From Chloroflexota bacterium (GTDB lineage: Bacteria > Chloroflexota > UBA11872): a stretch of DNA of 64,000 nucleotides. The DNA is taken from positions 41,862-105,861 of the forward strand of contig JAJEDE010000019.1 of the NCBI GenBank assembly GCA_022821645.1. Reading direction: 5' to 3'. The notes under the pieces are model-generated. The model was given only the letters and a program-made list of their open reading frames with translations. It was not told where the DNA came from and made no database searches. Shown here one piece after another: positions 1-64,000 of the stretch. How positions within the stretch are numbered: position 1 is the first letter of the stretch; the number at the start of each line of letters is the position of its first letter. The position numbers and the translations under genes were made by a program.

Positions 1-702
1 GTTGTTGTTACCCCAGCAGGTGATGCCGCCGTCCATGCGAATTCCGCACGTAAAGCGATTCCCGGCCGAAATCTGACTAAACCTGACATCGGCGGGTACG
101 TCCAGATGTCCGTCGTCATTGTTCGGACCCCAGCAATGAACTTCACCCCCGGACACGAGTGCGCACGTGTGGTCCCTGCCCGGCGACACGCTCGTGAAGA
201 CTGCCGGCGGCGGCGTTGCTATCGGAGTAGCGGCCTCCGTTTCGACCGCTGACGGCGTCGGCTGCGACCCCGTGGCCGGCGTTGGCGTGGGTGCTGTCTC
301 CGACCTCTCGGGCGCCACCGGCGCTGGACTGGATGCTGCAGTTGCACGAGGCCCGGCGCCCGGAGACGTTGGCACGGATCGAGGCTCGGAGCGGCCGACG
401 GTCGCGAGCGTCGGCAACGCGATAGCTGTCGGCGATGGCTGCCCGCTTGTTGTCTGCGATGCGGGCGCCGCTGACTCAACGGCTGGTGCCTCTCCCGCCA
501 CAGCTGTTGGATGCACCATTCGCGGCCGAAGCCCGGGCTGCGGTGCCGTGACCTCATTGCGTGGCTCAGGTGCTGGCCGCGGTCTCTCGCCGCAACCGCC
601 AAGAAGCAGCACTGCCAGGACGAGTCCTGCGACCGCCCCAACTCGCCAGCAACTGGCCCGCAGGCCAACGCCAGCGAGCGCCGGCGTTACGTTCAGGCGC
701 AA
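1..702 (-). CDS. RCC1-repeat lipoprotein, C-terminus off the window
   Basis: This minus-strand frame is missing from the ORF track because it has no ATG and runs off the left edge. From a TTG at 702 it reads a basic N-terminus, a hydrophobic segment and a lipobox-like LLLGGC, so the product is probably a lipoprotein. About 110 residues rich in Pro, Thr, Ala and Ser follow, then units of RCC1-type beta-propeller sequence (HTCALVSGGEVHCWG, then FTCGIRMDGGITCWGNN). The Cys-containing C.W.G pattern is typical of bacterial secreted RCC1 domains, which usually carry about seven blades; only the first two are visible. It starts 16 nt after the lgt stop, with a G-rich stretch upstream, so it is likely co-transcribed with lgt, whose product would begin its lipidation. 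The start codon is the least certain part. Confidence 0.7.
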   Translation of the reverse strand, partial: MRLNVTPALAGVGLRASCWRVGAVAGLVLAVLLLGGCGERPRPAPEPRNEVTAPQPGLRPRMVHPTAVAGEAPAVESAAPASQTTSGQPSPTAIALPTLATVGRSEPRSVPTSPGAGPRATAASSPAPVAPERSETAPTPTPATGSQPTPSAVETEAATPIATPPPAVFTSVSPGRDHTCALVSGGEVHCWGPNNDDGHLDVPADVRFSQISAGNRFTCGIRMDGGITCWGNNN

Positions 703-718
703 CGGGCGCCCCCGTCTG

Positions 719-1504
719 CTATGTACGAGCCAGCCAGCGAACCCGCGCACGGTTCACAACCCATGCCGCGAACGCCAACATCGCTAGAACCCCGATGATC
801 TGCGACTGTTGCAGTCCCCACAATTGCTCCGCCTGATCGATGCGCAGGAACTGAAGTCCGAATCGCATGCCGCCGTAGCCCGCCAGCACCGTCCAGAACA
901 TGTACAGCCGCCCGATATGCCGACTCGCCAGCCACATGGCGATGCCGAAGATCGCAAAGTCGCCCAGCATTTCGTACGTCGTGGCCGGGTGCACGGGCGT
1001 GGTTTGGCCGATGGCGTTGGGGTGCGTGTAATACACCGCCCACGGCAGGTCGGTGGCCAGGGCGTGATGCTCGCCGTTGATCAGGTCGCCGATGCGGCCG
1101 ATCCCCATGCCCAGGATCAGCCCCGGCGCGCCGATGTCCAACCCGCTGCGCACGTCCAGTTTCATCCACCAGGCGGCCAGCGACAGCGCCAGCGCGCCTC
1201 CCAGCGGCGCGCCCCAGACGGTGATTCCCCCGTCATTCAGCGCAAAGATACGTCCCCAGTCGCTTGAGAACAGGTCCAGGTTGTCGATCACGAACAGGAA
1301 ACGGGCCGCCACGATGCCGCCGCCCACCGCCCACAGCGCCAGCGTGGTGACCTGATCGCTGGAGATCGTCGTCCGACGCCCCAGGCGCTGCGCCACCCAG
1401 ATACCCGCCAGGATGCCCAAGACCGAAAAGAGCGAGTGCCACGTAAACCGAAACGCACCAATCTCAAAAAGGTCCGGATCCCACGGTATGGCGACGGCTG
1501 GCAT
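719..1504 (-). CDS. lgt: Prolipoprotein diacylglyceryl transferase
   Basis: Lgt transfers diacylglyceryl from phosphatidylglycerol to the lipobox cysteine of prolipoproteins in the cytoplasmic membrane. The 261-residue product is close to the usual family length and has multiple hydrophobic segments. The family signature GIGRIGDLINGE is present at about residues 135-146, preceded by GAPLGGAL, and the downstream HPATTYEMLGDF stretch is also typical. The ATG start gives the expected short cytoplasmic lead (MPAVAIPWDPDLFEIGAF). Many lipobox-bearing proteins in this window (1, 3.0, 13.7, 15.2, 15.5, 19.1, 40.1 and 57.7 kb) would be its substrates. The lipoprotein gene downstream is probably in the same transcript. 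Confidence 0.95.
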   Translation of the reverse strand: MPAVAIPWDPDLFEIGAFRFTWHSLFSVLGILAGIWVAQRLGRRTTISSDQVTTLALWAVGGGIVAARFLFVIDNLDLFSSDWGRIFALNDGGITVWGAPLGGALALSLAAWWMKLDVRSGLDIGAPGLILGMGIGRIGDLINGEHHALATDLPWAVYYTHPNAIGQTTPVHPATTYEMLGDFAIFGIAMWLASRHIGRLYMFWTVLAGYGGMRFGLQFLRIDQAEQLWGLQQSQIIGVLAMLAFAAWVVNRARVRWLART

Positions 1505-1586
1505 GAACTGGGCTCGTCAGATGGAAGCGGTGTAATGGTACTGGCCGGCCCAAACCGTTGCCGGTCAGATTCCGGGCTATCCGCCC

Positions 1587-3038
1587 CTAGCCGCGAGCGG
1601 CTGTGGCTTGCGCGAATTCGGCTTCCAGTGCGGCTGCCGCATCGTGCACCGGCTGACCGAGGACGAGGGTGGACACTACGGCCGCGTCCAGGCTTGCCAC
1701 CTGCTGCCGCCACACAGAGTCCTCGGCCAGTGGCCTGGCCCACGCGTCCCTCGAATCCAATAGTTGCTCAAGGTCCAGTCCCAGTCGGATGGCGGTGTCA
1801 TCCAGCGCCGGCGTCCACGCGGGAGTACCTGAAGCCGAATCCGGAATCTTCGCGGGTCCAGCCAGCGTCACCGCCGCTTCCAGCGCCGTGACGTCGCTGT
1901 CACTCCTCGCCGCCGTAAAGGCAGCGGCCATCGGAACCTGTCGCGCTTGATCCATCCATGCTGGCAGCGGGAGCACCTCGCAGGTGGCGCGCGAATCGGC
2001 GGGCAGATCCACCAGCCGGCGCAGCGCCCGTCCGTGCGCTATTGCAAGGGCGACGCGACTCGCTGCTACAGCCTCACCAGCCCCGGCTTGGCCATCCCAC
2101 GCAACGGGCGGCGGCGACACTCGCTCCTGCAACCATAAGTCTGCGTACCACTGCCACGCAGCTACAGCCGAATCACTCCAGGGAACCTGTCCGGCCGATC
2201 GTGTCACTGTCTCCAGCTCTGGAAGCCCGGAGACCACACCAAACCCGTAGCGATGCGTCTCCGGATCGGTCAGTCGGCGTGCTGCTTCGCCCAGGTCGGC
2301 GTACCGGCTGCCGATGTCTGCGATGCCGGCGTGATCCAGCCGCTCGCGGCTGGCGAGCAAATACGTGGGATGTCCGGTGATCGGCATTCCAGCAAGTCCG
2401 CGCCTGCGCCGTCCCAACGCGGTCATTTCCGGCAGGAATTCTTGCTCCGGCCCCAACGCTGAATCCAGCGGAGCCAACATCTCCAACTCGTCCAGGCCTG
2501 TCACCAGGCTGCCGGGAATGCCGATCAGCACGTCTGGCAGATCGCCTGCAGCCGCCCGCGCCAGCAATCGCTCAGCTACGTTTCCGCTGTCGTCAAGCAC
2601 CTCCAGGTCCAGGTCGGCAAACGAGTCGACGGCGCTGAAGTCGGGCGTGCCATCCCCTACGAGAGCAGCGCTGATGGCGGCGCGGACCTTGATTGGAGCC
2701 GTCTGCGCCGGCCTCTCGGTCCCAGACGTCGCCGTTGACATCGTGATGCCGGGGGGGCCTGCAGTCGTCGGGGATGGCTCGTAACTCGGCAAAGGCGTGA
2801 CGAGTCGCGTCACGACCACCCTTTGCTCCACCACCACAGGCTTTTCGACAATCACGACGCGTTCCGTGAATACCGGTTGCTCAACCACAACCTCGCGTTC
2901 CACCACCTGAGGAACGACCACGACACGGTCGACCACGATTGGGTCGCCGCAAGCCGCCATGACCAGAGCGCTGCCGGCGGTCGGACCGACCTTCAACACG
3001 TCTCGTCGGCTCAAGACGCGGCCAGTCGCGGCAGCCAT
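1587..3038 (-). CDS. Tat-exported solute-binding lipoprotein with Val/Glu stalk
   Basis: The track gives 692 residues from 3665, but that start overlaps trxB. The ATG at 3038 puts a Tat signal at the N-terminus (SRRDVLKVG, then a hydrophobic stretch ending MAACG), giving 483 residues. After the lipobox Cys comes a stalk of about 35 residues in which V, E, Q and R alternate ([18 protein letters not shown]), then a Pro/Thr linker. A domain resembling family-1 extracellular sugar-binding proteins follows ([13 protein letters not shown], later EAAVTLAG). No ABC permease genes are adjacent, so the substrate is unknown. It is divergent from trxB with about 117 nt between starts, a shared promoter region. 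The PstS protein at 57.7 kb carries the same kind of stalk. Confidence 0.75.
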
Positions 3039-3155
3039 GCGAGCGCAGGCAATTCGATGTGTCAGGATTTGTGCAGAACCTGTGCTGTCGTCGTGCAACG
3101 ATGCTACGTGAGCAGGTTTCAGCCAATTCTCAAGCGTCAGGTACGGGAGGACTCG

Positions 3156-4106
3156 ATGCACGATGTCGCGATTATGGGTTCGGGGCCGGCTGGGCTGACC
3201 GCCGCGATCTATGCCGCGCGCGCCAACCTTTCCACGCTGGTGTTTACCGGTGATTCGCTGGGTGGGCAGATTGCCACCACCTATGACGTCGAGAACTACC
3301 CTGGCTTCGAGGAGATCACGGGCCCCGACCTGACCCAGCGCATGCAGGGTCAGGCCGAGCGCTTTGGTGCCGAGATCGTCTACGACCAGATCACCGAGGT
3401 CGACTTCGACGGCCCACCCTTCACCCTCACTGGCCGGTCGGACACGTACACAGCACGCGCCGTCATCGTCGCCACTGGCGCCAGTCCCCGGCTCCTGGGC
3501 ATTCCCGGCGAAGAGGAACTCTGGGGCCGCGGCGTCTCCGTCTGCGCCACCTGCGACGGCGCGTTCTTCAAGGATCAGCCCGTGGCCGTGGTCGGCGGCG
3601 GTGACAGCGCCCTCCAGGAAGGCCTCTTCCTCACCCGTTTCGCATCCAGGGTCACGGTCATCCATCGGCGCAATGAACTGCGCGCGGGTCCCTACCTCCA
3701 GGACCGAGCTCGCGCCGAACCCAAGATTGACTATATCTGGGACACCGTCGTCACCGGCGTTGCCGGTGATCAGGCCGTGGAGTCACTTCGGCTTCGAAAC
3801 GTCCACACCGGCGCAGAGTCAGACTTCCCCACCGACGGCCTCTTCATCTTCATCGGCCACGACCCCAACACCGAGATCTTTAGAGGAAAGCTGGAAATGG
3901 ACGACGATGGCTACATCATCTCCAGCCGCCAAATGCACACCAACGTGGAAGGCGTATTTGTGGCCGGCGAGGCTCAGGACCACTACTTCCGCCAGGCCAT
4001 CACGTCCGCCGGCGAGGGCTGTCAGGCCGCCATGGAAGCCGAGAAGTTCATCGCCCGTCTCGAAAGTCAGCAGCCCGTCGCCACGGCCGGTGTCGCGACC
4101 GCGTAG
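3156..4106 (+). CDS. trxB: Thioredoxin reductase (NADPH)
   Basis: This FAD enzyme passes electrons from NADPH to thioredoxin. The listed ORF begins at 2823, but the ATG at 3156 follows a GGGAGG ribosome binding site and places the FAD-binding motif [14 protein letters not shown] at residue 7. The product is then 316 residues, the normal TrxR length. The redox-active CATC is followed by DGAFF, then the NADPH-binding GGGDSA, and a C-terminal FAD motif (VFVAGEAQD...[14 protein letters not shown]). All signature elements are intact. It diverges from the solute-binding protein gene and is followed within 6 nt by a small membrane-protein gene, possibly co-transcribed. Confidence 0.95.
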
Positions 4107-4112
4107 CACGAC

Positions 4113-4841
4113 GTGCTGAGGCGCATGCAGGCGGCGCGGCGGGGCGCCGGTCGCCGCCTGCCGCTGCCCGGCGGAACTCTGGCCGCCCTGATGGTCTTTG
4201 GTGTCGTTGCAGCCGCCGTCGCGCTGCTGGCGGTATTGGGCACGGCAGCACCCGGCGCGTCGGCCCGAGATCAGCGAGCGGTCACGCCGCGTTCAGTTCT
4301 TCAGCGGCCGACCCCGGGCCCGTCTACGCGATCGCCAACGGCACCCGACATTGAGGCCTCGGCCGTGCGGCGAGCCGGTCGAGCGCTGGGTGCCTCCACA
4401 GTGCCGCCGCCAACGCAGCGGCCCGTCGAAACCACCCTTGCTGCCTATACCGAGGCTACTGATCAGTTGCGCCGCCAATTCGAGAGCGGCGCCGCCTTTG
4501 TCAGTCTCATAAACGTGGCCCATCGGCGCGGCACGGTCAGCGATGAACGGCGGCTGGTGGCGCTGCTGGGACTGGCAGAGCTTGCAAAGGCGACCGAGCA
4601 GAGACTTCAATCACTTACGCCGCCGGGAATCGCCGTCGCCTATCACCAGAAACTGCTAAACGTACTCAGCAGCTATAGCGCGGCCGCCCGCCAATACTGG
4701 CAGGCCACCGTCCGGCCCACGGCCGATACTGTCGACGCCGGAACACGACGCCGGCAGTTGAATGGTGTCCTCGACGCCGCCTTCCGCTACAACACCCTCC
4801 CCAGAGGCCCTCTCGACGCAGACGCCCTCGGAGAACCATAG
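4113..4841 (+). CDS. Membrane-anchored protein of unknown function
   Basis: The 242-residue product starts at GTG 4113, or at ATG 4125, which removes four residues. A basic lead is followed by one strong transmembrane segment (LAALMVFGVVAAAVALLAVL), a Pro/Ser/Thr/Arg-rich linker of about 80 residues, and a helical C-terminal domain of about 130 residues (TTLAAYTEATDQLRRQFESG onward). The predicted form is a single-pass membrane protein with an exported or cytoplasmic helical domain. No family was recognised. It follows trxB by 6 nt, suggesting one transcript, but nothing in the protein indicates a redox role: the C-terminal part has no cysteines. Confidence 0.65.
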   Translation: MLRRMQAARRGAGRRLPLPGGTLAALMVFGVVAAAVALLAVLGTAAPGASARDQRAVTPRSVLQRPTPGPSTRSPTAPDIEASAVRRAGRALGASTVPPPTQRPVETTLAAYTEATDQLRRQFESGAAFVSLINVAHRRGTVSDERRLVALLGLAELAKATEQRLQSLTPPGIAVAYHQKLLNVLSSYSAAARQYWQATVRPTADTVDAGTRRRQLNGVLDAAFRYNTLPRGPLDADALGEP

Positions 4842-4865
4842 GTCCGTCAGTTACGGGCCCGGACC
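4841..4865. terminator. Weak stem-loop between convergent genes
   Basis: GGTCCG pairs with CGGACC across a 13-nt loop, between the end of the membrane-anchored protein gene and the oppositely oriented secreted-protein gene. There is no T tract. It may help separate the two transcripts, but the support is weak. Confidence 0.25.
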
Positions 4866-4893
4866 AACCTTGGCTATGTAGCCAGAGTCGGGC

Positions 4894-7098
4894 TTAGTTC
4901 ACCTCGTGTACGAACGGTCCGCCATGAATGTGGTGATACCAATGCCGAACCTCATCGCGCAATTCCGTCGGCGTGTGCGTGAGAAACGTATGATAAATGT
5001 CCCTATCGCTTGGGGTCAGAATGCCTTCGGCGTTCTTCCTCTCGCCATCCCCTTCCGCTAGGACATGGATGTCCCGCATGGCGAGCGACATCCGCTCCTC
5101 GCCGAGCGTCGTGAAAATCCTATAGAGCAGTATTCGCCCGTAAAGGTCCGCGCAATGACGAAGCGGTTCGGCCCGACTATATAGCACGGTTCTTTCCTGC
5201 AGCGATAGCTCGTATATGTTTGAGTATCCTCCCGCTGCGCACTTCGATTGCGCCTCCGTTACCCATTCGTGATTCTGATCAGCAAAACTACGCGATCCCT
5301 GCGAGTCATTAGCGAATGCGTTGATGAATTCATGGGCGCTGCGTGCCAGCCACTTCGGATTAAGCAGGCGAGCTCTGGGATCAGGATGCTCATAGTATGC
5401 GTAATTCGGACCTGCGCTCTCATCGAAGTAGAGGCTCGCTACAATCTGGTATATCAGATTAGTCCGAGTCTCATGGATCCTTATAATTCCATCCTGATTC
5501 ACCAGAACCGTCTGTGGCCATAAGCCTGAAATGCCAGTGAGAGACGTGGGCTCATCTCTCCCGAAGTCTCCTGTAGGCCCTCGTGTCATCAATATCACGA
5601 GGTCATTGAACGGCAATGCCGTATTCACAATTCGCTCCGCGCCGCGCAGTCCGTGGGCGAAGGTATTGAGGATGTTAAGATCCTCTGATATTGGTTTATC
5701 GTCGAATACCCAGACTCTGAACGGTCCGGTCAGTGGTAGCGAGAATGTCAAAGACTTGGTGTGCTGTTGCTCGAGCAGGCGGTCGAAGTGTGAGTTGTGG
5801 TCGATCTGAAGATCGATGTCCACCGAGTGGTTGTTAACTCCCACCATGCTCAGGGCATTGACCAGTGCTCGTTCTCGAGGATCAAGGCCGTCCGTGAACC
5901 ACGGCGTGCTCACAATCCGGTGGTGCCGGTCCGTCCTGTGCCCTTGTGCGTCAGTGTGGCTGGCAAAGTCCTCTAACGTCCCAATCACCCGAATATCGCT
6001 CGACCAAACTGGCGCATGCACGGTATTTGCTAACAGCTGCTTGGCTAGATCCGGGTTCGAAAGGAACAGTCGACCGAGCGACCCAAGTGCGTCCTCTTCA
6101 TAACCTACCAGTCCATCTCTAACCCACGGTGCGCGAGCCATGTCAAGCGTGAACTGTAAGTCTCGCTCTGCGATTCGATTTAGACTCCGAAGCGTGTCTG
6201 TCTCGTCGAATGTCAGATCGTCCTGAAGCCATGTGAAGGATTGAAGCAGATCGGCCAGGCTCTTGCTCTTCTGAGCTAGCAACTGAAGATATTGGAGGGA
6301 GTACATTTCGCCGCTGTACATATCGGTGGAGTTTGTTCCATCCGCAAACCAGTCGGCGCTCGCTACGAACATTGCGAGATCGCGGTTGATGCCGTCAGTC
6401 AAGAGCAGACCATTGAGTGCCATTTGGTCGGGATCTGAGATGCCATCGGCGAGCCATGGATACGTGAAACATCCAAGCCACGGCATCACGGAGAGCAGCC
6501 GCTCGAGCTGACGATTCGATGCGGAGAGGTCGCTCACAGTCGGTCCGGCGGCGTCGAATGCGCGGATGTGGCCGGGCCGAGCTGCGCGCGCAGTAGTGGC
6601 AGCTTCGCATAGCCCCGCCCATGCAAACGTCCCGCGAACGTCATTGGCGTGATCCTGTTGGCACCGGGCCTCGGCCTGATCGTCAAACGCCCGGGCATAT
6701 ATGCCCACGTTGTGATCGTTCCCCAAGTGCGCCTCAACCACGTCGTTCAGATACACACACGTCGTCGGCCATCCCCCAGCGAACTGTGACGTCGTCGATG
6801 CCGCCGTGGCCGCGGATGCTGCTGTCGCGGCAGCTGAGGTTTCGAACACCCAGGCAAAGGTCGTCTGAACATCCGTGCGGTGATCGCTGCGACAGGCCGT
6901 CTCAGCCTGGTCCCCATGTAGCCGCTGATAGATCCCAACATTACCCGTATTGCCTAGGTGTTGCTCAACAATGTCATTCAACTCCACGCACCCCGTCGGC
7001 CACTGCGCGCCCACGTTGACCGTCGTGGCAACCAGCAACACCGCGCCCAGCACTACGGAAACAAGGAGTCGGCAACGAAGTCTGGATGCAGAGGTCAC
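4894..7098 (-). CDS. Large secreted protein: two two-Cys modules plus WxxDG repeats
   Basis: The track starts at ATG 7200. A GTG at 7098 is preferred because it puts a signal peptide at the N-terminus (LLVSVVLGAVLLVATTVNVGAQ), giving 734 residues. Two tandem modules of about 54 residues follow, with pattern WPTxCVxLNDxVExHLGN, then NVGIYxR, AExxC, DHxxDV and FAW; an Ala/Thr linker separates them. The same modules occur in the secreted protease at 48.7 kb. Residues from about 195 to 450 hold several degenerate repeats of about 37-45 residues built on W-x-x-D-G (PWLADGI, DWFADGT, PWVRDGL, PWFTDGL). The C-terminal third is globular and includes HEFINAF, which resembles but does not match HExxH. 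Function is unknown. The lower-GC base composition in the C-terminal half differs from its neighbours. Confidence 0.75.
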   Translation of the reverse strand: MTSASRLRCRLLVSVVLGAVLLVATTVNVGAQWPTGCVELNDIVEQHLGNTGNVGIYQRLHGDQAETACRSDHRTDVQTTFAWVFETSAAATAASAATAASTTSQFAGGWPTTCVYLNDVVEAHLGNDHNVGIYARAFDDQAEARCQQDHANDVRGTFAWAGLCEAATTARAARPGHIRAFDAAGPTVSDLSASNRQLERLLSVMPWLGCFTYPWLADGISDPDQMALNGLLLTDGINRDLAMFVASADWFADGTNSTDMYSGEMYSLQYLQLLAQKSKSLADLLQSFTWLQDDLTFDETDTLRSLNRIAERDLQFTLDMARAPWVRDGLVGYEEDALGSLGRLFLSNPDLAKQLLANTVHAPVWSSDIRVIGTLEDFASHTDAQGHRTDRHHRIVSTPWFTDGLDPRERALVNALSMVGVNNHSVDIDLQIDHNSHFDRLLEQQHTKSLTFSLPLTGPFRVWVFDDKPISEDLNILNTFAHGLRGAERIVNTALPFNDLVILMTRGPTGDFGRDEPTSLTGISGLWPQTVLVNQDGIIRIHETRTNLIYQIVASLYFDESAGPNYAYYEHPDPRARLLNPKWLARSAHEFINAFANDSQGSRSFADQNHEWVTEAQSKCAAGGYSNIYELSLQERTVLYSRAEPLRHCADLYGRILLYRIFTTLGEERMSLAMRDIHVLAEGDGERKNAEGILTPSDRDIYHTFLTHTPTELRDEVRHWYHHIHGGPFVHEVN

Positions 7099-7309
7099 GG
7101 GGAATGTTCTATGCCTGGAGTCGGCAGAATACTGCTTCAGTTTGCACGATATATGGTCCGTTCGAACCAGTCGAACTAGAGTCCCGCCTGTCGGCGACAC
7201 TCACGCATTTCTACGGTCCGCGTTCAACTGATGAGCAGTATCATCTGAGGTCAATGGTTCATGGGGACGTTGCCGCAGATGCGTCGACTCTCCGCGGACA
7301 TCTGGCGAA

Positions 7310-7936
7310 TCAAGCTGATTCCAAATCTGCTCCGGTCTTTTCAATCCACGCCACCGAAGCCGACACGCAAGCCGTAGCCCCCGCGACCTCAAACCCAAGA
7401 TCTTCCAACGTCTCCACCGCCACTTCCGGCGTGGCCGAGGTCCCCTGGCCGTATATCGAAACGACCAGGCGGCCCGGCGACGCCACCATCTCGCGCAGAA
7501 CTCTGGCCACGTAGGCGCGCTCGTCAGCCGGCGGCACGGCATCCAGCAGCAATTGCACGAAGCGGTAGCGCTGGGGCGGCTGCCAGAAGAAGGCGTTGGC
7601 CACGTGAAAGTTGGCCGCGTAGTCGGGGAGTCGCTGTTGCGCCAACTCAACCAGTTCCGGGACGAAGTCGACGCCGTGTGGCGTGATGCTGAACCCACGC
7701 TCGTCGCACCAGCGCAGCAGCGACTCGAGCAGTAGACCGTTCGCACAGCCCAGGTCCAGGTAGTCGCCGTCGGCATTCACGGCCTCCGCAATGCAGCAGC
7801 GCGTGATCTCCCAGTGCTTCGCACCGCCGGTTCTGCCGGACTGCCGATACGGGCTGGCTGAGTCGACCAGGTAGTAGTCGCGAATGGCCCGATGGCCCTC
7901 CCGGAAATACGCCTCTCGTGCGGCGTCGTCTGTCAC
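7310..7936 (-). CDS. Class I SAM-dependent methyltransferase
   Basis: The 208-residue product has a Rossmann-type SAM-binding motif I, YLDLGCANGLLLESL (about residues 60-74). An acidic strand-2 end (HGVDFVPELVELAQ) and a motif IV-like strand (RYRFVQLLLDAVPP) follow, and then the expected late strands. The N-terminal region contains several Tyr and Arg residues (YYLVDSASPYRQSGRTGGAKHW). Nothing identifies the substrate. It stands alone between the large secreted protein gene and the divergent yceI-like gene. Confidence 0.8.
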   Translation of the reverse strand: MTDDAAREAYFREGHRAIRDYYLVDSASPYRQSGRTGGAKHWEITRCCIAEAVNADGDYLDLGCANGLLLESLLRWCDERGFSITPHGVDFVPELVELAQQRLPDYAANFHVANAFFWQPPQRYRFVQLLLDAVPPADERAYVARVLREMVASPGRLVVSIYGQGTSATPEVAVETLEDLGFEVAGATACVSASVAWIEKTGADLESA

Positions 7937-8155
7937 CCGTTACCCCCGTCGAGCTGGTCTGCCATCCCCATCTGTCGTGATATCCGAGGCGCCTCACCGA
8001 TGGCGGCCTGCCTCCGCAGCATCGGCGCACCACACGCCGCCACGCAAGACAAATTGTCCAACCCGGCCCGCCGCTTGCGATGATGGGAGTATTCACCACA
8101 GACAGCCGTTCCGGCGTGCGCGACGCTATGTCGCGTTGAGGACGGGTCATTTGGA

Positions 8156-8998
8156 ATGGGCGAGCTCATGAACAACCGTTTGGTCCGGACGGCTGCAATA
8201 GCCGTCCTTCTGGGCATCGCCGTCGCCGGTGTAGCCTGGCTCGTCGTTTTCTTCACCGGCGGCACCGGTGAGGCCAGCGAGCCCATTTCCGCGCCCCAAC
8301 TCACCCTGCCACCGGCCACGGCCGCGCCGGCCACCGCTGCGCCCGCGACGGCTGCCCCCGCCACGGCCGCTCCGGCGACTGCCGCTCCAGCCACGGCCGC
8401 ACCCCAGGCTGAGGCCACCCAGGCACCCGCGGCCGCCCAGCCCACCGGCGACGCCACCCTCTACCGCATCGTCCCCGAAGAGTCCGAAGCCCGCTACGAG
8501 ATCGACGAAATCCTGCGCGGCGAGCCCTTCCGCGTCGTCGGCCGCACCGACCAGGTCGCCGGCGACATCATCCTGGACTTCGCCAATGCCGCCTCCTCCC
8601 AAATTGGCGTCATCCGCATCAACGTGCGCACCCTCATGACCGACGAGGAACGCCGCGACCGCGCCACCCGCTCCCGCATCCTCCAGTCCGCCGAAGACGC
8701 CTACGAGTTCGTGGACTTCACGCCCACCGCGCTCGAGGGGCTGCCTGACACGGTTTCAGTTGGCGACACCGCCACCTTCACCATCGTCGGCGACCTCAAG
8801 ATCCGGGAGATCACCGCCGAAGCGCGATTCGCAGCCACGGTCAACGTCGTCGCCGAGGACCGACTTGAAGGCACGGCCGAAGCCACCGTCCTACGGTCCA
8901 CCTACGATCTCATCATCCCGAACGTGCCGTTCGTGGCCGACGTCAGCGACGAAGTCCTCCTCGGCATCGAGTTCGTCGCCACCGCCGTCGCTCAGTAG
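8156..8998 (+). CDS. YceI-family protein with membrane anchor and PATAA linker
   Basis: The 280-residue product (or 276 from ATG 8168) has an N-terminal hydrophobic segment (IAVLLGIAVAGVAWLVVFF) that serves as signal or anchor. A low-complexity linker of six PATAA repeats follows, then a YceI-like lipocalin-type domain from about residue 98. The domain shows the family pattern: YRIVPEESEARYEI, then VAGDIILDFANAASSQIGVI, TFTIVGDLKIREIT and an I-P-x-V end. YceI proteins bind isoprenoid-type lipids in the periplasm; that role here is inferred from family membership. The gene ends just before a strong bidirectional stem-loop. Confidence 0.85.
   Translation: MGELMNNRLVRTAAIAVLLGIAVAGVAWLVVFFTGGTGEASEPISAPQLTLPPATAAPATAAPATAAPATAAPATAAPATAAPQAEATQAPAAAQPTGDATLYRIVPEESEARYEIDEILRGEPFRVVGRTDQVAGDIILDFANAASSQIGVIRINVRTLMTDEERRDRATRSRILQSAEDAYEFVDFTPTALEGLPDTVSVGDTATFTIVGDLKIREITAEARFAATVNVVAEDRLEGTAEATVLRSTYDLIIPNVPFVADVSDEVLLGIEFVATAVAQ
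8312..8401 (+). repeat. In-frame 15-bp repeat encoding (PATAA)6
   Basis: Six consecutive copies of a degenerate 15-bp unit encode Pro-Ala-Thr-Ala-Ala in the linker of the YceI-family protein. The codons vary between units while the amino acids are exact, which suggests selection on the protein linker. Copy number may vary between strains. Confidence 0.9.
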
Positions 8999-9005
8999 AC
9001 CCACA

Positions 9006-9038
9006 CGGCCGCGCCGCACGAACCTTGCGGCGCGGCCG
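9006..9038. terminator. Bidirectional stem-loop between yceI-like and M20 genes
   Basis: A perfect 13-bp inverted repeat (CGGCCGCGCCGCA and its complement) with a 7-nt loop lies between the stops of two convergent genes. It lacks a T tract but is well placed to end both transcripts. Confidence 0.6.
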
Positions 9039-9075
9039 AAGCTGGAAACCTCAGCAGAGGCGGCTTTCCGCCCCG

Positions 9076-10200
9076 TCAGGCGTTCAGGATCACCTGCGCG
9101 GTCACCTGCGTCAGCCTCCGCAACTCCTCGTGCGGCATCCACTCGTTCACCGAGTGGATGTCCTGGTAGCCCGTCCCCAGGATCGCCGAGTCAATCCCCT
9201 TCTCGTTGAAGTTCTGCGCGTCGCTCCCGCCAAACGTATGCACGAACCGCGGCTCCAGCCCGGCTGACTGAACGCCCGCGTAGGCCACCTGGAGCGCCGG
9301 ATGATCGTGCTCAAACCTTGTCGGCTTGAACCGCTGCTCCGACTTGATCTCCGCCCGTCCCCCGAACGCCGCCGCCGCCTCGTCCACCGCCTGCCGCATC
9401 GCGGCCACCTGCCGGTCCAGCGCCGCCTGCGTCAGCGCCCGCGCCTGTGCCACCAGCTTCGCCTCGGGCGGAATGATGTTGCGCGCCTCCCCGCCTGAGA
9501 CGAGCCCCACGTTCGCCACCGTCAGCTCGTCCACCGGCCCCAGCGGCATCCGGTCGATGGCTCGCGACATCATGCTCACCGCGCTCTTTCCGGTCTCCGG
9601 ATGGGCCGCTGCAGCCGCGTTTCCGTGGAACGTGACGTTCAGATTGCACGACGCCGCCTGCCGGTCGCAGATCACGCCCACCGGACCGCCAAAGTCCAGC
9701 ACCAGCGCCACCCGCGACTCCACGTCATTCGGATCGAAAGCCGCCGCCCCGAACTGCCCAACATCCTCACCAACCGTGAACACCAGGTCGATCGGCCCGT
9801 GCGGCAGCCCGGCTTCGTCCACCATCGCCACGGCTTCCATGATCGCCGCCACCCCTGCCTTGTCGTCCGCCCCCAGCACGCTCGACCCGTCCGAATACAC
9901 CGCGTCCGCCTTCACCACTGGCGTCATCTCCGGCGTCGGCAGCACTGTATCCATGTGCGCGTTCAGCATGATCGGGGTCGAGTCTTTGCCCTTCGCCGGC
10001 CAGTGACAGATCAGGTTTCCAATCTGGTCCTGCCGGCACACCACCCCCGCCGCCTCCAGCCGCGGCTGGATGATCGCCACCACCCGATCCTCGTTCCCCC
10101 AGTAGCTGTCCACGCTCAGAATGTCCACAAACCCCTGCAACAACCGCTCCCAATTCACCGGCAGCAACGGCGTCGTTTCACTCGAGTTGGGATTCGACAT
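9076..10200 (-). CDS. M20-family metallopeptidase (PepT-like)
   Basis: The 374-residue product is a zinc-dependent exopeptidase or amidohydrolase of the M20 family. Visible metal and catalytic motifs are NAHMDTV (about residue 80), LGADDKAG (the bridging Asp region, about 110), TVGEDVGQFGA (about 145), and a late His in YQDIHSVNE. In most relatives the third motif reads EE; here it is E-D, a conservative change at the presumed metal ligand, so activity is still plausible. A dimerisation lid domain lies between about 180 and 290. No signal peptide is visible, so it is probably cytoplasmic. It sits 30 nt downstream of the BNR-repeat gene, in a minus-strand run of catabolic genes. Confidence 0.85.
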   Translation of the reverse strand: MSNPNSSETTPLLPVNWERLLQGFVDILSVDSYWGNEDRVVAIIQPRLEAAGVVCRQDQIGNLICHWPAKGKDSTPIMLNAHMDTVLPTPEMTPVVKADAVYSDGSSVLGADDKAGVAAIMEAVAMVDEAGLPHGPIDLVFTVGEDVGQFGAAAFDPNDVESRVALVLDFGGPVGVICDRQAASCNLNVTFHGNAAAAAHPETGKSAVSMMSRAIDRMPLGPVDELTVANVGLVSGGEARNIIPPEAKLVAQARALTQAALDRQVAAMRQAVDEAAAAFGGRAEIKSEQRFKPTRFEHDHPALQVAYAGVQSAGLEPRFVHTFGGSDAQNFNEKGIDSAILGTGYQDIHSVNEWMPHEELRRLTQVTAQVILNA

Positions 10201-10230
10201 GCGCTCAATTACTCCTGAAGCGGTCGCTCG

Positions 10231-11478
10231 TCACGCGAGCAAGTCGTTCAAGATCTTGCCCACCAGGTAGTGCTTCCGGTCCGGATACCACCAGATGGTT
10301 CGTCCCTCGTGCTCCAGCAGGCTGCCGTAGGTCGCGACCTGGGTGTGACCTTCCGGCGGCAGTTCCACCCCGTCGTTGTCCGCCAGCACCCGCGGCTCGC
10401 TGAACGCCAGCGGCTGCCCCTCCGCCGACTCGCGCACCGTCCCGATGCTGAACCACGCCGGCCGCCGGTTCCGCTTCGAGTCGTGCGGCCCCTCGCCCCC
10501 GTGCGCCGTCCCCACGTTGTTGTGAAAGATCAGCAGGTAGCGCCCATCGCTCAGCCGGTACAGGGGACACGGCGATATCGGGTGTGGCACCGGCCGCCCG
10601 TCCGAGGCGAACCGCAGCACCTCCGCGTCCGACCACGTCTCTCCCGCGTCCTCCGACACCGACCACCACGCATACCCCGTCAACGTCCGCAGCAGGCAGA
10701 TCATCCGCCCGTCCGGCAGATTCTGGATCGCCGGCTCCTGCGCAATGCTGTGCTCCGGATCCCCCGGCTTCGGCACCCGGATCCCGTGCGGCGACTTCGG
10801 CCAGGTGCTCACCCGCAGTCGCTCCGGATCGGCCTCCGTCAGGATGTTCTCGAACCGCAGGAACCAGCACTCCGAGTGCCGCTGAAACAGGTGTGGCTCC
10901 ACGTGGTACTCGGTACTCGCCCAGCGCGTGAACCCGCACACCACCTCGCCCTGCGGATTCAGGATCGGCGTCTGGTAGCAGATCCAGTTCTCCGGCGTGC
11001 CAGGGTCCGTCGGACTGATCGCCGAGCGCTCGATGGGCAGGCTCAGCCGCTCGCTCCAGGTCGCCCCCTCATCGTCCGAATACTTGTACGCCAGCAGCCC
11101 CGTCGTGTCCTCGCGCACGTCCACCACGCCGACATTCTTCGTATAGAACACGTACACCCGCCGCAATTCCGGCGCCAGCACCGGGAATCCCCACGAGGCA
11201 ATCCGTCCGTCGTCGCCGCTCGGGCCGTCCACGACCCGAGGCTCGCTCCACGTCACCCCGGCGTCGTCGCTGCGCGCAAACACCACCCGCTGGTCCGGCT
11301 TGCCCTCAAAGGTCGCCATCGTCCACACCGCCAGGAACGCCCCGCTCCATGACCGCACCACCAGGAAGTGCTGGTTCGTCCAGTCGTTGGCCGCCCCGCC
11401 CCGTGGTACGTACGCCACGTAGTCCGGCGACGTCCGCAGTACGTCCTCGCCATACGACGACAGGTCCGAAGCGCTCAA
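10231..11478 (-). CDS. BNR/Asp-box sialidase-like beta-propeller protein
   Basis: The 415-residue product has at least three Asp-boxes, the S-x-D-x-G-x-x-W turns of six-bladed sialidase propellers: SDDAGVTW, SDDEGATW and SEDAGETW. An FARS stretch precedes the first, and a QEPAIQNLPDGRM-type strand follows later. Asp-boxes are structural, so sialidase chemistry is not proven. The C-terminal part has Arg/Glu/Tyr candidates but no unambiguous triad. No signal peptide is visible, so it is probably cytoplasmic. It lies between the GH42-like and M20 peptidase genes on the same strand, 10 and 30 nt away, consistent with one operon for a glycan or glycoconjugate. Confidence 0.8.
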   Translation of the reverse strand: MSASDLSSYGEDVLRTSPDYVAYVPRGGAANDWTNQHFLVVRSWSGAFLAVWTMATFEGKPDQRVVFARSDDAGVTWSEPRVVDGPSGDDGRIASWGFPVLAPELRRVYVFYTKNVGVVDVREDTTGLLAYKYSDDEGATWSERLSLPIERSAISPTDPGTPENWICYQTPILNPQGEVVCGFTRWASTEYHVEPHLFQRHSECWFLRFENILTEADPERLRVSTWPKSPHGIRVPKPGDPEHSIAQEPAIQNLPDGRMICLLRTLTGYAWWSVSEDAGETWSDAEVLRFASDGRPVPHPISPCPLYRLSDGRYLLIFHNNVGTAHGGEGPHDSKRNRRPAWFSIGTVRESAEGQPLAFSEPRVLADNDGVELPPEGHTQVATYGSLLEHEGRTIWWYPDRKHYLVGKILNDLLA

Positions 11479-11488
11479 AGACTGCCCC

Positions 11489-13609
11489 TCATTCCTCCGT
11501 GCAATGCACCACCGCTACGTCCCACTGCGGAATCACCAACTCGAACCCGTTGTCCTCAACCTCGATTGCGCAACCCGTCAGCAGGTCCATCGCCCCGCCA
11601 ATCCGCTCCCGCGTCCGCAACCGGCACTGAGCCTCAGCCCGCTCTACGTTGAACACGAAGACCAGCCACCCGCCCAGCCGCGACCGCCGCACGATCGGAA
11701 CGGCCCGGTCGCCCTCCATCGCCACCAGCGGCGTCACGCCCGCCTCTTGCGCCAGCCCCCGAACCAGGTCCGGCTGCCCCAAATCCCCGAACCCCGCCGA
11801 TAGCGTCAACCCGTACCACGTAAACCGCCCGTCCGCGCTCCGCACCGCTACCGCCTGACCCTCCAGCGACGCGATTCCCCGCGTATCCCCCAGCGGCTCC
11901 AGCACCGCGTACCCGCACGGCGAGGTAATCGCCACCGGCCCACACGGCGTCTCCAGCACGTTCCGCCCCTGCTCGATGTCATACGCCGTGACCGCCGACA
12001 CGTCCGCCACCCGCACGCCCAATTCCTCGGCCAGCCCGTCCGGCGGCCCGTAGCTCGACTGCCCGTCCGCCGAGTACATCCCGAAGCTGCCTTCGGCCAC
12101 CAGTCGCGGCCCTTCGGAGTCAGCCAGCGTCCGCCGCACGTTCTCCCGCGTCGCCTCGTCCATCAGCGCCACGTTCGGCAGGAACAGTTGCCAGTATCCC
12201 GACCAGTCCATCCGCGGCGAGACCACGTCCGGCGTCAACCCCTGCGTCCACAACGCCCGGTACGTCCCCCGCATGTCCGCCAGGAACCGGTCGTCCTCGT
12301 CGTTGTAGTCGAACATCTCCTGCGATTCGGGGTGATAGACGACGCCCACCTCCGCCTGCGGGCATTTCAGCGGCAGGTGCTCGCTCAGCCCTTCGATCTG
12401 CTCGGTCGCCCGCGCCACCGCCTCGAACCGCTCGGTCGGCTGCCCGTCCAGCGCCGCCAGGTTGTAGCCGGGCGACTCGAAGCTCATGTACTCCGGCCGG
12501 TACTGCCAGAACATCGCCCCCGCCGCCCCGCAGGCCAGCGTCATCCACAGCAGCGTTGTCAATTCGCGCGGGTCCGCCTGCTTCTTCCAGGTCACCCCGC
12601 CCGGCGACATCCCCGCGTAGATCTCCTCGTTCCACCAGCGCCCGTGCTTCCCCGCGCTCCGCGACCAGTCGAAGCTGAACGCCCGGTCCGCGATCTGGTA
12701 CGGGTCCTCCACCGTCAACAGGTTGCTTGAGGGCATCGACATCCCCCAGCTGTCCGCCACCGCCGCGCAGCGCTCGTCCCACGGCCGCGGATACCACGCC
12801 CCATGCGTCCGCGTCTCGTGCACCGGGTCCAGCCGCTTCGTCTCGTCGATCATCCACCGCAGGTGGCCCGCCAGGTTCTCGTAGTGAAACTGCCGGTACA
12901 GCAGCATCTCCACCAGGCTCGCGTTCGAACGCGGCGGCTCCACGTCCTCCCAGCGCCGGAAGCGACGCAGCAACCGTTCGTTCAACTCGTCCAGCGTGAA
13001 CCGTTCCCGCAGCCAATTCTCGTAGCGAGCCAGGGTGTGCGGGCAGTAACACGGCAGCCCGTCCGTCTGCCGGCTGAACGCCGACGAGATCGCAATCCCG
13101 TCCCACAACCCCCAGATCAGCAAGCTCGGCCGATCCCGGTACCGCGTTACCACGTGCTCGATCAACGCTCCGCCGAACTGCCGCCACAGCGGATGGTCGT
13201 AACAGTGAATCTGCGACCCCTGCGGCATCGCCGCGCTGGCCACCGGCGTCGCCGCCCGGCCCCGCTGGTTGACCACCCGCATGTCCGGGAAGTCGCGCGT
13301 CATCCACTCCGGCCCCGCCCCATGCGTCGCCAGCGCCATGTCCAGCCAGACGTAGAGGTCGTGCTTCTCGGCCAGGTCGAACAGCCGGTCGAATTCGTCC
13401 AGTTCGTACTGACCCGGTCGCGGCTCCATCCAGTTCCACATCGTGAAACTGCGCACGATCCGCATTCCCGAAGCCCGGATCCGCCGCAGATCCTCGTCCC
13501 ACACCTCCGGCTTCGGCGTCGGCGCCCGGTAATACTCCACCCCCACCGGAAACGGAACCCCGGGGATCCCAAACCCCTCGTCGGCAGCCATGGAACGACT
13601 CGCCTCCAA
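11489..13609 (-). CDS. GH42-like protein with altered acid/base site
   Basis: The 706-residue product follows the GH42 beta-galactosidase plan. A TIM barrel (GVEYYRAPTPKPEVWDEDLR, IVRSFTMWNWMEPRPGQYEL) comes first, then the zinc-cluster-like CYCPHTLARYENWL, a second GH42 trimerisation-like domain (about residues 400-600) and a C-terminal beta domain. The putative nucleophile region GRWWNEEIYAG is present. Where GH42 enzymes have GWQ-x-DNE, with E as the general acid/base, this protein reads IWGLWDGIA, so the N-E pair is replaced by D-G. It may use another residue, act on an unusual linkage, or be non-hydrolytic. No signal peptide is visible. The start could also be ATG 13591. It is co-oriented with the BNR gene 10 nt downstream. 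Confidence 0.8.
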   Translation of the reverse strand: MEASRSMAADEGFGIPGVPFPVGVEYYRAPTPKPEVWDEDLRRIRASGMRIVRSFTMWNWMEPRPGQYELDEFDRLFDLAEKHDLYVWLDMALATHGAGPEWMTRDFPDMRVVNQRGRAATPVASAAMPQGSQIHCYDHPLWRQFGGALIEHVVTRYRDRPSLLIWGLWDGIAISSAFSRQTDGLPCYCPHTLARYENWLRERFTLDELNERLLRRFRRWEDVEPPRSNASLVEMLLYRQFHYENLAGHLRWMIDETKRLDPVHETRTHGAWYPRPWDERCAAVADSWGMSMPSSNLLTVEDPYQIADRAFSFDWSRSAGKHGRWWNEEIYAGMSPGGVTWKKQADPRELTTLLWMTLACGAAGAMFWQYRPEYMSFESPGYNLAALDGQPTERFEAVARATEQIEGLSEHLPLKCPQAEVGVVYHPESQEMFDYNDEDDRFLADMRGTYRALWTQGLTPDVVSPRMDWSGYWQLFLPNVALMDEATRENVRRTLADSEGPRLVAEGSFGMYSADGQSSYGPPDGLAEELGVRVADVSAVTAYDIEQGRNVLETPCGPVAITSPCGYAVLEPLGDTRGIASLEGQAVAVRSADGRFTWYGLTLSAGFGDLGQPDLVRGLAQEAGVTPLVAMEGDRAVPIVRRSRLGGWLVFVFNVERAEAQCRLRTRERIGGAMDLLTGCAIEVEDNGFELVIPQWDVAVVHCTEE

Positions 13610-13623
13610 CTGGCCGTAAACCG

Positions 13624-13851
13624 CTACAGGGTCTGCGACGACTTGAACCGGCCCGCGCCGTCCTTCTCGGCGCCGGGGAAGTCGTAGCCGCCCGGCTTGC
13701 GTTTCCCCTCTTCGCCGCAGCCCGCCACAACCGCCAGCATGGCGCTACCAACAGCCAGCAACACCGCCAGCCGGCGTCTGGACAGCCGGCCGCCGGTCGC
13801 AGCCGGGTCGGCGTGAAGATCGGATGCCTTAAGCCGGTCAGGTGCCTTCAT
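13624..13851 (-). CDS. Tiny Tat lipoprotein, paralogue 1 of 3
   Basis: The start at ATG 13851 was chosen over 13881 because it follows a GGGAG site. The 75-residue product has a twin-arginine signal (LSRRRLAVLLAVGSAMLAVVAGC), and only about 30 residues follow the lipobox Cys. That tail contains GYDFPGAEKDGAGRF. Two more genes in this window (15115-15324 and 15454-15678) encode the same architecture with tail motif YxFPGxxKDxxGxF. The mature peptide is too short to be an enzyme and may be a partner or tether for another membrane component. It sits directly upstream of the GH42-like gene. Function is unknown. Confidence 0.7.
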   Translation of the reverse strand: MKAPDRLKASDLHADPAATGGRLSRRRLAVLLAVGSAMLAVVAGCGEEGKRKPGGYDFPGAEKDGAGRFKSSQTL

Positions 13852-14066
13852 CTCTTCACTCCCGTGCGAGTGCGTGGGCAATCAGGTCGGCGTTCGGTGC
13901 ATGCACGTCGGACCCATCCATGCACCCCTGCGGCGACCTGACCGGGGCTGCACGGTCTACAGCGTACGCCGCTGGACATTGCGCATCCACGACCTCGCCC
14001 GACGAGCCGGATATAGTGGCTATTCGGGCTACGAAACATCGGCCCGTCACCCCGGGGGGCGCAGCC

Positions 14067-15113
14067 ATGCTCCGCGTTGGAATCATCGGGCTCGGCGGCA
14101 TCTCCCGGTCCCACGGCGACGCCATCGAAACTCTCCCCAACGTCGAAATCGTCGCCGCCGCCGACCTCCTCGAAGCCCCGCGTCAGGCCTTCTGCGACCG
14201 CTACGAAGTCCCCCGCGCCTATCCCAACCACCCTGAGCTTCTGAAGGACGACGAAGTCGACGCCGTCGCTGTCACCCTCGGCCACCAACTCCACCACCGC
14301 CTCACCGTCGACGCCCTCAACGCCGGCAAGCACGTGCTCGTCGAGAAGCCCATGGCCCTCTCGCTCGAGCAGTGCGACGAAATGATCGAGGCCGCCCGCC
14401 GCAACGGCGTCAAGCTCATGATCGGCCTCACCCAGCACTTTCTCGGTCCCAACATGAAGGCCAAAGAGATCCTCGACTCCGGCGAGCTTGGCCCCCTCAT
14501 CACCGTGGTCTGCTACTCCGTCAAGAACTGGGGCTACGCCAACCGCCGGCCCCAGTACCGCAGCCGCTTTCACGGCGGCGGCTACTGGATGACCAACGGC
14601 GTCCACATGGTCGACCGGCTCACCTGGCTCGTGGGCTCCCAGGCCGCTCGGGTCAAGGCCCGCATCGGAACCAAGAGCCACTACCAGGCCGGCGACGACT
14701 ACGGCGTCGCCTTCGTCGACTACAAGAGTGGCGTCCCCGGCATCGCCATCGCCATCGGCTACCGGGATGGTGCGCCGAACTACCAGTCCGAGATCATCTG
14801 CGCGAGGGGCGGAATCCGCATCAGCGGCTCGGGCGACCGGTTCGTCGCCGTCGGCCGGGGCAACGAGTGGACCCGCGTCCCCTTTGAGGATCCACCCGCC
14901 GGCATGACCGCGGAGTGGCACGCCTTCGCCCGCTCAATCGAGGAAGACCTGGAACCGCCAACCTCCGGAGAGTGGGGTCGCCACATCATGGAAATTCTCT
15001 TCGCCGCCGAACGCTCGTCCATCACCGGCCAGCAGGTCACGCTTGCCAGCGGAACTCACTACAACGTCCAGACCACCGGCCAGGTCGTCTCGCGGGACCA
15101 CGGCTGGATCTGA
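14067..15113 (+). CDS. Gfo/Idh/MocA-family NAD(P)-dependent oxidoreductase
   Basis: The track begins at 13842, but ATG 14067 follows a G-rich site and places the Rossmann motif GIIGLGGISRSH at residue 5. The product is then 348 residues, typical for the family. The EKPMALS motif, whose Lys is catalytic in this family, is at about residue 97. The C-terminal alpha/beta substrate domain includes HGGGYWMTNGVHMVDRLTW. Family members oxidise, reduce or isomerise sugars and inositols, and the neighbouring GH42-like and BNR genes fit a sugar substrate. Its stop lies one base before the start of the second tiny lipoprotein, so the two are probably co-translated. Confidence 0.9.
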   Translation: MLRVGIIGLGGISRSHGDAIETLPNVEIVAAADLLEAPRQAFCDRYEVPRAYPNHPELLKDDEVDAVAVTLGHQLHHRLTVDALNAGKHVLVEKPMALSLEQCDEMIEAARRNGVKLMIGLTQHFLGPNMKAKEILDSGELGPLITVVCYSVKNWGYANRRPQYRSRFHGGGYWMTNGVHMVDRLTWLVGSQAARVKARIGTKSHYQAGDDYGVAFVDYKSGVPGIAIAIGYRDGAPNYQSEIICARGGIRISGSGDRFVAVGRGNEWTRVPFEDPPAGMTAEWHAFARSIEEDLEPPTSGEWGRHIMEILFAAERSSITGQQVTLASGTHYNVQTTGQVVSRDHGWI

Positions 15114-15114
15114 C

Positions 15115-15324
15115 ATGCGCCCACCAGCCGTCGGTCATTTCAAGTCACGCTCTTCCGGCCAACTCCCCCGCCGCCGCTTCATGGTCGTGCTCGCCGCCTC
15201 CGCCGCCAGCCTCGTCACCCTGGCCGGTTGTGGAGGCGAGAAGAAGCTCACCCGCGACAGCTACGACTTCCCTGGCTCCAGGAAAGACAGCACCGGCAAC
15301 TACCAGATGCGCAACGCTCAATAG
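15115..15324 (+). CDS. Tiny Tat lipoprotein, paralogue 2 of 3
   Basis: The 69-residue product starts at ATG 15115, one base after the stop of the Gfo/Idh/MocA gene. It has a Tat-type signal (PRRRFMVVLAASAASLVTLAGC), then GGEKKLTRDSYDFPGSRKD and a short polar end. It is clearly related to the products at 13624 and 15454: same signal layout, same Y-x-FPG-x-x-KD tail and nearly the same number of residues after the Cys. The tight spacing after a sugar dehydrogenase gene is the only functional hint. Confidence 0.75.
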   Translation: MRPPAVGHFKSRSSGQLPRRRFMVVLAASAASLVTLAGCGGEKKLTRDSYDFPGSRKDSTGNYQMRNAQ

Positions 15325-15453
15325 CGGCGTCCGTGAGCCGCTCAAGTGCACCTATCGGCCTCAACGCCAACCCTTTCTCGTTCTGCGGCCAGTACATTAG
15401 GCTCAGTAACCACCTCCTGCCTCGCCGCAGCATTCACGCGCTGGAGTGATTGA

Positions 15454-15678
15454 ATGACCGTGCCCGCTCAGCGAACCGTGTCCACCCGTCACGCCGGACT
15501 GGCTTCCGAAAGTCGCTTGTCCCGTCGCCGGCTCATCGTCCTGCTCGCCGCGTCGGCCAGCGCAATGGCCGCCGTGGCCGCGTGTGGCGGGGAAGAGAAA
15601 CTCACCCGCGACAAATACTCATTCCCCGGCGCCGAGAAAGACGCCCAGGGCAACTTCAAGATGCAAACCTTCCGCTAG
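15454..15678 (+). CDS. Tiny Tat lipoprotein, paralogue 3 of 3
   Basis: The 74-residue product has a Tat signal (LSRRRLIVLLAASASAMAAVAAC), followed by GGEEKLTRDKYSFPGAEKD and GNFKM. It has a G-rich site upstream of ATG 15454. It lies between paralogue 2 and the flavin monooxygenase gene with about 130-nt gaps on both sides. Conservation of the 30-residue mature tail in three separate genes, while the signal regions drift, argues that these are real genes rather than signal-peptide remnants. Confidence 0.75.
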   Translation: MTVPAQRTVSTRHAGLASESRLSRRRLIVLLAASASAMAAVAACGGEEKLTRDKYSFPGAEKDAQGNFKMQTFR

Positions 15679-15806
15679 ACCGGGGACCCACCGCCCACCG
15701 CATCCAATCTTCCAGCCTCCCGGTCGGGCGACTCCGCGTACAGTAGGGCTGCGCGGAGTTCAGTCGTGCGAGCCGGTCACGTGCCCGCAACTCCAAAAGC
15801 AATCAA

Positions 15807-17453
<1,647 letters not shown>

Positions 17454-17623
17454 CGTCCCTCGAACTACGCGGCGTCGACTGCTGCACCAGTAGGGCCACG
17501 TCCCAGCAGACGCGGCTTTCTGCACCCTCTCGTAACTGCCAAGCTGCCGGGAATCCCGGCCATGTCCCGCTCGCGCATTCACGCTGGAATCTCACCTGGC
17601 GAAGACGCAAATGCCAACCGAAA

Positions 17624-18019
17624 TCAATATATGAACTGGTTGCAAAAGACGTCGCGAAACCGCAGGCCGCACGTTGGGCACGAAACGCGACGATCGGCCC
17701 CAATGTTGATGCAGCGGGTCTCACAGCGCGGACACTCAACAGAGGGTTCGTCGCTGGCCAGCCCGCGAATCGCGGACCAAAGGCGATGGGCAACCGCCTG
17801 CACTCGTTCAGCCGCGGACAGATGCTTGGCGGGCCTTGCGATTGGATTGGCTGGCATTCCGGCAACGGCCGCCAGCGCGGCCAGTCCAAAGCAGAGACAG
17901 CCCAAAACGGCCCAGCCCGATTCGTAGCCCTTGAATCTCACCACGCACGCCGCAACCACACCGGGCGTGACATGTCCGATCAGCAGCACCAACAGGAGAC
18001 CCAGGTCAGCCGCCGACAT
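17624..18019 (-). CDS. Small membrane protein with C-terminal zinc ribbon
   Basis: The track starts at 18118, overlapping the upstream gene. ATG 18019 removes that overlap and places a hydrophobic segment at the N-terminus, giving 131 residues. Two membrane segments (LGLLLVLLIGHVTPGVVAACVV and GWAVLGCLCFGLAALAAVAG) are followed by a cytoplasmic-looking tail with a four-Cys ribbon, CPRC-x12-CPTC. It lies 19 nt after the basic membrane protein gene on the same strand, so the two are probably an operon. No family was recognised. Confidence 0.6.
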   Translation of the reverse strand: MSAADLGLLLVLLIGHVTPGVVAACVVRFKGYESGWAVLGCLCFGLAALAAVAGMPANPIARPAKHLSAAERVQAVAHRLWSAIRGLASDEPSVECPRCETRCINIGADRRVSCPTCGLRFRDVFCNQFIY

Positions 18020-18038
18020 CAGCGTTGAGCGCTCCTTA

Positions 18039-18713
18039 TCAGCTTCCGCACCCCCAGTTAGTCTCCTTCCAATACCTCTCTTGCCGCCTTCGTAGACGTT
18101 CGCGCTTTCTTCGCTCACCTACAGTTTCAGTCCCGTGTCGATCGTAGGCGTCATCCTCGGCCGCGTACTCTCGGCCCTGCTGGATTCGCAGCTCCTGCTG
18201 GCGCTCCATGGCTGCCGACGAGATACGCGGACGACTGGACGGCCGGGCACGAGAACGACCGACGCCCTGCAGGTGCTTACGGCCAATGGGCGCTAACTCG
18301 TCAGTCCACCAGTCGATTTGCTCGCGACGTGGCTTGACGTTCGACCGTTCCCGGTTGGCCCTTCGCCGTCCCTGCGCAACTCGCAAATCGGCCTGCCGTC
18401 TCAGGCTTGCCGCCGGGACTCGGGCCGTGCGCGAGACCCGACTCGACCCGGTCCGTCTCGCCCGGCTACGTCCCCGCTGTCTCAGGTCCACTCGTCGATC
18501 CCGCGATGTCTGCCACCCGGCGTAACGGCGTTCGGCGCGTCGCGCTCGCCCCACGCGTTCCGCGCGCGACTTTAGGACGTCAACGCCCACCATCACGCCA
18601 AAGCCAGCCACGACCAGGGCCACAAGTCCCTGTCGATCATCGTAGATGCTGCCAGGCATGAGTCCGATGATCGTCAGGGCCACACCAGCGACACCGAGCC
18701 CTAACCAGATCAT
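18039..18713 (-). CDS. Membrane protein with very basic Arg-rich tail
   Basis: The 224-residue product has two N-terminal membrane segments (MIWLGLGVAGVALTIIGLMPG and GLVALVVAGFGVMVGVDVL). About 170 residues follow that are extremely rich in Arg with Gln, Glu and Ser (RRAERRYAGWQTSRDRR), ending in a basic coiled-coil-like stretch (GERRKRERLRRRQERYW). The basic tail could contact nucleic acid or acidic phospholipid heads; this is inference. It probably shares a transcript with the downstream zinc-ribbon membrane protein. Not recognised as a known family. Confidence 0.55.
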   Translation of the reverse strand: MIWLGLGVAGVALTIIGLMPGSIYDDRQGLVALVVAGFGVMVGVDVLKSRAERVGRARRAERRYAGWQTSRDRRVDLRQRGRSRARRTGSSRVSRTARVPAASLRRQADLRVAQGRRRANRERSNVKPRREQIDWWTDELAPIGRKHLQGVGRSRARPSSRPRISSAAMERQQELRIQQGREYAAEDDAYDRHGTETVGERRKRERLRRRQERYWKETNWGCGS

Positions 18714-19054
18714 TGCAAGACTCTCACCAGCCGACTTGGGCGAATCTTACCCAAGAGGCAAGTGTCCGATCCCGAAATTGGCGAGTGCTCGACCCCGCCG
18801 ACTGCCGAGTGCATCAATGCCCCTACCCGGCCAACAAGCGCTGAACGCAAGCCTGGCCGCCATAACCCTTTGCCGGCCGCAGCCAGAATCGGGCCGAGTC
18901 CCGTTGCCGCCTAACACCACCGCCCCTCGCCCGTTATAAAGTAGAACCATCAACCGTCGGCCAACCGCGCGGACACCCCACCGGTCCCCATTTCCCGACC
19001 GCTCTCCCGTCCCGCCACCCTGACCAGCGGACCCCGGGCGGCGGAGGTATCACC
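18714..19054. other. Intergenic region between divergent genes
   Basis: This 341-nt stretch separates the start of the Arg-rich membrane protein gene from the solute-binding protein gene. It must hold both promoters. The only clear element is a GGAGG ribosome binding site at about 19043-19047 upstream of the TTG start at 19055. No repeat, RNA gene or persuasive ORF was seen. Confidence 0.5.
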
Positions 19055-20578
19055 TTGACCACGCATCACCCAACTGAATCCACCCACCCACCCGCGGCCT
19101 GGCGCGTCCTCACCCGCCGCCGCGCTCTGGGTCTGGCCGTCGCTGCCGGTGCCGGCGCCCTCGCCGCTGCCTGCGGCGAACCTGACATCCCCACCATCCA
19201 GCCCCCCGTGCTTCCGTCCACCCAACGCACCCAGGCCGTCGCCACCCAGGGCGCCGAAACCGCCGCCACGCCCCCACCCACCGTCATCGTCACCGCCGGC
19301 GACCGCGCCCCCAGCCGCGAGGGCAGCCTCCCCCAGGCCGGCGCCGACCGCCCCATCTCCATCGCCCTGCCCACCTTCGCCGGGGGCAACTGGGACGTCG
19401 AGCCCATCCTTCTCTCGGCCGAAGTCGCTGCCCGTCAGGACACCGACTCCCGCTACAAGTACTCCCGCACCCCCCTGCCCTCCAACTTCGGCTACCGCTG
19501 GGACTACGCCTCAACCGTGGACGACGGCTCCGGCAACTCTCGCACCGACCTCGTCATGCTCGAGCAGTGGGACCTCGCCAACCTCGTTGCTGGCAACAAG
19601 CTCCTGCCTCTCGACGAACACCTCACCAGCGACTCCACCTTCAATCCCGGCGCCTACTGGCCCGGCATCCTCGAGACCGGCAAGGTCGAAGGCGTCCAAT
19701 ACGCCCTCCCCGTCGCCGCTGCCCCCTGGATCACCATCGTCAACCGCGACCTCGCCGCCGCCGCCGACTACCAGATCCCGCCCCGCAGCGCCTGGGACGG
19801 CCAGGCCTTCATCGAAGCCGCCCTCGCCATGCACGGCGACCCCGAGGTCCCCGGCGGCAGCGACGCCCTCGGCCTCCTCCTCAACGTCGAACCCATGTGG
19901 GGCGCCCCCGACCAGCTGTGGAGCTGGACCCCCAGCTTCCTCTTCCTTCAGTCCGCGTTAGGCGCCCTCCCCGACAGCCAGGGCACCTTCGCCCCCTTGC
20001 GCTCGGACCCCGCAAAGGCCATTGCCGAGACCTACTACGACCTCGCCACCACCTACGGCCTCGCCGAGAGTGCACAGAACAGTAGCGGCACCCTCTGGTA
20101 CCGCTACACCCAGGGCCAGATCGCCATGCTCATCATGTCCCTCGGCGGCCTCAGCTTCGGCTGGATGACCCGCAGCGCCGGCCCTGACAACGTGCTGTAT
20201 CCCTTCCCCCGCTTCGGCTCCGGCGGCGCCCCCGTCAGCGTCTGGATGATGATGGGCATCGGCAACGGCACCCAGGAACCCAAAGTCGCCTACGACGCCC
20301 TCCGCGCCCTCGACCGCAACACCCAGCGCGTCGCCAACGTCCCCGCCCAGCGCCTGGAGCCCGACCAACTCCAGCGCCTCTTCGCCAGCTACAGCGACGA
20401 AGCCGCCCAGATGGTCGTTGACATAATGCAAACCGCCAACTACGTCACCATCGACCGACCCCAATGGGGCGCCTTCGTCAACCAACTCGACGCCGGCATC
20501 ATCCGCGACGACCTCTCCGCCAACGAAGCCCTCACCAACCTCACCCACCGCTTGGAAGAGCTAGGCGCGAAGGTCTAG
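19055..20578 (+). CDS. Tat-exported solute-binding lipoprotein
   Basis: A TTG start with a GGAGG site gives 507 residues. A Tat signal (LTRRRALGLAVAAGAGALAAAC) with lipobox precedes a Thr/Pro/Ala linker and a family-1-like extracellular binding domain. The domain includes TDLVMLEQWDLANLV, GVQYALPVAAAPWITIVNRD and a C-terminal helical lobe. No ABC permease or ATPase gene is adjacent. Instead it is followed by membrane-protein genes A and B. The last 80 codons are nearly identical to the end of the chimeric pseudogene at 23.7 kb, showing that a second copy of this gene once existed downstream. Ligand unknown. Confidence 0.75.
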   Translation: MTTHHPTESTHPPAAWRVLTRRRALGLAVAAGAGALAAACGEPDIPTIQPPVLPSTQRTQAVATQGAETAATPPPTVIVTAGDRAPSREGSLPQAGADRPISIALPTFAGGNWDVEPILLSAEVAARQDTDSRYKYSRTPLPSNFGYRWDYASTVDDGSGNSRTDLVMLEQWDLANLVAGNKLLPLDEHLTSDSTFNPGAYWPGILETGKVEGVQYALPVAAAPWITIVNRDLAAAADYQIPPRSAWDGQAFIEAALAMHGDPEVPGGSDALGLLLNVEPMWGAPDQLWSWTPSFLFLQSALGALPDSQGTFAPLRSDPAKAIAETYYDLATTYGLAESAQNSSGTLWYRYTQGQIAMLIMSLGGLSFGWMTRSAGPDNVLYPFPRFGSGGAPVSVWMMMGIGNGTQEPKVAYDALRALDRNTQRVANVPAQRLEPDQLQRLFASYSDEAAQMVVDIMQTANYVTIDRPQWGAFVNQLDAGIIRDDLSANEALTNLTHRLEELGAKV

Positions 20579-20627
20579 CCTGGGGCGGGCCCTGAATTGA
20601 TCGCGATGTCTGGATCGTAGACCGGGG

Positions 20628-20658
20628 CCGGCGCTCCGCTACACTTTCCGGCGCCGTC
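20628..20658 (+). promoter_or_regulatory. Conserved promoter-like element upstream of gene A copy 1
   Basis: GGCGCTCCGCTACACTTTCC, followed by GGCG, occurs about 45 nt before the GTG of the A gene. It is nearly repeated upstream of the third-cassette A gene at 24015. TACACT or TAGACT within it could serve as a -10 box. It is flanked by short GGCGC/GCGCC arms. Support comes from conservation between two diverged cassettes. Confidence 0.35.
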
Positions 20659-20690
20659 AAATCGGACACTCCAATCGAGACCTGATCCGC

Positions 20691-21515
20691 GTGCGCACAC
20701 GTTCTTTACCAGGAGCCGCCGGCGCGCTGATCGTCGCAATTCTGGCCGTCGCAGCCGCGCTTATGGTCATTCGTCAGCCATTCGCTGTCATCTATCCGCC
20801 GCCCGAGTTGCGCAGCTTTGAAATGGTGCCCACCGCCATTGCGTTTCCGGCGTTCTATGCCGGACCAATTCAGGCCGGCAATGTCGTGGATCAAGAGTTG
20901 CGATTGTCGCCGGACGACGGGGCTGTCCGCGTGTGGCTCGGCCCGGCTCAGGTCGGGGTGTTGACGCGCGCACGGATTGAACTGCTGGATAGTCCTCGTG
21001 GCCCCAGCCGTCGGTCAGGCGTTCTGGATCTCCAGGGTCAATCTGGACCCGTAACAGCTCGTATCGTGCCGCCGCTTCGTCCATCGGAGGTCGGCGACGA
21101 TGGGGTTGCCGTACTGCGCGTCGCACCGGTCGAAGGATCGCAGGCCATTCGTGTGGGAATGGCGAAGGGTAAGACGTACCGTCCGGGCCGCGCCTTTATC
21201 GTCGGCCAGGCGGCGCCCGAGGATCAAGACGTGATGTTCGAAGTCGCGCGGGAATTATCGCCCGGCGGCGTTTGGTCCGTGATCTGGTCGCAGATCGAAA
21301 GTGAGACCCTTGCCGTTCGCGCCGTGGCGGCGGCCGCGCCGATTGTCCTGGTCGCGGGCCTGGCTACGTGTGTGACTGGACCGGGTCGACGCCGACGCTC
21401 CGCCCTCCTGACGTTTCTTGTGGCGCTGGCGGCCGCGACGCTCGTCGTGGTTGACCGTACAACCCTGAGCCTGATGCCGGGGCCAGACTTTAATCCAACC
21501 GTATTCCTCCGCTAA
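20691..21515 (+). CDS. Membrane protein A, cassette copy 1 (unknown function)
   Basis: GTG start, 274 residues. An N-terminal membrane segment (GALIVAILAVAAALMVIRQPF) is followed by an exported beta-rich domain of about 170 residues (VVDQELRLSPDDGAVRVWLG, SGVLDLQGQSGPVTARIVPP). Two C-terminal membrane segments end in VVDRTTLSLMPGPDFNPTVFLR. The copy at 24070 has the same length and the same ending (ISLFPGPDFGPTVILR). It is 3 nt from gene B, so A and B are surely co-translated. The topology of a periplasmic beta domain held by membrane helices, next to a GT-C-like protein, suggests a role in envelope glycan or lipid glycosylation (inference). Confidence 0.7.
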   Translation: MRTRSLPGAAGALIVAILAVAAALMVIRQPFAVIYPPPELRSFEMVPTAIAFPAFYAGPIQAGNVVDQELRLSPDDGAVRVWLGPAQVGVLTRARIELLDSPRGPSRRSGVLDLQGQSGPVTARIVPPLRPSEVGDDGVAVLRVAPVEGSQAIRVGMAKGKTYRPGRAFIVGQAAPEDQDVMFEVARELSPGGVWSVIWSQIESETLAVRAVAAAAPIVLVAGLATCVTGPGRRRRSALLTFLVALAAATLVVVDRTTLSLMPGPDFNPTVFLR

Positions 21516-21518
21516 TCC

Positions 21519-22808
21519 ATGAGCGGACAGGCGTACCTGCTGCTTGTTTTTGTCTGCGCCCTATGGCTCGGCGTTCGCGCCGCAACACAGCCGGCTTTGC
21601 ACGATTTCGATGAACATTCGCACTTGCTAACAGTGGCCCAGGTTCGCCAGTTCGGTGGAATGCCACCTGCAAGTCTCGCGCAAGACTTGATCTTTAGCCG
21701 CGAAAGAAACGAGGTCACCTACCATCACTTCCAACCTACGCCGTACTTGGTCATGGCGGGTCTCACGTCAATGGCCCGCACCGAACCATCCACGGCCGGA
21801 GTATTGGGCATTGGGCGCGCCCTGTCAGCTTTACTTGCCCTAAGCGCGGTAACGGCAGCCGGGATCGCCGTACGCAACTTACAGCGCTCAGGCTCCGACT
21901 GGCGGGCACCGGCGGTTGTAACGGCTGGGATGTCGCTCATGCCGGCGGTCCATTCGTTGGGCGCAAGTGTGACAGCAAGCACCTGGGCTCTGTCCGCCGT
22001 GGCGCTGACGACTGTTGCAACAACGTGGGCCGTTCGCCGAAATTGGTCACCGTGGTCGAGCATGGCAGTCGCCGCGGCGGCCGCGTTTACCTTGGCGGTT
22101 CGAGCCAGCGCATATCCGATTCTCTTGCTGATTCCGTTGGCCATGATCGAGTCGCGGCTGAGCGCCCTGGAGATAGCCCGAAAGCTCGTCGCGATCACGG
22201 CACTCAGTCTGGCGGTCAACGGTTGGTGGATCATTCGCAGCATCCTGGTAAATGATGATTGGCTTGGAGCTTCGGTGCATGTGCACGCTCACGTCGAGGG
22301 TGGTTATCTGGAGACAGTTCGAGAAGCTGTTTTGTGGCGCGAGGTAAGTCTCGATCCGTGGCCCATATGGTCGCTCTTGACTTCGACGGATTGGCTCTGG
22401 CTGACGCTCTCGCGGATTCTCAGTCGCGGCTTATGGCTCCACCGAATTGAATGGGTCGATCCTGTCACGATAGCACTGTGGATTGGTATGGTCGTGGCGC
22501 CTACGTCAGCAGTCTTAATCCACCGTCTGAGTCGTGCGAAGGAATCCCGTCGTTCATTTATCTACCTGATGCTGTTGGGTGGATTGATTATGACGTCAGT
22601 AAGCCTGTACAGCGCCGCAAATCTCTCGGCTCAACTTGGTTGGTTTGCACACATACGCGACACATTCATCGTTTCGTTGCCGGTAGTTGTGGCGTTGGCC
22701 GTCTTGGCGGATGAGCGTCAGGATACGCTCCGTGATATCTGCTTTCTGTCCGGCATCGGGTTCGCCTGTGCGGCAAATGCAGGATTCGTCCTGCTCATGC
22801 TTCCATAA
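21519..22808 (+). CDS. Membrane protein B, GT-C/DUF2142-like, cassette copy 1
   Basis: The 429-residue polytopic membrane protein has roughly ten hydrophobic segments. After the first helix it has LHDFDEHSHL, resembling the acidic D-x-D-E motif in the first outer loop of GT-C glycosyltransferases and DUF2142 proteins. Copies B2 and B3 keep it as DFDEQAHL and DYDEPAHV. The second loop contains a His/Pro-rich stretch (YHHFQPTPYLVMAGLT). A polyprenyl-phosphate sugar donor is the family expectation; the acceptor is unknown. It is the second gene of an A-B pair and is followed by a damaged third homologue. Confidence 0.65.
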   Translation: MSGQAYLLLVFVCALWLGVRAATQPALHDFDEHSHLLTVAQVRQFGGMPPASLAQDLIFSRERNEVTYHHFQPTPYLVMAGLTSMARTEPSTAGVLGIGRALSALLALSAVTAAGIAVRNLQRSGSDWRAPAVVTAGMSLMPAVHSLGASVTASTWALSAVALTTVATTWAVRRNWSPWSSMAVAAAAAFTLAVRASAYPILLLIPLAMIESRLSALEIARKLVAITALSLAVNGWWIIRSILVNDDWLGASVHVHAHVEGGYLETVREAVLWREVSLDPWPIWSLLTSTDWLWLTLSRILSRGLWLHRIEWVDPVTIALWIGMVVAPTSAVLIHRLSRAKESRRSFIYLMLLGGLIMTSVSLYSAANLSAQLGWFAHIRDTFIVSLPVVVALAVLADERQDTLRDICFLSGIGFACAANAGFVLLMLP

Positions 22809-22942
22809 AGGTCTCGGCTACCAATGGTGAGTCTGATTGCACGGACCCTTGCGGCAAGCTATAGAGTGACGAATGCAACGCACGGTTGGGTCGCTCAGGC
22901 GCGGAGCCAGCGGTCATTAGACCGGCGTCTCAAGTCAGTCGC

Positions 22943-23906
22943 ATGACTCAACGAGGCTACCTTTTCACGTTGCTCCTCTGCACCGTCTGGCTCGGCGCGC
23001 GCGCAGCCACACAACCGCCAGGCTTTGACTTCGATGAGCAGGCTCACCTGGGAACTATCGCCGAAATGCGTCAATTCGGCGGCCTGGCGCCAGCCGACGC
23101 GTTTCCGGACATCATCGTCAATCCCCAGACTGTCGAACCGCGCTTTCACATGTTTCCGTCCTTGCCGTACTTGGCAGTGACAGGTGCAACGGCTGTTGTC
23201 CAGACGAACCCCACCAAGGACGGCGTATTGGGCATCGGGCGTGCTTTCGCTGCACTCATGGCACTCCTAACGGTCCTGTCGGTTGGACTCGCCGTACGCA
23301 ACCTGCAGCAGCCCGGCTCAAGCTGGAGTGTTCCGGCGCTCGCAACGCTCGGCTTGGCCCTCACCCCAGGGGTGCACTCCATGGGCGCCAGCGTGACCGC
23401 AAGCACCTGGGCGCTGGCTGCCGTAGGCATGACCTGCGCCGCGACGTCCTGGGCGGTACGCCGTGACTGGTCACTTAGCGCCACCTCGGCCGTGGTAGTC
23501 GTTGCAGTTTTCGTGGTGGCATCCCGTGCAAGCGCCTATCCCTCGCTTCTGCTCATCCCACCCGCAAATGTTCGCCTCTCGAATCTCGCTCAAGGCCGCC
23601 GTTCTGCGGCTGGGCGCGGTAGGAGCGGCCATCATTCTGGTAAACGGCTGGTGGATGGTCCGCAACGTCCCCGCCCAGCGCCTGGAGCCCGACCAACTCC
23701 AGCGCCTCCTCGCCAGCTACAGCGACGAAGCCGCCCAGATGGTCGTTGACATAATGCAAACTGCCAACTACGTCACCATCGACCGACCCCAGTGGGGCGC
23801 CTTCGTCAACCAACTCGACGCCGGCATCATCCGCGACGAACTCTCCGCCAACGAAGCCCTCACCAACCTCACCCAGCGCCTCGAAGAACTCGGTGCCCAG
23901 GTCTAA
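22943..23906 (+). pseudogene. Chimeric pseudogene: truncated B copy 2 fused to solute-binding protein tail
   Basis: From ATG 22943 the frame encodes a B homologue (MTQRGYLFTLLL, then GFDFDEQAHLGT) that matches B1 and B3 as far as SAYPSLLLIP. An extra A in GCAAATG at 23564-23570 then shifts the frame. The B homology continues in the next frame (MFASRISLKAAVLRLGAV, then VNGWWMVRN). At about 23665 it switches without a break to a copy of the last 80 codons of the solute-binding gene (NVPAQRLEPDQL to the stop). The switch point shares AAC with both parents. So this copy lost about half of B, the A gene expected before it and most of the following solute-binding gene. It is unlikely to make a working protein. 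Confidence 0.85.
23665..23903 (+). repeat. Duplicated 3' end of the solute-binding protein gene
   Basis: This segment matches 20337-20575 base for base except for roughly a dozen substitutions, and both end in the same C-terminal coding sequence. The differences are mostly synonymous or conservative, so the copy probably derives from a paralogous gene that was under selection before it was deleted. Confidence 0.9.
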
Positions 23907-24014
23907 GGCACTTCTTGGCGGGCCCCCATGCCTATCGGGTTCCCTCGCATCTGCGCGTTCCCTTGCTCGCTGGTTCTATGGCGCCTACCGCCCGGCCAGG
24001 AACTCAGTTCAACA

Positions 24015-24045
24015 CTGGCGCTCCGCTAGACTTCTCGGCGTCCAG
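24015..24045 (+). promoter_or_regulatory. Conserved promoter-like element upstream of gene A copy 2
   Basis: GGCGCTCCGCTAGACTTCTC, followed by GGCG, lies about 38 nt before the GTG of the second A gene and nearly repeats the element at 20628. The TAGACT core is a possible -10 box. The surrounding intergenic sequence is not conserved, which singles out this block. Confidence 0.35.
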
Positions 24046-24069
24046 GTAGTCGCAGGAAACTAGCGTCGC

Positions 24070-24894
24070 GTGCGGATGATTTCCGTGTCGGGAGTTGCGG
24101 GCGCCCTGGTCATTGCAATCGCCGTCGCCTGCGCCGTCCTAGTTGTAATCCGTCAGCCGTTCAGTGTCATCTATCCGGCATCCGAGCTACGCAGCTACGA
24201 CTCTCTTCCGACTGTGATTGCTTTCCCGGCATTTCGTGGCGGTCCCATTCCGGCCGGCCGAGTAGCGGACCAGGAGATTCGTCTGACCGAAAGTGACGTG
24301 GCCATCAGGCTCTGGATGGGCCCGGCTGCGGAAGGCGCTGACGCCAAACTAAGGATCGAGCTACTCGCTGGACCGCAGGGACCAAGTCTCAGGTCGGGAG
24401 TCCTTGATTTGCCCGATCGCTCTGGCCCCATCGTCGCCCGCATCGTCCCACCGCTGAGTCAGTCTGATCTCCCGGGTCAGCGCGGAGTCATTCTTCGCAT
24501 CGCCCCTCTCGCCGAGTCCGAACCGATTCTTGTGGGAATGGCGTTGGGCAAAGCCTATCCAGAGGGTCGGACGTCCTTGAATGGGGATGCTCTGCCCAGT
24601 GATCAGGCCTTCATGTTCGAAGTCGCTCGAAAGTTGTCGCCCCTCGACGTGTGGCACCGTACATGGACATTGGTAGACAGCCAGACGCTTCCCTTGCGTG
24701 CTGCGGCGGTAGCTACGGCCGTCCTACTCGCTGCGGGCCTTGCTATGGCGATCGAAGTGCCGGGTAGCCGCATTCGCACTGCAATTGGCGTGGCCGTCGT
24801 TGCCGTGGTCGCGATAGTCATTGTCCTGATAGACCGAACGAGCATCAGCTTGTTTCCTGGCCCTGACTTCGGCCCGACCGTGATTCTCCGCTGA
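24070..24894 (+). CDS. Membrane protein A, cassette copy 3 (unknown function)
   Basis: GTG start (ATG at 24076 is an alternative), 274 residues. It is homologous along its whole length to the product at 20691: the IRQPFSVIYPASELRSYDS segment after helix 1, a beta-rich exported domain, two C-terminal helices and the ending GPDFGPTVILR. It has no cysteines in the exported part and no enzyme motif that I recognise. It is 4 nt upstream of B copy 3. The two intact A copies are diverged in sequence but equal in length, so both appear to be under constraint. Confidence 0.7.
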   Translation: MRMISVSGVAGALVIAIAVACAVLVVIRQPFSVIYPASELRSYDSLPTVIAFPAFRGGPIPAGRVADQEIRLTESDVAIRLWMGPAAEGADAKLRIELLAGPQGPSLRSGVLDLPDRSGPIVARIVPPLSQSDLPGQRGVILRIAPLAESEPILVGMALGKAYPEGRTSLNGDALPSDQAFMFEVARKLSPLDVWHRTWTLVDSQTLPLRAAAVATAVLLAAGLAMAIEVPGSRIRTAIGVAVVAVVAIVIVLIDRTSISLFPGPDFGPTVILR

Positions 24895-24898
24895 GATC

Positions 24899-26251
24899 AT
24901 GACCCGCGGCGGATACATTCTGTTGGTCGTGCTGTGTGCCGTTTGGCTGGGTACACGTGCCGCGACGCAGTGGGCGGGCTTCGATTACGACGAACCAGCA
25001 CATGTGGGCACGGTCGTTGAGGTCAGGGCGTTCGCAGGACTCGCGCCGGCAGATCGATTCCCGGAGATCATCGTAAATCCTCAGACCGTGGAACCGCGAT
25101 TTCACATGTTTCCGCCGCTGCCGTATCTGCTGATGGCTGGGGCCACATCCGCAATGCAGAGCGACCAACGAGCAGTTGCCGCGATCCAGTTCAAGACCAT
25201 CCACGGCAAGGGCATCGCTGAAGCGGCGAGCGTCGACCCGGTGGCAACCTCGGTGTTACTGGTGTCGCGTGCGTTCTCGGCGCTCATGGCGCTTGTCGCC
25301 GTCACCTCGGCGGGATTGGCCGTGCGGGCTCTGCAACGTCCCGGATCCACCTGGACTGTGCCCGCAATTGTCACCGTGGGAATGTCGCTAATGCCCAGCG
25401 TCCACTCCATGGCCGCGAGCGTCACGGCGAGCACGTGGGCACTGGCGGCCGTTGGACTCGTGTGCGCGGCAACGGCCTGGGCCGTGCGATGCAACTGGTC
25501 TCGCGAAACAACAGCGGCCGTGGTTGCCGTGTCGGCCTTCGCCGTGGCGGTCCGCGCCAGCGCCTACCCCGCTTTGATACTGGTGCCACTGGCCATGCTT
25601 GTCTCGCGTCTCTCGATCCGGGCCTCTGTCATTCGGCTGGGGCTCATCGCCACTGCTGTCGCCGTGGCCAACGGCTGGTGGATCGTTCGCAACATCTTGG
25701 TGAACGGAGATCCTCTCGGGGCAAATATCTATCTCAGTACGGTGGCCGATGTCGCTGCCTGCGATATCGCACGCGAGAGTCACGTGTGGTGCGCGGCGGC
25801 GTCCGGCCCCTGGCCGGCTTGGACGCTGCTTACGTCCACCGATATCTTCTGGGTCTACCTTTCCAGGATGTTAGTACGAAGGACTTGGATTGACAGTCTC
25901 ACGTTGGTGCTCTGGGTTGGAATGGTAGTCCTTCCCGCAGTCTTGGTAGTTGCCGATCGATTCCGGCCCCGTCTCCGCGGATCACGATACGAGTTTGCCC
26001 AACTGATGGCCCTTAGCAGCGCCGGCATGGCGATGCTCGCATTCGTTCTCGCCGTAACCCTGGCTGGTCAAATCGGTTGGTATATCTACTCGCGCGACAC
26101 CTTCATCGCGCTGATCCCCCTCGTCATCGCCGTCGCCGCGCTCGCTGACCTCAGGCAGGATCGGCTTCGTACCATTTGCTTCGGATTGGGACTCGCCTTC
26201 GCTGCTGCCGCCAATGCCGGATTCATGCTCGCCGTTCTCCCAAACGTCTAG
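24899..26251 (+). CDS. Membrane protein B, GT-C/DUF2142-like, cassette copy 3
   Basis: The 450-residue polytopic membrane protein keeps the acidic first-loop motif (GFDYDEPAHVGTVVEV) followed by NPQTVEPRFHMFPPLPYL. Roughly ten membrane segments follow, and the shared blocks VHSMAASVTASTWALAAVG and NGWWIVRNILVNGD are present. Relative to B1 it has about 20 extra residues in the loop after the third block (KTIHGKGIAEAASVD). The probable role is a lipid-linked sugar transferase or related envelope enzyme, inferred from the motif and topology only. Confidence 0.65.
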   Translation: MTRGGYILLVVLCAVWLGTRAATQWAGFDYDEPAHVGTVVEVRAFAGLAPADRFPEIIVNPQTVEPRFHMFPPLPYLLMAGATSAMQSDQRAVAAIQFKTIHGKGIAEAASVDPVATSVLLVSRAFSALMALVAVTSAGLAVRALQRPGSTWTVPAIVTVGMSLMPSVHSMAASVTASTWALAAVGLVCAATAWAVRCNWSRETTAAVVAVSAFAVAVRASAYPALILVPLAMLVSRLSIRASVIRLGLIATAVAVANGWWIVRNILVNGDPLGANIYLSTVADVAACDIARESHVWCAAASGPWPAWTLLTSTDIFWVYLSRMLVRRTWIDSLTLVLWVGMVVLPAVLVVADRFRPRLRGSRYEFAQLMALSSAGMAMLAFVLAVTLAGQIGWYIYSRDTFIALIPLVIAVAALADLRQDRLRTICFGLGLAFAAAANAGFMLAVLPNV

Positions 26252-26639
26252 CGTCGGCAGCATCCGCAGTCGCGCCTCCATGCTCGTGCCAGGTCGCTAA
26301 CCTTCACGACTATCGTTCGCTCGAGTCCGGCAAGAACCTCTCCTCTGGCCGAGGCCCTACCGCTGTCTTTCCACCGGAATCAGCATCTCGGCACTGAGGG
26401 CCCGACGGTCATGCTGACATGTCGACACTCGCCGGCTGCGGTCACATCCACGCTCCCAGCTCAGCTCCATTCACCGCTTCACCGGCTTGCGCCGGATGGA
26501 AGACAAGCGCCGTGCGAACTGGCGGCCGTGTTGCAAGTACCATCAACCTCCCCTGGGTCTGAGATCGTGCGGTTTTCGCGGCTTCGCCGGGGATTTGATG
26601 CGGGCGAGGGCCCTGCCGATCCGCAAAGGGCGCTGATGA
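26252..26639. other. Intergenic region, no gene seen
   Basis: This 388-nt gap lies between gene B copy 3 and an SRPBCC-family gene on the same strand. It contains a short CCGGC-TTGC-GCCGG hairpin at about 26480. ORFs through it look random in composition and overlap the next gene out of frame. No promoter could be assigned. Confidence 0.4.
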
Positions 26640-27092
26640 ATGTCTGACCAGCACACCCTCGGCTTCACCTTCTCCTGCATCATCGACGCGCCGGTAGAAC
26701 GGGTCTTCACCACCATCACCGACCAGCACGCCATCAGCACCTACTTCACCGACGCCTCCAGCGGCCCGCTAGCCCAGGGAACCACCGTCCACTGGCGCTT
26801 CGCCGACCTCGAAATCGACGTCCAAGTCGAAGAAGTCATCCCCAACCAACGCATCGTCTGCAACTGGCCTGCTTCCAGGGGCGTCGGCCACCGAACCCAA
26901 TTCACCTTCACCTTCCAATCACAAGGCGACAGCACCGTCATCCACGTCACCGAAACCGGCTGGCGCCGCGACGCCCCCGGCCTCGCCAGCGCCTTCGACC
27001 AATGCTCCGGCTGGACCCACTTCTTCGCCAGCCTCAAAGCCCGCCTCGAACATAACGTCCACCTCAAACACTTCTACGTCGACGCCGACTAG
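26640..27092 (+). CDS. SRPBCC/AHSA1-like ligand-binding protein
   Basis: The 150-residue product has the START-like helix-grip pattern: an opening strand (GFTFSCIIDAPVERVFTTIT), a mid-domain WRFADLEIDVQVEEVIPNQRI, a VHVTETGW strand and a long C-terminal helix ending SLKARLEH. The wording is closest to the AHSA1 (activator of Hsp90 ATPase homologue) group. These proteins bind hydrophobic ligands or act as cyclase-like enzymes. No neighbour suggests a ligand. Confidence 0.75.
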   Translation: MSDQHTLGFTFSCIIDAPVERVFTTITDQHAISTYFTDASSGPLAQGTTVHWRFADLEIDVQVEEVIPNQRIVCNWPASRGVGHRTQFTFTFQSQGDSTVIHVTETGWRRDAPGLASAFDQCSGWTHFFASLKARLEHNVHLKHFYVDAD

Positions 27093-27254
27093 TCAGACCA
27101 GCTCGACTGGACTGGTAGCCCTACGCTCGGCAGGTCTTCAGGGCACGCAACGCTCGGCCCGCAATTCGCGCGCTGCACACTGAGAGTGTTCCGAGCGGTC
27201 CCAACGCACGGACGGTGCACGAATAACCACCCGTTAAGACTCCGTCGAGTGGCG

Positions 27255-28268
27255 TCAGCGCGCGATTAGCAATACCTCTGCCAGCGACACGTAGGCGCCC
27301 TCTCCAAACGCTTGGCTGATCCGAAGCGTCAGCGTCGTCGCAACGTCGTCGGGCATATCGACCACGTTCTCCACGTCCGGACGCAGCGGCTGCCGCCGAA
27401 CCCACTCGGACGTTCCGTTTCCGCGCTCGATCGCGATCTCAATCTGTCGAGGCCATGTGTCCAACGGCTCATCGCTCGCGTTGTACAGCACCACGCGCTC
27501 CAGTGCGCGCGGCGGATTCAGCCGAATCGTGATGTCCTGCGGCAACCCGGACTCCGCTGACCGCCACGCCGGCGTCGTTCCATCAACCACGCTGTCGATA
27601 AGCAACGATGCCGGATGCCCGTCCGCCTCGCTGGTGACTGATTCGATGCTCCCGCCAACGGACCCAATGCCGAAGACCTTGTTCAAGGACGGATCGTCGA
27701 TGATCTGCGGCTCGTGCTCGGCGCCCACAAGCCGCTGCTCAACAAACTCGTAGCCGATCACCGCCGCAGGCAAGGCAAGCATCAGGGCCAGCGTCAGTAG
27801 CGGTATCGGCGCCGTGCCCCGCTCCCGCGTTTGCACCAGCACCAGCACCAGCGGCGTGAGCAGTAGAACCAGGATCAGAACTACCGGCGTGTCAAGAATG
27901 CTGTCCACGCCCCGCGCCCTCAGCAGCACATACGTGATCGGCAACGCGAGCGCGGCTGGCAGAAGGATGAGCCGGTGGCCCAGGAGCCCGAACCCGATGC
28001 GCTCGTGCGGCAAGATCACGACCACGACAAATCCAAGAACGAACCCAGCGAATGCCGGAATTGGACTGCGAACGTCAATCGACCAGACCACCAGCCAGGA
28101 GAGAAGCAACGCGAAGGAAGCCAGCGGAGCCGCGCTTCCCGGTGGCCGTGCCTGGTCGAGCAGCACCGGCTCATGCTCGAGCGAATGCCCCGCGGCGTAG
28201 CGCCGCGGTCGGTACAGGCCCTCGCGAGGTGGACGGGTTGCGGGCGACGGCTCGTTCTCATCCGTCAT
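27255..28268 (-). CDS. Membrane protein with C-terminal discoidin-like domain
   Basis: The 337-residue product has a cytoplasmic Pro/Arg-rich lead. About six membrane helices follow (SFALLLSWLVVWSIDV through LALMLALPAAVIGYEF). An extracytoplasmic C-terminal domain of about 140 residues resembles an F5/8 type C (discoidin) fold: PASLLIDSVVDGTTPAWRSA, LNPPRALERVVLYNASD, then WPRQIEIAIERG. Such domains commonly bind carbohydrates. It is divergent from the MutS-like gene, with 89 nt between starts. Function unknown. Confidence 0.6.
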   Translation of the reverse strand: MTDENEPSPATRPPREGLYRPRRYAAGHSLEHEPVLLDQARPPGSAAPLASFALLLSWLVVWSIDVRSPIPAFAGFVLGFVVVVILPHERIGFGLLGHRLILLPAALALPITYVLLRARGVDSILDTPVVLILVLLLTPLVLVLVQTRERGTAPIPLLTLALMLALPAAVIGYEFVEQRLVGAEHEPQIIDDPSLNKVFGIGSVGGSIESVTSEADGHPASLLIDSVVDGTTPAWRSAESGLPQDITIRLNPPRALERVVLYNASDEPLDTWPRQIEIAIERGNGTSEWVRRQPLRPDVENVVDMPDDVATTLTLRISQAFGEGAYVSLAEVLLIAR

Positions 28269-28357
28269 CTGAAGCGCCGCCCCTCGCCTCGACAGCTACA
28301 TTGAGTTGGCAAGCGTAGCGAAGCCGGTTCGGCGTCTTCGTCTCTACCGCGAATGCC

Positions 28358-30277
28358 ATGAGCGAACCCAACAACCCGTCGTGGCCGAACGGGCACGGAA
28401 AACTGCCGGTCAACCTGCCCGTCCACGAGCCCGGCGACATTCCGCTTCCCGCCGATTTCGGTCTGGACGCGTTCATCGACGCAATCGCGGCCGTCGAGGA
28501 GGACGCTTCGCGGATCAATCCCCTCACCGCCGCTGAACGTGTTCGCTCGGCGCTTCAGATCTGGATCCTCGGCTTCGAGACGAACGCCGCCGCGATCCGC
28601 CAGCGACAAGACGTCGTTCGGACCTTCTGGGACCGTCCCGCCCTCGGTGACCTTGTCCAGCACCTCGACATTGCGCCCTACGACGCCAATCAGGAATCGC
28701 GCGGCGGTTACCAGTACAACCTCGAACGTTTTGAGTCCTACGCCGCGGCGCTCACCAGCCTGCGCGCCGCGCTCGATGGCGCACTCCCGCAATGGCTCGT
28801 CGGCGTGCGCGGCGCCCTTGACGACGCCGCGGCCGAAGCGTCCGGCACGACGCGCAAGCTCAACCCCCGGCTGGCCCTTGAAGTCAGCCTTTCTGGACGT
28901 GTACACATCTCAAAGCGGGAAAGCCTGATGGGCGGAAGCACCCAGCAGGGTCAGCTCAACTACACCTACGCGCTGGTCAACGAATCAACGGGCGAATCCT
29001 TGGAGCGCGTTACGCCCGGTGGCTTCGGCGTCGGTGACGTGCTTAACCCTTGGGATCCGGCGCCCCAGCGTCGATCGGCGTTCGAATACCAGATGGACAG
29101 CGAGATCTTTCGCCTGCTAACTCGAGTAGTGAAAGAGTCGATTTTCACCCGTGCCTACCACCTGTCAGGCGTGATCGGCGTTGACGAAGCCGCTGGCGTC
29201 GCCAAGAGCACGGTCTATTTTCGTCGCACATCGCGTGAGCCGCTGCTCAAAGTCATCGCCAACAACACCCTCGGGTTCATACCGGGGGCGCCGAGACTCG
29301 GCTATGCGTGGGAGAGCCTCAAGCCGTCGGTCGGGGAAGGAACGCTCTACGTCGAAATCTCCGCCGAGCCCACCGGCGCCATGCAGGACGAGAACACCCT
29401 GTTCCGCATCCTGGAAAAGGTCCGCTCCGATCACAACCTCTTCTACCTCCGCCAGTTCCCGCCCGCCATCCGCCGATTCGAGCGGCTGCTGGTCACCCTC
29501 AAGGCCGTTGCCGCCGCCGTGCGCTTCTTTCGCGGCCTCCAGGCGCGCGGAATGCCAATTGCCTTTCCAATGGTCGTCGATCCAGCCCCTGATGCGCCGA
29601 CCTACCTTCAAGGCCTCGTCCCGCCCGAACTCGCCGTCCTGCCCGGACTTGTCTGCGTTCCCAGCGATGTGAACTTCATCCCGCGACAACCCACCGTCCT
29701 CATCACCGGCGCCAACAACAACGGCAAAACCACCTACCTGGACTCCATCGGCATCTCGCAGGCGCTCTTCCAGGCTGGCCTCCCCGTCCTCGCGTCCGAG
29801 GCCGCCCTCGAACCGCGCGACAAGATCCTCTCCCACTTCATCCGCCCCGGCGATGTCCAGGCCGGCGAGTCCACATTCGCGCACGAATGCTCGCGCGCGG
29901 TCCGTTTTGTCGAGCAGCTCACCGCCCGCAGCCTGGCTCTCTGCGATGAGCTTTTCCGCGGTACCTCGCCCCAGGATGGATTGGTAGTGTCCGAACTGGC
30001 CCTGCGCTGCTTCATGCGCTCCGGCGCCGCCGTCTTCTTTGTCACCCACTACCACGGCCTGGTTCAACGACTCAACGGCGAGGACAGGTTGCGCTTCCTG
30101 GCTTGCAAGCTCGACCACTCCGTCGAACCCGCGCGCTACACGTACCGCATGCAACCCGGCGTCTCCACCGAGTCCGACGGCCTCCTCGTCGCCGCTCAGC
30201 ACGGCTTTAGCGCCGAGAGCCTCGACCGGATTCTGGCCTTCAAGGCCTCAAGGGGCGAGATTCCCGAATCGGACTGA
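28358..30277 (+). CDS. Stand-alone MutS-like ATPase
   Basis: The 639-residue product ends in a MutS-type ABC ATPase domain. Walker A is TGANNNGKTT (about residue 450), a signature-like region is GDVQAGESTF (about 505), Walker B is LALCDELFRGTSPQDG and the switch His is in FFVTHYHGL. Upstream is a lever/clamp-like helical region; the N-terminal mismatch-recognition domain with the Phe-x-Glu motif of MutS1 is absent. The N-terminal 340 residues do not resemble a nuclease (no Smr domain). It therefore belongs to the non-canonical MutS-like proteins, whose DNA role should not be assumed to be mismatch repair. It is convergent with the MFS gene. Confidence 0.75.
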   Translation: MSEPNNPSWPNGHGKLPVNLPVHEPGDIPLPADFGLDAFIDAIAAVEEDASRINPLTAAERVRSALQIWILGFETNAAAIRQRQDVVRTFWDRPALGDLVQHLDIAPYDANQESRGGYQYNLERFESYAAALTSLRAALDGALPQWLVGVRGALDDAAAEASGTTRKLNPRLALEVSLSGRVHISKRESLMGGSTQQGQLNYTYALVNESTGESLERVTPGGFGVGDVLNPWDPAPQRRSAFEYQMDSEIFRLLTRVVKESIFTRAYHLSGVIGVDEAAGVAKSTVYFRRTSREPLLKVIANNTLGFIPGAPRLGYAWESLKPSVGEGTLYVEISAEPTGAMQDENTLFRILEKVRSDHNLFYLRQFPPAIRRFERLLVTLKAVAAAVRFFRGLQARGMPIAFPMVVDPAPDAPTYLQGLVPPELAVLPGLVCVPSDVNFIPRQPTVLITGANNNGKTTYLDSIGISQALFQAGLPVLASEAALEPRDKILSHFIRPGDVQAGESTFAHECSRAVRFVEQLTARSLALCDELFRGTSPQDGLVVSELALRCFMRSGAAVFFVTHYHGLVQRLNGEDRLRFLACKLDHSVEPARYTYRMQPGVSTESDGLLVAAQHGFSAESLDRILAFKASRGEIPESD

Positions 30278-30290
30278 CGCCTCGCCCTGA

Positions 30291-31508
30291 TCAGGCCCGA
30301 CGCAGCTTCGGCGCCAGGGCCAGCACCGCCAGGCTCGTCGCCATCACCACCAACCCGGCCCCGCCTATCGCCCAGCGCACGCCAAAGGCCTCGCCAACCG
30401 CGCCCATCGCCAGGTGGCCCACCCAGCCGAAGCCGATGGCAAACAGCCAGCCTCCCACCACGCGCCCGCGCATCTGGTCCGGAACCGTCGCCTGCAGCAA
30501 CGTCAACTGAATGGCGTCGAACGCCGCGGCCATGGCGCCCACCAACGTCACCAGCATGATGGCCACCGCCAGGCTGGGGCTAAGTGCCACGCCCACCAGT
30601 CCCAGCCCGTACACCATGGTCACGCTGAGCAGCAGGCGGCCCTTGCGCCGGAAGTCGCCCAGTAGCGACAGCGCCACCGCCCCGATCACGGCTCCCATGC
30701 CGGCGGCGAACTGCAATGTCCCAAGTCCCGACTCCGTGACCTGCAGCTCGCCCCGCGCCATCGCCGGCATCACGGATTGATAGGCGAATCCAAAGATCTC
30801 AACCGCAATCGCCATCAGCAGCAGCGTGGCCACCACCGGGAGCCCTGCCATCAGCCTGATGCCGTCGGCGGTGTCTTGGAGGACCATGCGCAGCGGCGTC
30901 TGCTGGTCACCGGTTGCCGGCTGCACACGTGGAATCAGCAGCACGACCGCGCCTCCGATCAGCACCAGCACGGCCGCCGCCGTCAGCGCCGCGGGAATGC
31001 CCAGCAGTTCCGCCGTGATACCGCTGGCCAGCGCGCCGATGGCCCCCACGGCCAGGCTGCCCACCGCGTGCAGCGAAATGGCATTCATTCGCATCTCGCG
31101 CGGCACTAGGTCGGTAATCAGCCCTTGTCGGCCAGGCATATCGAACGAATTGACCACCCCGCCAAGCGCGATCAGCACAAAGATCGGCCAGGGATTGGAA
31201 AACCCTGCCCAGGCGATCAGCGCCAGCAGCACCTTCAGCACGGCTCGTATCAGGGCCGTGATCGGCAGCAACCGCGTTCTCGGATACCGGTCGGCCACGG
31301 CGCCTCCCAGTGGCGCGGCAAGAATCCCCGGCGCGCTGCGCACGGCGAAGGTCGCCGCCGACAGCAAAACCGACTCCGTCTCAACCAGCACCAGCCAGCC
31401 CACCGCCAGCCGCTCGGCCCACGTGCCCAGCGCCGTGAAGGTCGAACTCAGCCACAGCACGCGGTACGTCGGATAGGCAAAGGCCGTCAGCCCGCGCGGC
31501 ATTCTCAA
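30291..31508 (-). CDS. MFS transporter
   Basis: The 405-residue protein has twelve predicted membrane segments. The loop 2-3 motif reads GGAVADRYPRTRLLPITALIR, the MFS motif A, and its C-half counterpart is LGDFRRKGRLLLSVTM. The layout matches the group that includes enterobactin and macrolide exporters, so drug or metabolite efflux is likely. Its gene converges on the MutS-like gene with 13 nt between stops, and it diverges from a MOSC-type gene. Confidence 0.85.
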   Translation of the reverse strand: MRMPRGLTAFAYPTYRVLWLSSTFTALGTWAERLAVGWLVLVETESVLLSAATFAVRSAPGILAAPLGGAVADRYPRTRLLPITALIRAVLKVLLALIAWAGFSNPWPIFVLIALGGVVNSFDMPGRQGLITDLVPREMRMNAISLHAVGSLAVGAIGALASGITAELLGIPAALTAAAVLVLIGGAVVLLIPRVQPATGDQQTPLRMVLQDTADGIRLMAGLPVVATLLLMAIAVEIFGFAYQSVMPAMARGELQVTESGLGTLQFAAGMGAVIGAVALSLLGDFRRKGRLLLSVTMVYGLGLVGVALSPSLAVAIMLVTLVGAMAAAFDAIQLTLLQATVPDQMRGRVVGGWLFAIGFGWVGHLAMGAVGEAFGVRWAIGGAGLVVMATSLAVLALAPKLRRA

Positions 31509-31635
31509 GAGAGTTCGATCAAATCCTGTTGGCCACCGTCGGCGATACGGCTATGGTCGAGGGTCAAGCGACGCCAGTCCACATTGCCGCGGGGCGGGAC
31601 GGTCGCGTCGGACGCAAGCGGAGGTTGGCGGCGCG

Positions 31636-32193
31636 GTGAACCCCCTGACCCACGTGACTCCTCAGGAGTTAGAAGCCGGGCTTGGCCATATTCGGCAGTC
31701 GCCCGCCGACAACGGATCCCTCCGGATGATTGTTCAGCGACCTGGCGTCGACCAGCGCACCCTCGTTTCAGAGGGCAACCTGGATGTCGACGCCGGCCTG
31801 GTCGGCGACAGCTGGCTCACCCGCGGCAGCCCCCGCACCCCCGATGGCGGCCCCAACCCCGCCGCCCAGGTCACCATCATCAACGCCCGCCTCATCGCCC
31901 TGCTCGCTCGGACCGAGGACCGCTGGCCCCTCGCCGGCGACCAACTCGTCATCGACATCGACCTGAGCGAGAACAACCTGCCGCCGGGCGCCCAGCTCGC
32001 CGTCGGCTTAGCCGTGCTGGAGATTTCCGAGGAACCCCACACCGGCTGCGCCAAATTCGCCCAGCGCTTCGGAAACGACGCCCTCCGCTTCATCAGCACC
32101 CCAACCGGCCAGGCCATGCGCCTCCGCGGCGTCAACACCCGCGTCATCCAATCCGGCTCAATCCAAGTCGGCGACCTCGCAACCAGGCTCTAG
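31636..32193 (+). CDS. MOSC-domain protein
   Basis: GTG start, 185 residues, a single MOSC-like domain. Typical marks are an early GLVGDSWLTRGSPRTPDGG loop, NPAAQVTIINARLIALL, a conserved Cys in EEPHTGCAKFAQRFG, and the ending RLRGVNTRVIQSGSIQVGD. MOSC domains bind the molybdenum cofactor or act as sulfur-carrier reductases, often on N-hydroxylated compounds. No partner flavin or iron-sulfur domain is fused or adjacent, so the reaction is unknown. Confidence 0.8.
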   Translation: MNPLTHVTPQELEAGLGHIRQSPADNGSLRMIVQRPGVDQRTLVSEGNLDVDAGLVGDSWLTRGSPRTPDGGPNPAAQVTIINARLIALLARTEDRWPLAGDQLVIDIDLSENNLPPGAQLAVGLAVLEISEEPHTGCAKFAQRFGNDALRFISTPTGQAMRLRGVNTRVIQSGSIQVGDLATRL

Positions 32194-32247
32194 CCCAAAG
32201 CCACCCGCCCTTTTTTCCGACCGCACCCCAAGCCGACGGCTCTGGAG

Positions 32248-33987
32248 TCAGGCGTTCCCCTCCACCTGCACCGTGACGATATCCACGCCGTGAAACTTCT
32301 TGTGGCGCACGGCACTCGCGCGGTAGCGCAAGAGGCGTAGCGAAAGTTCTTCCGCCGACGGCAGGGCGGCATCATCGGTCAGAAACGCCAACTGGTCCTC
32401 GATGTTCTCATGCCGGGTTGTCGCCACGAACTCCAACTCAACCATCGTGTCCTGCGGCCGCGCCACAACGACCAGTCTCGGTCGTTCGGTCCCCGCATGA
32501 GACTCCTCCTGCGACAGCAGCACCGCCAGCGTCTCTTCCCCGGCCGACCGCAGCCGCAGCGTTGAGGATTCGTTCCAGCCCAGCCTCGACGCCAGCCCGG
32601 CCAGGAAGTCGTCGATCGCCGCGAGCGAGGCCATGTCCAGCGTCACGTCCAGCCGTGAGCGCCGCGTGCTTGTCGCTTCCAGCAGCAACGTCATCCCAAT
32701 CGCTACCAGGGCGCCAATCGTCACGCCGCTACCCAGCAGCCCGCCGAGCTCCTCGCCAAAGAGATCGCGCGTCACTGGGTGACCGTGCAGCCCCAGGCCT
32801 AGCGCGCTCGCCAGCGCCACCACTAGCACGCGCTTCGGATCCAGGCCGTCGCGCATTATCGTCTGGCAGCCGCTGACCAAGAGGATGCCCATCGCCAGCA
32901 TCAGGTAGGCGCCCAACACGGGTCCGGGGACCGTCAGGAGGACGGCGGCAAACTTGGAAAAAAACGCCAGCGCCGCGATTACGATCGCCACGCCAACGCC
33001 GACTCGTCGGGCCGCGACCCCGGTCAGATTGATCAGCGACAGGCTGTATGAGGAATTGGACATCGGCGGCAGCGTGCCGGCGATTCCCGCGAGCAGCATC
33101 CCAAGGCCGTTGACGCTGACCATGCCCTGGATCTGGCGGAAATCGATAGCCCGCGGCTGTCGGCGGGAGCCCTGCTGAATCACCACACCGTCGCTGATCG
33201 TCTTGATCCCGAGCACCAGGGTCAGAATCGCGAACGACGGCAGGAGCGCCCAGAACTCCGGGCCCGGCGTGAGATCGAAGCCCAAGTCCGGCACCGCGGG
33301 AATTCCAAACCAGTTGGCGCTGGCGATTCGCTCCCCATCCAGCACGCCGAATCCAGCGGCAACGGCGCACCCGACCAGGATGCTGATGAACGGCGCGACC
33401 AGGCGCCAGCGTCCGCTGGCCCGCATGGTCACGATCGCTGAGACCAGCAGTGTCACACCGGCGATAGCCGGACCCGCCACCGGTGGGGTGCCGGCAGGAA
33501 GGTCCCGGACGCTATCGAACGCGATGGGCAGCACGCTGACGGCAATCAGCATCGTCACCGTGCCGGAGACAGCCGGCGTAATGATTCGCCGCAGCGTCGG
33601 CAGCCACCACGCCAGCCCAACCTGGACCAGGCTGCATACCACCATCAGGCTCGCGAACATCGCGGGCCCGCCCGCGGAGACCGCCGCCACCATGATCGCG
33701 ATGAACATCGCCGCGGGCCACGTAAGCACCAGGTGGCCGGCGCCGAAGCGGCCCCGCTGAATCGCTTGCAGCGCGGTAATGGCGGCACAAATCAGCATCG
33801 CGGCAAATACGCCCCAGGTGAGATAGCGGTCGTCCAGTCCCGCGGCTCGAATCGCGATCGCCACCGTCAGCACGATCGGCGCGAGCCCCAGGGCGGCGCC
33901 CTGGAACCCGACCGCCAGCGCGATCAATGGAGGACAGGCCTCCTCGGGCTCGTATTGGATCGGCTGTTCCGAGGTCCCGGCAGTCAA
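32248..33987 (-). CDS. NCS2 xanthine/uracil-type permease fused to ATPase-like C-terminal domain
   Basis: The first 430 residues of the 579-residue product are a polytopic transporter of the NCS2/UraA type. The conserved block MVSVNGLGMLLAGIAGTLPP is followed by MSNSSYSLSLINLTGV, and about 12-14 membrane segments are present. The last 145 residues are soluble (DMASLAAIDDFLAGLASRLG, SAGEETLAVLL, then VELEFVATTRHENIEDQL) and resemble an RsbW-like histidine-kinase-type ATPase fold. The acidic EE within GEETLAVLL sits where the N-box acidic residue would be, but G-box glycines are hard to find. A purine/pyrimidine or related anion substrate is expected. The tail may be regulatory (inference). Confidence 0.75.
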   Translation of the reverse strand: MTAGTSEQPIQYEPEEACPPLIALAVGFQGAALGLAPIVLTVAIAIRAAGLDDRYLTWGVFAAMLICAAITALQAIQRGRFGAGHLVLTWPAAMFIAIMVAAVSAGGPAMFASLMVVCSLVQVGLAWWLPTLRRIITPAVSGTVTMLIAVSVLPIAFDSVRDLPAGTPPVAGPAIAGVTLLVSAIVTMRASGRWRLVAPFISILVGCAVAAGFGVLDGERIASANWFGIPAVPDLGFDLTPGPEFWALLPSFAILTLVLGIKTISDGVVIQQGSRRQPRAIDFRQIQGMVSVNGLGMLLAGIAGTLPPMSNSSYSLSLINLTGVAARRVGVGVAIVIAALAFFSKFAAVLLTVPGPVLGAYLMLAMGILLVSGCQTIMRDGLDPKRVLVVALASALGLGLHGHPVTRDLFGEELGGLLGSGVTIGALVAIGMTLLLEATSTRRSRLDVTLDMASLAAIDDFLAGLASRLGWNESSTLRLRSAGEETLAVLLSQEESHAGTERPRLVVVARPQDTMVELEFVATTRHENIEDQLAFLTDDAALPSAEELSLRLLRYRASAVRHKKFHGVDIVTVQVEGNA

Positions 33988-34097
33988 CAGTTAGCCAATC
34001 ACCACTTCGTTCCCCGGCAGTGACAGCTTCTGGAAACGCTCAGCCGCAATCAACCTGGACGAAGAACCACCTTCGAATCCGAAGCTCGCTCCGGGTT

Positions 34098-35063
34098 CTA
34101 GCCCGTTTCCTCCAAGACGTTTCGCAAATCCACCGGAACCGGCACCCCCTCGCTCCACACAATCCCCCCAAGACACAGCCCCTGCAGCGGCCCGATCAGC
34201 GGTCCCAGCCGCGTCGAAGGCTGCCCGAACGGCCGCAGCGCGTGCGTAATGAACCAGCGGTCTTGCTCGTCGCTGAACACACTCGCCCCGTGCCACGGCC
34301 CCAGCACCGTCCACTCGCCAAAGTGATACGGGTCGTCCCCGCTCGCGTACTGCGTCCCCCAGAAATTCATCACGAAGATGTAATACCGCCCGTCCCGCTC
34401 AAAAACTCGCGGCACCTCGAATCCCGACGGTCCCTGCAGTTCGTTCTCGATCCGTTGAAACGTCATCAGCGGCCCCCGGTCCTCCCAATGCACCAGGTCC
34501 TTCGACTCCGCCAGCGCCAGGCACGAGTCGCCCCAACGGTTCTGGCTTACGAAAAACATCAGAAACCGGTCTTCGAAGCGGATCAGCCACGGGTCCTTGC
34601 ACTCCAGCACCCCGTCCTCCGTCCACCCCGACCACTCCGGCAGCGGAATGAACACCGTCGATCCGTCCCCCGGCACCTTCTCCCAGTGCCACAGGTCGTC
34701 CGAGACCGCCAGCGCAAACCGTCGGCTCGCTTCCGGCCGCGGACGGCACTGGTAAATCATGTGCCAGCGTCCCTCGTGCTGGATCACGCTCGCCTCGCTG
34801 ATCTCTGCGTGATCGCACTCCCCGGGCCTGCCCGGCAGCAACACCGACTCTTCCCGAGTCCACACCACCAGGTCGTCCGACGTCGCGTGCCGCTTCTCGA
34901 AGTTTCGACCGCCCGGCCCCGGCCCATAGAACAGGTGCCAGCAATCCGGCCCCCGCACGATCGTGTGCGAATTCACCGTATCCTGCCCCGCCCCGTAAAC
35001 CTCCTTCATGGCGCTGCGCTGAGCCAGGATCTCTCGACGGCGCTCGTCGGACGCGGGGTGCAC
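34098..35063 (-). CDS. GH43/GH32-clan five-bladed propeller protein
   Basis: The 321-residue product shows repeated strands of the GH32/43/68 clan and its GH130-like relatives: WHLFYGPGPGG, ATSDDLVVWTREESVLL, HEGRWHMIYQCRP, VSDDLWHWEKV, CKDPWLIRFEDRFLMFFVS and AESKDLVHWEDRGPLM. The CKDPWLI stretch supplies a candidate Asp of the catalytic set, and EVPRVFERDGRYYIFVMNFW a candidate Glu. No signal peptide is visible. It lies 57 nt downstream of the PhyH gene on the same strand. Confidence 0.7.
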   Translation of the reverse strand: MHPASDERRREILAQRSAMKEVYGAGQDTVNSHTIVRGPDCWHLFYGPGPGGRNFEKRHATSDDLVVWTREESVLLPGRPGECDHAEISEASVIQHEGRWHMIYQCRPRPEASRRFALAVSDDLWHWEKVPGDGSTVFIPLPEWSGWTEDGVLECKDPWLIRFEDRFLMFFVSQNRWGDSCLALAESKDLVHWEDRGPLMTFQRIENELQGPSGFEVPRVFERDGRYYIFVMNFWGTQYASGDDPYHFGEWTVLGPWHGASVFSDEQDRWFITHALRPFGQPSTRLGPLIGPLQGLCLGGIVWSEGVPVPVDLRNVLEETG

Positions 35064-35120
35064 GACCTTGCTCCTTAACCGATGTGCCAGTCGGGACAGT
35101 CGGTGCCTTCGGTGTGCGGT

Positions 35121-36092
35121 CTACTCCCAGCGCACCGTGCTGTCCGCCGGCACATGCGCGCGGCGAACTTCGTTGAACTCCCGCCACGTCCGCACCACGG
35201 CCTCTGGCCGCGACCGGCTGCGCACCAGGAAGTCCGACTCTGGTGGATAGCAGGTGAGTTCCGCCTCGGGCATCGACCCGTTCGCGTCGTTTGCACCGTT
35301 ACCCGAGGCCGAGCCGTTCCGATCCATCGCCAGCGGCGGGAAGTTCGTCGGCAGGTCCGCGCTCTGGTAGCGGATGTCGATGCTCCATCGAATAACGTCG
35401 CTGCGATTCGGCGTGGAGCGGTGTGGTGTCCGGTTTGTCAGCAGGACCACGCCGCCGCGGTCCACCGGCGTGGCCACAACGCGATCTCCTGGCAGGTCTG
35501 TTTCCAGAATCTCCAGATACGAACGCCGGCCTTCTTCGCCTGGATCCAGTTGCGTATGCCGAACAACCCCGCCCTTATGCACGCCCGGCATCACCTCCAG
35601 GCACCCGCGCTCGACCGTCGCGTCCACAAACGGCACCCAGACCGTCAGGATCAACTCGTCGTCGCAAACGGGCTCGAAGTAGCCCGAGTCCTGGTGCCAC
35701 GGCACTTCCCCGTGCCAGTGACCCGGCAGCTTCGGACGCAGCCGGTACACCGCCGACCCAATGATCTCGGGGCCCACGACCGATTCGGCGACATCCAGCA
35801 ACTCCTCGTTCGACACGAGCGCGAAGATCCCGTGCCCCTGCAGTTGTCCGTAGATCACCGACCAGTACAGGTCCTCGTATTCCTGGTGAATCTTCCACAA
35901 CCGAGTCTCGAATGGCTCGTCCGCGTAGATGTGACTGAGCTTCCCGTCTGCCACCGCCGCTTCGGCGTGCGTGTCAATGGCCTCGGTGATCTCGTCGATG
36001 GCCGGCTGCAGGCCCGCCGGATCCAGCGCGTTCGGCACCACCAGATACCCCTCGCGCTTGAAGAACGCCAATTGCTCGCTATTCAGCGACAT
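35121..36092 (-). CDS. Phytanoyl-CoA dioxygenase (PhyH) family protein
   Basis: The 323-residue Fe(II)/2-oxoglutarate-dependent oxygenase starts with the family opening (FKREGYLVVPNALDPAGLQPAI). The metal-binding H-x-D is in VPWHQDSGYF, the distal His in TNRTPHRSTPNRSD, and the 2-oxoglutarate-binding Arg follows in VIRWSIDIRYQ. All iron ligands are intact. A Gly/Asn-rich insertion (NGSASGNGANDANG) precedes the C-terminal part. PhyH enzymes hydroxylate many small molecules; the substrate here is unknown. PhyH expansions are typical of marine Chloroflexota. It is probably co-transcribed with the GH43-like gene. Confidence 0.9.
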   Translation of the reverse strand: MSLNSEQLAFFKREGYLVVPNALDPAGLQPAIDEITEAIDTHAEAAVADGKLSHIYADEPFETRLWKIHQEYEDLYWSVIYGQLQGHGIFALVSNEELLDVAESVVGPEIIGSAVYRLRPKLPGHWHGEVPWHQDSGYFEPVCDDELILTVWVPFVDATVERGCLEVMPGVHKGGVVRHTQLDPGEEGRRSYLEILETDLPGDRVVATPVDRGGVVLLTNRTPHRSTPNRSDVIRWSIDIRYQSADLPTNFPPLAMDRNGSASGNGANDANGSMPEAELTCYPPESDFLVRSRSRPEAVVRTWREFNEVRRAHVPADSTVRWE

Positions 36093-36168
36093 AACGGGCC
36101 CGGTTCCACATGAGTCGTGTCGTCCGTAGTCTCGCCCCTTGGCGGTTTCCTGTCACCCTCGCGGGTCG

Positions 36169-37077
36169 CTACAGCGGCCCGCTGACCGGCCTTCTGAACA
36201 TCGCCGCAGCCACCCGCGGCGGCCACCACGAGACGTCAATCAACCAACGCACCAGCGATGGCGTCGCCGGATGGCCCTCCCGGCCTCGGCGTGCCAACTC
36301 ACCCGCCCAGACGTCCGTATACAGCGCGTACGTCGCCGCCACCAGTGGTGGCCGTATCAGCTTGATCGCAATCCACACCTGCGCAGCCAGCGTCGCGGTA
36401 AACACCTCCAGCGCCGGCCCCGTCAACGTTAGGTAGAACCCCATGAACACCGCTGCTAGCGGTACCGCAATTGGCCCCGCGGTAATCAAAAAGGTGGCGA
36501 ACACCGGTCCAAACACACGCCCGCTCACCCGCCACGACTCCAACGCCGCCAGCGACCCCGGCACGTTCCCATGCACCGCGATAAACGGTGCCAGCAACGT
36601 CCGCGAGTGCACATAGATTCCGGTTCCTCCAATCGCCACGATCCACAGGACCGAGACCACAACACCCGGGAACGACTCGGCAATCGCCGTCCGCTGGAAG
36701 CTGATGAGCCCCAGCGTCAGGATTCCCACCGGCACCCAGAAAACCACCGTCGTGTGCAGGTTGGTCCAGATGTACCGGGGCAACCAGCGCGTGCCGTCGT
36801 CCAGGTGGTGCCACAACCCGGGACGCTGCCCCTCGTGCGCTGCCGCCACCGCCTTCATGAACATCACCGGCGCAACCGTGCCCGACAACAGATTTAAGAC
36901 CGTCGTCCCGGCCGTCCGGCCGAAGCCCTCGGGCAGATCGGCCGCCGTTATCCAGATCACGCCGGCCGCGGGCAGCGCGAACAGCACCATGATCGCCACG
37001 ATCACGAACGGCGTGACCCGCAGCGTGACCAGCCCACGAACCGCGTAGCGCCTTCCCTGACGCCAGGCGGCCGTCAC
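36169..37077 (-). CDS. Polytopic membrane protein of unknown function
   Basis: The 302-residue product has about six membrane segments (FVIVAIMVLFALPAAGVIWI, TVVFWVPVGILTLGLISF, VVVSVLWIVAIGGTGIYVH, VFATFLITAGPIAVPLAAVF, with others). The first and last loops are basic and face the cytoplasm. The layout resembles DUF-type membrane proteins with homology to glycerophosphoryl diester phosphodiesterase membrane domains, but no motif fixes this. The gene is upstream of PhyH on the same strand. Confidence 0.6.
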   Translation of the reverse strand: MTAAWRQGRRYAVRGLVTLRVTPFVIVAIMVLFALPAAGVIWITAADLPEGFGRTAGTTVLNLLSGTVAPVMFMKAVAAAHEGQRPGLWHHLDDGTRWLPRYIWTNLHTTVVFWVPVGILTLGLISFQRTAIAESFPGVVVSVLWIVAIGGTGIYVHSRTLLAPFIAVHGNVPGSLAALESWRVSGRVFGPVFATFLITAGPIAVPLAAVFMGFYLTLTGPALEVFTATLAAQVWIAIKLIRPPLVAATYALYTDVWAGELARRGREGHPATPSLVRWLIDVSWWPPRVAAAMFRRPVSGPL

Positions 37078-37211
37078 TGCGGCATGCGCGGCGATGGTCC
37101 TGCCATAGCCCTGACCATCGGTCCCGCTCCCGGCTCAAGCGTCGCTAATGCCAACTCTACGCCCTCCGTCCGCATGCCAGAATGACCACCCTTCATACCC
37201 GGCGTCCACCC

Positions 37212-37652
37212 ATGCAGGAACTCGCACGTATCCGGATCGATGCCTCCCCCGAGGCTGTCTTCGAGCTCCTCGCCGACAACACACGTCGCGGCGAATGGGC
37301 GGAAGGTATGGAAACCTTCGACTACACCTCCGACTTCGACCCCGACGACCCCGTCGGCACCACCTTCACCCAGCACATCCGCGAAGGCGGCCGGATCACC
37401 GAGTATCACGGCGAAATCACCACCTACGACCCGCCAAACGCCTACGGCTCGCAGGTGACCGGCGGCTCCTACTCGATGGTTGTCGAGTATCACCTCACCG
37501 CCGTCGACGGCGGCACCGAGGTCGTCAACGTCTGCGACGTCGACTCCTCGTCCCGGTTCGTCCGGATCATGGGCTTCCTCTTCAGCTGGTTCACCAGGTA
37601 CCTGGGACGCAAGCAACTCCGCAAGCTCAAGGAACTCGTCGAAGCGGCCTGA
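37212..37652 (+). CDS. SRPBCC-family protein (polyketide cyclase-like)
   Basis: The ORF opens at 37182, but ATG 37212 gives the usual START-like beginning MQELARIRIDASPEAVFELL, giving 146 residues. Features are the opening strand and helix-grip segment, central strands (GTTFTQHIREGGRITEYHGE, then MVVEYHLTAVDGGTEVVNV) and a C-terminal helix (GRKQLRKLKELVEAA). Ligand or reaction unknown. It converges on the DM13 gene across a very strong stem-loop. Confidence 0.75.
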   Translation: MQELARIRIDASPEAVFELLADNTRRGEWAEGMETFDYTSDFDPDDPVGTTFTQHIREGGRITEYHGEITTYDPPNAYGSQVTGGSYSMVVEYHLTAVDGGTEVVNVCDVDSSSRFVRIMGFLFSWFTRYLGRKQLRKLKELVEAA

Positions 37653-37660
37653 TCCGCCGC

Positions 37661-37696
37661 CCACCGCGGCCGCTGGCTAGGCCAGCGGCGCGGTGG
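37661..37696. terminator. Bidirectional stem-loop between convergent genes
   Basis: CCACCGCG and CCGCTGGC pair with GCCAGCGG and CGCGGTGG across a TAG loop, giving 16 bp with one bulged G. It begins 9 nt after the SRPBCC stop and includes the last codons and the stop of the DM13 gene on the other strand. No T tract follows. Confidence 0.6.
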
Positions 37697-38459
37697 CGAA
37701 CACGACGTGGAACGGTACGCAGTAGATCACCACGGTCTTGTACTCGCTCACGTCGGTCCCGGACGGAACCTCATAGTTCTGGTTGCCCACGTTCCCCTTC
37801 AGCGGCCCCAGGTCCAGGTACTCGCCCAGGTTCTCGCTGCTCGTAATCCCCTCGGCCTTTGAGATCAGCACGCTCAGCGCTGGGCCGTTGGTCACCATGA
37901 AGTCCTCGAACCGCAGGATGTGACTGCCGTCCGGGCCGCGGAACATCGTGGCCGAGCCGGAACCCCGGTGAAAGTCGTCGGCGTCCATGAACATCCCCAT
38001 GGCCACCGCCGCCGGTCCAGTGTCAGGCATGGCCGTGGGCGCCGGCGCAGCCGTTGCAGTTGCCGTCGCTGCGGCAGTCGCCGTGGCGGCCGGTGTCGCC
38101 GCCGGCATCGCGGCCACTGCCACCCCGGCCAGTCCGGCCGGCATCGGCTCGTCCATCATCGTGTCCGGCATCTGCGCCGCAACTTCCATCACCCGTTCCT
38201 GGACCTTGTCGCGGTCATCCGCGCTCAGGGACTCAATGGTCTCGGCGCTCGGCATCGCCGCGTCAAACTCGGCTTTCAGCTCCTGTTTCTCTTCAGCCGG
38301 CATGCTCGCCATGGCCGCCGACTCCGGCATCTCGAACGGAAACGCCTCGTCCACGACATTGGTCACGAACAGTGGCGACACCAGCCACCAGCCCACCGCA
38401 ATCGCCACGATGGCCCCCACGCCGCCGCCGGCCAATATGATTCGTCGTCGCATCGACAT
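37677..38459 (-). CDS. Membrane-anchored DM13-domain protein
   Basis: ATG 38459 was chosen over 38522 because a GGAGGG site lies 7 nt upstream, giving 260 residues. The N-terminal anchor (IILAGGGVGAIVAIAVGWWLV) is followed by a Met/Glu-rich helical segment, an Ala/Thr/Pro linker and a C-terminal DM13 domain. The DM13 domain shows FHRGSGSATMFRGPDGSHIL, VTNGPALSVLIS, LGPLKGNVGNQNYEVP and YKTVVIYCVPFHVVFATAPL. The Cys in VIYC is the conserved residue proposed for redox function in DM13 domains. It is probably extracytoplasmic. Confidence 0.85.
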   Translation of the reverse strand: MSMRRRIILAGGGVGAIVAIAVGWWLVSPLFVTNVVDEAFPFEMPESAAMASMPAEEKQELKAEFDAAMPSAETIESLSADDRDKVQERVMEVAAQMPDTMMDEPMPAGLAGVAVAAMPAATPAATATAAATATATAAPAPTAMPDTGPAAVAMGMFMDADDFHRGSGSATMFRGPDGSHILRFEDFMVTNGPALSVLISKAEGITSSENLGEYLDLGPLKGNVGNQNYEVPSGTDVSEYKTVVIYCVPFHVVFATAPLA

Positions 38460-38538
38460 GTCAGCGCCCTCCTGCCCTCCGGCCTGTGGTTGAACTCGTT
38501 GTTGCAGCGCCACAGCCGGCAACGCTCACTCCATTAAT

Positions 38539-39090
38539 CTACTCTGCCCGGCCTTCTGTCGTGATCTGCCCTACAAGTCGCAGGCGATGCCTCGGGTTGT
38601 AGGCCCGCGAATCGCAGCGTCGACAACTCACCCGCCGCCGCCCATAGCGCCGCAGGCGCGTCACCTCGTGACCGGCCGGACAGCGGTACAACCATCGGCC
38701 CTTCACCTCAAGCTGCACCGTCGGACAAGCCCGCGGACGCGCCCCGATCGCCTGCATACGCTCGCGAAACCACGGCCCGTGCGGTGCCTCATCCGGCGCG
38801 CTGATGAACTGCTCCACGTGAACCAGCTCATGCACCAGCACCTCATCGCGCAAGTTGAACCGCGAGCCTTCCACGGCGGCATCGCCGGCCGGCCCATCCA
38901 GCAGACGGGCAATTCGCATCACAAAGGCCGACCGGTCCGCATTCGTACGGACCGACCCAAGCTGCCGCACCGCGGCCGATGGCAGGAACTGGACCTTCGC
39001 GAGCGGCAACCTGTTGCCAAAGAGTTCGCGGTTAAACGCCTCCGCCCGCACCTGCAGCGAGGCGACCAGGGCGGCGTCCGGACTGCTCAA
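38539..39090 (-). CDS. SprT-like zinc metalloprotein
   Basis: The 183-residue product has the SprT-like layout: a zinc-metallopeptidase motif HELVH in LVHELVHVEQF (about residue 87), then a C-terminal zinc ribbon with CPAGH and SCRRC spaced as in SprT. The N-terminal helix-strand part (AFNRELFGNRLPLAKVQFLP) is also family-typical. Eukaryotic SPRTN cleaves DNA-protein crosslinks; the role of short bacterial SprT proteins is not settled. It stands alone on the minus strand between DM13 and SDR genes. Confidence 0.85.
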   Translation of the reverse strand: MSSPDAALVASLQVRAEAFNRELFGNRLPLAKVQFLPSAAVRQLGSVRTNADRSAFVMRIARLLDGPAGDAAVEGSRFNLRDEVLVHELVHVEQFISAPDEAPHGPWFRERMQAIGARPRACPTVQLEVKGRWLYRCPAGHEVTRLRRYGRRRVSCRRCDSRAYNPRHRLRLVGQITTEGRAE

Positions 39091-39125
39091 GTCGGTGCGG
39101 CGTCGAACGCGGATTTGCTGCCGAA

Positions 39126-39218
39126 TCAGCCAGCCTCCAGCCTTCGCGCCAATTCCAGGTGGCCGCCCTCCCGCGCATAGTCGCCCGCCTCCACTAGGTC
39201 AAAGATGTCGTCGGCCAT
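39126..39218 (-). CDS. Possible 30-residue ORF between SDR and sprT-like genes
   Basis: An ATG-to-TGA frame in the gap after the SDR gene encodes MADDIFDLVEAGDYAREGGH followed by LELARRLEAG. The composition is protein-like and resembles the start of a tetratricopeptide- or ankyrin-type helix pair. The ribosome binding site is poor. It could be a real micropeptide or the remains of a longer gene. Confidence 0.3.
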   Translation of the reverse strand: MADDIFDLVEAGDYAREGGHLELARRLEAG

Positions 39219-39236
39219 TCGGCGCTTGCTCGGCGG

Positions 39237-40001
39237 CTACTCGCGCGGACCGTGCGCGACCCACCCGCCGTCCACCGTCAGGATGTGCCCGGTCACAAAG
39301 CCGGCCTCATCCGACAGCAGGAAAACCGCCGCGCCCGCAATCTCCTCGGGTACGGCCAGTCGCTTGAACGGAACGTGCGCAATCAGGCGGTCCATCTCGA
39401 CGCTGTCCCGCTCCTTGCCGGCGTTGAACAGCGGCGTGTCCGTGTACCCGGGCGCCAGCGCATTGACCCGCACGCCGTGTTCGGCGACTTCCAGCGCCAT
39501 CACCTGCGTCAGCATCACCACCGATGCCTTGGACGTGCAATACGCCGCCCGCTGCTTCACCGCGCGTTGTCCGTACATCGAGGCCACGTTCACGATCGAC
39601 CCGCTGCCGCTCGCCACCATGTGCCGCGCCGCCGCTTGCGCGCCGAAGAACACGCCCTCCACGTTCACCTCCATCACCCGCCGCCACTCGTCGCGGGTGT
39701 GCTCCAGCGCGAACTGGCCGGAACCGGTCCCCGCGCTGCCCACCCAGCCATCCAGCCCGCCAAGCTCGCTGACCGCCAGCTCCACCAGCGCTTCCTGGTC
39801 ATCGTCGGCAGTCACGTCGACGATCCGTGTCACCGCCCGCCGCCCCAGGTCCTGGATTGCGTCCGCCGTCTCCGCCAGCCCGTCGCCGTCGATGTCCCCC
39901 AGCGCCAGGTCCGCCCCCTCCTCTGCGGCGGCCAGCGCGCAGGCCCGGCCGATCCCCGAGGCGCCGCCGGTGATCCCAATGACCCGATTCGCCAGCCGCA
40001 T
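39237..40001 (-). CDS. Short-chain dehydrogenase/reductase
   Basis: The 254-residue classical SDR has the cofactor motif TGGASGIG at residue 11 and an acidic residue at the end of strand 2 (LGDIDGDG), which favours NAD(H). It also has a GSAG motif in place of NNAG, catalytic Ser in NVASMYG, and Y-x-x-x-K in AAYCTSKAS. The PGYTDTPLF loop and the C-terminal GHILTVDGGW are standard. The substrate, probably a sugar, steroid or hydroxy acid, is undetermined. Confidence 0.9.
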   Translation of the reverse strand: MRLANRVIGITGGASGIGRACALAAAEEGADLALGDIDGDGLAETADAIQDLGRRAVTRIVDVTADDDQEALVELAVSELGGLDGWVGSAGTGSGQFALEHTRDEWRRVMEVNVEGVFFGAQAAARHMVASGSGSIVNVASMYGQRAVKQRAAYCTSKASVVMLTQVMALEVAEHGVRVNALAPGYTDTPLFNAGKERDSVEMDRLIAHVPFKRLAVPEEIAGAAVFLLSDEAGFVTGHILTVDGGWVAHGPRE

Positions 40002-40138
40002 GCTCCGCTTCCCGTCCCGGTAGTGCCCTCCTAGCGCCGCTCAGCCTAAGTCACACGCGCCCGTGTGGCCTTTCGCACGACACGCCCGCGTCCTCACCCC
40101 CTAAGCTGAGGCAAGCGACCACGACGCGGATACAAGGA

Positions 40139-41596
40139 ATGAAGACTCCCCAACTGTCCCGGCGCCGCGCGCTTGCCCTGGCAGGGATGGCCGGTGTGCT
40201 CGCCGCCTGCGGACCGGAGTCGGAGGAACAATCGCAAGCGGAAGCCGCTGAGGACGACCTCGCCACCCGCATGTTCACGTCCCTGCAATCAACGACCAGC
40301 CTCGACGAGCTCGAAGCTGCCATCGAAGAGGCCGGCGCCAGCGGCGACCAGCGCTTCGTCTCGGTCCTGATCGAAGTCCTGCGCGCCCAGGAAATCGGCA
40401 TCTTCCCCGGCGAGGGAGCCTCGGCCATTCGCGCCCTCAGTCTGCTCACCGGCCTCCCCGAACAACCCTGGCCCGACTGGGTCACCTGGTACGCCACCAC
40501 CGACCTCGAACCCCCGCCCGGATTCCGCACCTGGAAAGGCCGCATCTACAGCCGCATCGACGAAGAGTTCCCGTCCTTCTTCCGCGAGGATGCGCCCTCC
40601 ACGATTCGCGTTGAGGAAGTCGTCTGGGGCGGCGTCGCCTTGGATGGCATCCCGGCCCTCGTCAACGCCCGAATGCTCCCGGCGGCCGAAGCCGACTACA
40701 TCACCCCCACCGAGCTCGTCTTCGGCGTCGAGATCAACGGCGACGCCCGCGCCTACCCGCTCCGCATCCTCGACTGGCACGAAATGGCCAACGACGTCGT
40801 CGGCGGCGTCCCCGTGGCCCTGGCCTACTGCACCCTCTGCGGTGCCGGCGTGCTTTTCGACACCCGCGTCGGCGACGCCACGTATGAGTTCGGCTCGTCC
40901 GGCTTCCTCATGCGCAGCAACAAGCTCATGTACGACCGCACCACCTACACGCTCTGGAATCAACTCACCGGCGAGCCCGTGCTGGGCAAATTGGCCGACG
41001 GCGCCATCGAACTCAAGCGACTTCCGGTCGTGGTGACCCGCTGGCAGGCCTGGCTCGAGCGCCATCCCGACACCCAGGTCCTCAGCCTCGAAACCGGCCA
41101 CCTGCGCGACTACACCCCCGGCAACCCCTACGGCAGCTACTTCGCCAGCCCCGAGACCATGTTCCCCGCCGGCGATCCCGCCCAGCGCCTGCCGGACAAG
41201 GCGCGCATCTACGCGCTCCACATCGATGGTCAGCCCCACGCCCTCGCCACCGCCGACGTGGTCCGGGAGCGAGTCGTCAACGACAGCGTCGGCGACACGC
41301 CTGTTGTCGTCATCGCCGGCGGTCCCGACCTCAAGGGCGTTGGCATCGACCGGCGAGTCGGTCCGGTCGTCTGGGACGCCGGCGCGGAAATCCGCGCCTA
41401 CGAGCGCACAGACCACACCTTCCAGCCCACCGATGGCACCGAGCAGGTGCTCGATGCGCAGGGACGCCCCTGGCGCATCACCGAGGACGCCCTCGTTGGC
41501 CCCGACGACCAGATGCTCATGCGCCTCGGCGGCCATCTCGCCTACTGGTTCGGCTGGGTCAGCTACTTCCCGCGCACCACGCTCTACGGCGATTAA
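40139..41596 (+). CDS. Tat-exported DUF3179 lipoprotein
   Basis: The 485-residue product has a Tat signal (LSRRRALALAGMAGVLAAC) with lipobox and an acidic helical region of about 100 residues. The DUF3179 domain follows: DWHEMANDVVGGVPVALAYC, TLCGAGVLFDTRV, SNKLMYDRTTYTLWNQLTGE and the ending HLAYWFGWVSYFPRTTLYG. DUF3179 proteins carry conserved His and the C-T-L-C motif, which could bind metal. Their biochemical function is unknown. It opens a plus-strand run with the propeller protein and ThDP enzyme. Confidence 0.85.
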   Translation: MKTPQLSRRRALALAGMAGVLAACGPESEEQSQAEAAEDDLATRMFTSLQSTTSLDELEAAIEEAGASGDQRFVSVLIEVLRAQEIGIFPGEGASAIRALSLLTGLPEQPWPDWVTWYATTDLEPPPGFRTWKGRIYSRIDEEFPSFFREDAPSTIRVEEVVWGGVALDGIPALVNARMLPAAEADYITPTELVFGVEINGDARAYPLRILDWHEMANDVVGGVPVALAYCTLCGAGVLFDTRVGDATYEFGSSGFLMRSNKLMYDRTTYTLWNQLTGEPVLGKLADGAIELKRLPVVVTRWQAWLERHPDTQVLSLETGHLRDYTPGNPYGSYFASPETMFPAGDPAQRLPDKARIYALHIDGQPHALATADVVRERVVNDSVGDTPVVVIAGGPDLKGVGIDRRVGPVVWDAGAEIRAYERTDHTFQPTDGTEQVLDAQGRPWRITEDALVGPDDQMLMRLGGHLAYWFGWVSYFPRTTLYGD

Positions 41597-41649
41597 CCTA
41601 GAGACGGCTCCGGCTAGAATCCGCCCGCCCAGGGCCCGGGACTCTGTAC

Positions 41650-42864
41650 GTGGCAGCCCAAATCCAGACCGCACGGGGCGTCAATGTTCGTCGGGTCACG
41701 TCGGGCCCCGCCAGCCACTTCTTCGGCTACTACGACATGCCCTCCTGGGACGCCTCGGGCCGCTACCTCTTGACGCAACGCGTGAACCTCGACGTCAAGA
41801 TCCCCTCTTCTGACGATGCGGCCACCATCGGCACAGTCGACCTTGAGGACGGCTGCCGCTTCCAACCCGTGGCGGCCACCCGCACCTGGTCCTGGCAACA
41901 AGGCGCCATGCTCCACTGGCTCCCCAAACACGGCCCGACCACCGTCATCTACAACGACAGCGATAACGATCGCTATGTGGCCCGCGTCGCCGACATCGAG
42001 TCCGGAACATCCCGCGTCCTCGACCGTCCCATCGCCGCCGTCAGCCACGACCAGCGCCGCGCCCTCAGCCTCAACTTCGCCCGCCTGCGCGTCCGCCCCG
42101 AGGTCGGCTATCCGGGCCTCCCCGATCCCTGGGAAGGCGTGGACCATCCCGATCAGGACGGCATCTACCTGGTCGACCTGCACACCGGCGCCGCCGAGCT
42201 AACGGCGTCCCTCGACCACATCGCCTCCGTACGCCCACACCCCTCCATGCACGGCGCCATCAACTGGGTCAACCACCTCATCTTCAGCCCCGACGATGCC
42301 CACGCGATGTTCGTCCACCGCTGGTGGCCGCCCGGCGCCCCCCGCTTCCGCACCCGCTTCATGCTGCTGCGGATCAACGACGGCTCGGTCCGCGAAATCT
42401 GGCCCACTCGCGCATCGCACATGTGCTGGCGCTCGCCCACCGAAATCTTGTTCTCGGCCATACCGGCGGACGTACCCGACAACCCGGAATCCGGGTCGGC
42501 GCCGATGGGCTTCTGGCTGCTGGACTTGACCACCGGCGCCGCCCGCGCCGTCGGACGCAACGTCCTCCCGCCCGACGGCCATTGCAGCTACCGTCCCGGC
42601 GGCCGCTTCGTCCTCATGGACACCCAACCGGATTCCAGTCGCTTGTGCCGCCTGCTGGTCTATGACGAAGTCACGCAACGCGCCCTGGAACTCGGTCGCC
42701 TCCACTCCCCGCCGCGCTACGCTGGCCCGGTCCGCTGCGACCTGCATCCGCGCTGGAGCCGTGACGGCCGGCAGGTCTGCATCGACTCCGTCCACGAAGG
42801 TAGCCGCCAGATGTACGTGATCGACGCCGCCGAGGCGCTGGACGCCTGGCTCGAGGAGGCCTGA
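41650..42864 (+). CDS. TolB/WD40-like beta-propeller protein
   Basis: GTG start, 404 residues. Repeated W-D/D-G turns indicate a propeller: FFGYYDMPSWDASGRYLL, LIFSPDDAHAMFVHRWW, YRPGGRFVLMDTQPDS and LHPRWSRDGRQVCIDSVHEG. The opening FGYYDMPSWD resembles proteins annotated as oligogalacturonide-lyase-like or PD40 propellers. His residues spread over the blades (HPSMHGAINWVNHL, HCSYRPGG) could form a metal site. No signal peptide. It is 3 nt upstream of the ThDP enzyme gene and likely co-translated with it. Confidence 0.7.
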   Translation: MAAQIQTARGVNVRRVTSGPASHFFGYYDMPSWDASGRYLLTQRVNLDVKIPSSDDAATIGTVDLEDGCRFQPVAATRTWSWQQGAMLHWLPKHGPTTVIYNDSDNDRYVARVADIESGTSRVLDRPIAAVSHDQRRALSLNFARLRVRPEVGYPGLPDPWEGVDHPDQDGIYLVDLHTGAAELTASLDHIASVRPHPSMHGAINWVNHLIFSPDDAHAMFVHRWWPPGAPRFRTRFMLLRINDGSVREIWPTRASHMCWRSPTEILFSAIPADVPDNPESGSAPMGFWLLDLTTGAARAVGRNVLPPDGHCSYRPGGRFVLMDTQPDSSRLCRLLVYDEVTQRALELGRLHSPPRYAGPVRCDLHPRWSRDGRQVCIDSVHEGSRQMYVIDAAEALDAWLEEA

Positions 42865-42867
42865 CCC

Positions 42868-44523
42868 ATGCCAGCACGACCCGGCCGCGACGTCTTGATG
42901 GAAGTCCTCGAAGCCGAGGGTGTCCAGTACATCTTCGGCAACCCCGGCACCACCGAGGGCGCCATCATGCACGCCCTCGAGGACCGGCCGAACCTCGAGT
43001 ACATCCTCGTCGCCCAGGAAGGCGTGGCCGTGGGCATGGCCGACGGCTACGCCCGCGAAAGCGGCCGGCCCGGCTTCGTGAACCTCCACATTGAAACCGG
43101 CCTCTCCAACGGCCTCAGCCTCATGTGCAACGCCTACGCCGGCGGTACCCCCATGGTCGTCACCGCTGCCAACAGCTCCATCGGCAAGGTCGCGGAAGGT
43201 CGCACCGACCTGGTCGACCTCGCCAGCCCCTTCAGCAAGTGGGGCGCCGAAGTCACCAGCGCCGAGCAGATTCCGGCCGTCATGCGCCGCGCGTTCCGCG
43301 AAGCCAAGACGCCCCCCACCGGTCCCACCTTCGTCTCCCTCGCCCAGAACGCCCTCGACGAAATGACGGACGCCCGCGTCGCCCCCTCCGGCGACCTCAG
43401 CACCGTCCTCACTCCCGACCCCCGGGAACTCCAGGCCGCGGCCCGCTTACTGGCGTCGGCCGAGCGCCCGGCCCTTCTCGTCGGCGATCGCGTCGCCCAG
43501 TACGGCGCGGTCGAGCAGATGGTCCGCGTGGCCGAACTGCTGGGCACGCCCGTCTACGGCGCCTCATACCCCACCATGATGTTCCCCACCTCGCATCCCC
43601 AGTGGATGCACCAGCTCCCGCCCTACGTCGGGCTATATCGAGAAGCCTTCGCCGACACCGACGTCCTCCTGGCCGTCGGCGCCCGCGTCTTCCACGACTT
43701 CTTCGCCCCCGCCACCGGCATCCTGGCTGACGACGCCCGCCTCGTTCACCTTGACATAAATCAAGACGCCATCGGACGGGTCGAACCGACTGACGTAGGC
43801 CTCTGGTCAGACCTCGGCATCGGCCTGGACGAGCTCTACGCTGCCGTCAGCGAACTCCAAACGCCCGCGCAGGCCGACGCAGCCCAACTCCGTGCCGAGA
43901 CCCTGGCCACCGGCTACCCCGGCCGCCGTGCCGCACCGCCAGACGCCGACGGCGCCCGCCCAATGCCCTCCACCGCCATGATGGCCGCCCTTTCTGATGG
44001 CCTGCCCGACGACGTCATCGTCGTCGACGACAGCATCTCCTGCCGCCCCGACCTGCACGCCGTCGTCACCTTCGACCAACGCCGCCGCGTCCAGGCCGAA
44101 CGCGCCGGCGGAGCCATCGGCTGGGGCATGGGCGGAGCCTTGGGCGTCGCCCTCGCCGCGCCCGACCAGCGCGTCGTCGCCGTTATCGGCGACGGCAGCG
44201 CCATGCTCACCGTCCAGGCCCTCTGGACCGCCGCGGCCTACCGGATTCCCGTTGTCTTCTGCATCTGCAACAACGCCGGCTACCGCGTCCTCAAGCTCAA
44301 CCTGCGCCGCTGGTTCGCCGACGTCCTCCACGAACCCGACCGCCCCAGCCAATACCTCGGCATGGACCTCAACCAACCCTTCGACCTCGCCGCCATCGCC
44401 CAATCCATGGGCGTCCCCTCCGAACGCATCGAAAACCCAACCCGCATCCCCCCCGCCCTAACCCAGGCCCTCCACCACCCCGGCCCCACCCTCCTCGACA
44501 TCATCATCGACGGCACCGTCTGA
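42868..44523 (+). CDS. ThDP-dependent decarboxylase, benzoylformate decarboxylase-like
   Basis: The 551-residue product has the three-domain ThDP decarboxylase layout. The PYR domain has FGNPGTTEGAIMHALE, the conserved cofactor-activating Glu in AQEGVAVGMADGYAR and a His in NLHIETGLSNG. The His is positioned like the benzoylformate decarboxylase active-site His. A central domain follows, then a PP domain with the ThDP/Mg motif GDGSAMLTVQALWTAAAYRI, then CICNN. It probably decarboxylates a 2-oxo acid or makes a C-C bond; acetolactate synthase is less likely because no FAD-type features are seen. The last 60 codons and the downstream 125 bp are duplicated at 48.4-48.7 kb. Confidence 0.85.
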   Translation: MPARPGRDVLMEVLEAEGVQYIFGNPGTTEGAIMHALEDRPNLEYILVAQEGVAVGMADGYARESGRPGFVNLHIETGLSNGLSLMCNAYAGGTPMVVTAANSSIGKVAEGRTDLVDLASPFSKWGAEVTSAEQIPAVMRRAFREAKTPPTGPTFVSLAQNALDEMTDARVAPSGDLSTVLTPDPRELQAAARLLASAERPALLVGDRVAQYGAVEQMVRVAELLGTPVYGASYPTMMFPTSHPQWMHQLPPYVGLYREAFADTDVLLAVGARVFHDFFAPATGILADDARLVHLDINQDAIGRVEPTDVGLWSDLGIGLDELYAAVSELQTPAQADAAQLRAETLATGYPGRRAAPPDADGARPMPSTAMMAALSDGLPDDVIVVDDSISCRPDLHAVVTFDQRRRVQAERAGGAIGWGMGGALGVALAAPDQRVVAVIGDGSAMLTVQALWTAAAYRIPVVFCICNNAGYRVLKLNLRRWFADVLHEPDRPSQYLGMDLNQPFDLAAIAQSMGVPSERIENPTRIPPALTQALHHPGPTLLDIIIDGTV

Positions 44524-44650
44524 ACTCGAGGCCACGCCTGTCGCTTCACCTGTCCTGACGTGATGTATCGTCCACAATGGCCAGCATCTATAACCTGCCG
44601 CCTACGTTTGGTGCCTTCAGTAGGCGAGAGCACTCGCTGGCCTGAGCATG
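44340..44650 (+). repeat. 311-bp repeat, copy 1 (ThDP gene 3' end plus flank)
   Basis: This block matches 48399-48709 along its full length. It covers the last 60 codons of the ThDP gene and about 125 bp of following non-coding sequence (shared runs include CGCTTCACCTGTCCTGACGT and CAGCATCTATA). Identity by eye is high in the coding part and somewhat lower in the flank. The two copies bracket the LRR gene. Confidence 0.9.
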
Positions 44651-44853
44651 CGACAGAACTTTGGCTTTTGCCCTGGCACAAGCAAACCGCCTGGCTGGTA
44701 AGCCTTTGGCCGTTACTCTTCCGCCCTCGCGCCGCTTGGCCGAGGCGAGACCCTGCGCTGGACCCGGCCTAGCGCCAGCGCTTCAAGATCCGCGAGTTCC
44801 TTCATGTCTGCTCGCGCAATGAGTCGTCAGCACGCCTGCGCCTGCGGTTCGCG
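44524..44853. other. Intergenic region upstream of the giant LRR gene
   Basis: The first 127 bp belong to the 311-bp repeat also found before the protease gene at 48706. The remaining 200 bp are unique and must carry the LRR promoter. No convincing -35/-10 pair, RNA gene or ORF was seen. The block common to both island genes could carry shared regulatory signals. Confidence 0.5.
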
Positions 44854-47800
44854 ATGAAAGTCCTCCTTGCACTAGCCGCAACCCTGACGCTGGCCGCCGG
44901 ATACGTAGGGCCAGACGCCGCGACTTCGAATCGGCCTCTCCACCAGCGGAAGGTGGCGCTAGGCGCTGTCCAAGCCACGCCGCCTTCGGATTCGATGCGC
45001 GTCGCAAGGCAGTCCCACAGTTCGCTGCAAGCTTCCGCCTCCGAGTCGGCGACGGCATGCGCCAATGGCATTGCCGTACCGGAGCCCCAAGCCAATCAAG
45101 GCCTGGTCCAGGACTGTGCAGCCTTGCTGGCCGCCCGCGACGCGCTCGCCGGCGAAGCCGAACTGAACTGGAGCGTCGACCGCGACATTCACGACTGGCG
45201 AGGCATCGCCGTGTTGCTTGTCGATCCGGAACCTCGCGTAGTCGCGCTTGAGCTGCCGCTAAGCGGTTTGACGGGCTCGATACCGCCGGAAGTGGGCGGG
45301 CTATCCATGCTGCGGGAAGTGAACCTGCGCGGCAACAAGCTGACAGGCGCGATACCGCCGGAACTAGGCGCGCTCACAATGTTGCAAGCGCTGGACTTGG
45401 AAGCCAACCAGCTGAGCGGTGCTATTCCATCGGAGGTGGGTGACCTCGAGTATCTGGAAGAGTTGCTGCTCAGGGAGAACCAGTTGACTGGTGTCATTCC
45501 GCCGACCCTGGGTGCCCTGCCCTTCCTGAGAGAGATCGAGCTATCGCAGAACCAGCTGACTGGCGCGATTCCTGGCGAGTTGGGCTCGCTTACCAGCTTG
45601 CGAGTGCTGTCCCTCGGAGGAAACCAGTTGACTGGTGCCATCCCAACGGAGTTGGGAAATCTCGCCAGGCTGGAAGCCCTGGACTTGGCGCGGAACGAAT
45701 TGTCGGGCGAGATCCCACCGTGGGTGGGCAACCTGTCCGATCTTCGAGTCCTTACCCTCGGCGGCAACCAATTGACGGGTGGCATCCCCGCGAGTCTGAG
45801 CCGCCTCACGCGCCTACACGCTTTGGACCTCGCGCTGAACAGGTTGTCTGGCGAAATCCCACCGTGGGTGGGCACGCTGCTCGATCTTCGAGTCCTATCG
45901 CTGAGCGGCAACCAGTTGGCGGGTGAAGTACCGGCCGAGTTGGGTGCGCTCGCCGAACTGGAGTATTTGCTCTTGGCCGTCAACCGGCTGACGGGCTCGA
46001 TTCCCCAGTCGTTGGGCGGACTGACCGAATTGAAGCACCTGCATCTCGCGGAAAACCAATTGACGGGGAGCATTCCGACCGAACTCGTCGCGCTGACCAG
46101 GTTGCGGAGCCTGCATCTCTGGGATAACGAGTTGACCGGCCGTCTTCCATCGGAGCTAGGCGAGCTGACCGGTTTGGAAGAACTGAATGCTTCTGGCAAT
46201 CAGCTTTCGGGAACCATCCCGCCGTCGATAGCCGCGCTCAGCAGCTTGCGTCGACTGGATCTCGGAGACAACCGGCTGGCGGGAGCGATCCCGGCAACGT
46301 TGGGCGCGCTCACGAGTCTCGAGCGACTGAGCGTGGCTCGGAACGAACTGTCGGGTGTTGTCCCGTCCACGCTGGGAAGTCTGACGTCCCTCACGCACCT
46401 GGACCTGTCGCTAAACCAACTGCGGGGATCAATTCCGCGGGAGCTAAGCGCGCTCACGCACCTACGTTCACTGTCCATCGCCGAAAACCGTTTGACGGGA
46501 GGGCTTCCACCGGAGTTGGGCGCACTCACAGAACTGGAATCACTGGACCTAAGAGCAAACCAGCTGACCGGCCAAATCCCACCAGAGCTGAGTTCGCTCA
46601 CCGCTCTAGAGTGGATGCTGCTCGGCGACAACCAGTTGACGGGACTAATCCCGCCTGAATTGGGCGCTCTTACGAGGCTAGTAGTACTGGACCTGAGTGC
46701 GAACCAGCTGACCGGCCAGATCCCGGCGGAGTTAGGCGAACTCCAGGGCTTGCAACTTCTACTCCTGCTGCAGAACCGGCTGCAGGGCGGAATCCCGCTG
46801 GAGTTGGCCGCACTCGCGAGCCTGGAAGGACTGGACCTGAGCGTGAACCAGCTAATCGGCGAGGTCCCGACGGAGTTGGGCGAGCTTGCCGGGCTGAATT
46901 TCTTGAACCTCGGGCATAACGAACTCACGGGCGACGTCCCCGCCGTGCTGGGCAACCTGACCGCTCTCACGCATCTGGACCTCTCGGCAAACCAGCTCAC
47001 GGGAGGCGTTCCTCCGGAGTTGGGTCGGCTCTCGAACCTGGCGTGGTTATTCCTCTACCAAAACGAGTTGGCTGGTGAGCTGCCGCGGGATCTGCGGGGC
47101 CTGACGAGCCTGCAGGCGCTGGACGTGGAAGGTAATCAGTTGACTGGCGAGATCCCGGCAGAGTTGGGCGAGCTAGCCGGGTTAACGCGTCTGTACCTGG
47201 CGGAGAACGAATTGACCGGCGAGATCCCGGCGGAATTGGGCGCGCTCGTCAACCTCGAAGCGCTGGATCTCAGGGGCAACCGGTTGAGCGGCAAGATTCC
47301 GGCGGCCCTGAGTGAACTGACCCGCTTGACTTTCCTGGACCTCTCGGAGAACGAACTGACGGGTGAGACTCCGGCAGAGTTGCGCGAGCTAGCCGGGTTA
47401 ACGCGTCTGTACCTGGCGGAGAACGAATTGACCGGCGAGATCCCGGCGGAATTGGGCGCGCTTGTCAATCTCGAAGCGCTGGATCTCAGGGGCAACCGGC
47501 TGAGCGGCGAGGTTCCGGCGCGCCTGGGCGAGTTGACGGCCTTGATCTACCTGGACCTTTCGGCGAATGAACTGACGGGTGAGATTCCAGCGGCCTTGGG
47601 CGAGTTAGCTGGGTTGACGCATCTGTACCTGGCGGAGAACGAATTGACGGGTGCGATCCCGGCGGAGTTGAGCGCGCTCGCCAACCTGGGAGCGCTCAAC
47701 CTAAGCCACAACCGATTGGACGGCGAGATCCCGGCGTGGCTGGGCGAGTTGGTGAAATTGCATTGGATGGCTCTTGCGGACAATCGGTTCACGGGCGGAC

Positions 47801-48174
47801 TTCCGGCAGCCTTGGGCGGGCTGAACGAGTTGACGTATCTGGACCTCAATAACAACCAGCTGACGGGCCGGATCCCGCCGCAGTTGCGATCGCTCGGCAA
47901 CCTGGAAACGCTGAATCTCAGCCGCAACGAGTTGAGCGGCGGAATCCCGGCGGCGATGGGCGAACTCGCCAGCCTTGAATGGCTATCCTTCGAAGCCAAC
48001 CAGCTGTCGGGCCGAATCCCCGTCGAGTTGGGACGACTCACCAACCTCAAGTGGCTCTCCCTCGCGAACAACCAACTCACGGGACCTGTTCCTCAGGAGT
48101 TGGAGCAGCTCCCCAATCTGGAGACGCTCGACCTCAGCGGAAACGACCTGACGGAGCCCGTGCCGAGCCGCTAA
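44854..48174 (+). CDS. Giant secreted leucine-rich-repeat protein
   Basis: The 1106-residue product has a signal peptide (VLLALAATLTLAAGYVG), a polar lead and an N-cap region (DCAALLAARDALAGEAELNW, then DWRGIAVLL). It then has about 40 LRRs of 24 residues in the plant-type pattern LxxLxLxxNxLTGxIPxELG. There is no C-terminal membrane anchor, sorting signal or enzymatic domain, so it is either released or surface-held by other means. It is probably an extracellular binding protein. Three consecutive 216-bp units at 47149-47796 are almost identical, a sign of recent expansion. It is the first gene of the island, downstream of the ThDP gene. A smaller LRR protein with the same N-cap type lies at 50400. 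Confidence 0.9.
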   Translation: MKVLLALAATLTLAAGYVGPDAATSNRPLHQRKVALGAVQATPPSDSMRVARQSHSSLQASASESATACANGIAVPEPQANQGLVQDCAALLAARDALAGEAELNWSVDRDIHDWRGIAVLLVDPEPRVVALELPLSGLTGSIPPEVGGLSMLREVNLRGNKLTGAIPPELGALTMLQALDLEANQLSGAIPSEVGDLEYLEELLLRENQLTGVIPPTLGALPFLREIELSQNQLTGAIPGELGSLTSLRVLSLGGNQLTGAIPTELGNLARLEALDLARNELSGEIPPWVGNLSDLRVLTLGGNQLTGGIPASLSRLTRLHALDLALNRLSGEIPPWVGTLLDLRVLSLSGNQLAGEVPAELGALAELEYLLLAVNRLTGSIPQSLGGLTELKHLHLAENQLTGSIPTELVALTRLRSLHLWDNELTGRLPSELGELTGLEELNASGNQLSGTIPPSIAALSSLRRLDLGDNRLAGAIPATLGALTSLERLSVARNELSGVVPSTLGSLTSLTHLDLSLNQLRGSIPRELSALTHLRSLSIAENRLTGGLPPELGALTELESLDLRANQLTGQIPPELSSLTALEWMLLGDNQLTGLIPPELGALTRLVVLDLSANQLTGQIPAELGELQGLQLLLLLQNRLQGGIPLELAALASLEGLDLSVNQLIGEVPTELGELAGLNFLNLGHNELTGDVPAVLGNLTALTHLDLSANQLTGGVPPELGRLSNLAWLFLYQNELAGELPRDLRGLTSLQALDVEGNQLTGEIPAELGELAGLTRLYLAENELTGEIPAELGALVNLEALDLRGNRLSGKIPAALSELTRLTFLDLSENELTGETPAELRELAGLTRLYLAENELTGEIPAELGALVNLEALDLRGNRLSGEVPARLGELTALIYLDLSANELTGEIPAALGELAGLTHLYLAENELTGAIPAELSALANLGALNLSHNRLDGEIPAWLGELVKLHWMALADNRFTGGLPAALGGLNELTYLDLNNNQLTGRIPPQLRSLGNLETLNLSRNELSGGIPAAMGELASLEWLSFEANQLSGRIPVELGRLTNLKWLSLANNQLTGPVPQELEQLPNLETLDLSGNDLTEPVPSR
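47149..47796 (+). repeat. Three tandem 216-bp units inside the LRR gene
   Basis: Sequence around AGCTAGCCGGGTTAACGCGT recurs at spacings of exactly 216 bp (47171, 47387, 47603). Each unit encodes three 24-residue LRRs (72 residues). Units 1 and 2 are nearly identical at the DNA level and unit 3 is slightly diverged. The multiple-of-24 period points to unequal recombination preserving the repeat register. Confidence 0.9.
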
Positions 48175-48232
48175 GCCGTCCGTCCGCCAGCGGCGAGCCT
48201 CGCCAGCGTCGCTCCGCCCGTCGGTGGAGCTG

Positions 48233-48400
48233 TCAGGGAGTCAGCACAACCTTCCCAATCGGCCGCCGCGCCTCAATCGCCGCATGCGCCGCCGCCGCTT
48301 CCCCAAACGGATACGGCCCTCCCACCAGCCTCCCCGCCTCTCCCAGGTCAATGAACTCACGCATGATCTCCGACGCATGCGCCTCCCCGTTACTCCTACC
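48233..48400 (-). pseudogene. 3' fragment of a quinone-reductase-type gene
   Basis: Read on the minus strand this encodes EIMREFIDLGEAGRL, PYPFGEAAAAHAAIEARRPI and GKVVLTP with a stop. It matches the last 55 or so codons of the intact gene at 52660-53688, with about 80 percent identity by eye and a three-codon deletion. The fragment ends abruptly at CCGCCCCA, where it is joined to the ThDP-gene fragment on the other strand. It has no start and no 5' part. Confidence 0.85.
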
Positions 48401-48709
48401 GCCCCAGTCAATACCTCGACATGGACCTCAACCAACCCTTCGACCTCGCCGCCATCGTCCAATCCATCGGCGTCCCCTCCGAACGCATCGAAACCCCAAC
48501 CCGCATCCCCCCGCCCAAACCCAAGCCCTCCACCACCCCGGCCCCACCCTCCCAGACATCATCATCGACGGCACCGTCTGACGACGAGGCCATGCCTGTC
48601 GCTTCACCTGTCCTGACGTGAAGTATCGTTCACTATGGTCAGCATCTATAGCCCGCCGCTTACACTCGGCGCCTCAAGTCAGCGAGAGCACCTGTAGGGC
48701 TGAGCATGG
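48399..48709 (+). repeat. 311-bp repeat, copy 2, ends at the protease gene start
   Basis: This is the second copy of 44340-44650. It begins at the junction with the quinone-reductase fragment and runs to TGAGCATG, where the ATG of the protease gene (48706) lies. The non-coding half therefore doubles as the region immediately upstream of the protease gene. The 531-bp gap 48175-48705 is almost entirely made of this repeat and the quinone-reductase fragment. Confidence 0.9.
48401..48581 (+). pseudogene. 3' fragment of the ThDP decarboxylase gene
   Basis: This encodes QYLDMDLNQPFDLAAIVQSI, GVPSERIETPTRIPP and then loses frame: one base is missing in the C-run relative to 44440-44460. The original stop region DIIIDGTV is therefore out of frame. 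It is the coding part of the second copy of the 311-bp repeat and cannot be functional. Confidence 0.85.
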
Positions 48710-50400
48710 GGCGGACTGTTCGGCGTGGCGTACTGGCGGCGGTAATCGCGTTCGGAGCCTTCGCTGCTCTGGTGTCTGTATCTCTGGCGCAGTGGCCGAC
48801 TGCTTGCGTGGACTTGAACGACGTAGTTGAGCTTCAGCTTGGAAACAATCAGAACGCTGGCATCTACCAGCGCGTATATCTAGGCGCTGACGCCGAACGC
48901 GCTTGCCAGGTCGATCATCGAGACGACGTCCGAGCAACCTTCGCGTGGGCCTTCGACGGCACAGCTCCCGCTACTGACTTGCAATCCACGGTCTGGCCGA
49001 CCAGTTGCGTCGGTCTCAACGACTTCGTCGAAGCGCATCTTGGCAATACTGGAAACGTTGGCATTTATCAGCGTGCGTTCGGCGATGGCCCCGCTGCAGA
49101 GTCCGCCTGCCGTTCCGACCATCATGCCGACGTCCGGTCTGTGTTTGCCTGGGCATACGGTCCACCCGCCGCCCAACCCCCGCGGCTTACGTTGCCCGGT
49201 CGCTCGCCCATGGCCCTCGAAGACATGGCCGACATCATGTTGGCATCTCCATGGGCAGATGCAATGGTCTACTTGGAAGTTCCAGAGGGCGGTGATTGGA
49301 TCGGTTGCGGTAGCGGTTTCATTGTCACATCAAGCGGCTATGTAGTGACAAATCACCATATCATTAGTGAGGGTCCGGGTTGGGCTGACGTGCGAAATAC
49401 CAGTGGATTTCTCGGTCGAGCATCTGTCGTTGCTTCAGATCCTGAGATGGACATTGCGCTGCTTAAGTTACCGGACGAAGGTGATCCGTATTGGTTCTTA
49501 GGCTTCGGTTCTTCGGCTGCGCTGCAGAGTGGTGACGGGGTGATAATTCTAGGTTACCCTGGCTGTGGCTCATCGGGTACCCGACTCACGGCGGCTTGGG
49601 GCGGAGTGACAGTGGTAAGCGTCTGGGACACGAGCCGCGACACCGGCTGCGGCAGGCAATCGTTCCGGACAAATGCACCGGTGGAGAAGGGTAGTAGCGG
49701 CTCACCAGTCTTGAATCAGCGAGGTCGCGTTGTCGGCGTACACTGGGGATCAGGCGATGACTATGGCCCCCATGTACTGGGTGACCACGCGCGTCAAGTT
49801 ATTGCATCTTGGATTGCGGGAGCGCTGCCATCGATGCCAGGTCCTCCAAGATCGACGCAGACGCCCCCACAGGCCTCTTCACCAGTACCTGTTCCGCAAC
49901 CCACGCCTGCTCCCTACAATCCCTCGGCCAGCCAATCCGTCGTCAGTGCGTTGGGTCGTGCTAGCGACGCTATTCAGAATCACTTTGAGGCCACCGAAGA
50001 CTTCAACTATGAGCTTGACCGGGCGGTCAGTGCGTTGGATTGGGGCAATGAATTCACCGCTGCGTCCGCGCTTCGCTCGGCGGCGGGCTATCTTGAGACG
50101 GCGGCGCGTGAGTCGAGTACCGCTGCTAGTGAACTTGATACCGTCGTCTTTCTTCTTCGCGCTCACTCACTCCCGAATCACGATTGGGCCTTTTACCTCG
50201 AATCTGCCTCAAGCGACCTGCGCAGGGCCGCCAGGCACCTGCGCGACGCTGCTTTCAGCTACAGGCAGGCATCATGGAATCTGGCAAATTCTCAGGCCAT
50301 CAATGACATTAATGACGCAAACTGGGCGCTGGAGTCATACGAAAGCAATATATCCTCAGCCACTTCAAACCTAGAACTCTGGTCCATTTGGACATCCTAA
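48706..50400 (+). CDS. Secreted trypsin-like serine protease with two two-Cys modules
   Basis: The 564-residue product has a signal peptide ending SVSLAQ. Two modules of about 55 residues follow (WPTACVDLNDVVELQLGN, and WPTSCVGLNDFVEAHLGN), the same type as in the protein at 4894-7098. A trypsin/S1-like domain follows at about residues 175-365: catalytic His in VVTNHHII, Asp in MDIALLKLP and Ser in GSSGSPVL. All three are intact. Then come a Pro/Thr linker and a helical C-terminal domain of about 150 residues without recognised motifs (RASDAIQNHFEATEDFNYEL). Its stop overlaps the next start as TAATG, so the downstream LRR protein is translationally coupled and probably a functional partner. 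Natural substrate unknown. Confidence 0.85.
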   Translation: MGRTVRRGVLAAVIAFGAFAALVSVSLAQWPTACVDLNDVVELQLGNNQNAGIYQRVYLGADAERACQVDHRDDVRATFAWAFDGTAPATDLQSTVWPTSCVGLNDFVEAHLGNTGNVGIYQRAFGDGPAAESACRSDHHADVRSVFAWAYGPPAAQPPRLTLPGRSPMALEDMADIMLASPWADAMVYLEVPEGGDWIGCGSGFIVTSSGYVVTNHHIISEGPGWADVRNTSGFLGRASVVASDPEMDIALLKLPDEGDPYWFLGFGSSAALQSGDGVIILGYPGCGSSGTRLTAAWGGVTVVSVWDTSRDTGCGRQSFRTNAPVEKGSSGSPVLNQRGRVVGVHWGSGDDYGPHVLGDHARQVIASWIAGALPSMPGPPRSTQTPPQASSPVPVPQPTPAPYNPSASQSVVSALGRASDAIQNHFEATEDFNYELDRAVSALDWGNEFTAASALRSAAGYLETAARESSTAASELDTVVFLLRAHSLPNHDWAFYLESASSDLRRAARHLRDAAFSYRQASWNLANSQAINDINDANWALESYESNISSATSNLELWSIWTS

Positions 50401-51176
50401 TGTCCGATCCTGACTTCGCACACAACCCACCGATGAATCCCGAACTCAAGCGGGATCGTTCCGTGCTTCTCTACATTCGCGACATTCTTACCGGAAGCGC
50501 ACCGCTGAACTGGAGCGAGAGGCTCGCGATGCCCGAATGGCAGGGAATCACACTCAAGGGATCACCACCTCGGGTCACCGAGTTAGACCTCAGATGCAGC
50601 CGCTTGACCGGACGTATTCCATCAGAAATCGGTTCCCTTGCTAGCCTTAGCAATCTGAATCTTGAAGGCAATCGCTTGACCGGAGGCATCCCGCCAGAGT
50701 TGGGCAACCTTCGCAACTTGAGACGACTTAACCTCGGCGGTAACCAGCTGACAGGATCTGTTCCTACGGAGCTAAGCGGGCTTCGTAGACTGATGTTGCT
50801 CAACCTCTCGGGCAACTCGCTAACAGGAAGTCTTCCACCTAGATTAGTAAAACAGCTGAGAGAGAGCGAATATTTCCGAGAACGTGGACGGCAATTGCGA
50901 AGAGAAAGTGCGCTTCTGGAAGCTCTTGCTTCCGGGCGTGCGGACATTGTTTATGATGGCTACGGCAACCTCGTATATGATGAAGATGGTTACATTTTGT
51001 ACGACTATGTTCCTGGCTCTGATGAAGATCATAATGACATAGAGAATCTTGACGACGAAGAGTATTTGATAGAGCAGGAAGACGAGGGGATTAGAGAGCA
51101 GGAAAGAGAGTTGGCAGATTGGTCAGGTTGGCCTTGGACTGACGAAGACAATTACAACAGAGAGGCCCCTGGATAG
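50400..51176 (+). CDS. Small LRR protein with acidic Tyr/Asp-rich tail
   Basis: ATG 50400 overlaps the protease stop (TAATG), so this start is preferred over 50388; the product is 258 residues. An N-cap helix (DRSVLLYIRDILTGSAPLNW, then EWQGITL) matches that of the giant LRR protein but lacks the Cys. About four or five plant-type LRRs follow (LTGRIPSEIGSLASLSNLNL). The last 100 residues are strongly acidic and repetitive (DIVYDGYGNLVYDEDGYILY, DEDHNDIENLDDEEY). No signal peptide is present, so it would be cytoplasmic unless exported otherwise. The 3' half is AT-rich compared with the window, a sign of foreign origin. Confidence 0.8.
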   Translation: MSDPDFAHNPPMNPELKRDRSVLLYIRDILTGSAPLNWSERLAMPEWQGITLKGSPPRVTELDLRCSRLTGRIPSEIGSLASLSNLNLEGNRLTGGIPPELGNLRNLRRLNLGGNQLTGSVPTELSGLRRLMLLNLSGNSLTGSLPPRLVKQLRESEYFRERGRQLRRESALLEALASGRADIVYDGYGNLVYDEDGYILYDYVPGSDEDHNDIENLDDEEYLIEQEDEGIREQERELADWSGWPWTDEDNYNREAPG

Positions 51177-51333
51177 ATTCTCCGAACTCAGAACACATTG
51201 GAGAATGACCAGTGGTTATAGAATCATATGTCGTCTGTCAATTAGTGGTCTGCGGTGACACTTAGAACGTGTATGCCCTGAATGTATTCTGATTGGACCG
51301 AAAGTCGTGTGTGCATACGAATGCACAGAATGG

Positions 51334-52527
51334 CTATGTGCTAAGCCACGATGATTCCGGCATGATGCGCCTCATGAATTCATCGAACATCGGCACGGTG
51401 AAGGCGGTATCGCCGTAGCTCGGACTCCACACCATGCCCTTATTGATGAGTTGGCTCCGAGTGGGGCCTAGAGAGTTTGTGCGCCGCCCTAGAACATTGG
51501 CGACGCTTCCGGAGCGGTGCGGTCCCGGCCCGAGCTCCGCCATCGCGCGCAGATAGCGCTTCTCCAACGGCGTCAATCGATCGAACCTGACCAGGAAGAA
51601 GCTCTGATCTAGACCGGCAACGGCAAGTATCGAGGCGGCTTCGACGTCGGCTGCTGTTATCGGAGAGTCTTCGGCAACGTCCCACGTCTGCTTGCCCCAC
51701 TCTTGGAGAAAGTAGGGATAGCACTGCGTCTTGTCGATGATGAGGTCGAGGGCCTCCGGCTCGATTCGCACGCCTTCCGCCATCACCGGCTTGGCTATGG
51801 CCAGCTTGGCGTCGTCGGGCGACAGAGCGCCGATCTCCGGGAACTCGAACAGCCGTTCGGCGTATGACTTGGCCCGTCCCATCCATCCCCGCACCTGGGG
51901 CAATCCAGCCCCGATCATGGTCACCGGAAGCTGGCGCTGCGCCGCTCGATGCAGCGCCGTGATCAGTGCGGCCAGTTGCTCTTCTTCCACGTACTGGAGT
52001 TCGTCGATGATCAGTACTACGCAGCTCTCGTCTGCTCTCGCCGCCTCGCCGACGGTCTGCAGAAGGTCCTGAAGGTCGGTTTCCAGGTCCCCGTTGTCGG
52101 CCAGCCCGGGCTCTGGTTCCAGGTCCAGACCGACCTCGATGTCCTGATACTTCAGCTTGAGTGCCGTGGCGAACCCGGCAAGCGCCCGCAACCCGCGCTG
52201 CGCAAGGTTCCGAGCGGCCGCCTGGCGGGAGAGCCGTAGAAGGGCCTGTCGCAACTGTGGTGCCAGGATGGACGGAAGCGACCGTGTCTCAGGCGCTTCC
52301 ACCGACAGCGCGTACATGCCTTGGGCCTCGGCGTCTTCCCTGATTCGGTCCAGCAGCACGGTCTTGCCAACGCCCCGCAGGCCAACCATCAGCGTGCTCT
52401 GGCTCGGACGTCCTATCCGAATCCGGGCCAACGCAATCCGCGCGGCCTCGCGGACTTCGTTCCGCCCCGCCAACTCCGGCGGCCGCGTGCCCGCTCCCGG
52501 CGCAAATGGGTTCTGAATCGGGTCCAT
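51334..52527 (-). CDS. AAA ATPase, ORC/Cdc6- or STAND-like, with C-terminal winged-helix
   Basis: The 397-residue product opens MDPIQNPFAPGAGTRPPELAGR, then Walker A GLRGVGKT (about residue 50), Walker B VVLIIDELQYV (about 175), a sensor-1-like MIGAGLP and an arginine-rich region. The C-terminal 90 residues (LTPLEKRYLRAMAELGPGPH, RRTNSLGPTRSQLINKGMVW) look like a winged helix. Such single-gene ATPases are widespread in mobile or accessory contexts and their role is unclear; DNA or signalling-complex binding is possible. It is convergent with the small LRR gene. A TTTATGG palindrome overlaps its promoter. Confidence 0.8.
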   Translation of the reverse strand: MDPIQNPFAPGAGTRPPELAGRNEVREAARIALARIRIGRPSQSTLMVGLRGVGKTVLLDRIREDAEAQGMYALSVEAPETRSLPSILAPQLRQALLRLSRQAAARNLAQRGLRALAGFATALKLKYQDIEVGLDLEPEPGLADNGDLETDLQDLLQTVGEAARADESCVVLIIDELQYVEEEQLAALITALHRAAQRQLPVTMIGAGLPQVRGWMGRAKSYAERLFEFPEIGALSPDDAKLAIAKPVMAEGVRIEPEALDLIIDKTQCYPYFLQEWGKQTWDVAEDSPITAADVEAASILAVAGLDQSFFLVRFDRLTPLEKRYLRAMAELGPGPHRSGSVANVLGRRTNSLGPTRSQLINKGMVWSPSYGDTAFTVPMFDEFMRRIMPESSWLST

Positions 52528-52554
52528 GCAGGAGTCTATAGCAAAGTTAGCCGT

Positions 52555-52573
52555 TTTATGGAAAAACCATAAA
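52555..52573 (-). promoter_or_regulatory. Palindrome at the AAA ATPase promoter
   Basis: TTTATGG-N5-CCATAAA is a perfect 7-bp inverted repeat with an A5 spacer, 28 nt upstream of the ATPase start. On the minus strand a TATAGA hexamer at about 52535-52540 is a possible -10, which would put the palindrome over the -35. The surrounding 60 bp is AT-rich in an otherwise GC-rich window. It is a plausible operator, perhaps autoregulatory. Confidence 0.5.
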
Positions 52574-52659
52574 CTGCCTAAACTCGCTATAAACCAGCCG
52601 TTCCCGTCAGATCCTGACCAGGTAGGGCTGCCGCGAAGGCCGCATGCGCCGCCCGCAAA

Positions 52660-53688
52660 TCAGGGAGTCAGCACAACCTTCCCAATCGGCCGCCGCGCCT
52701 CAATCGCCCCATGCGCCTCCGCCGCCTCCCCAAACGGATACCTCCCACCCACCACCGGCCGCAGTCGTCCCGCCTCGGCCAGATCGATTAGTTCCCGCAT
52801 GATCTCCGGCGCATGCGCATCCGCGTTGCTCCGCCCGCCCCACCCGATCAGCCGCAGGTTCTTCACCCAGAACGACCAGAACTCCACCGTGCCCGTCCCC
52901 GTAAACGAGTTCGACCCCAGGCTCACCAACCGCCCGCCCTCCGCCATCGCCCGCGGGCTCTGCTCAAACACATCGCCGCCGACCGGATCCCAGACCACGT
53001 TCACGCCTTCGCCGTCGGTCAGTCGCAGCGTCTCCTCGATCACGTCGGCCTCAAGTGAGTTGATCGTGTGATCGGCGCCGAGTGACCGCACCACGTCCAG
53101 CTTCTCGTCGCTGCTCGCCACCCCGATAACCGTCGCCCCAAAGTGCTTCGCCAGTTGCACCGCCAGCACCCCGGTCCCGCCCGCCGCCGAGTGAATTAGC
53201 ACGGACTCGCCGGCAGTCAATCCGGCCGCCACCCGCAGCGTGTGGAATGCCACCGGCGCATAGTCAAACGCCGCCGCCTCCACCGGGCCAAAGTTCGAGG
53301 GAATCGCCGTAGGTCCAGGCGCGTCCCGGGTCCCCAGCGAAAGACCGCTGGCCGAAACCACCCCGTACTCCACGTACGAACCAGGCCGCAACCCTCCCGT
53401 CAGGTGCCGCTCGCCCACCGACACGTTGCTCACGCCCGCGCCGATCTCCACGACCTCCACGCAGGCGGTGCCACCCGGAATCCGCGGCAGCGGCGCCAGC
53501 CCATACGCCGGCTCCTTCGGCGATCCGATCCGCCCGGAACCCCCATGCCGGATGTGCAATTGAATGAAATCCACCGCCACCGCCAGCACCCGCACCAGCA
53601 CCTCGCCCTCGCCAGGTTCCGGCATTGGCACGTCCGCCAGGTGCAAGACCTCCGGACCCCCAACCTCGTCATACACGACGGCTTTCAT
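52660..53688 (-). CDS. Zinc-independent quinone reductase-type MDR oxidoreductase
   Basis: The 342-residue medium-chain dehydrogenase/reductase starts MKAVVYDEVGGPEVLHLADV and has the NADPH-binding AAGGTGVLAVQLAKHFGATV (about residue 165). The Cys/His catalytic zinc ligands of alcohol dehydrogenases are not in place, which fits the quinone oxidoreductase (QOR) group. A small insertion (SGRIGSPKEPAYGLAPLPRI) lies in the catalytic domain. It is the last gene of a probable three-gene minus-strand operon, 12 nt downstream of the 111-residue protein gene. A fragment of a close paralogue lies at 48.2-48.4 kb. Confidence 0.85.
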   Translation of the reverse strand: MKAVVYDEVGGPEVLHLADVPMPEPGEGEVLVRVLAVAVDFIQLHIRHGGSGRIGSPKEPAYGLAPLPRIPGGTACVEVVEIGAGVSNVSVGERHLTGGLRPGSYVEYGVVSASGLSLGTRDAPGPTAIPSNFGPVEAAAFDYAPVAFHTLRVAAGLTAGESVLIHSAAGGTGVLAVQLAKHFGATVIGVASSDEKLDVVRSLGADHTINSLEADVIEETLRLTDGEGVNVVWDPVGGDVFEQSPRAMAEGGRLVSLGSNSFTGTGTVEFWSFWVKNLRLIGWGGRSNADAHAPEIMRELIDLAEAGRLRPVVGGRYPFGEAAEAHGAIEARRPIGKVVLTP

Positions 53689-53700
53689 GGGACGCTCCCG

Positions 53701-54036
53701 CTATTCCTTCAACACCAGGTAAATCATCAACCTCACCCTGGCGCCCTCTCCATCCAGCCCGCAATCCAACCGCAACCACCCGCCAAAGTCCCGCACCGCC
53801 AGCGAATACATCCCCGGTTCCGACATCGGCTCGAACGCTGTCCCCTCGTCACACCAGAACAACCCATCCGGCGAAACCTGAACCCTGGCGCTCAGCCCGG
53901 CCCCATCGCCCTCCAGCTCCGCCACGTGAATGAACCACCGCGCCTCGCTGGCCCACGCGCACTCGTACGGCTCCGTCGCAAAGTCCTCCCGAAACGTCGC
54001 GTTCTTCTCGATAACCGCCGTAAATGAATGCCGCAT
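53701..54036 (-). CDS. Small beta-rich protein of unknown function
   Basis: The 111-residue product (MRHSFTAVIEKNATFREDFA, then EARWFIHVAELEGDGAGLSA, VQVSPDGLFWCDEG and VRDFGGWLRLDCGLDG) alternates hydrophobic and polar residues as in a beta sandwich. It has no signal peptide. Genes overlap or nearly touch on both sides (6 nt from the larger upstream gene, 12 nt from the quinone-reductase gene), so it belongs to that operon. Not recognised. Confidence 0.7.
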   Translation of the reverse strand: MRHSFTAVIEKNATFREDFATEPYECAWASEARWFIHVAELEGDGAGLSARVQVSPDGLFWCDEGTAFEPMSEPGMYSLAVRDFGGWLRLDCGLDGEGARVRLMIYLVLKE

Positions 54037-54042
54037 CCCCGC

Positions 54043-54951
54043 CTACCAGTCCGCCGAGATCACGACGGAGTCCAGGTACAGGAAATTCCGCACGTTGCTC
54101 GTCGTACGCACGTCCATGCACAGGTTCAACAGCCGGCTAATGCCCCAATACCCCTCGTCGAACCGCAGCACCGGGATGTCCCGCAGGTCCATCGTCAGAT
54201 CATTCACCTGCAACTCGGTATTCCGCCGCGTCGACAAGTCGAACAGCCACCGCAGGTAGTGCCAGTTCACCTTTGTTGGCACCTCGTTGAAGCACAGCTG
54301 CTGGTCGCCCCCGGGTACCGGCGCCCACATGTCCGGCTTCGCCACGTGCACGTCGTTCTGATTCGAGTCGAACCCCTCCCGCAGCATCCGCGTCGTCGGG
54401 TGCAGGCCCGTCTTATACAGCCACCGCTGCGTGAACTCGCCCTCTTCGTTCGTGTTCTCGTACCGCAGCGCCGCGTGGTAGCGGTCCCGCGGCTCGGTCC
54501 CTTCGCAGATGTCGTTCCACAGCGTGAACGACCCGAAGTGCGCCTCGGACGGGTGATAGTTGCCGTCCCACGCCCGCGCCCCCGCATCGTCGCCGGCAAA
54601 CGTCTGCTCCGCCTTATACGTGAACCACGCCTCGAACTGCACCAACCCGTCGGCCGCCGAGGTCAGCCGCTTGATCGCCACCGCCTGGTGAAACTTCCGC
54701 GGCCGCGTCGCCAGCTTCATCGAATACGTCCCGTCAACGGCCCCGTGCGTTCCCATGTCGAAAAACGTACAGGTGCTCAACTGCGCCGGCCGCATGTCCC
54801 TGAACACCGGCTGTAGCTCGTTCAGGTCCCCGTTGTGATTCCCAACCAGCTCGCACCAGCCGTGCAACCCGTCGTCAAAGTCGTCAAACGCCAGGATTCG
54901 CGGCAGCGGATTGAAGCGGCTCAGCCGGATGTCGGCATTGGCAAGTGCCAC
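54043..54951 (-). CDS. Lectin-like protein of unknown function
   Basis: The track starts at 55146, but the first 65 residues are Arg/Gly-rich and non-protein-like. GTG 54951 gives a 302-residue product starting VALANADIRLSRFNPLPRIL. The body (AFDDFDDGLHGWCELVGNHN, SMKLATRPRKFHQAVAIKRL, FEAWFTYKAEQTF, WHYLRWLFDLSTRR, SRLLNLCMDVRTTSNVRNFL) reads like a concanavalin/lectin-type beta sandwich as found in polysaccharide-binding proteins. No catalytic motif is identified. It is the first gene of the operon with the 111-residue protein and the quinone reductase. Confidence 0.65.
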   Translation of the reverse strand: MALANADIRLSRFNPLPRILAFDDFDDGLHGWCELVGNHNGDLNELQPVFRDMRPAQLSTCTFFDMGTHGAVDGTYSMKLATRPRKFHQAVAIKRLTSAADGLVQFEAWFTYKAEQTFAGDDAGARAWDGNYHPSEAHFGSFTLWNDICEGTEPRDRYHAALRYENTNEEGEFTQRWLYKTGLHPTTRMLREGFDSNQNDVHVAKPDMWAPVPGGDQQLCFNEVPTKVNWHYLRWLFDLSTRRNTELQVNDLTMDLRDIPVLRFDEGYWGISRLLNLCMDVRTTSNVRNFLYLDSVVISADW

Positions 54952-55157
54952 GCGCAGCCCTCGGTGAGGCGAACCCGCGCAGTATCGCAACTCGCCACGC
55001 CCGCCGCCTCCAGCCCTTCTTTCATTCACGCATCCCACGCCTGCATTAACGCGCGTTGAACGCCGCCCCCGCCCCCGCCCTAGCCCGCCTCGCTCCTCCG
55101 TATAGTTGACAGCCGGAAGCAGCCCGCCCGAGCGTCGGGTGCGCACGGAGAAACACA

Positions 55158-55858
<701 letters not shown>

Positions 55859-55859
<1 letters not shown>

Positions 55860-57274
55860 TGCGTCCCGCCGGCGGCCTGCGCGCCCGCGCCGTCCTTGGA
55901 GCGGTGGCCGGCGTGCTCGCCACCGTATTGATCGTCGGGGTCGTACTGGCCATCCAGGCATCGCCCGACGGGACCCCGGGCCTGGCGGGAGCCCTCATCC
56001 TCGCCGCCCTGCTCGGCGGAACCCTCGCGGCGGCCCTCACCGCCTGCATCATGAACCGCGAAGTCCGCGCCCTCCGCCAGGTCCGCCGCTCCACCGAGAG
56101 CCTCCTATCCCCTGAAGGCCCTGAACCCTTCCCCCGCAGCGGCGGCCCCGAAATCAACGATCTGTCCCGCGCCATCTCCGACACCACCGACGCCCTCCAG
56201 GCCGAATCCCGCGCCCTCGAACACGACCACGCCCGCCTCGAAACCGTCCTGGCGTCCATGACCGACGGCGTCGTCATCGTCGAGACCGACACCACCGTCA
56301 GCCTCGTCAATCAGGCCGCCGCCGACTTGTTGGATGTTCGCGCCCGAATGGAAGGCCACGCCTCCCTCGCCGACGCCCTGCGCGACAACGACCTCGTCGA
56401 ATTCATCCGCGCCCCCGCCTCCAGCGATCAGCCCACCGCCCGCCTGCTGACCGTCGGCGCCACCGAACGCGAAGTCCACGCCATCGCCGTCCCGCTCGGC
56501 GTCCCCGGCCTGCGGCAGCGCCTGGTGCTCCTCCGTGACCTGACCGACCTCCGCCAGACCGAAACCGTCCGCCGCGACTTCGTCGCCAACGTCTCCCACG
56601 AACTGCGCACCCCCCTCACCGCCCTTCGTGCGCTAGTCGAGACCCTGCAGGACGGCGCCGCCGACGACCCCGCCGGCCGCGCCGAATTCCTCCACGGCAT
56701 CGAAGTCGAAGTCGAGCGCATGAGCCAGATGATCGCCGAGTTGCTGGACCTGGCCCGCATCGAATCCGGCATGGCCGATCTCGACCTGGCCACGGTGGAC
56801 CTCAATCAGGTCGTCGCCCCCGCCGCCGACCGCCTCCGTGCCCAGGCCGACCGGCACGAAGTCACGCTGGAGTTAGACACCGAAACCGAGCCGCTCCCCG
56901 TCCACGCCGACCCCGACCGCACCGCCCGCGTCGTCATGAGCCTCGTCCACAACGCCATCAAGTTCACCCCGCCCTCTGGCTCAATCCGTGTCTCCACGCA
57001 CCGGACGGACGACGAGGCCATCATCAGCGTCTCCGACAGCGGCGCCGGTCTCGCCCTGGATGAACTCGACCGCGTCTTCGAACGCTTCTACAAGGCCGAC
57101 CCCTCACGCAGCGGCGCCGGCGCCGGCCTCGGCCTCTCCATCGCCCGCCACACCGTCCGCCAGCACGGCGGACGCATCTGGGCCGAGTCCCTTGGCCTGG
57201 GTCGTGGGTCAACGTTCAGCGTCGCCCTGCCGCTCAATGAACCCGCTCCCCAGCCGGCCGAAGCGAAAGCTTAA
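55859..57274 (+). CDS. phoR: PhoR-type sensor histidine kinase
   Basis: The track's ORF begins at 55106; ATG 55859, overlapping the regulator stop, gives 471 residues. Two N-terminal membrane segments (LGAVAGVLATVLIVGVVLAI, and GALILAALLGGTLAAALTAC) are separated by a very short outer loop, so it does not sense a large ligand outside. HAMP-like and PAS-like regions follow (LETVLASMTDGVVIVETDTT). The H-box is FVANVSHELRTPLTALR, the N-box HNAIKFTPPSG, then DSGAGL and GAGAGLGLSIARH. PhoR kinases with this layout respond through the Pst-PhoU complex, whose genes follow. Confidence 0.85.
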
Positions 57275-57735
57275 GCACACGTTCAACCAGCGTTCGCCCC
57301 GGCTAACCGTCCGCTCAGACGGCCCCCGTACAGTTCCTTACGTCAGCCGGAGCCGCAGGAATCGCCCAGACGTGAAGCAGCCAGCCAGCGCCCAGCGCCT
57401 CGCTCGTGCCGCTTGCGTCAACCGTCATCCCGGTCGCTCCTGCCGGCGCCCCAACCTCGACAACCAGACGGGTTGTGGGCTCATCGGGGAATAGCGCCAC
57501 CCCGATCCACACCCCTCCCCACCCCTCTTTGGCCGTCGCGTGCCCCGCACGCGGCGGCCATTCTCTTTGAGACGAATCCAATCGGCCGCCGCCCGCCGCC
57601 GATCGCATTCACAGACCGCTAAGTCAACGCTAACCGCCCGTTAACTCTCCTGCGCCGCCCGTTGACGCTCACCCCCTAACGTTTCCTCGGTCGAATCTGA
57701 CCGCATGATCCTTTTTTGGAGAGGCAGGCCATTTC
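57275..57735. other. Intergenic region upstream of pstS
   Basis: This 461-nt stretch lies between phoR and pstS. Near its start, GTTCAACCAGC is followed at 11-bp spacing by GTTCGCCCCGG. Near its end are the direct repeats described at 57620-57685. A minus-strand ORF at 57315-57608 (97 residues) is possible but unsupported. A ribosome binding site GGAGAG precedes the GTG start of pstS. Confidence 0.5.
57620..57685 (+). promoter_or_regulatory. Pho-box-like direct repeats before pstS
   Basis: CCGCCCGTTAAC is repeated 21 bp later as CCGCCCGTTGAC. GTCAACGCTAACC lies just upstream and CCTAACGTTTCC downstream. Direct repeats spaced by about two helical turns are typical of PhoB/PhoP binding sites. 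The position 50-110 bp before pstS fits activation by the adjacent response regulator; this is inference. Confidence 0.45.
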
Positions 57736-58890
<1,155 letters not shown>

Positions 58891-58922
58891 TATCCCGAAC
58901 GAACGCCGCGCGCGTAGGTCGC

Positions 58923-58943
58923 GAATCGGTGCCACGCCGATTC
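58923..58943 (+). other. Small stem-loop downstream of pstS
   Basis: GAATCGG pairs with CCGATTC over a 7-nt loop, 20 nt upstream of the larger pstS-pstC hairpin. Both lie in the same transcript gap and may act together in RNA processing. Confidence 0.45.
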
Positions 58944-58962
58944 AGGACACACGCCGCACATC

Positions 58963-58998
58963 CCAGTGGTGGTCGGCTGCAAAGCCGACCACCGCTGG
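58963..58998 (+). terminator. Strong stem-loop between pstS and pstC
   Basis: CCAGTGGTGGTCGGCT pairs with AGCCGACCACCGCTGG across a GCAA tetraloop: 16 pairs including one G-T wobble. There is no T tract, so it is more likely a partial terminator or a 3' stabilising hairpin. Either would raise pstS mRNA over pstCAB, as is usual for binding-protein genes. It lies about 70 nt after the pstS stop and 30 nt before the pstC start. Confidence 0.65.
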
Positions 58999-59030
58999 CC
59001 TGACTCAGCGGCATTCGTCAGGGAGGCGCT

Positions 59031-60011
59031 TTGAATAACTGGAGGTCAGCGCCGCGCGCTCAGCCCACGGCTGACGCGGCGGCCCACCAACCCGACGGAT
59101 TCGAGTTCGCGAGTTCTCGCCGCGACTCGCTCCGACGCAAGCTCGTCGAGCGCAGCGTCCACGCCGTGCTGTTCCTCTGCGCGGTCATTTCCATCCTGAC
59201 CACCACCGGGATCGTCATCACCCTCCTGGGCGAGACCATCCAGTTCTTCGGCGAAGTCCCCATCGTGGACTTCCTCACCGGCACCCGCTGGACCCCCCTC
59301 TTCGCCTCCAAGAGCTTCGGCGTCCTCCCACTCGTCAACGGAACCATCGTCGTGGCGCTGGTCGCCATCGTCGTGGCCGTGCCGATCGGCTTGCTCACCG
59401 CCATCTTCCTTAGCGAGTTCGCCCCAGCCCGCCTCCGCAGCGTCGTCAAGCCGATCCTTGAGGTTCTGGCGGGCATTCCCACCGTTGTCTACGGCTACTT
59501 CGCCCTCCAGTTCATCACCCCGATCCTTCGAGACATCTTTCCTCAGACCCAGATCTTCAACGTTGCCAGCGCCGGCATCGTCATGGGCTTCATGATCCTC
59601 CCCATGATGGCTTCCATCAGCGAGGACGCCCTCCGCGCCGTCCCGCGCGACCTCCGCGAAGGCGCCTTCGCCCTCGGTGCAACCAGGTTCGAAGTCGTCA
59701 GCCGCGTAGTCGTCCCCGGCGCGCTCTCCGGCATCCTCGCCGCCGTCATCCTCTCCATCTCGCGCGCCATCGGCGAAACCATGATCGTCGCCATCGCCGC
59801 CGGCCTGCAGCCCCAGATGGGCTTCGACCTGCTCCGCTCCATGGAAACCATGACCGCCTACATCGTCCAGGTCAGCCTCGGCGACACCCCGCAGGGCGGC
59901 ATCGAGTTCCGCACCATCTTCGCGGTCGGCACCCTGCTCTTCGTCATGACCCTCGTCATGAACCTCCTCAGTGATCTGCTGGTCCGCCGCTATCGGGAGG
60001 CCTACGAATGA
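59031..60011 (+). CDS. pstC: Phosphate ABC transporter permease PstC
   Basis: TTG start after GGGAGG, 326 residues, with six membrane segments. The ABC-permease EAA loop is present ([20 protein letters not shown], then VPGALSGI), as is the PstC-typical [20 protein letters not shown]. The N-terminal 40 residues are polar and cytoplasmic. Its stop overlaps the start of pstA (ATGA), indicating coupled translation. It forms the channel with PstA. Confidence 0.95.
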
Positions 60012-60907
60012 GCGCCCAGGCCACCGCCGCCGTCCCGTCCGCCGATGTCTGGCGGGCCAGTCAGGCCCGTCGCCGCTGGTCCGGCTGGCTCTTCTACGGC
60101 CTCGCCGTCGTGTCGACCTTGATGGGCCTGGTCATGCTCGGCGCCTTGCTGTTCGACATCTTTACGGACGGCGCCCGCCAGGTGGACTGGCACTTCCTCT
60201 CCAACTATCCGTCGCGCATTGCCGACAACGCCGGGCTGCGCTCCGCCCTGCTCGGCAGCCTCTGGATGCTCGCCTTCACCGCCATCATCGCCTTCCCGCT
60301 CGGCGTCGGCGCCGCCATCTACCTGGAGGAATACGCCCCGGACAACTGGCTGACCCGCTTCATCCAGCTCAACATCGCCAACCTCGCCGGCGTGCCCAGC
60401 ATCGTCTATGGCCTGCTTGGACTTGGACTCTTCGTGCGCTGGCTCGCGCTCGGCCGGGTGGTGTTGGCCGGCTCCATGACGATGGCCTTGCTCATCCTGC
60501 CCCTCATCATCGTGGCTTCCCGTGAAGCCATCCGGGCAGTGCCGGACTCGCTGCGCGAAGGCTCCTACGCTCTTGGCGCAACTCGCTGGCAGATGGTGCG
60601 CCAAACGGTGCTGCCGTCGGCCGCCGGCGGCATCCTCACCGGCACCATCCTCGCCCTGGCCCGCGCCATCGGCGAAACCGCCCCCCTCATTACCATCGGG
60701 GCGCTCACCTACGTAGCCTTTGACCCCAACGGGCCGCTGGACATCTTCACGGTGCTTCCCATCCAGATCTTCAACTGGGTCTCGCTGCCCCAGAAGGAAT
60801 TCCACAGCCTCGCGGCCGGTGGCATCGTCGTCCTGCTGGTCGTGCTCCTGACCGCCAACTCACTCGCCGTCTATCTCCGATATCGCATGCAGAGGAGGCT
60901 TCAGTGA
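60008..60907 (+). CDS. pstA: Phosphate ABC transporter permease PstA
   Basis: The 299-residue product has six membrane segments, an EAA loop ([20 protein letters not shown], then [10 protein letters not shown]) and the PstA-type [20 protein letters not shown]. It starts 4 nt inside the end of pstC and ends 4 nt inside pstB, so the three are translationally coupled. It pairs with PstC to form the phosphate channel. Confidence 0.95.
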
Positions 60908-61734
60908 TCAACCTGCGCATCGACACGCGCGCATCTGACGTGGCGGTGTCGCCGTCGGAAAACGGGCAGTCCGACGTGATCCTGATGACCCGCAATCTCA
61001 ACTTCTGGTACGGAAACACGTTGGTCTTGGAGAACATCGACTGCGATATCGGGCCCCGCGAGGTCACCGCCATCATCGGCCCCTCCGGCTGCGGCAAGAG
61101 CACCTATCTCCGCTGCTTCAACCGGATGAACGAGCTCATTCCAACCGCTCGTATTGCTGGTTCCGTTGTTTTCCGTAATCGCGACATCTACGACCGCTCG
61201 GTCGACCCGGTCGAAGTCCGCCGCCAGGTCGGCATGGTCTTCCAGAAGCCCAACCCCTTCCCCAAGTCCATCTACGACAACGTCGCCTACGGGCCGCGCG
61301 TCAACGGTTACAAGGGCGACATGGACGAGGCGGTCGAAACCTCCCTCAAGCGCGCCGCCCTCTGGGACGAGGTCAAGGACGATCTGAAGAAGAGCGGTTT
61401 GGCCCTGTCTGGCGGCCAGCAGCAGCGCCTCTGCATCGCCCGCGCGCTCGCCGTCCAGCCCGACGTTCTCTTGATGGACGAGCCCTGTTCGGCCCTCGAC
61501 CCCATCGCCACCACCCGCATCGAGGACCTGATCCGCGAATTGCGCGAGCAACTCACCATCATCATCGTCACCCACAACATGCAGCAGGCCGCTCGCATCT
61601 CCGACCGCACGGCCTTCTTCACGGTGGCCGAATCCGGCGCCGGCATCCTTGTCGAGTTCAACGAGACCCAGAAGCTCTTCACCACCCCGGCCGACGAGCG
61701 CACCGAGGCCTACATCACTGGCCGGTTCGGCTAG
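60904..61734 (+). CDS. pstB: Phosphate ABC transporter ATPase PstB
   Basis: GTG start overlapping pstA, 276 residues. Walker A is GPSGCGKST, the signature [15 protein letters not shown], Walker [14 protein letters not shown] and the switch His is in [11 protein letters not shown]. PstB-specific features include [14 protein letters not shown] and [19 protein letters not shown]. It powers phosphate import through PstCA. The N-terminal 25 residues before the ATPase core are slightly longer than usual, and an internal start is possible. Confidence 0.95.
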
Positions 61735-61751
61735 GACGCAGGAGGCCATCT

Positions 61752-62483
61752 ATGTCGCCACGAGAAGAGTACGTAGGCCAGCTCCAGCATGTGCACGACG
61801 AGCTCCTGCTCATCGGCAGCATGGTGGAAAAGGCCATCAAGCGTTCAGTCGAGTCGCTCCGCACGCGCGACGTCGAGTTGGCACAACGAATCGTCGATGA
61901 AGACGACGAAATCGACGATCGGTACCTGGCGCTCGAGGAACTCTGCATTGACATCATCGCCCGGCAGCAGCCCATGGCCAGCGATCTGCGCGCGCTCATC
62001 ACCGGCATGCAGGTCGGCTCGGAGCTCGAGCGCATGGGCGACTACGCCGAGGGCATTGCCAAGATCAGCATCCGCATGGGCGACGAACCCCCGCTCAAGC
62101 CGCTGATCGACATTCCCCGCATGGCCGACATCTCAATCGGCATGTTGCGCGACAGCCTGACCGCCCTGAATGAGCGCGACGATGCTCTCGCGCGCCGGGT
62201 CTGGCACACGGACGACGAAGTCGACCAACTCAACGACCAGGTCTATCGCGAGCTGTTGACCTACATGTTCGAGGATCCGCGCAACATCCAGCGCGCCACC
62301 TGGCTCACCTGGGTCGCCCACAACCTCGAACGCATCGGCGACCGCGCCACCAACATCGCCGAACGCGTCATCTACCTCACCACCGGCCAAACCCCCGCCC
62401 CCGACGAACGCTGGCCCGACGTCGGCGACCCCACCCCCCAGGACTCCGGCGGCCCACCCACCAACGGCTCAATGCCCGCCTAA
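61752..62483 (+). CDS. phoU: Phosphate transport regulator PhoU
   Basis: The 243-residue product is all-helical with two PhoU repeats, each carrying the acidic metal-binding pattern E/D-x-x-x-D (RIVDEDDEIDDRYLALEELC; WHTDDEVDQLNDQVYRELL). The conserved LERMGDYAEGIAKI and LERIGDRATNIAERV motifs are present. It ends with a short Pro-rich tail. It starts 17 nt after pstB and links Pst transport status to the PhoR-type kinase encoded upstream. The operon appears to end here, before the tandem repeat array. Confidence 0.95.
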   Translation: MSPREEYVGQLQHVHDELLLIGSMVEKAIKRSVESLRTRDVELAQRIVDEDDEIDDRYLALEELCIDIIARQQPMASDLRALITGMQVGSELERMGDYAEGIAKISIRMGDEPPLKPLIDIPRMADISIGMLRDSLTALNERDDALARRVWHTDDEVDQLNDQVYRELLTYMFEDPRNIQRATWLTWVAHNLERIGDRATNIAERVIYLTTGQTPAPDERWPDVGDPTPQDSGGPPTNGSMPA

Positions 62484-62539
62484 TTGCCACTCCACCCCCG
62501 TGGCCAACCAAAAGACTTCACTCGCCTTCCCGCTCTCTT

Positions 62540-63430
62540 CCGAGCGAGAAGGCGAGGCCACAAATCGTCGTCCGCGAGGGCAATTCCGGCAGAAGCCAGA
62601 GGTTACGCAGATCCCCTCTTTCTCCCTCTCCCTTGAGGGAGAGGGCTGGGGTGAGGGTGGCTGCCTGGGCCCGCAACCATGCCCAGGGTCAAGCAACCCT
62701 CCACGGTCAACTCGCCTCTTCAAATGCTTGAACGGAGCTCGTCTGGCCCCGCTACCTGTCGCTTTTCTGAGCGAACAGGCGAGTCCACGAATCGCCGCCA
62801 GCCAAGCCGGTTCCGGCAGAAGCCAACGGTGACGCCGAGCCCCTCCTACTCCCTCTCCCTTGAGGGAGAGGGCTGGGGTGAGGGTGGCTGCCTGGGTCCG
62901 CAACCATGCCGAGGGCCAAGCAACCCTCCGCGGTCAACTCGCCTCTTCAAATGCTTGAACGGAGTTCGTCTGGCCCCGCTACCCGTCGCTTCTGAGCGAG
63001 CAGGCGAGGCCACCAATGCGCGTCCGCGAGGCCGGTTCCGGCCGAGGCCAAAGATGACGCCGAGCCCCTCTTTCTCCCTCTCCCTTGAGGGAGAGGGCTG
63101 GGGTGAGGGTGGCTGCCTGGGTTCGCAACCATTCAGGGGGTCAAGCAACCCTTCACGGTCAACTCGCCTCTTCAGTTTCCAGAGCGGAGCTTGTCTGGCC
63201 TCTCTACGCGTCGCGCTTAAGCGAGTAGGCGAGTCCACGAATCGGCGTCCGCGAGGGCGGTTTTGGCAAGAGCCAACGGCGACGCCGAGCCCCTCTTTCT
63301 CCGTCTCCCTTGAGAGACCCCTGCAAACCGTCCCTCGCGCCCCAAGCCTCGCCCGCTCTTGCTCCCTCTCCCTTGAGGGAGAGGGCTGGGGTGAGGGTGG
63401 CTGCCTGGGCCCGCAACCATGCCCAGGGTC
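62540..63430. repeat. Tandem array of a ~225-bp repeat with palindromic core
   Basis: A block starting GCGAGGCCAC...CCGCGAGG and ending in the palindrome CCCTCTCCCTTGAGGGAGAG with GGCTGGGGTGAGGG recurs with the TTGAGG core at 62633, 62860, 63085 and 63310, spacings of 227, 225 and 225 bp. The fourth core is broken (TTGAGAGACCCC). A further intact palindrome follows 63 bp later at 63373, giving about four units. ORFs through it (LSLEGEGWGEGG) are spurious. The palindrome is a common dispersed motif in many bacterial genomes, but here it is part of a longer tandem unit. It fills most of the 1-kb gap between phoU and the aquaporin gene. Confidence 0.9.
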
Positions 63431-63502
63431 AAGCAACCCACCCCATTCACCTCGCCTCTTCGTCCGAGTGGACTGAACTTTTCGCACACCCCCAGTCACT
63501 CA

Positions 63503-64000
63503 ATGAACCCATCTCCATCCCTCCAAATCCGAACCCTCGCCGAATTCCTCGGTGCCGCCTGGCTCCTCATCGCCATCGTCGGCTCCGGAATCATGGCCCA
63601 GCGCCTCACCGACGACCCCGGCCTTCAACTCCTCCAGAACGCCCTCGTCACCGGCTTCGCCCTGGCCGCCATCATCGCCGCCCTGCGGCCCGTCTCCGGC
63701 GCCCACATCAACCCCGCCGTCACCCTCACCGCTGCCGCCGTCGGGCAACTCCCCTGGCGCGAGGCCGCCAGCTACCTCCCGGCCCAGGTCGCCGGCGGCA
63801 TTGCTGGCACAGTGCTAACCAACGTCATGTTCGGCCTGCCGCCCGCCGAAATTTCAACAACCGTCCGCGACGCCCCCATCACCTGGCTCGGCGACCTCGT
63901 CGCCACCGTCGGCTTGCTCAGCCTCATCTTCACCCTCGTCGCCACCAGGTCATTCAACTTCCTGCCCGGTGCTGTCGGTGCCTACGTCGCCGGCGCTTAC
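63503..64000 (+). CDS. Aquaporin/MIP-family channel, C-terminus off the window
   Basis: This frame runs off the right edge and is not in the track. From ATG 63503 it encodes 166 residues of a major intrinsic protein: helix 1 (EFLGAAWLLIAIVGSGIMAQ), helix 2 (ALVTGFALAAIIAALRPVSG) and the first NPA motif in SGAHINPAVTLTAA. Helices 3 and 4 follow, up to FLPGAVGAYVAGAY. The second NPA box lies beyond the window. It would conduct water or small neutral solutes such as glycerol. Relatives occur next to arsenic-resistance genes, but nothing here shows that. Confidence 0.85.
   Translation, partial: MNPSPSLQIRTLAEFLGAAWLLIAIVGSGIMAQRLTDDPGLQLLQNALVTGFALAAIIAALRPVSGAHINPAVTLTAAAVGQLPWREAASYLPAQVAGGIAGTVLTNVMFGLPPAEISTTVRDAPITWLGDLVATVGLLSLIFTLVATRSFNFLPGAVGAYVAGAY

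Follow-up and report, generated by a model that had tools for sequence, protein, structure and literature searches.

Why should a bacterial NCS2 permease end in a domain that resembles an anti-sigma kinase? In the 64,000 nt stretch of Chloroflexota DNA analyzed here (the window), an open reading frame at 32248..33987 encodes a 579 aa NCS2 permease with an RsbW-like domain at its C terminus. The gene lies on the minus strand, running from a TTG start codon at 33987 to 32248 with the stop codon included, and the plus-strand translation of 32248-33987 is broken by internal stops. The start position is common to the orthologues, which begin at the matching position with TTG, GTG or ATG. The first-pass annotation of this DNA, which named no strand, had described a permease with an additional soluble domain, and this observation was confirmed: the reading frame is real, and the tail recurs in other genomes and is under purifying selection, as described below.

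The permease part, residues 1-440 (32668..33987, minus strand), consists of 14 transmembrane (TM) helices and belongs by sequence and by fold to the NCS2/SLC23 family, whose members import DNA/RNA bases. Residues 26-401 match the Pfam model PF00860 (Xan_ur_permease) with E=8.6e-30 and 104.1 bits against a cut-off of 27, which is the sole Pfam match in the 579 aa protein; the nearest NCBIfam model is a xanthine permease and scored below its cut-off. Modelled in full length by AlphaFold2 (pLDDT 77), the protein adopts the membrane fold of NCS2, and its best PDB matches by Foldseek are UapA (E=5.9e-17), UraA (E=1.6e-15) and SVCT1. The final membrane helix of the model spans residues 421-439, and the ~140 residues beyond it form a separate soluble domain. 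As computed from the match coordinates, ~178 residues follow the PF00860 match in this protein versus 18-76 (mostly 40-62) in NCS2 proteins from this phylum that lack the tail.

The tail, residues 441-579 (32251..32667, minus strand), has the RsbW/SpoIIAB fold. An AlphaFold2 model of the tail built from 63 homologues (pLDDT 75, pTM 0.71) shows the element order b-a-a-b-b-a-a-b-b, which is the SpoIIAB topology; this model of the isolated tail is only moderately confident, with the lid region 101-109 falling below a pLDDT of 50. A Foldseek search of the PDB returned 19 matches at E<=0.001, all of them to SpoIIAB, RsbW or UsfX, with a best E of 1.6e-8, a probability of 1.00 and a TM by target of 0.66-0.85; histidine kinases ranked after them at 1e-3 or worse. 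The tail is also distantly homologous to this family. Aligned by hhalign with six genuine RsbW-like proteins, the tails matched at 96% and E=4.6e-9 over 80 columns, and HATPase_c_2 (PF13581) gave a weak match in 10 of the 63 homologues, the best of which (E=5.2e-5) was under the curated cut-off. Searches with the tail sequence alone found no match in Pfam, in NCBIfam or, by phmmer, in the PDB; a profile of alignment A1 gave chance matches only against PDB sequences, and a plasmid tblastn search had no match. A STAS identity, as for the C-terminal domain of SLC26/SulP-type transporters, was rejected on structure, since the matches are to RsbW/SpoIIAB and no STAS structure appears among the 50 best in the PDB. 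The RsbW-type fold proposed in the first-pass annotation is thus supported by structure prediction, profile-profile comparison and the weak HATPase_c_2 matches, and neither of the outcomes that it had set against this reading, disorder or a STAS fold, was observed, the tail not being disordered overall.

The ATP site of the tail has lost its motifs. Genuine RsbW-like proteins carry an intact N-box, E-x-x-x-N, followed by a D-x-G region and then GGLG (six-protein alignment). In the degenerate N-box of the tail (residues 484-493; 32509..32538, minus strand), the Glu is retained, E484 and E485 being invariant in 77 homologues, but the Asn position, 489, is occupied by S in 35, T in 27, I in 9, V in 5 and others in the remainder, and by N in 0/77. 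Neither DxGxG nor GxGL was seen in the tail sequences inspected, which instead read 'ENIEDQLAYL...EISFRLLRHYASSVRHQKYHG' across the stretches of the RsbW DxGxG and GGLG motifs. The more distant copies inspected from Acidimicrobiia show the same loss of ATP motifs. In its fold and its invariant N-box Glu, the tail resembles an active RsbW-type ATPase or serine kinase, and the first-pass annotation had used the terms 'ATPase' and 'switch-kinase'. We consider such an activity very improbable and reject the identity because the ATP-binding motifs are lost: the N-box Asn, the D-x-G Asp and GGLG are retained by genuine RsbW-like proteins, and the tails lack the signature of a functional anti-sigma kinase (N-box Asn, DxGxG and GxGL). 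Judged from these motifs, the tail is a degenerate GHKL domain and probably non-catalytic.

The former nucleotide region nevertheless contains residues that are invariant across the same 77 homologues. These are N528 and D531 in an N-x-x-D motif (32395..32406, minus strand), which corresponds to the ATP-lid/DxGxG region of RsbW, and S549, L553, V560, H562 and D569 in the last helix and hairpin (residues 549-569; 32281..32343, minus strand), which take the place of the RsbW GGLG region. Their invariance indicates that the region is not decaying and has been re-used. The residues E484/E485, N528, D531, H562 and D569 go beyond structural needs and could serve ligand binding or another type of enzyme.

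The substrate site of the permease part is remodelled as well. In UapA, the side chains of Glu356 in TM8 and Gln408 in TM10 bind xanthine (PMC4162363). Aligned to UapA, the window protein has K262 (33202..33204, minus strand) at the position of Glu356. Among the 77 tailed proteins this TM8 column is K in 54, Q in 12 and E in 11, whereas E is found in 23 of the 26 tail-less Chloroflexota NCS2 proteins. The TM10 stretch (residues 309-323; 33019..33063, minus strand) has lost the canonical [Q/E/P]-N signature in the alignments; the signature is gone from 77/77 tailed proteins, its Asn being present in 0/77 versus 24/26 tail-less proteins. The tailed proteins thus have an NCS2 fold without the canonical nucleobase site, defined by the TM8 Glu and the TM10 [Q/E/P]-N-x-G. 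With both features lost, they probably take a substrate other than an ordinary nucleobase, and a Lys at the TM8 position would suit an anionic one. It would be unsafe to name the substrate as xanthine or uracil. A large set of proteins is headed for annotation as xanthine/uracil permeases despite their differing substrate-site residues.

To the question of whether other NCS2 proteins carry this tail, which the first-pass annotation had raised, the answer is that dozens do. The genome that contains the window encodes exactly five PF00860 proteins, and all five have the tail. Searching with the tail alone, we found it in 29 of 41 close relatives, most of them with 3-6 copies per genome, and with strong E-values in 31 of 400 genomes of the phylum; the other 20 of the 51 matches in the phylum were weak, and those inspected were genuine RsbW-like genes. 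Within the class to which an Acidimicrobiia MAG belongs, 12 of 247 genomes likewise have the tail. No tail was found separate from an NCS2 frame save at contig ends or frame breaks. Apparent frame-broken copies of tailed permeases comprise a tandem second copy at L010 3159-5692 and one in genome G015 (L173 2121-3281). An apparent tail-less orthologue in genome G001 was rejected, as the end of a contig cuts the gene and a matching tail fragment starts another contig. Genome G019 encodes a tail-less NCS2 protein, which we take from its sequence to belong to the AzgA-like subfamily.

The phylogeny of the two parts points to a single acquisition. In a tree of the permease parts, the tailed proteins form a single clade against the tail-less Chloroflexota NCS2 proteins (SH-aLRT 100, one change). 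Five paralogue groups are each represented by one member in the genome of the window, and the groups reappear in a tree of the tails, where the label changes are at their minimum number. Patristic distances of permease and tail are correlated (r=0.89). From the single clade and the agreement of the two trees, the most likely history is one gain of the tail, ahead of the duplications, followed by co-evolution with the permease. In 14 close pairs, dN/dS was 0.04-0.29 (median ~0.15) for the tail and 0.03-0.13 (median ~0.09) for the permease. The tail is under purifying selection and is not a chance extension. Copies of the fusion in Acidimicrobiia (Actinomycetota) lie at L012 6001-7737, L014 6001-7728 and L175-L217; the copy of the window type there is ~78% identical and has no common neighbours, which suggests transfer of the fusion between phyla.

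The genes around the tailed permeases name no partner. The window gene is close to a convergent MOSC gene and to genes for an MFS transporter, a GH32/43-like protein and a PhyH dioxygenase. This neighbourhood is conserved only in the closest relatives and is absent around homologues of 71-79% identity elsewhere, and the other four loci of the genome have unrelated neighbours. A scan of the gene neighbourhoods for a conserved partner, either purine-catabolism or anti-sigma genes, found none; in particular, the neighbouring anti-sigma partners that the first-pass annotation proposed to look for did not appear, no anti-sigma or STAS gene adjoining a tailed permease at any of the five loci. Some features of these loci were seen in passing. 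The MFS gene (window 30294-31508) is 98% identical in L007 versus 71% in L006 and L008 although the adjoining NCS2 gene is uniformly 92-93% identical in the three, so a local replacement of the MFS gene is possible. A ParD-like/PIN pair (L053 8122-8939), likely a toxin-antitoxin system, lies directly upstream of another tailed permease. The 639 aa protein encoded at window 28358-30274 has a MutS domain V ATPase as its sole Pfam match.

Retention throughout the paralogues in spite of differing neighbourhoods, together with the degenerate active site, would fit a tail that is purely structural, stabilizing or targeting the permease with no regulatory input. We consider this quite unlikely, as the invariant polar residues in the former lid/nucleotide region exceed the usual needs of a scaffold. 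A regulatory alternative is that the protein is a transceptor, whose tail would bind STAS-type antagonists (RsbV-like) or a sigma factor according to the transport state of the permease, so that the availability of substrate is linked to the partner-switching pathway of the cell. RsbW and SpoIIAB, whose PDB structures the tail matches, do bind STAS proteins and sigma factors, and transporter-kinase fusions such as CbrA and CrbS exist (PMC7096432; PMC13022988). The genome also has an intact-looking partner-switching set in a cluster on contig 10 (L136 2721-9609), comprising an RsbW-like protein, a receiver-SpoIIE phosphatase (RsbU-like), a receiver-STAS protein and two single STAS proteins, with a histidine kinase and a periplasmic binding protein beside it. 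However, this module is near none of the five tailed permeases, and the loss of the ATP motifs makes classical phosphorylation-driven switching unlikely. We hold the transceptor to be possible but rather doubtful.

The explanation that we favor, by a modest measure of confidence, is an NCS2 permease whose once-gained, RsbW-derived tail without ATP motifs is a non-catalytic cytoplasmic module for regulation or assembly. On this reading an NCS2/SLC23-fold transporter gained, once, a C-terminal domain from the RsbW/SpoIIAB (HATPase_c_2) family of anti-sigma kinases, and the tail then lost its ATP-binding motifs and became non-catalytic. The NCS2 topology would place it on the cytoplasmic side. 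SpoIIAB/RsbW domains dimerize, and the tails most likely pair across a permease homodimer, dock a cytoplasmic partner, or both. By analogy with the STAS tail of SLC26 transporters, such pairing or docking would tune transport or stability. Of these elements, the computations show the fold and distant homology of the tail, the missing ATP motifs, a single origin, retention in all five paralogues, purifying selection and the altered substrate site of the permease, whereas the cytoplasmic location, the pairing, the binding of a partner and the regulation are inferred. More speculatively, and in our estimate improbable, the proteins could constitute a new class of transceptor, in which a remodelled, possibly anion-binding NCS2 site is joined to a SpoIIAB-fold pseudo-kinase tail that binds STAS/sigma-type partners, or else engages a new ligand by way of the E-E/N-x-x-D/H/D set, and reports the transport state to gene regulation. 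Such a class, if real, would mirror the way in which SLC26 and STAS are arranged.

In the open-access literature, searched for HATPase or anti-sigma domains fused to NCS2 proteins or other permeases and for transceptors of this kind, we found no description of an NCS2-RsbW fusion, and the fusion is seemingly undescribed, although the architecture may already have been annotated automatically. Its hosts are uncultured Chloroflexota and some Acidimicrobiia. The membrane part shares fold and family with UraA, UapA, XanQ and the other NCS2/SLC23 permeases (PF00860), to which the window protein adds the RsbW-like C-terminal domain. The tail has the topology of RsbW/SpoIIAB/UsfX (PF13581) and a distant sequence similarity to them, but it is fused to a transporter, lacks the N-box Asn, DxGxG and GxGL and remains below the curated PF13581 cut-off. 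The known transporter-kinase fusions are SLC5-based, CbrA and CrbS joining an SLC5 transporter to sensor-kinase (GHKL-type) domains (PMC7096432, PMC5715377, PMC13022988). A transporter with a GHKL-type domain is common to these and the window protein; they combine SLC5, a STAC linker and a sensor kinase, whereas the window protein is an NCS2 permease with no HisKA and a degenerate ATP site, and, with PF00860 as its sole Pfam match, it does not show the SLC5 plus STAC, HisKA and HATPase_c composition of SLC5-type histidine kinase transceptors.

The closest architectural parallel is SLC26-STAS. SLC26 transporters have the 7+7 TM fold of SLC23, their STAS tail comes from the anti-sigma-antagonist family, and deletion of this C-terminal domain affects transport; SLC23 transporters form dimers and are described as lacking a C-terminal domain (PMC6497670). 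The window protein and SLC26/SulP transporters thus belong to one 7+7 TM inverted-repeat class, and both end in a cytoplasmic domain drawn from the set of anti-sigma regulators (PMC6497670), but the permease here is NCS2 and its tail has the kinase-side fold (RsbW), whereas the tail of SLC26 is of the STAS (RsbV) side. SpoIIAB/RsbW, the fold that partners STAS, is found here on a transporter of SLC26-like architecture, stripped of its ATP site and retained in several ancient paralogues, and the fusion offers a second, independent case for testing the role of C-terminal domains in the SLC23/SLC26 transporter superfamily.
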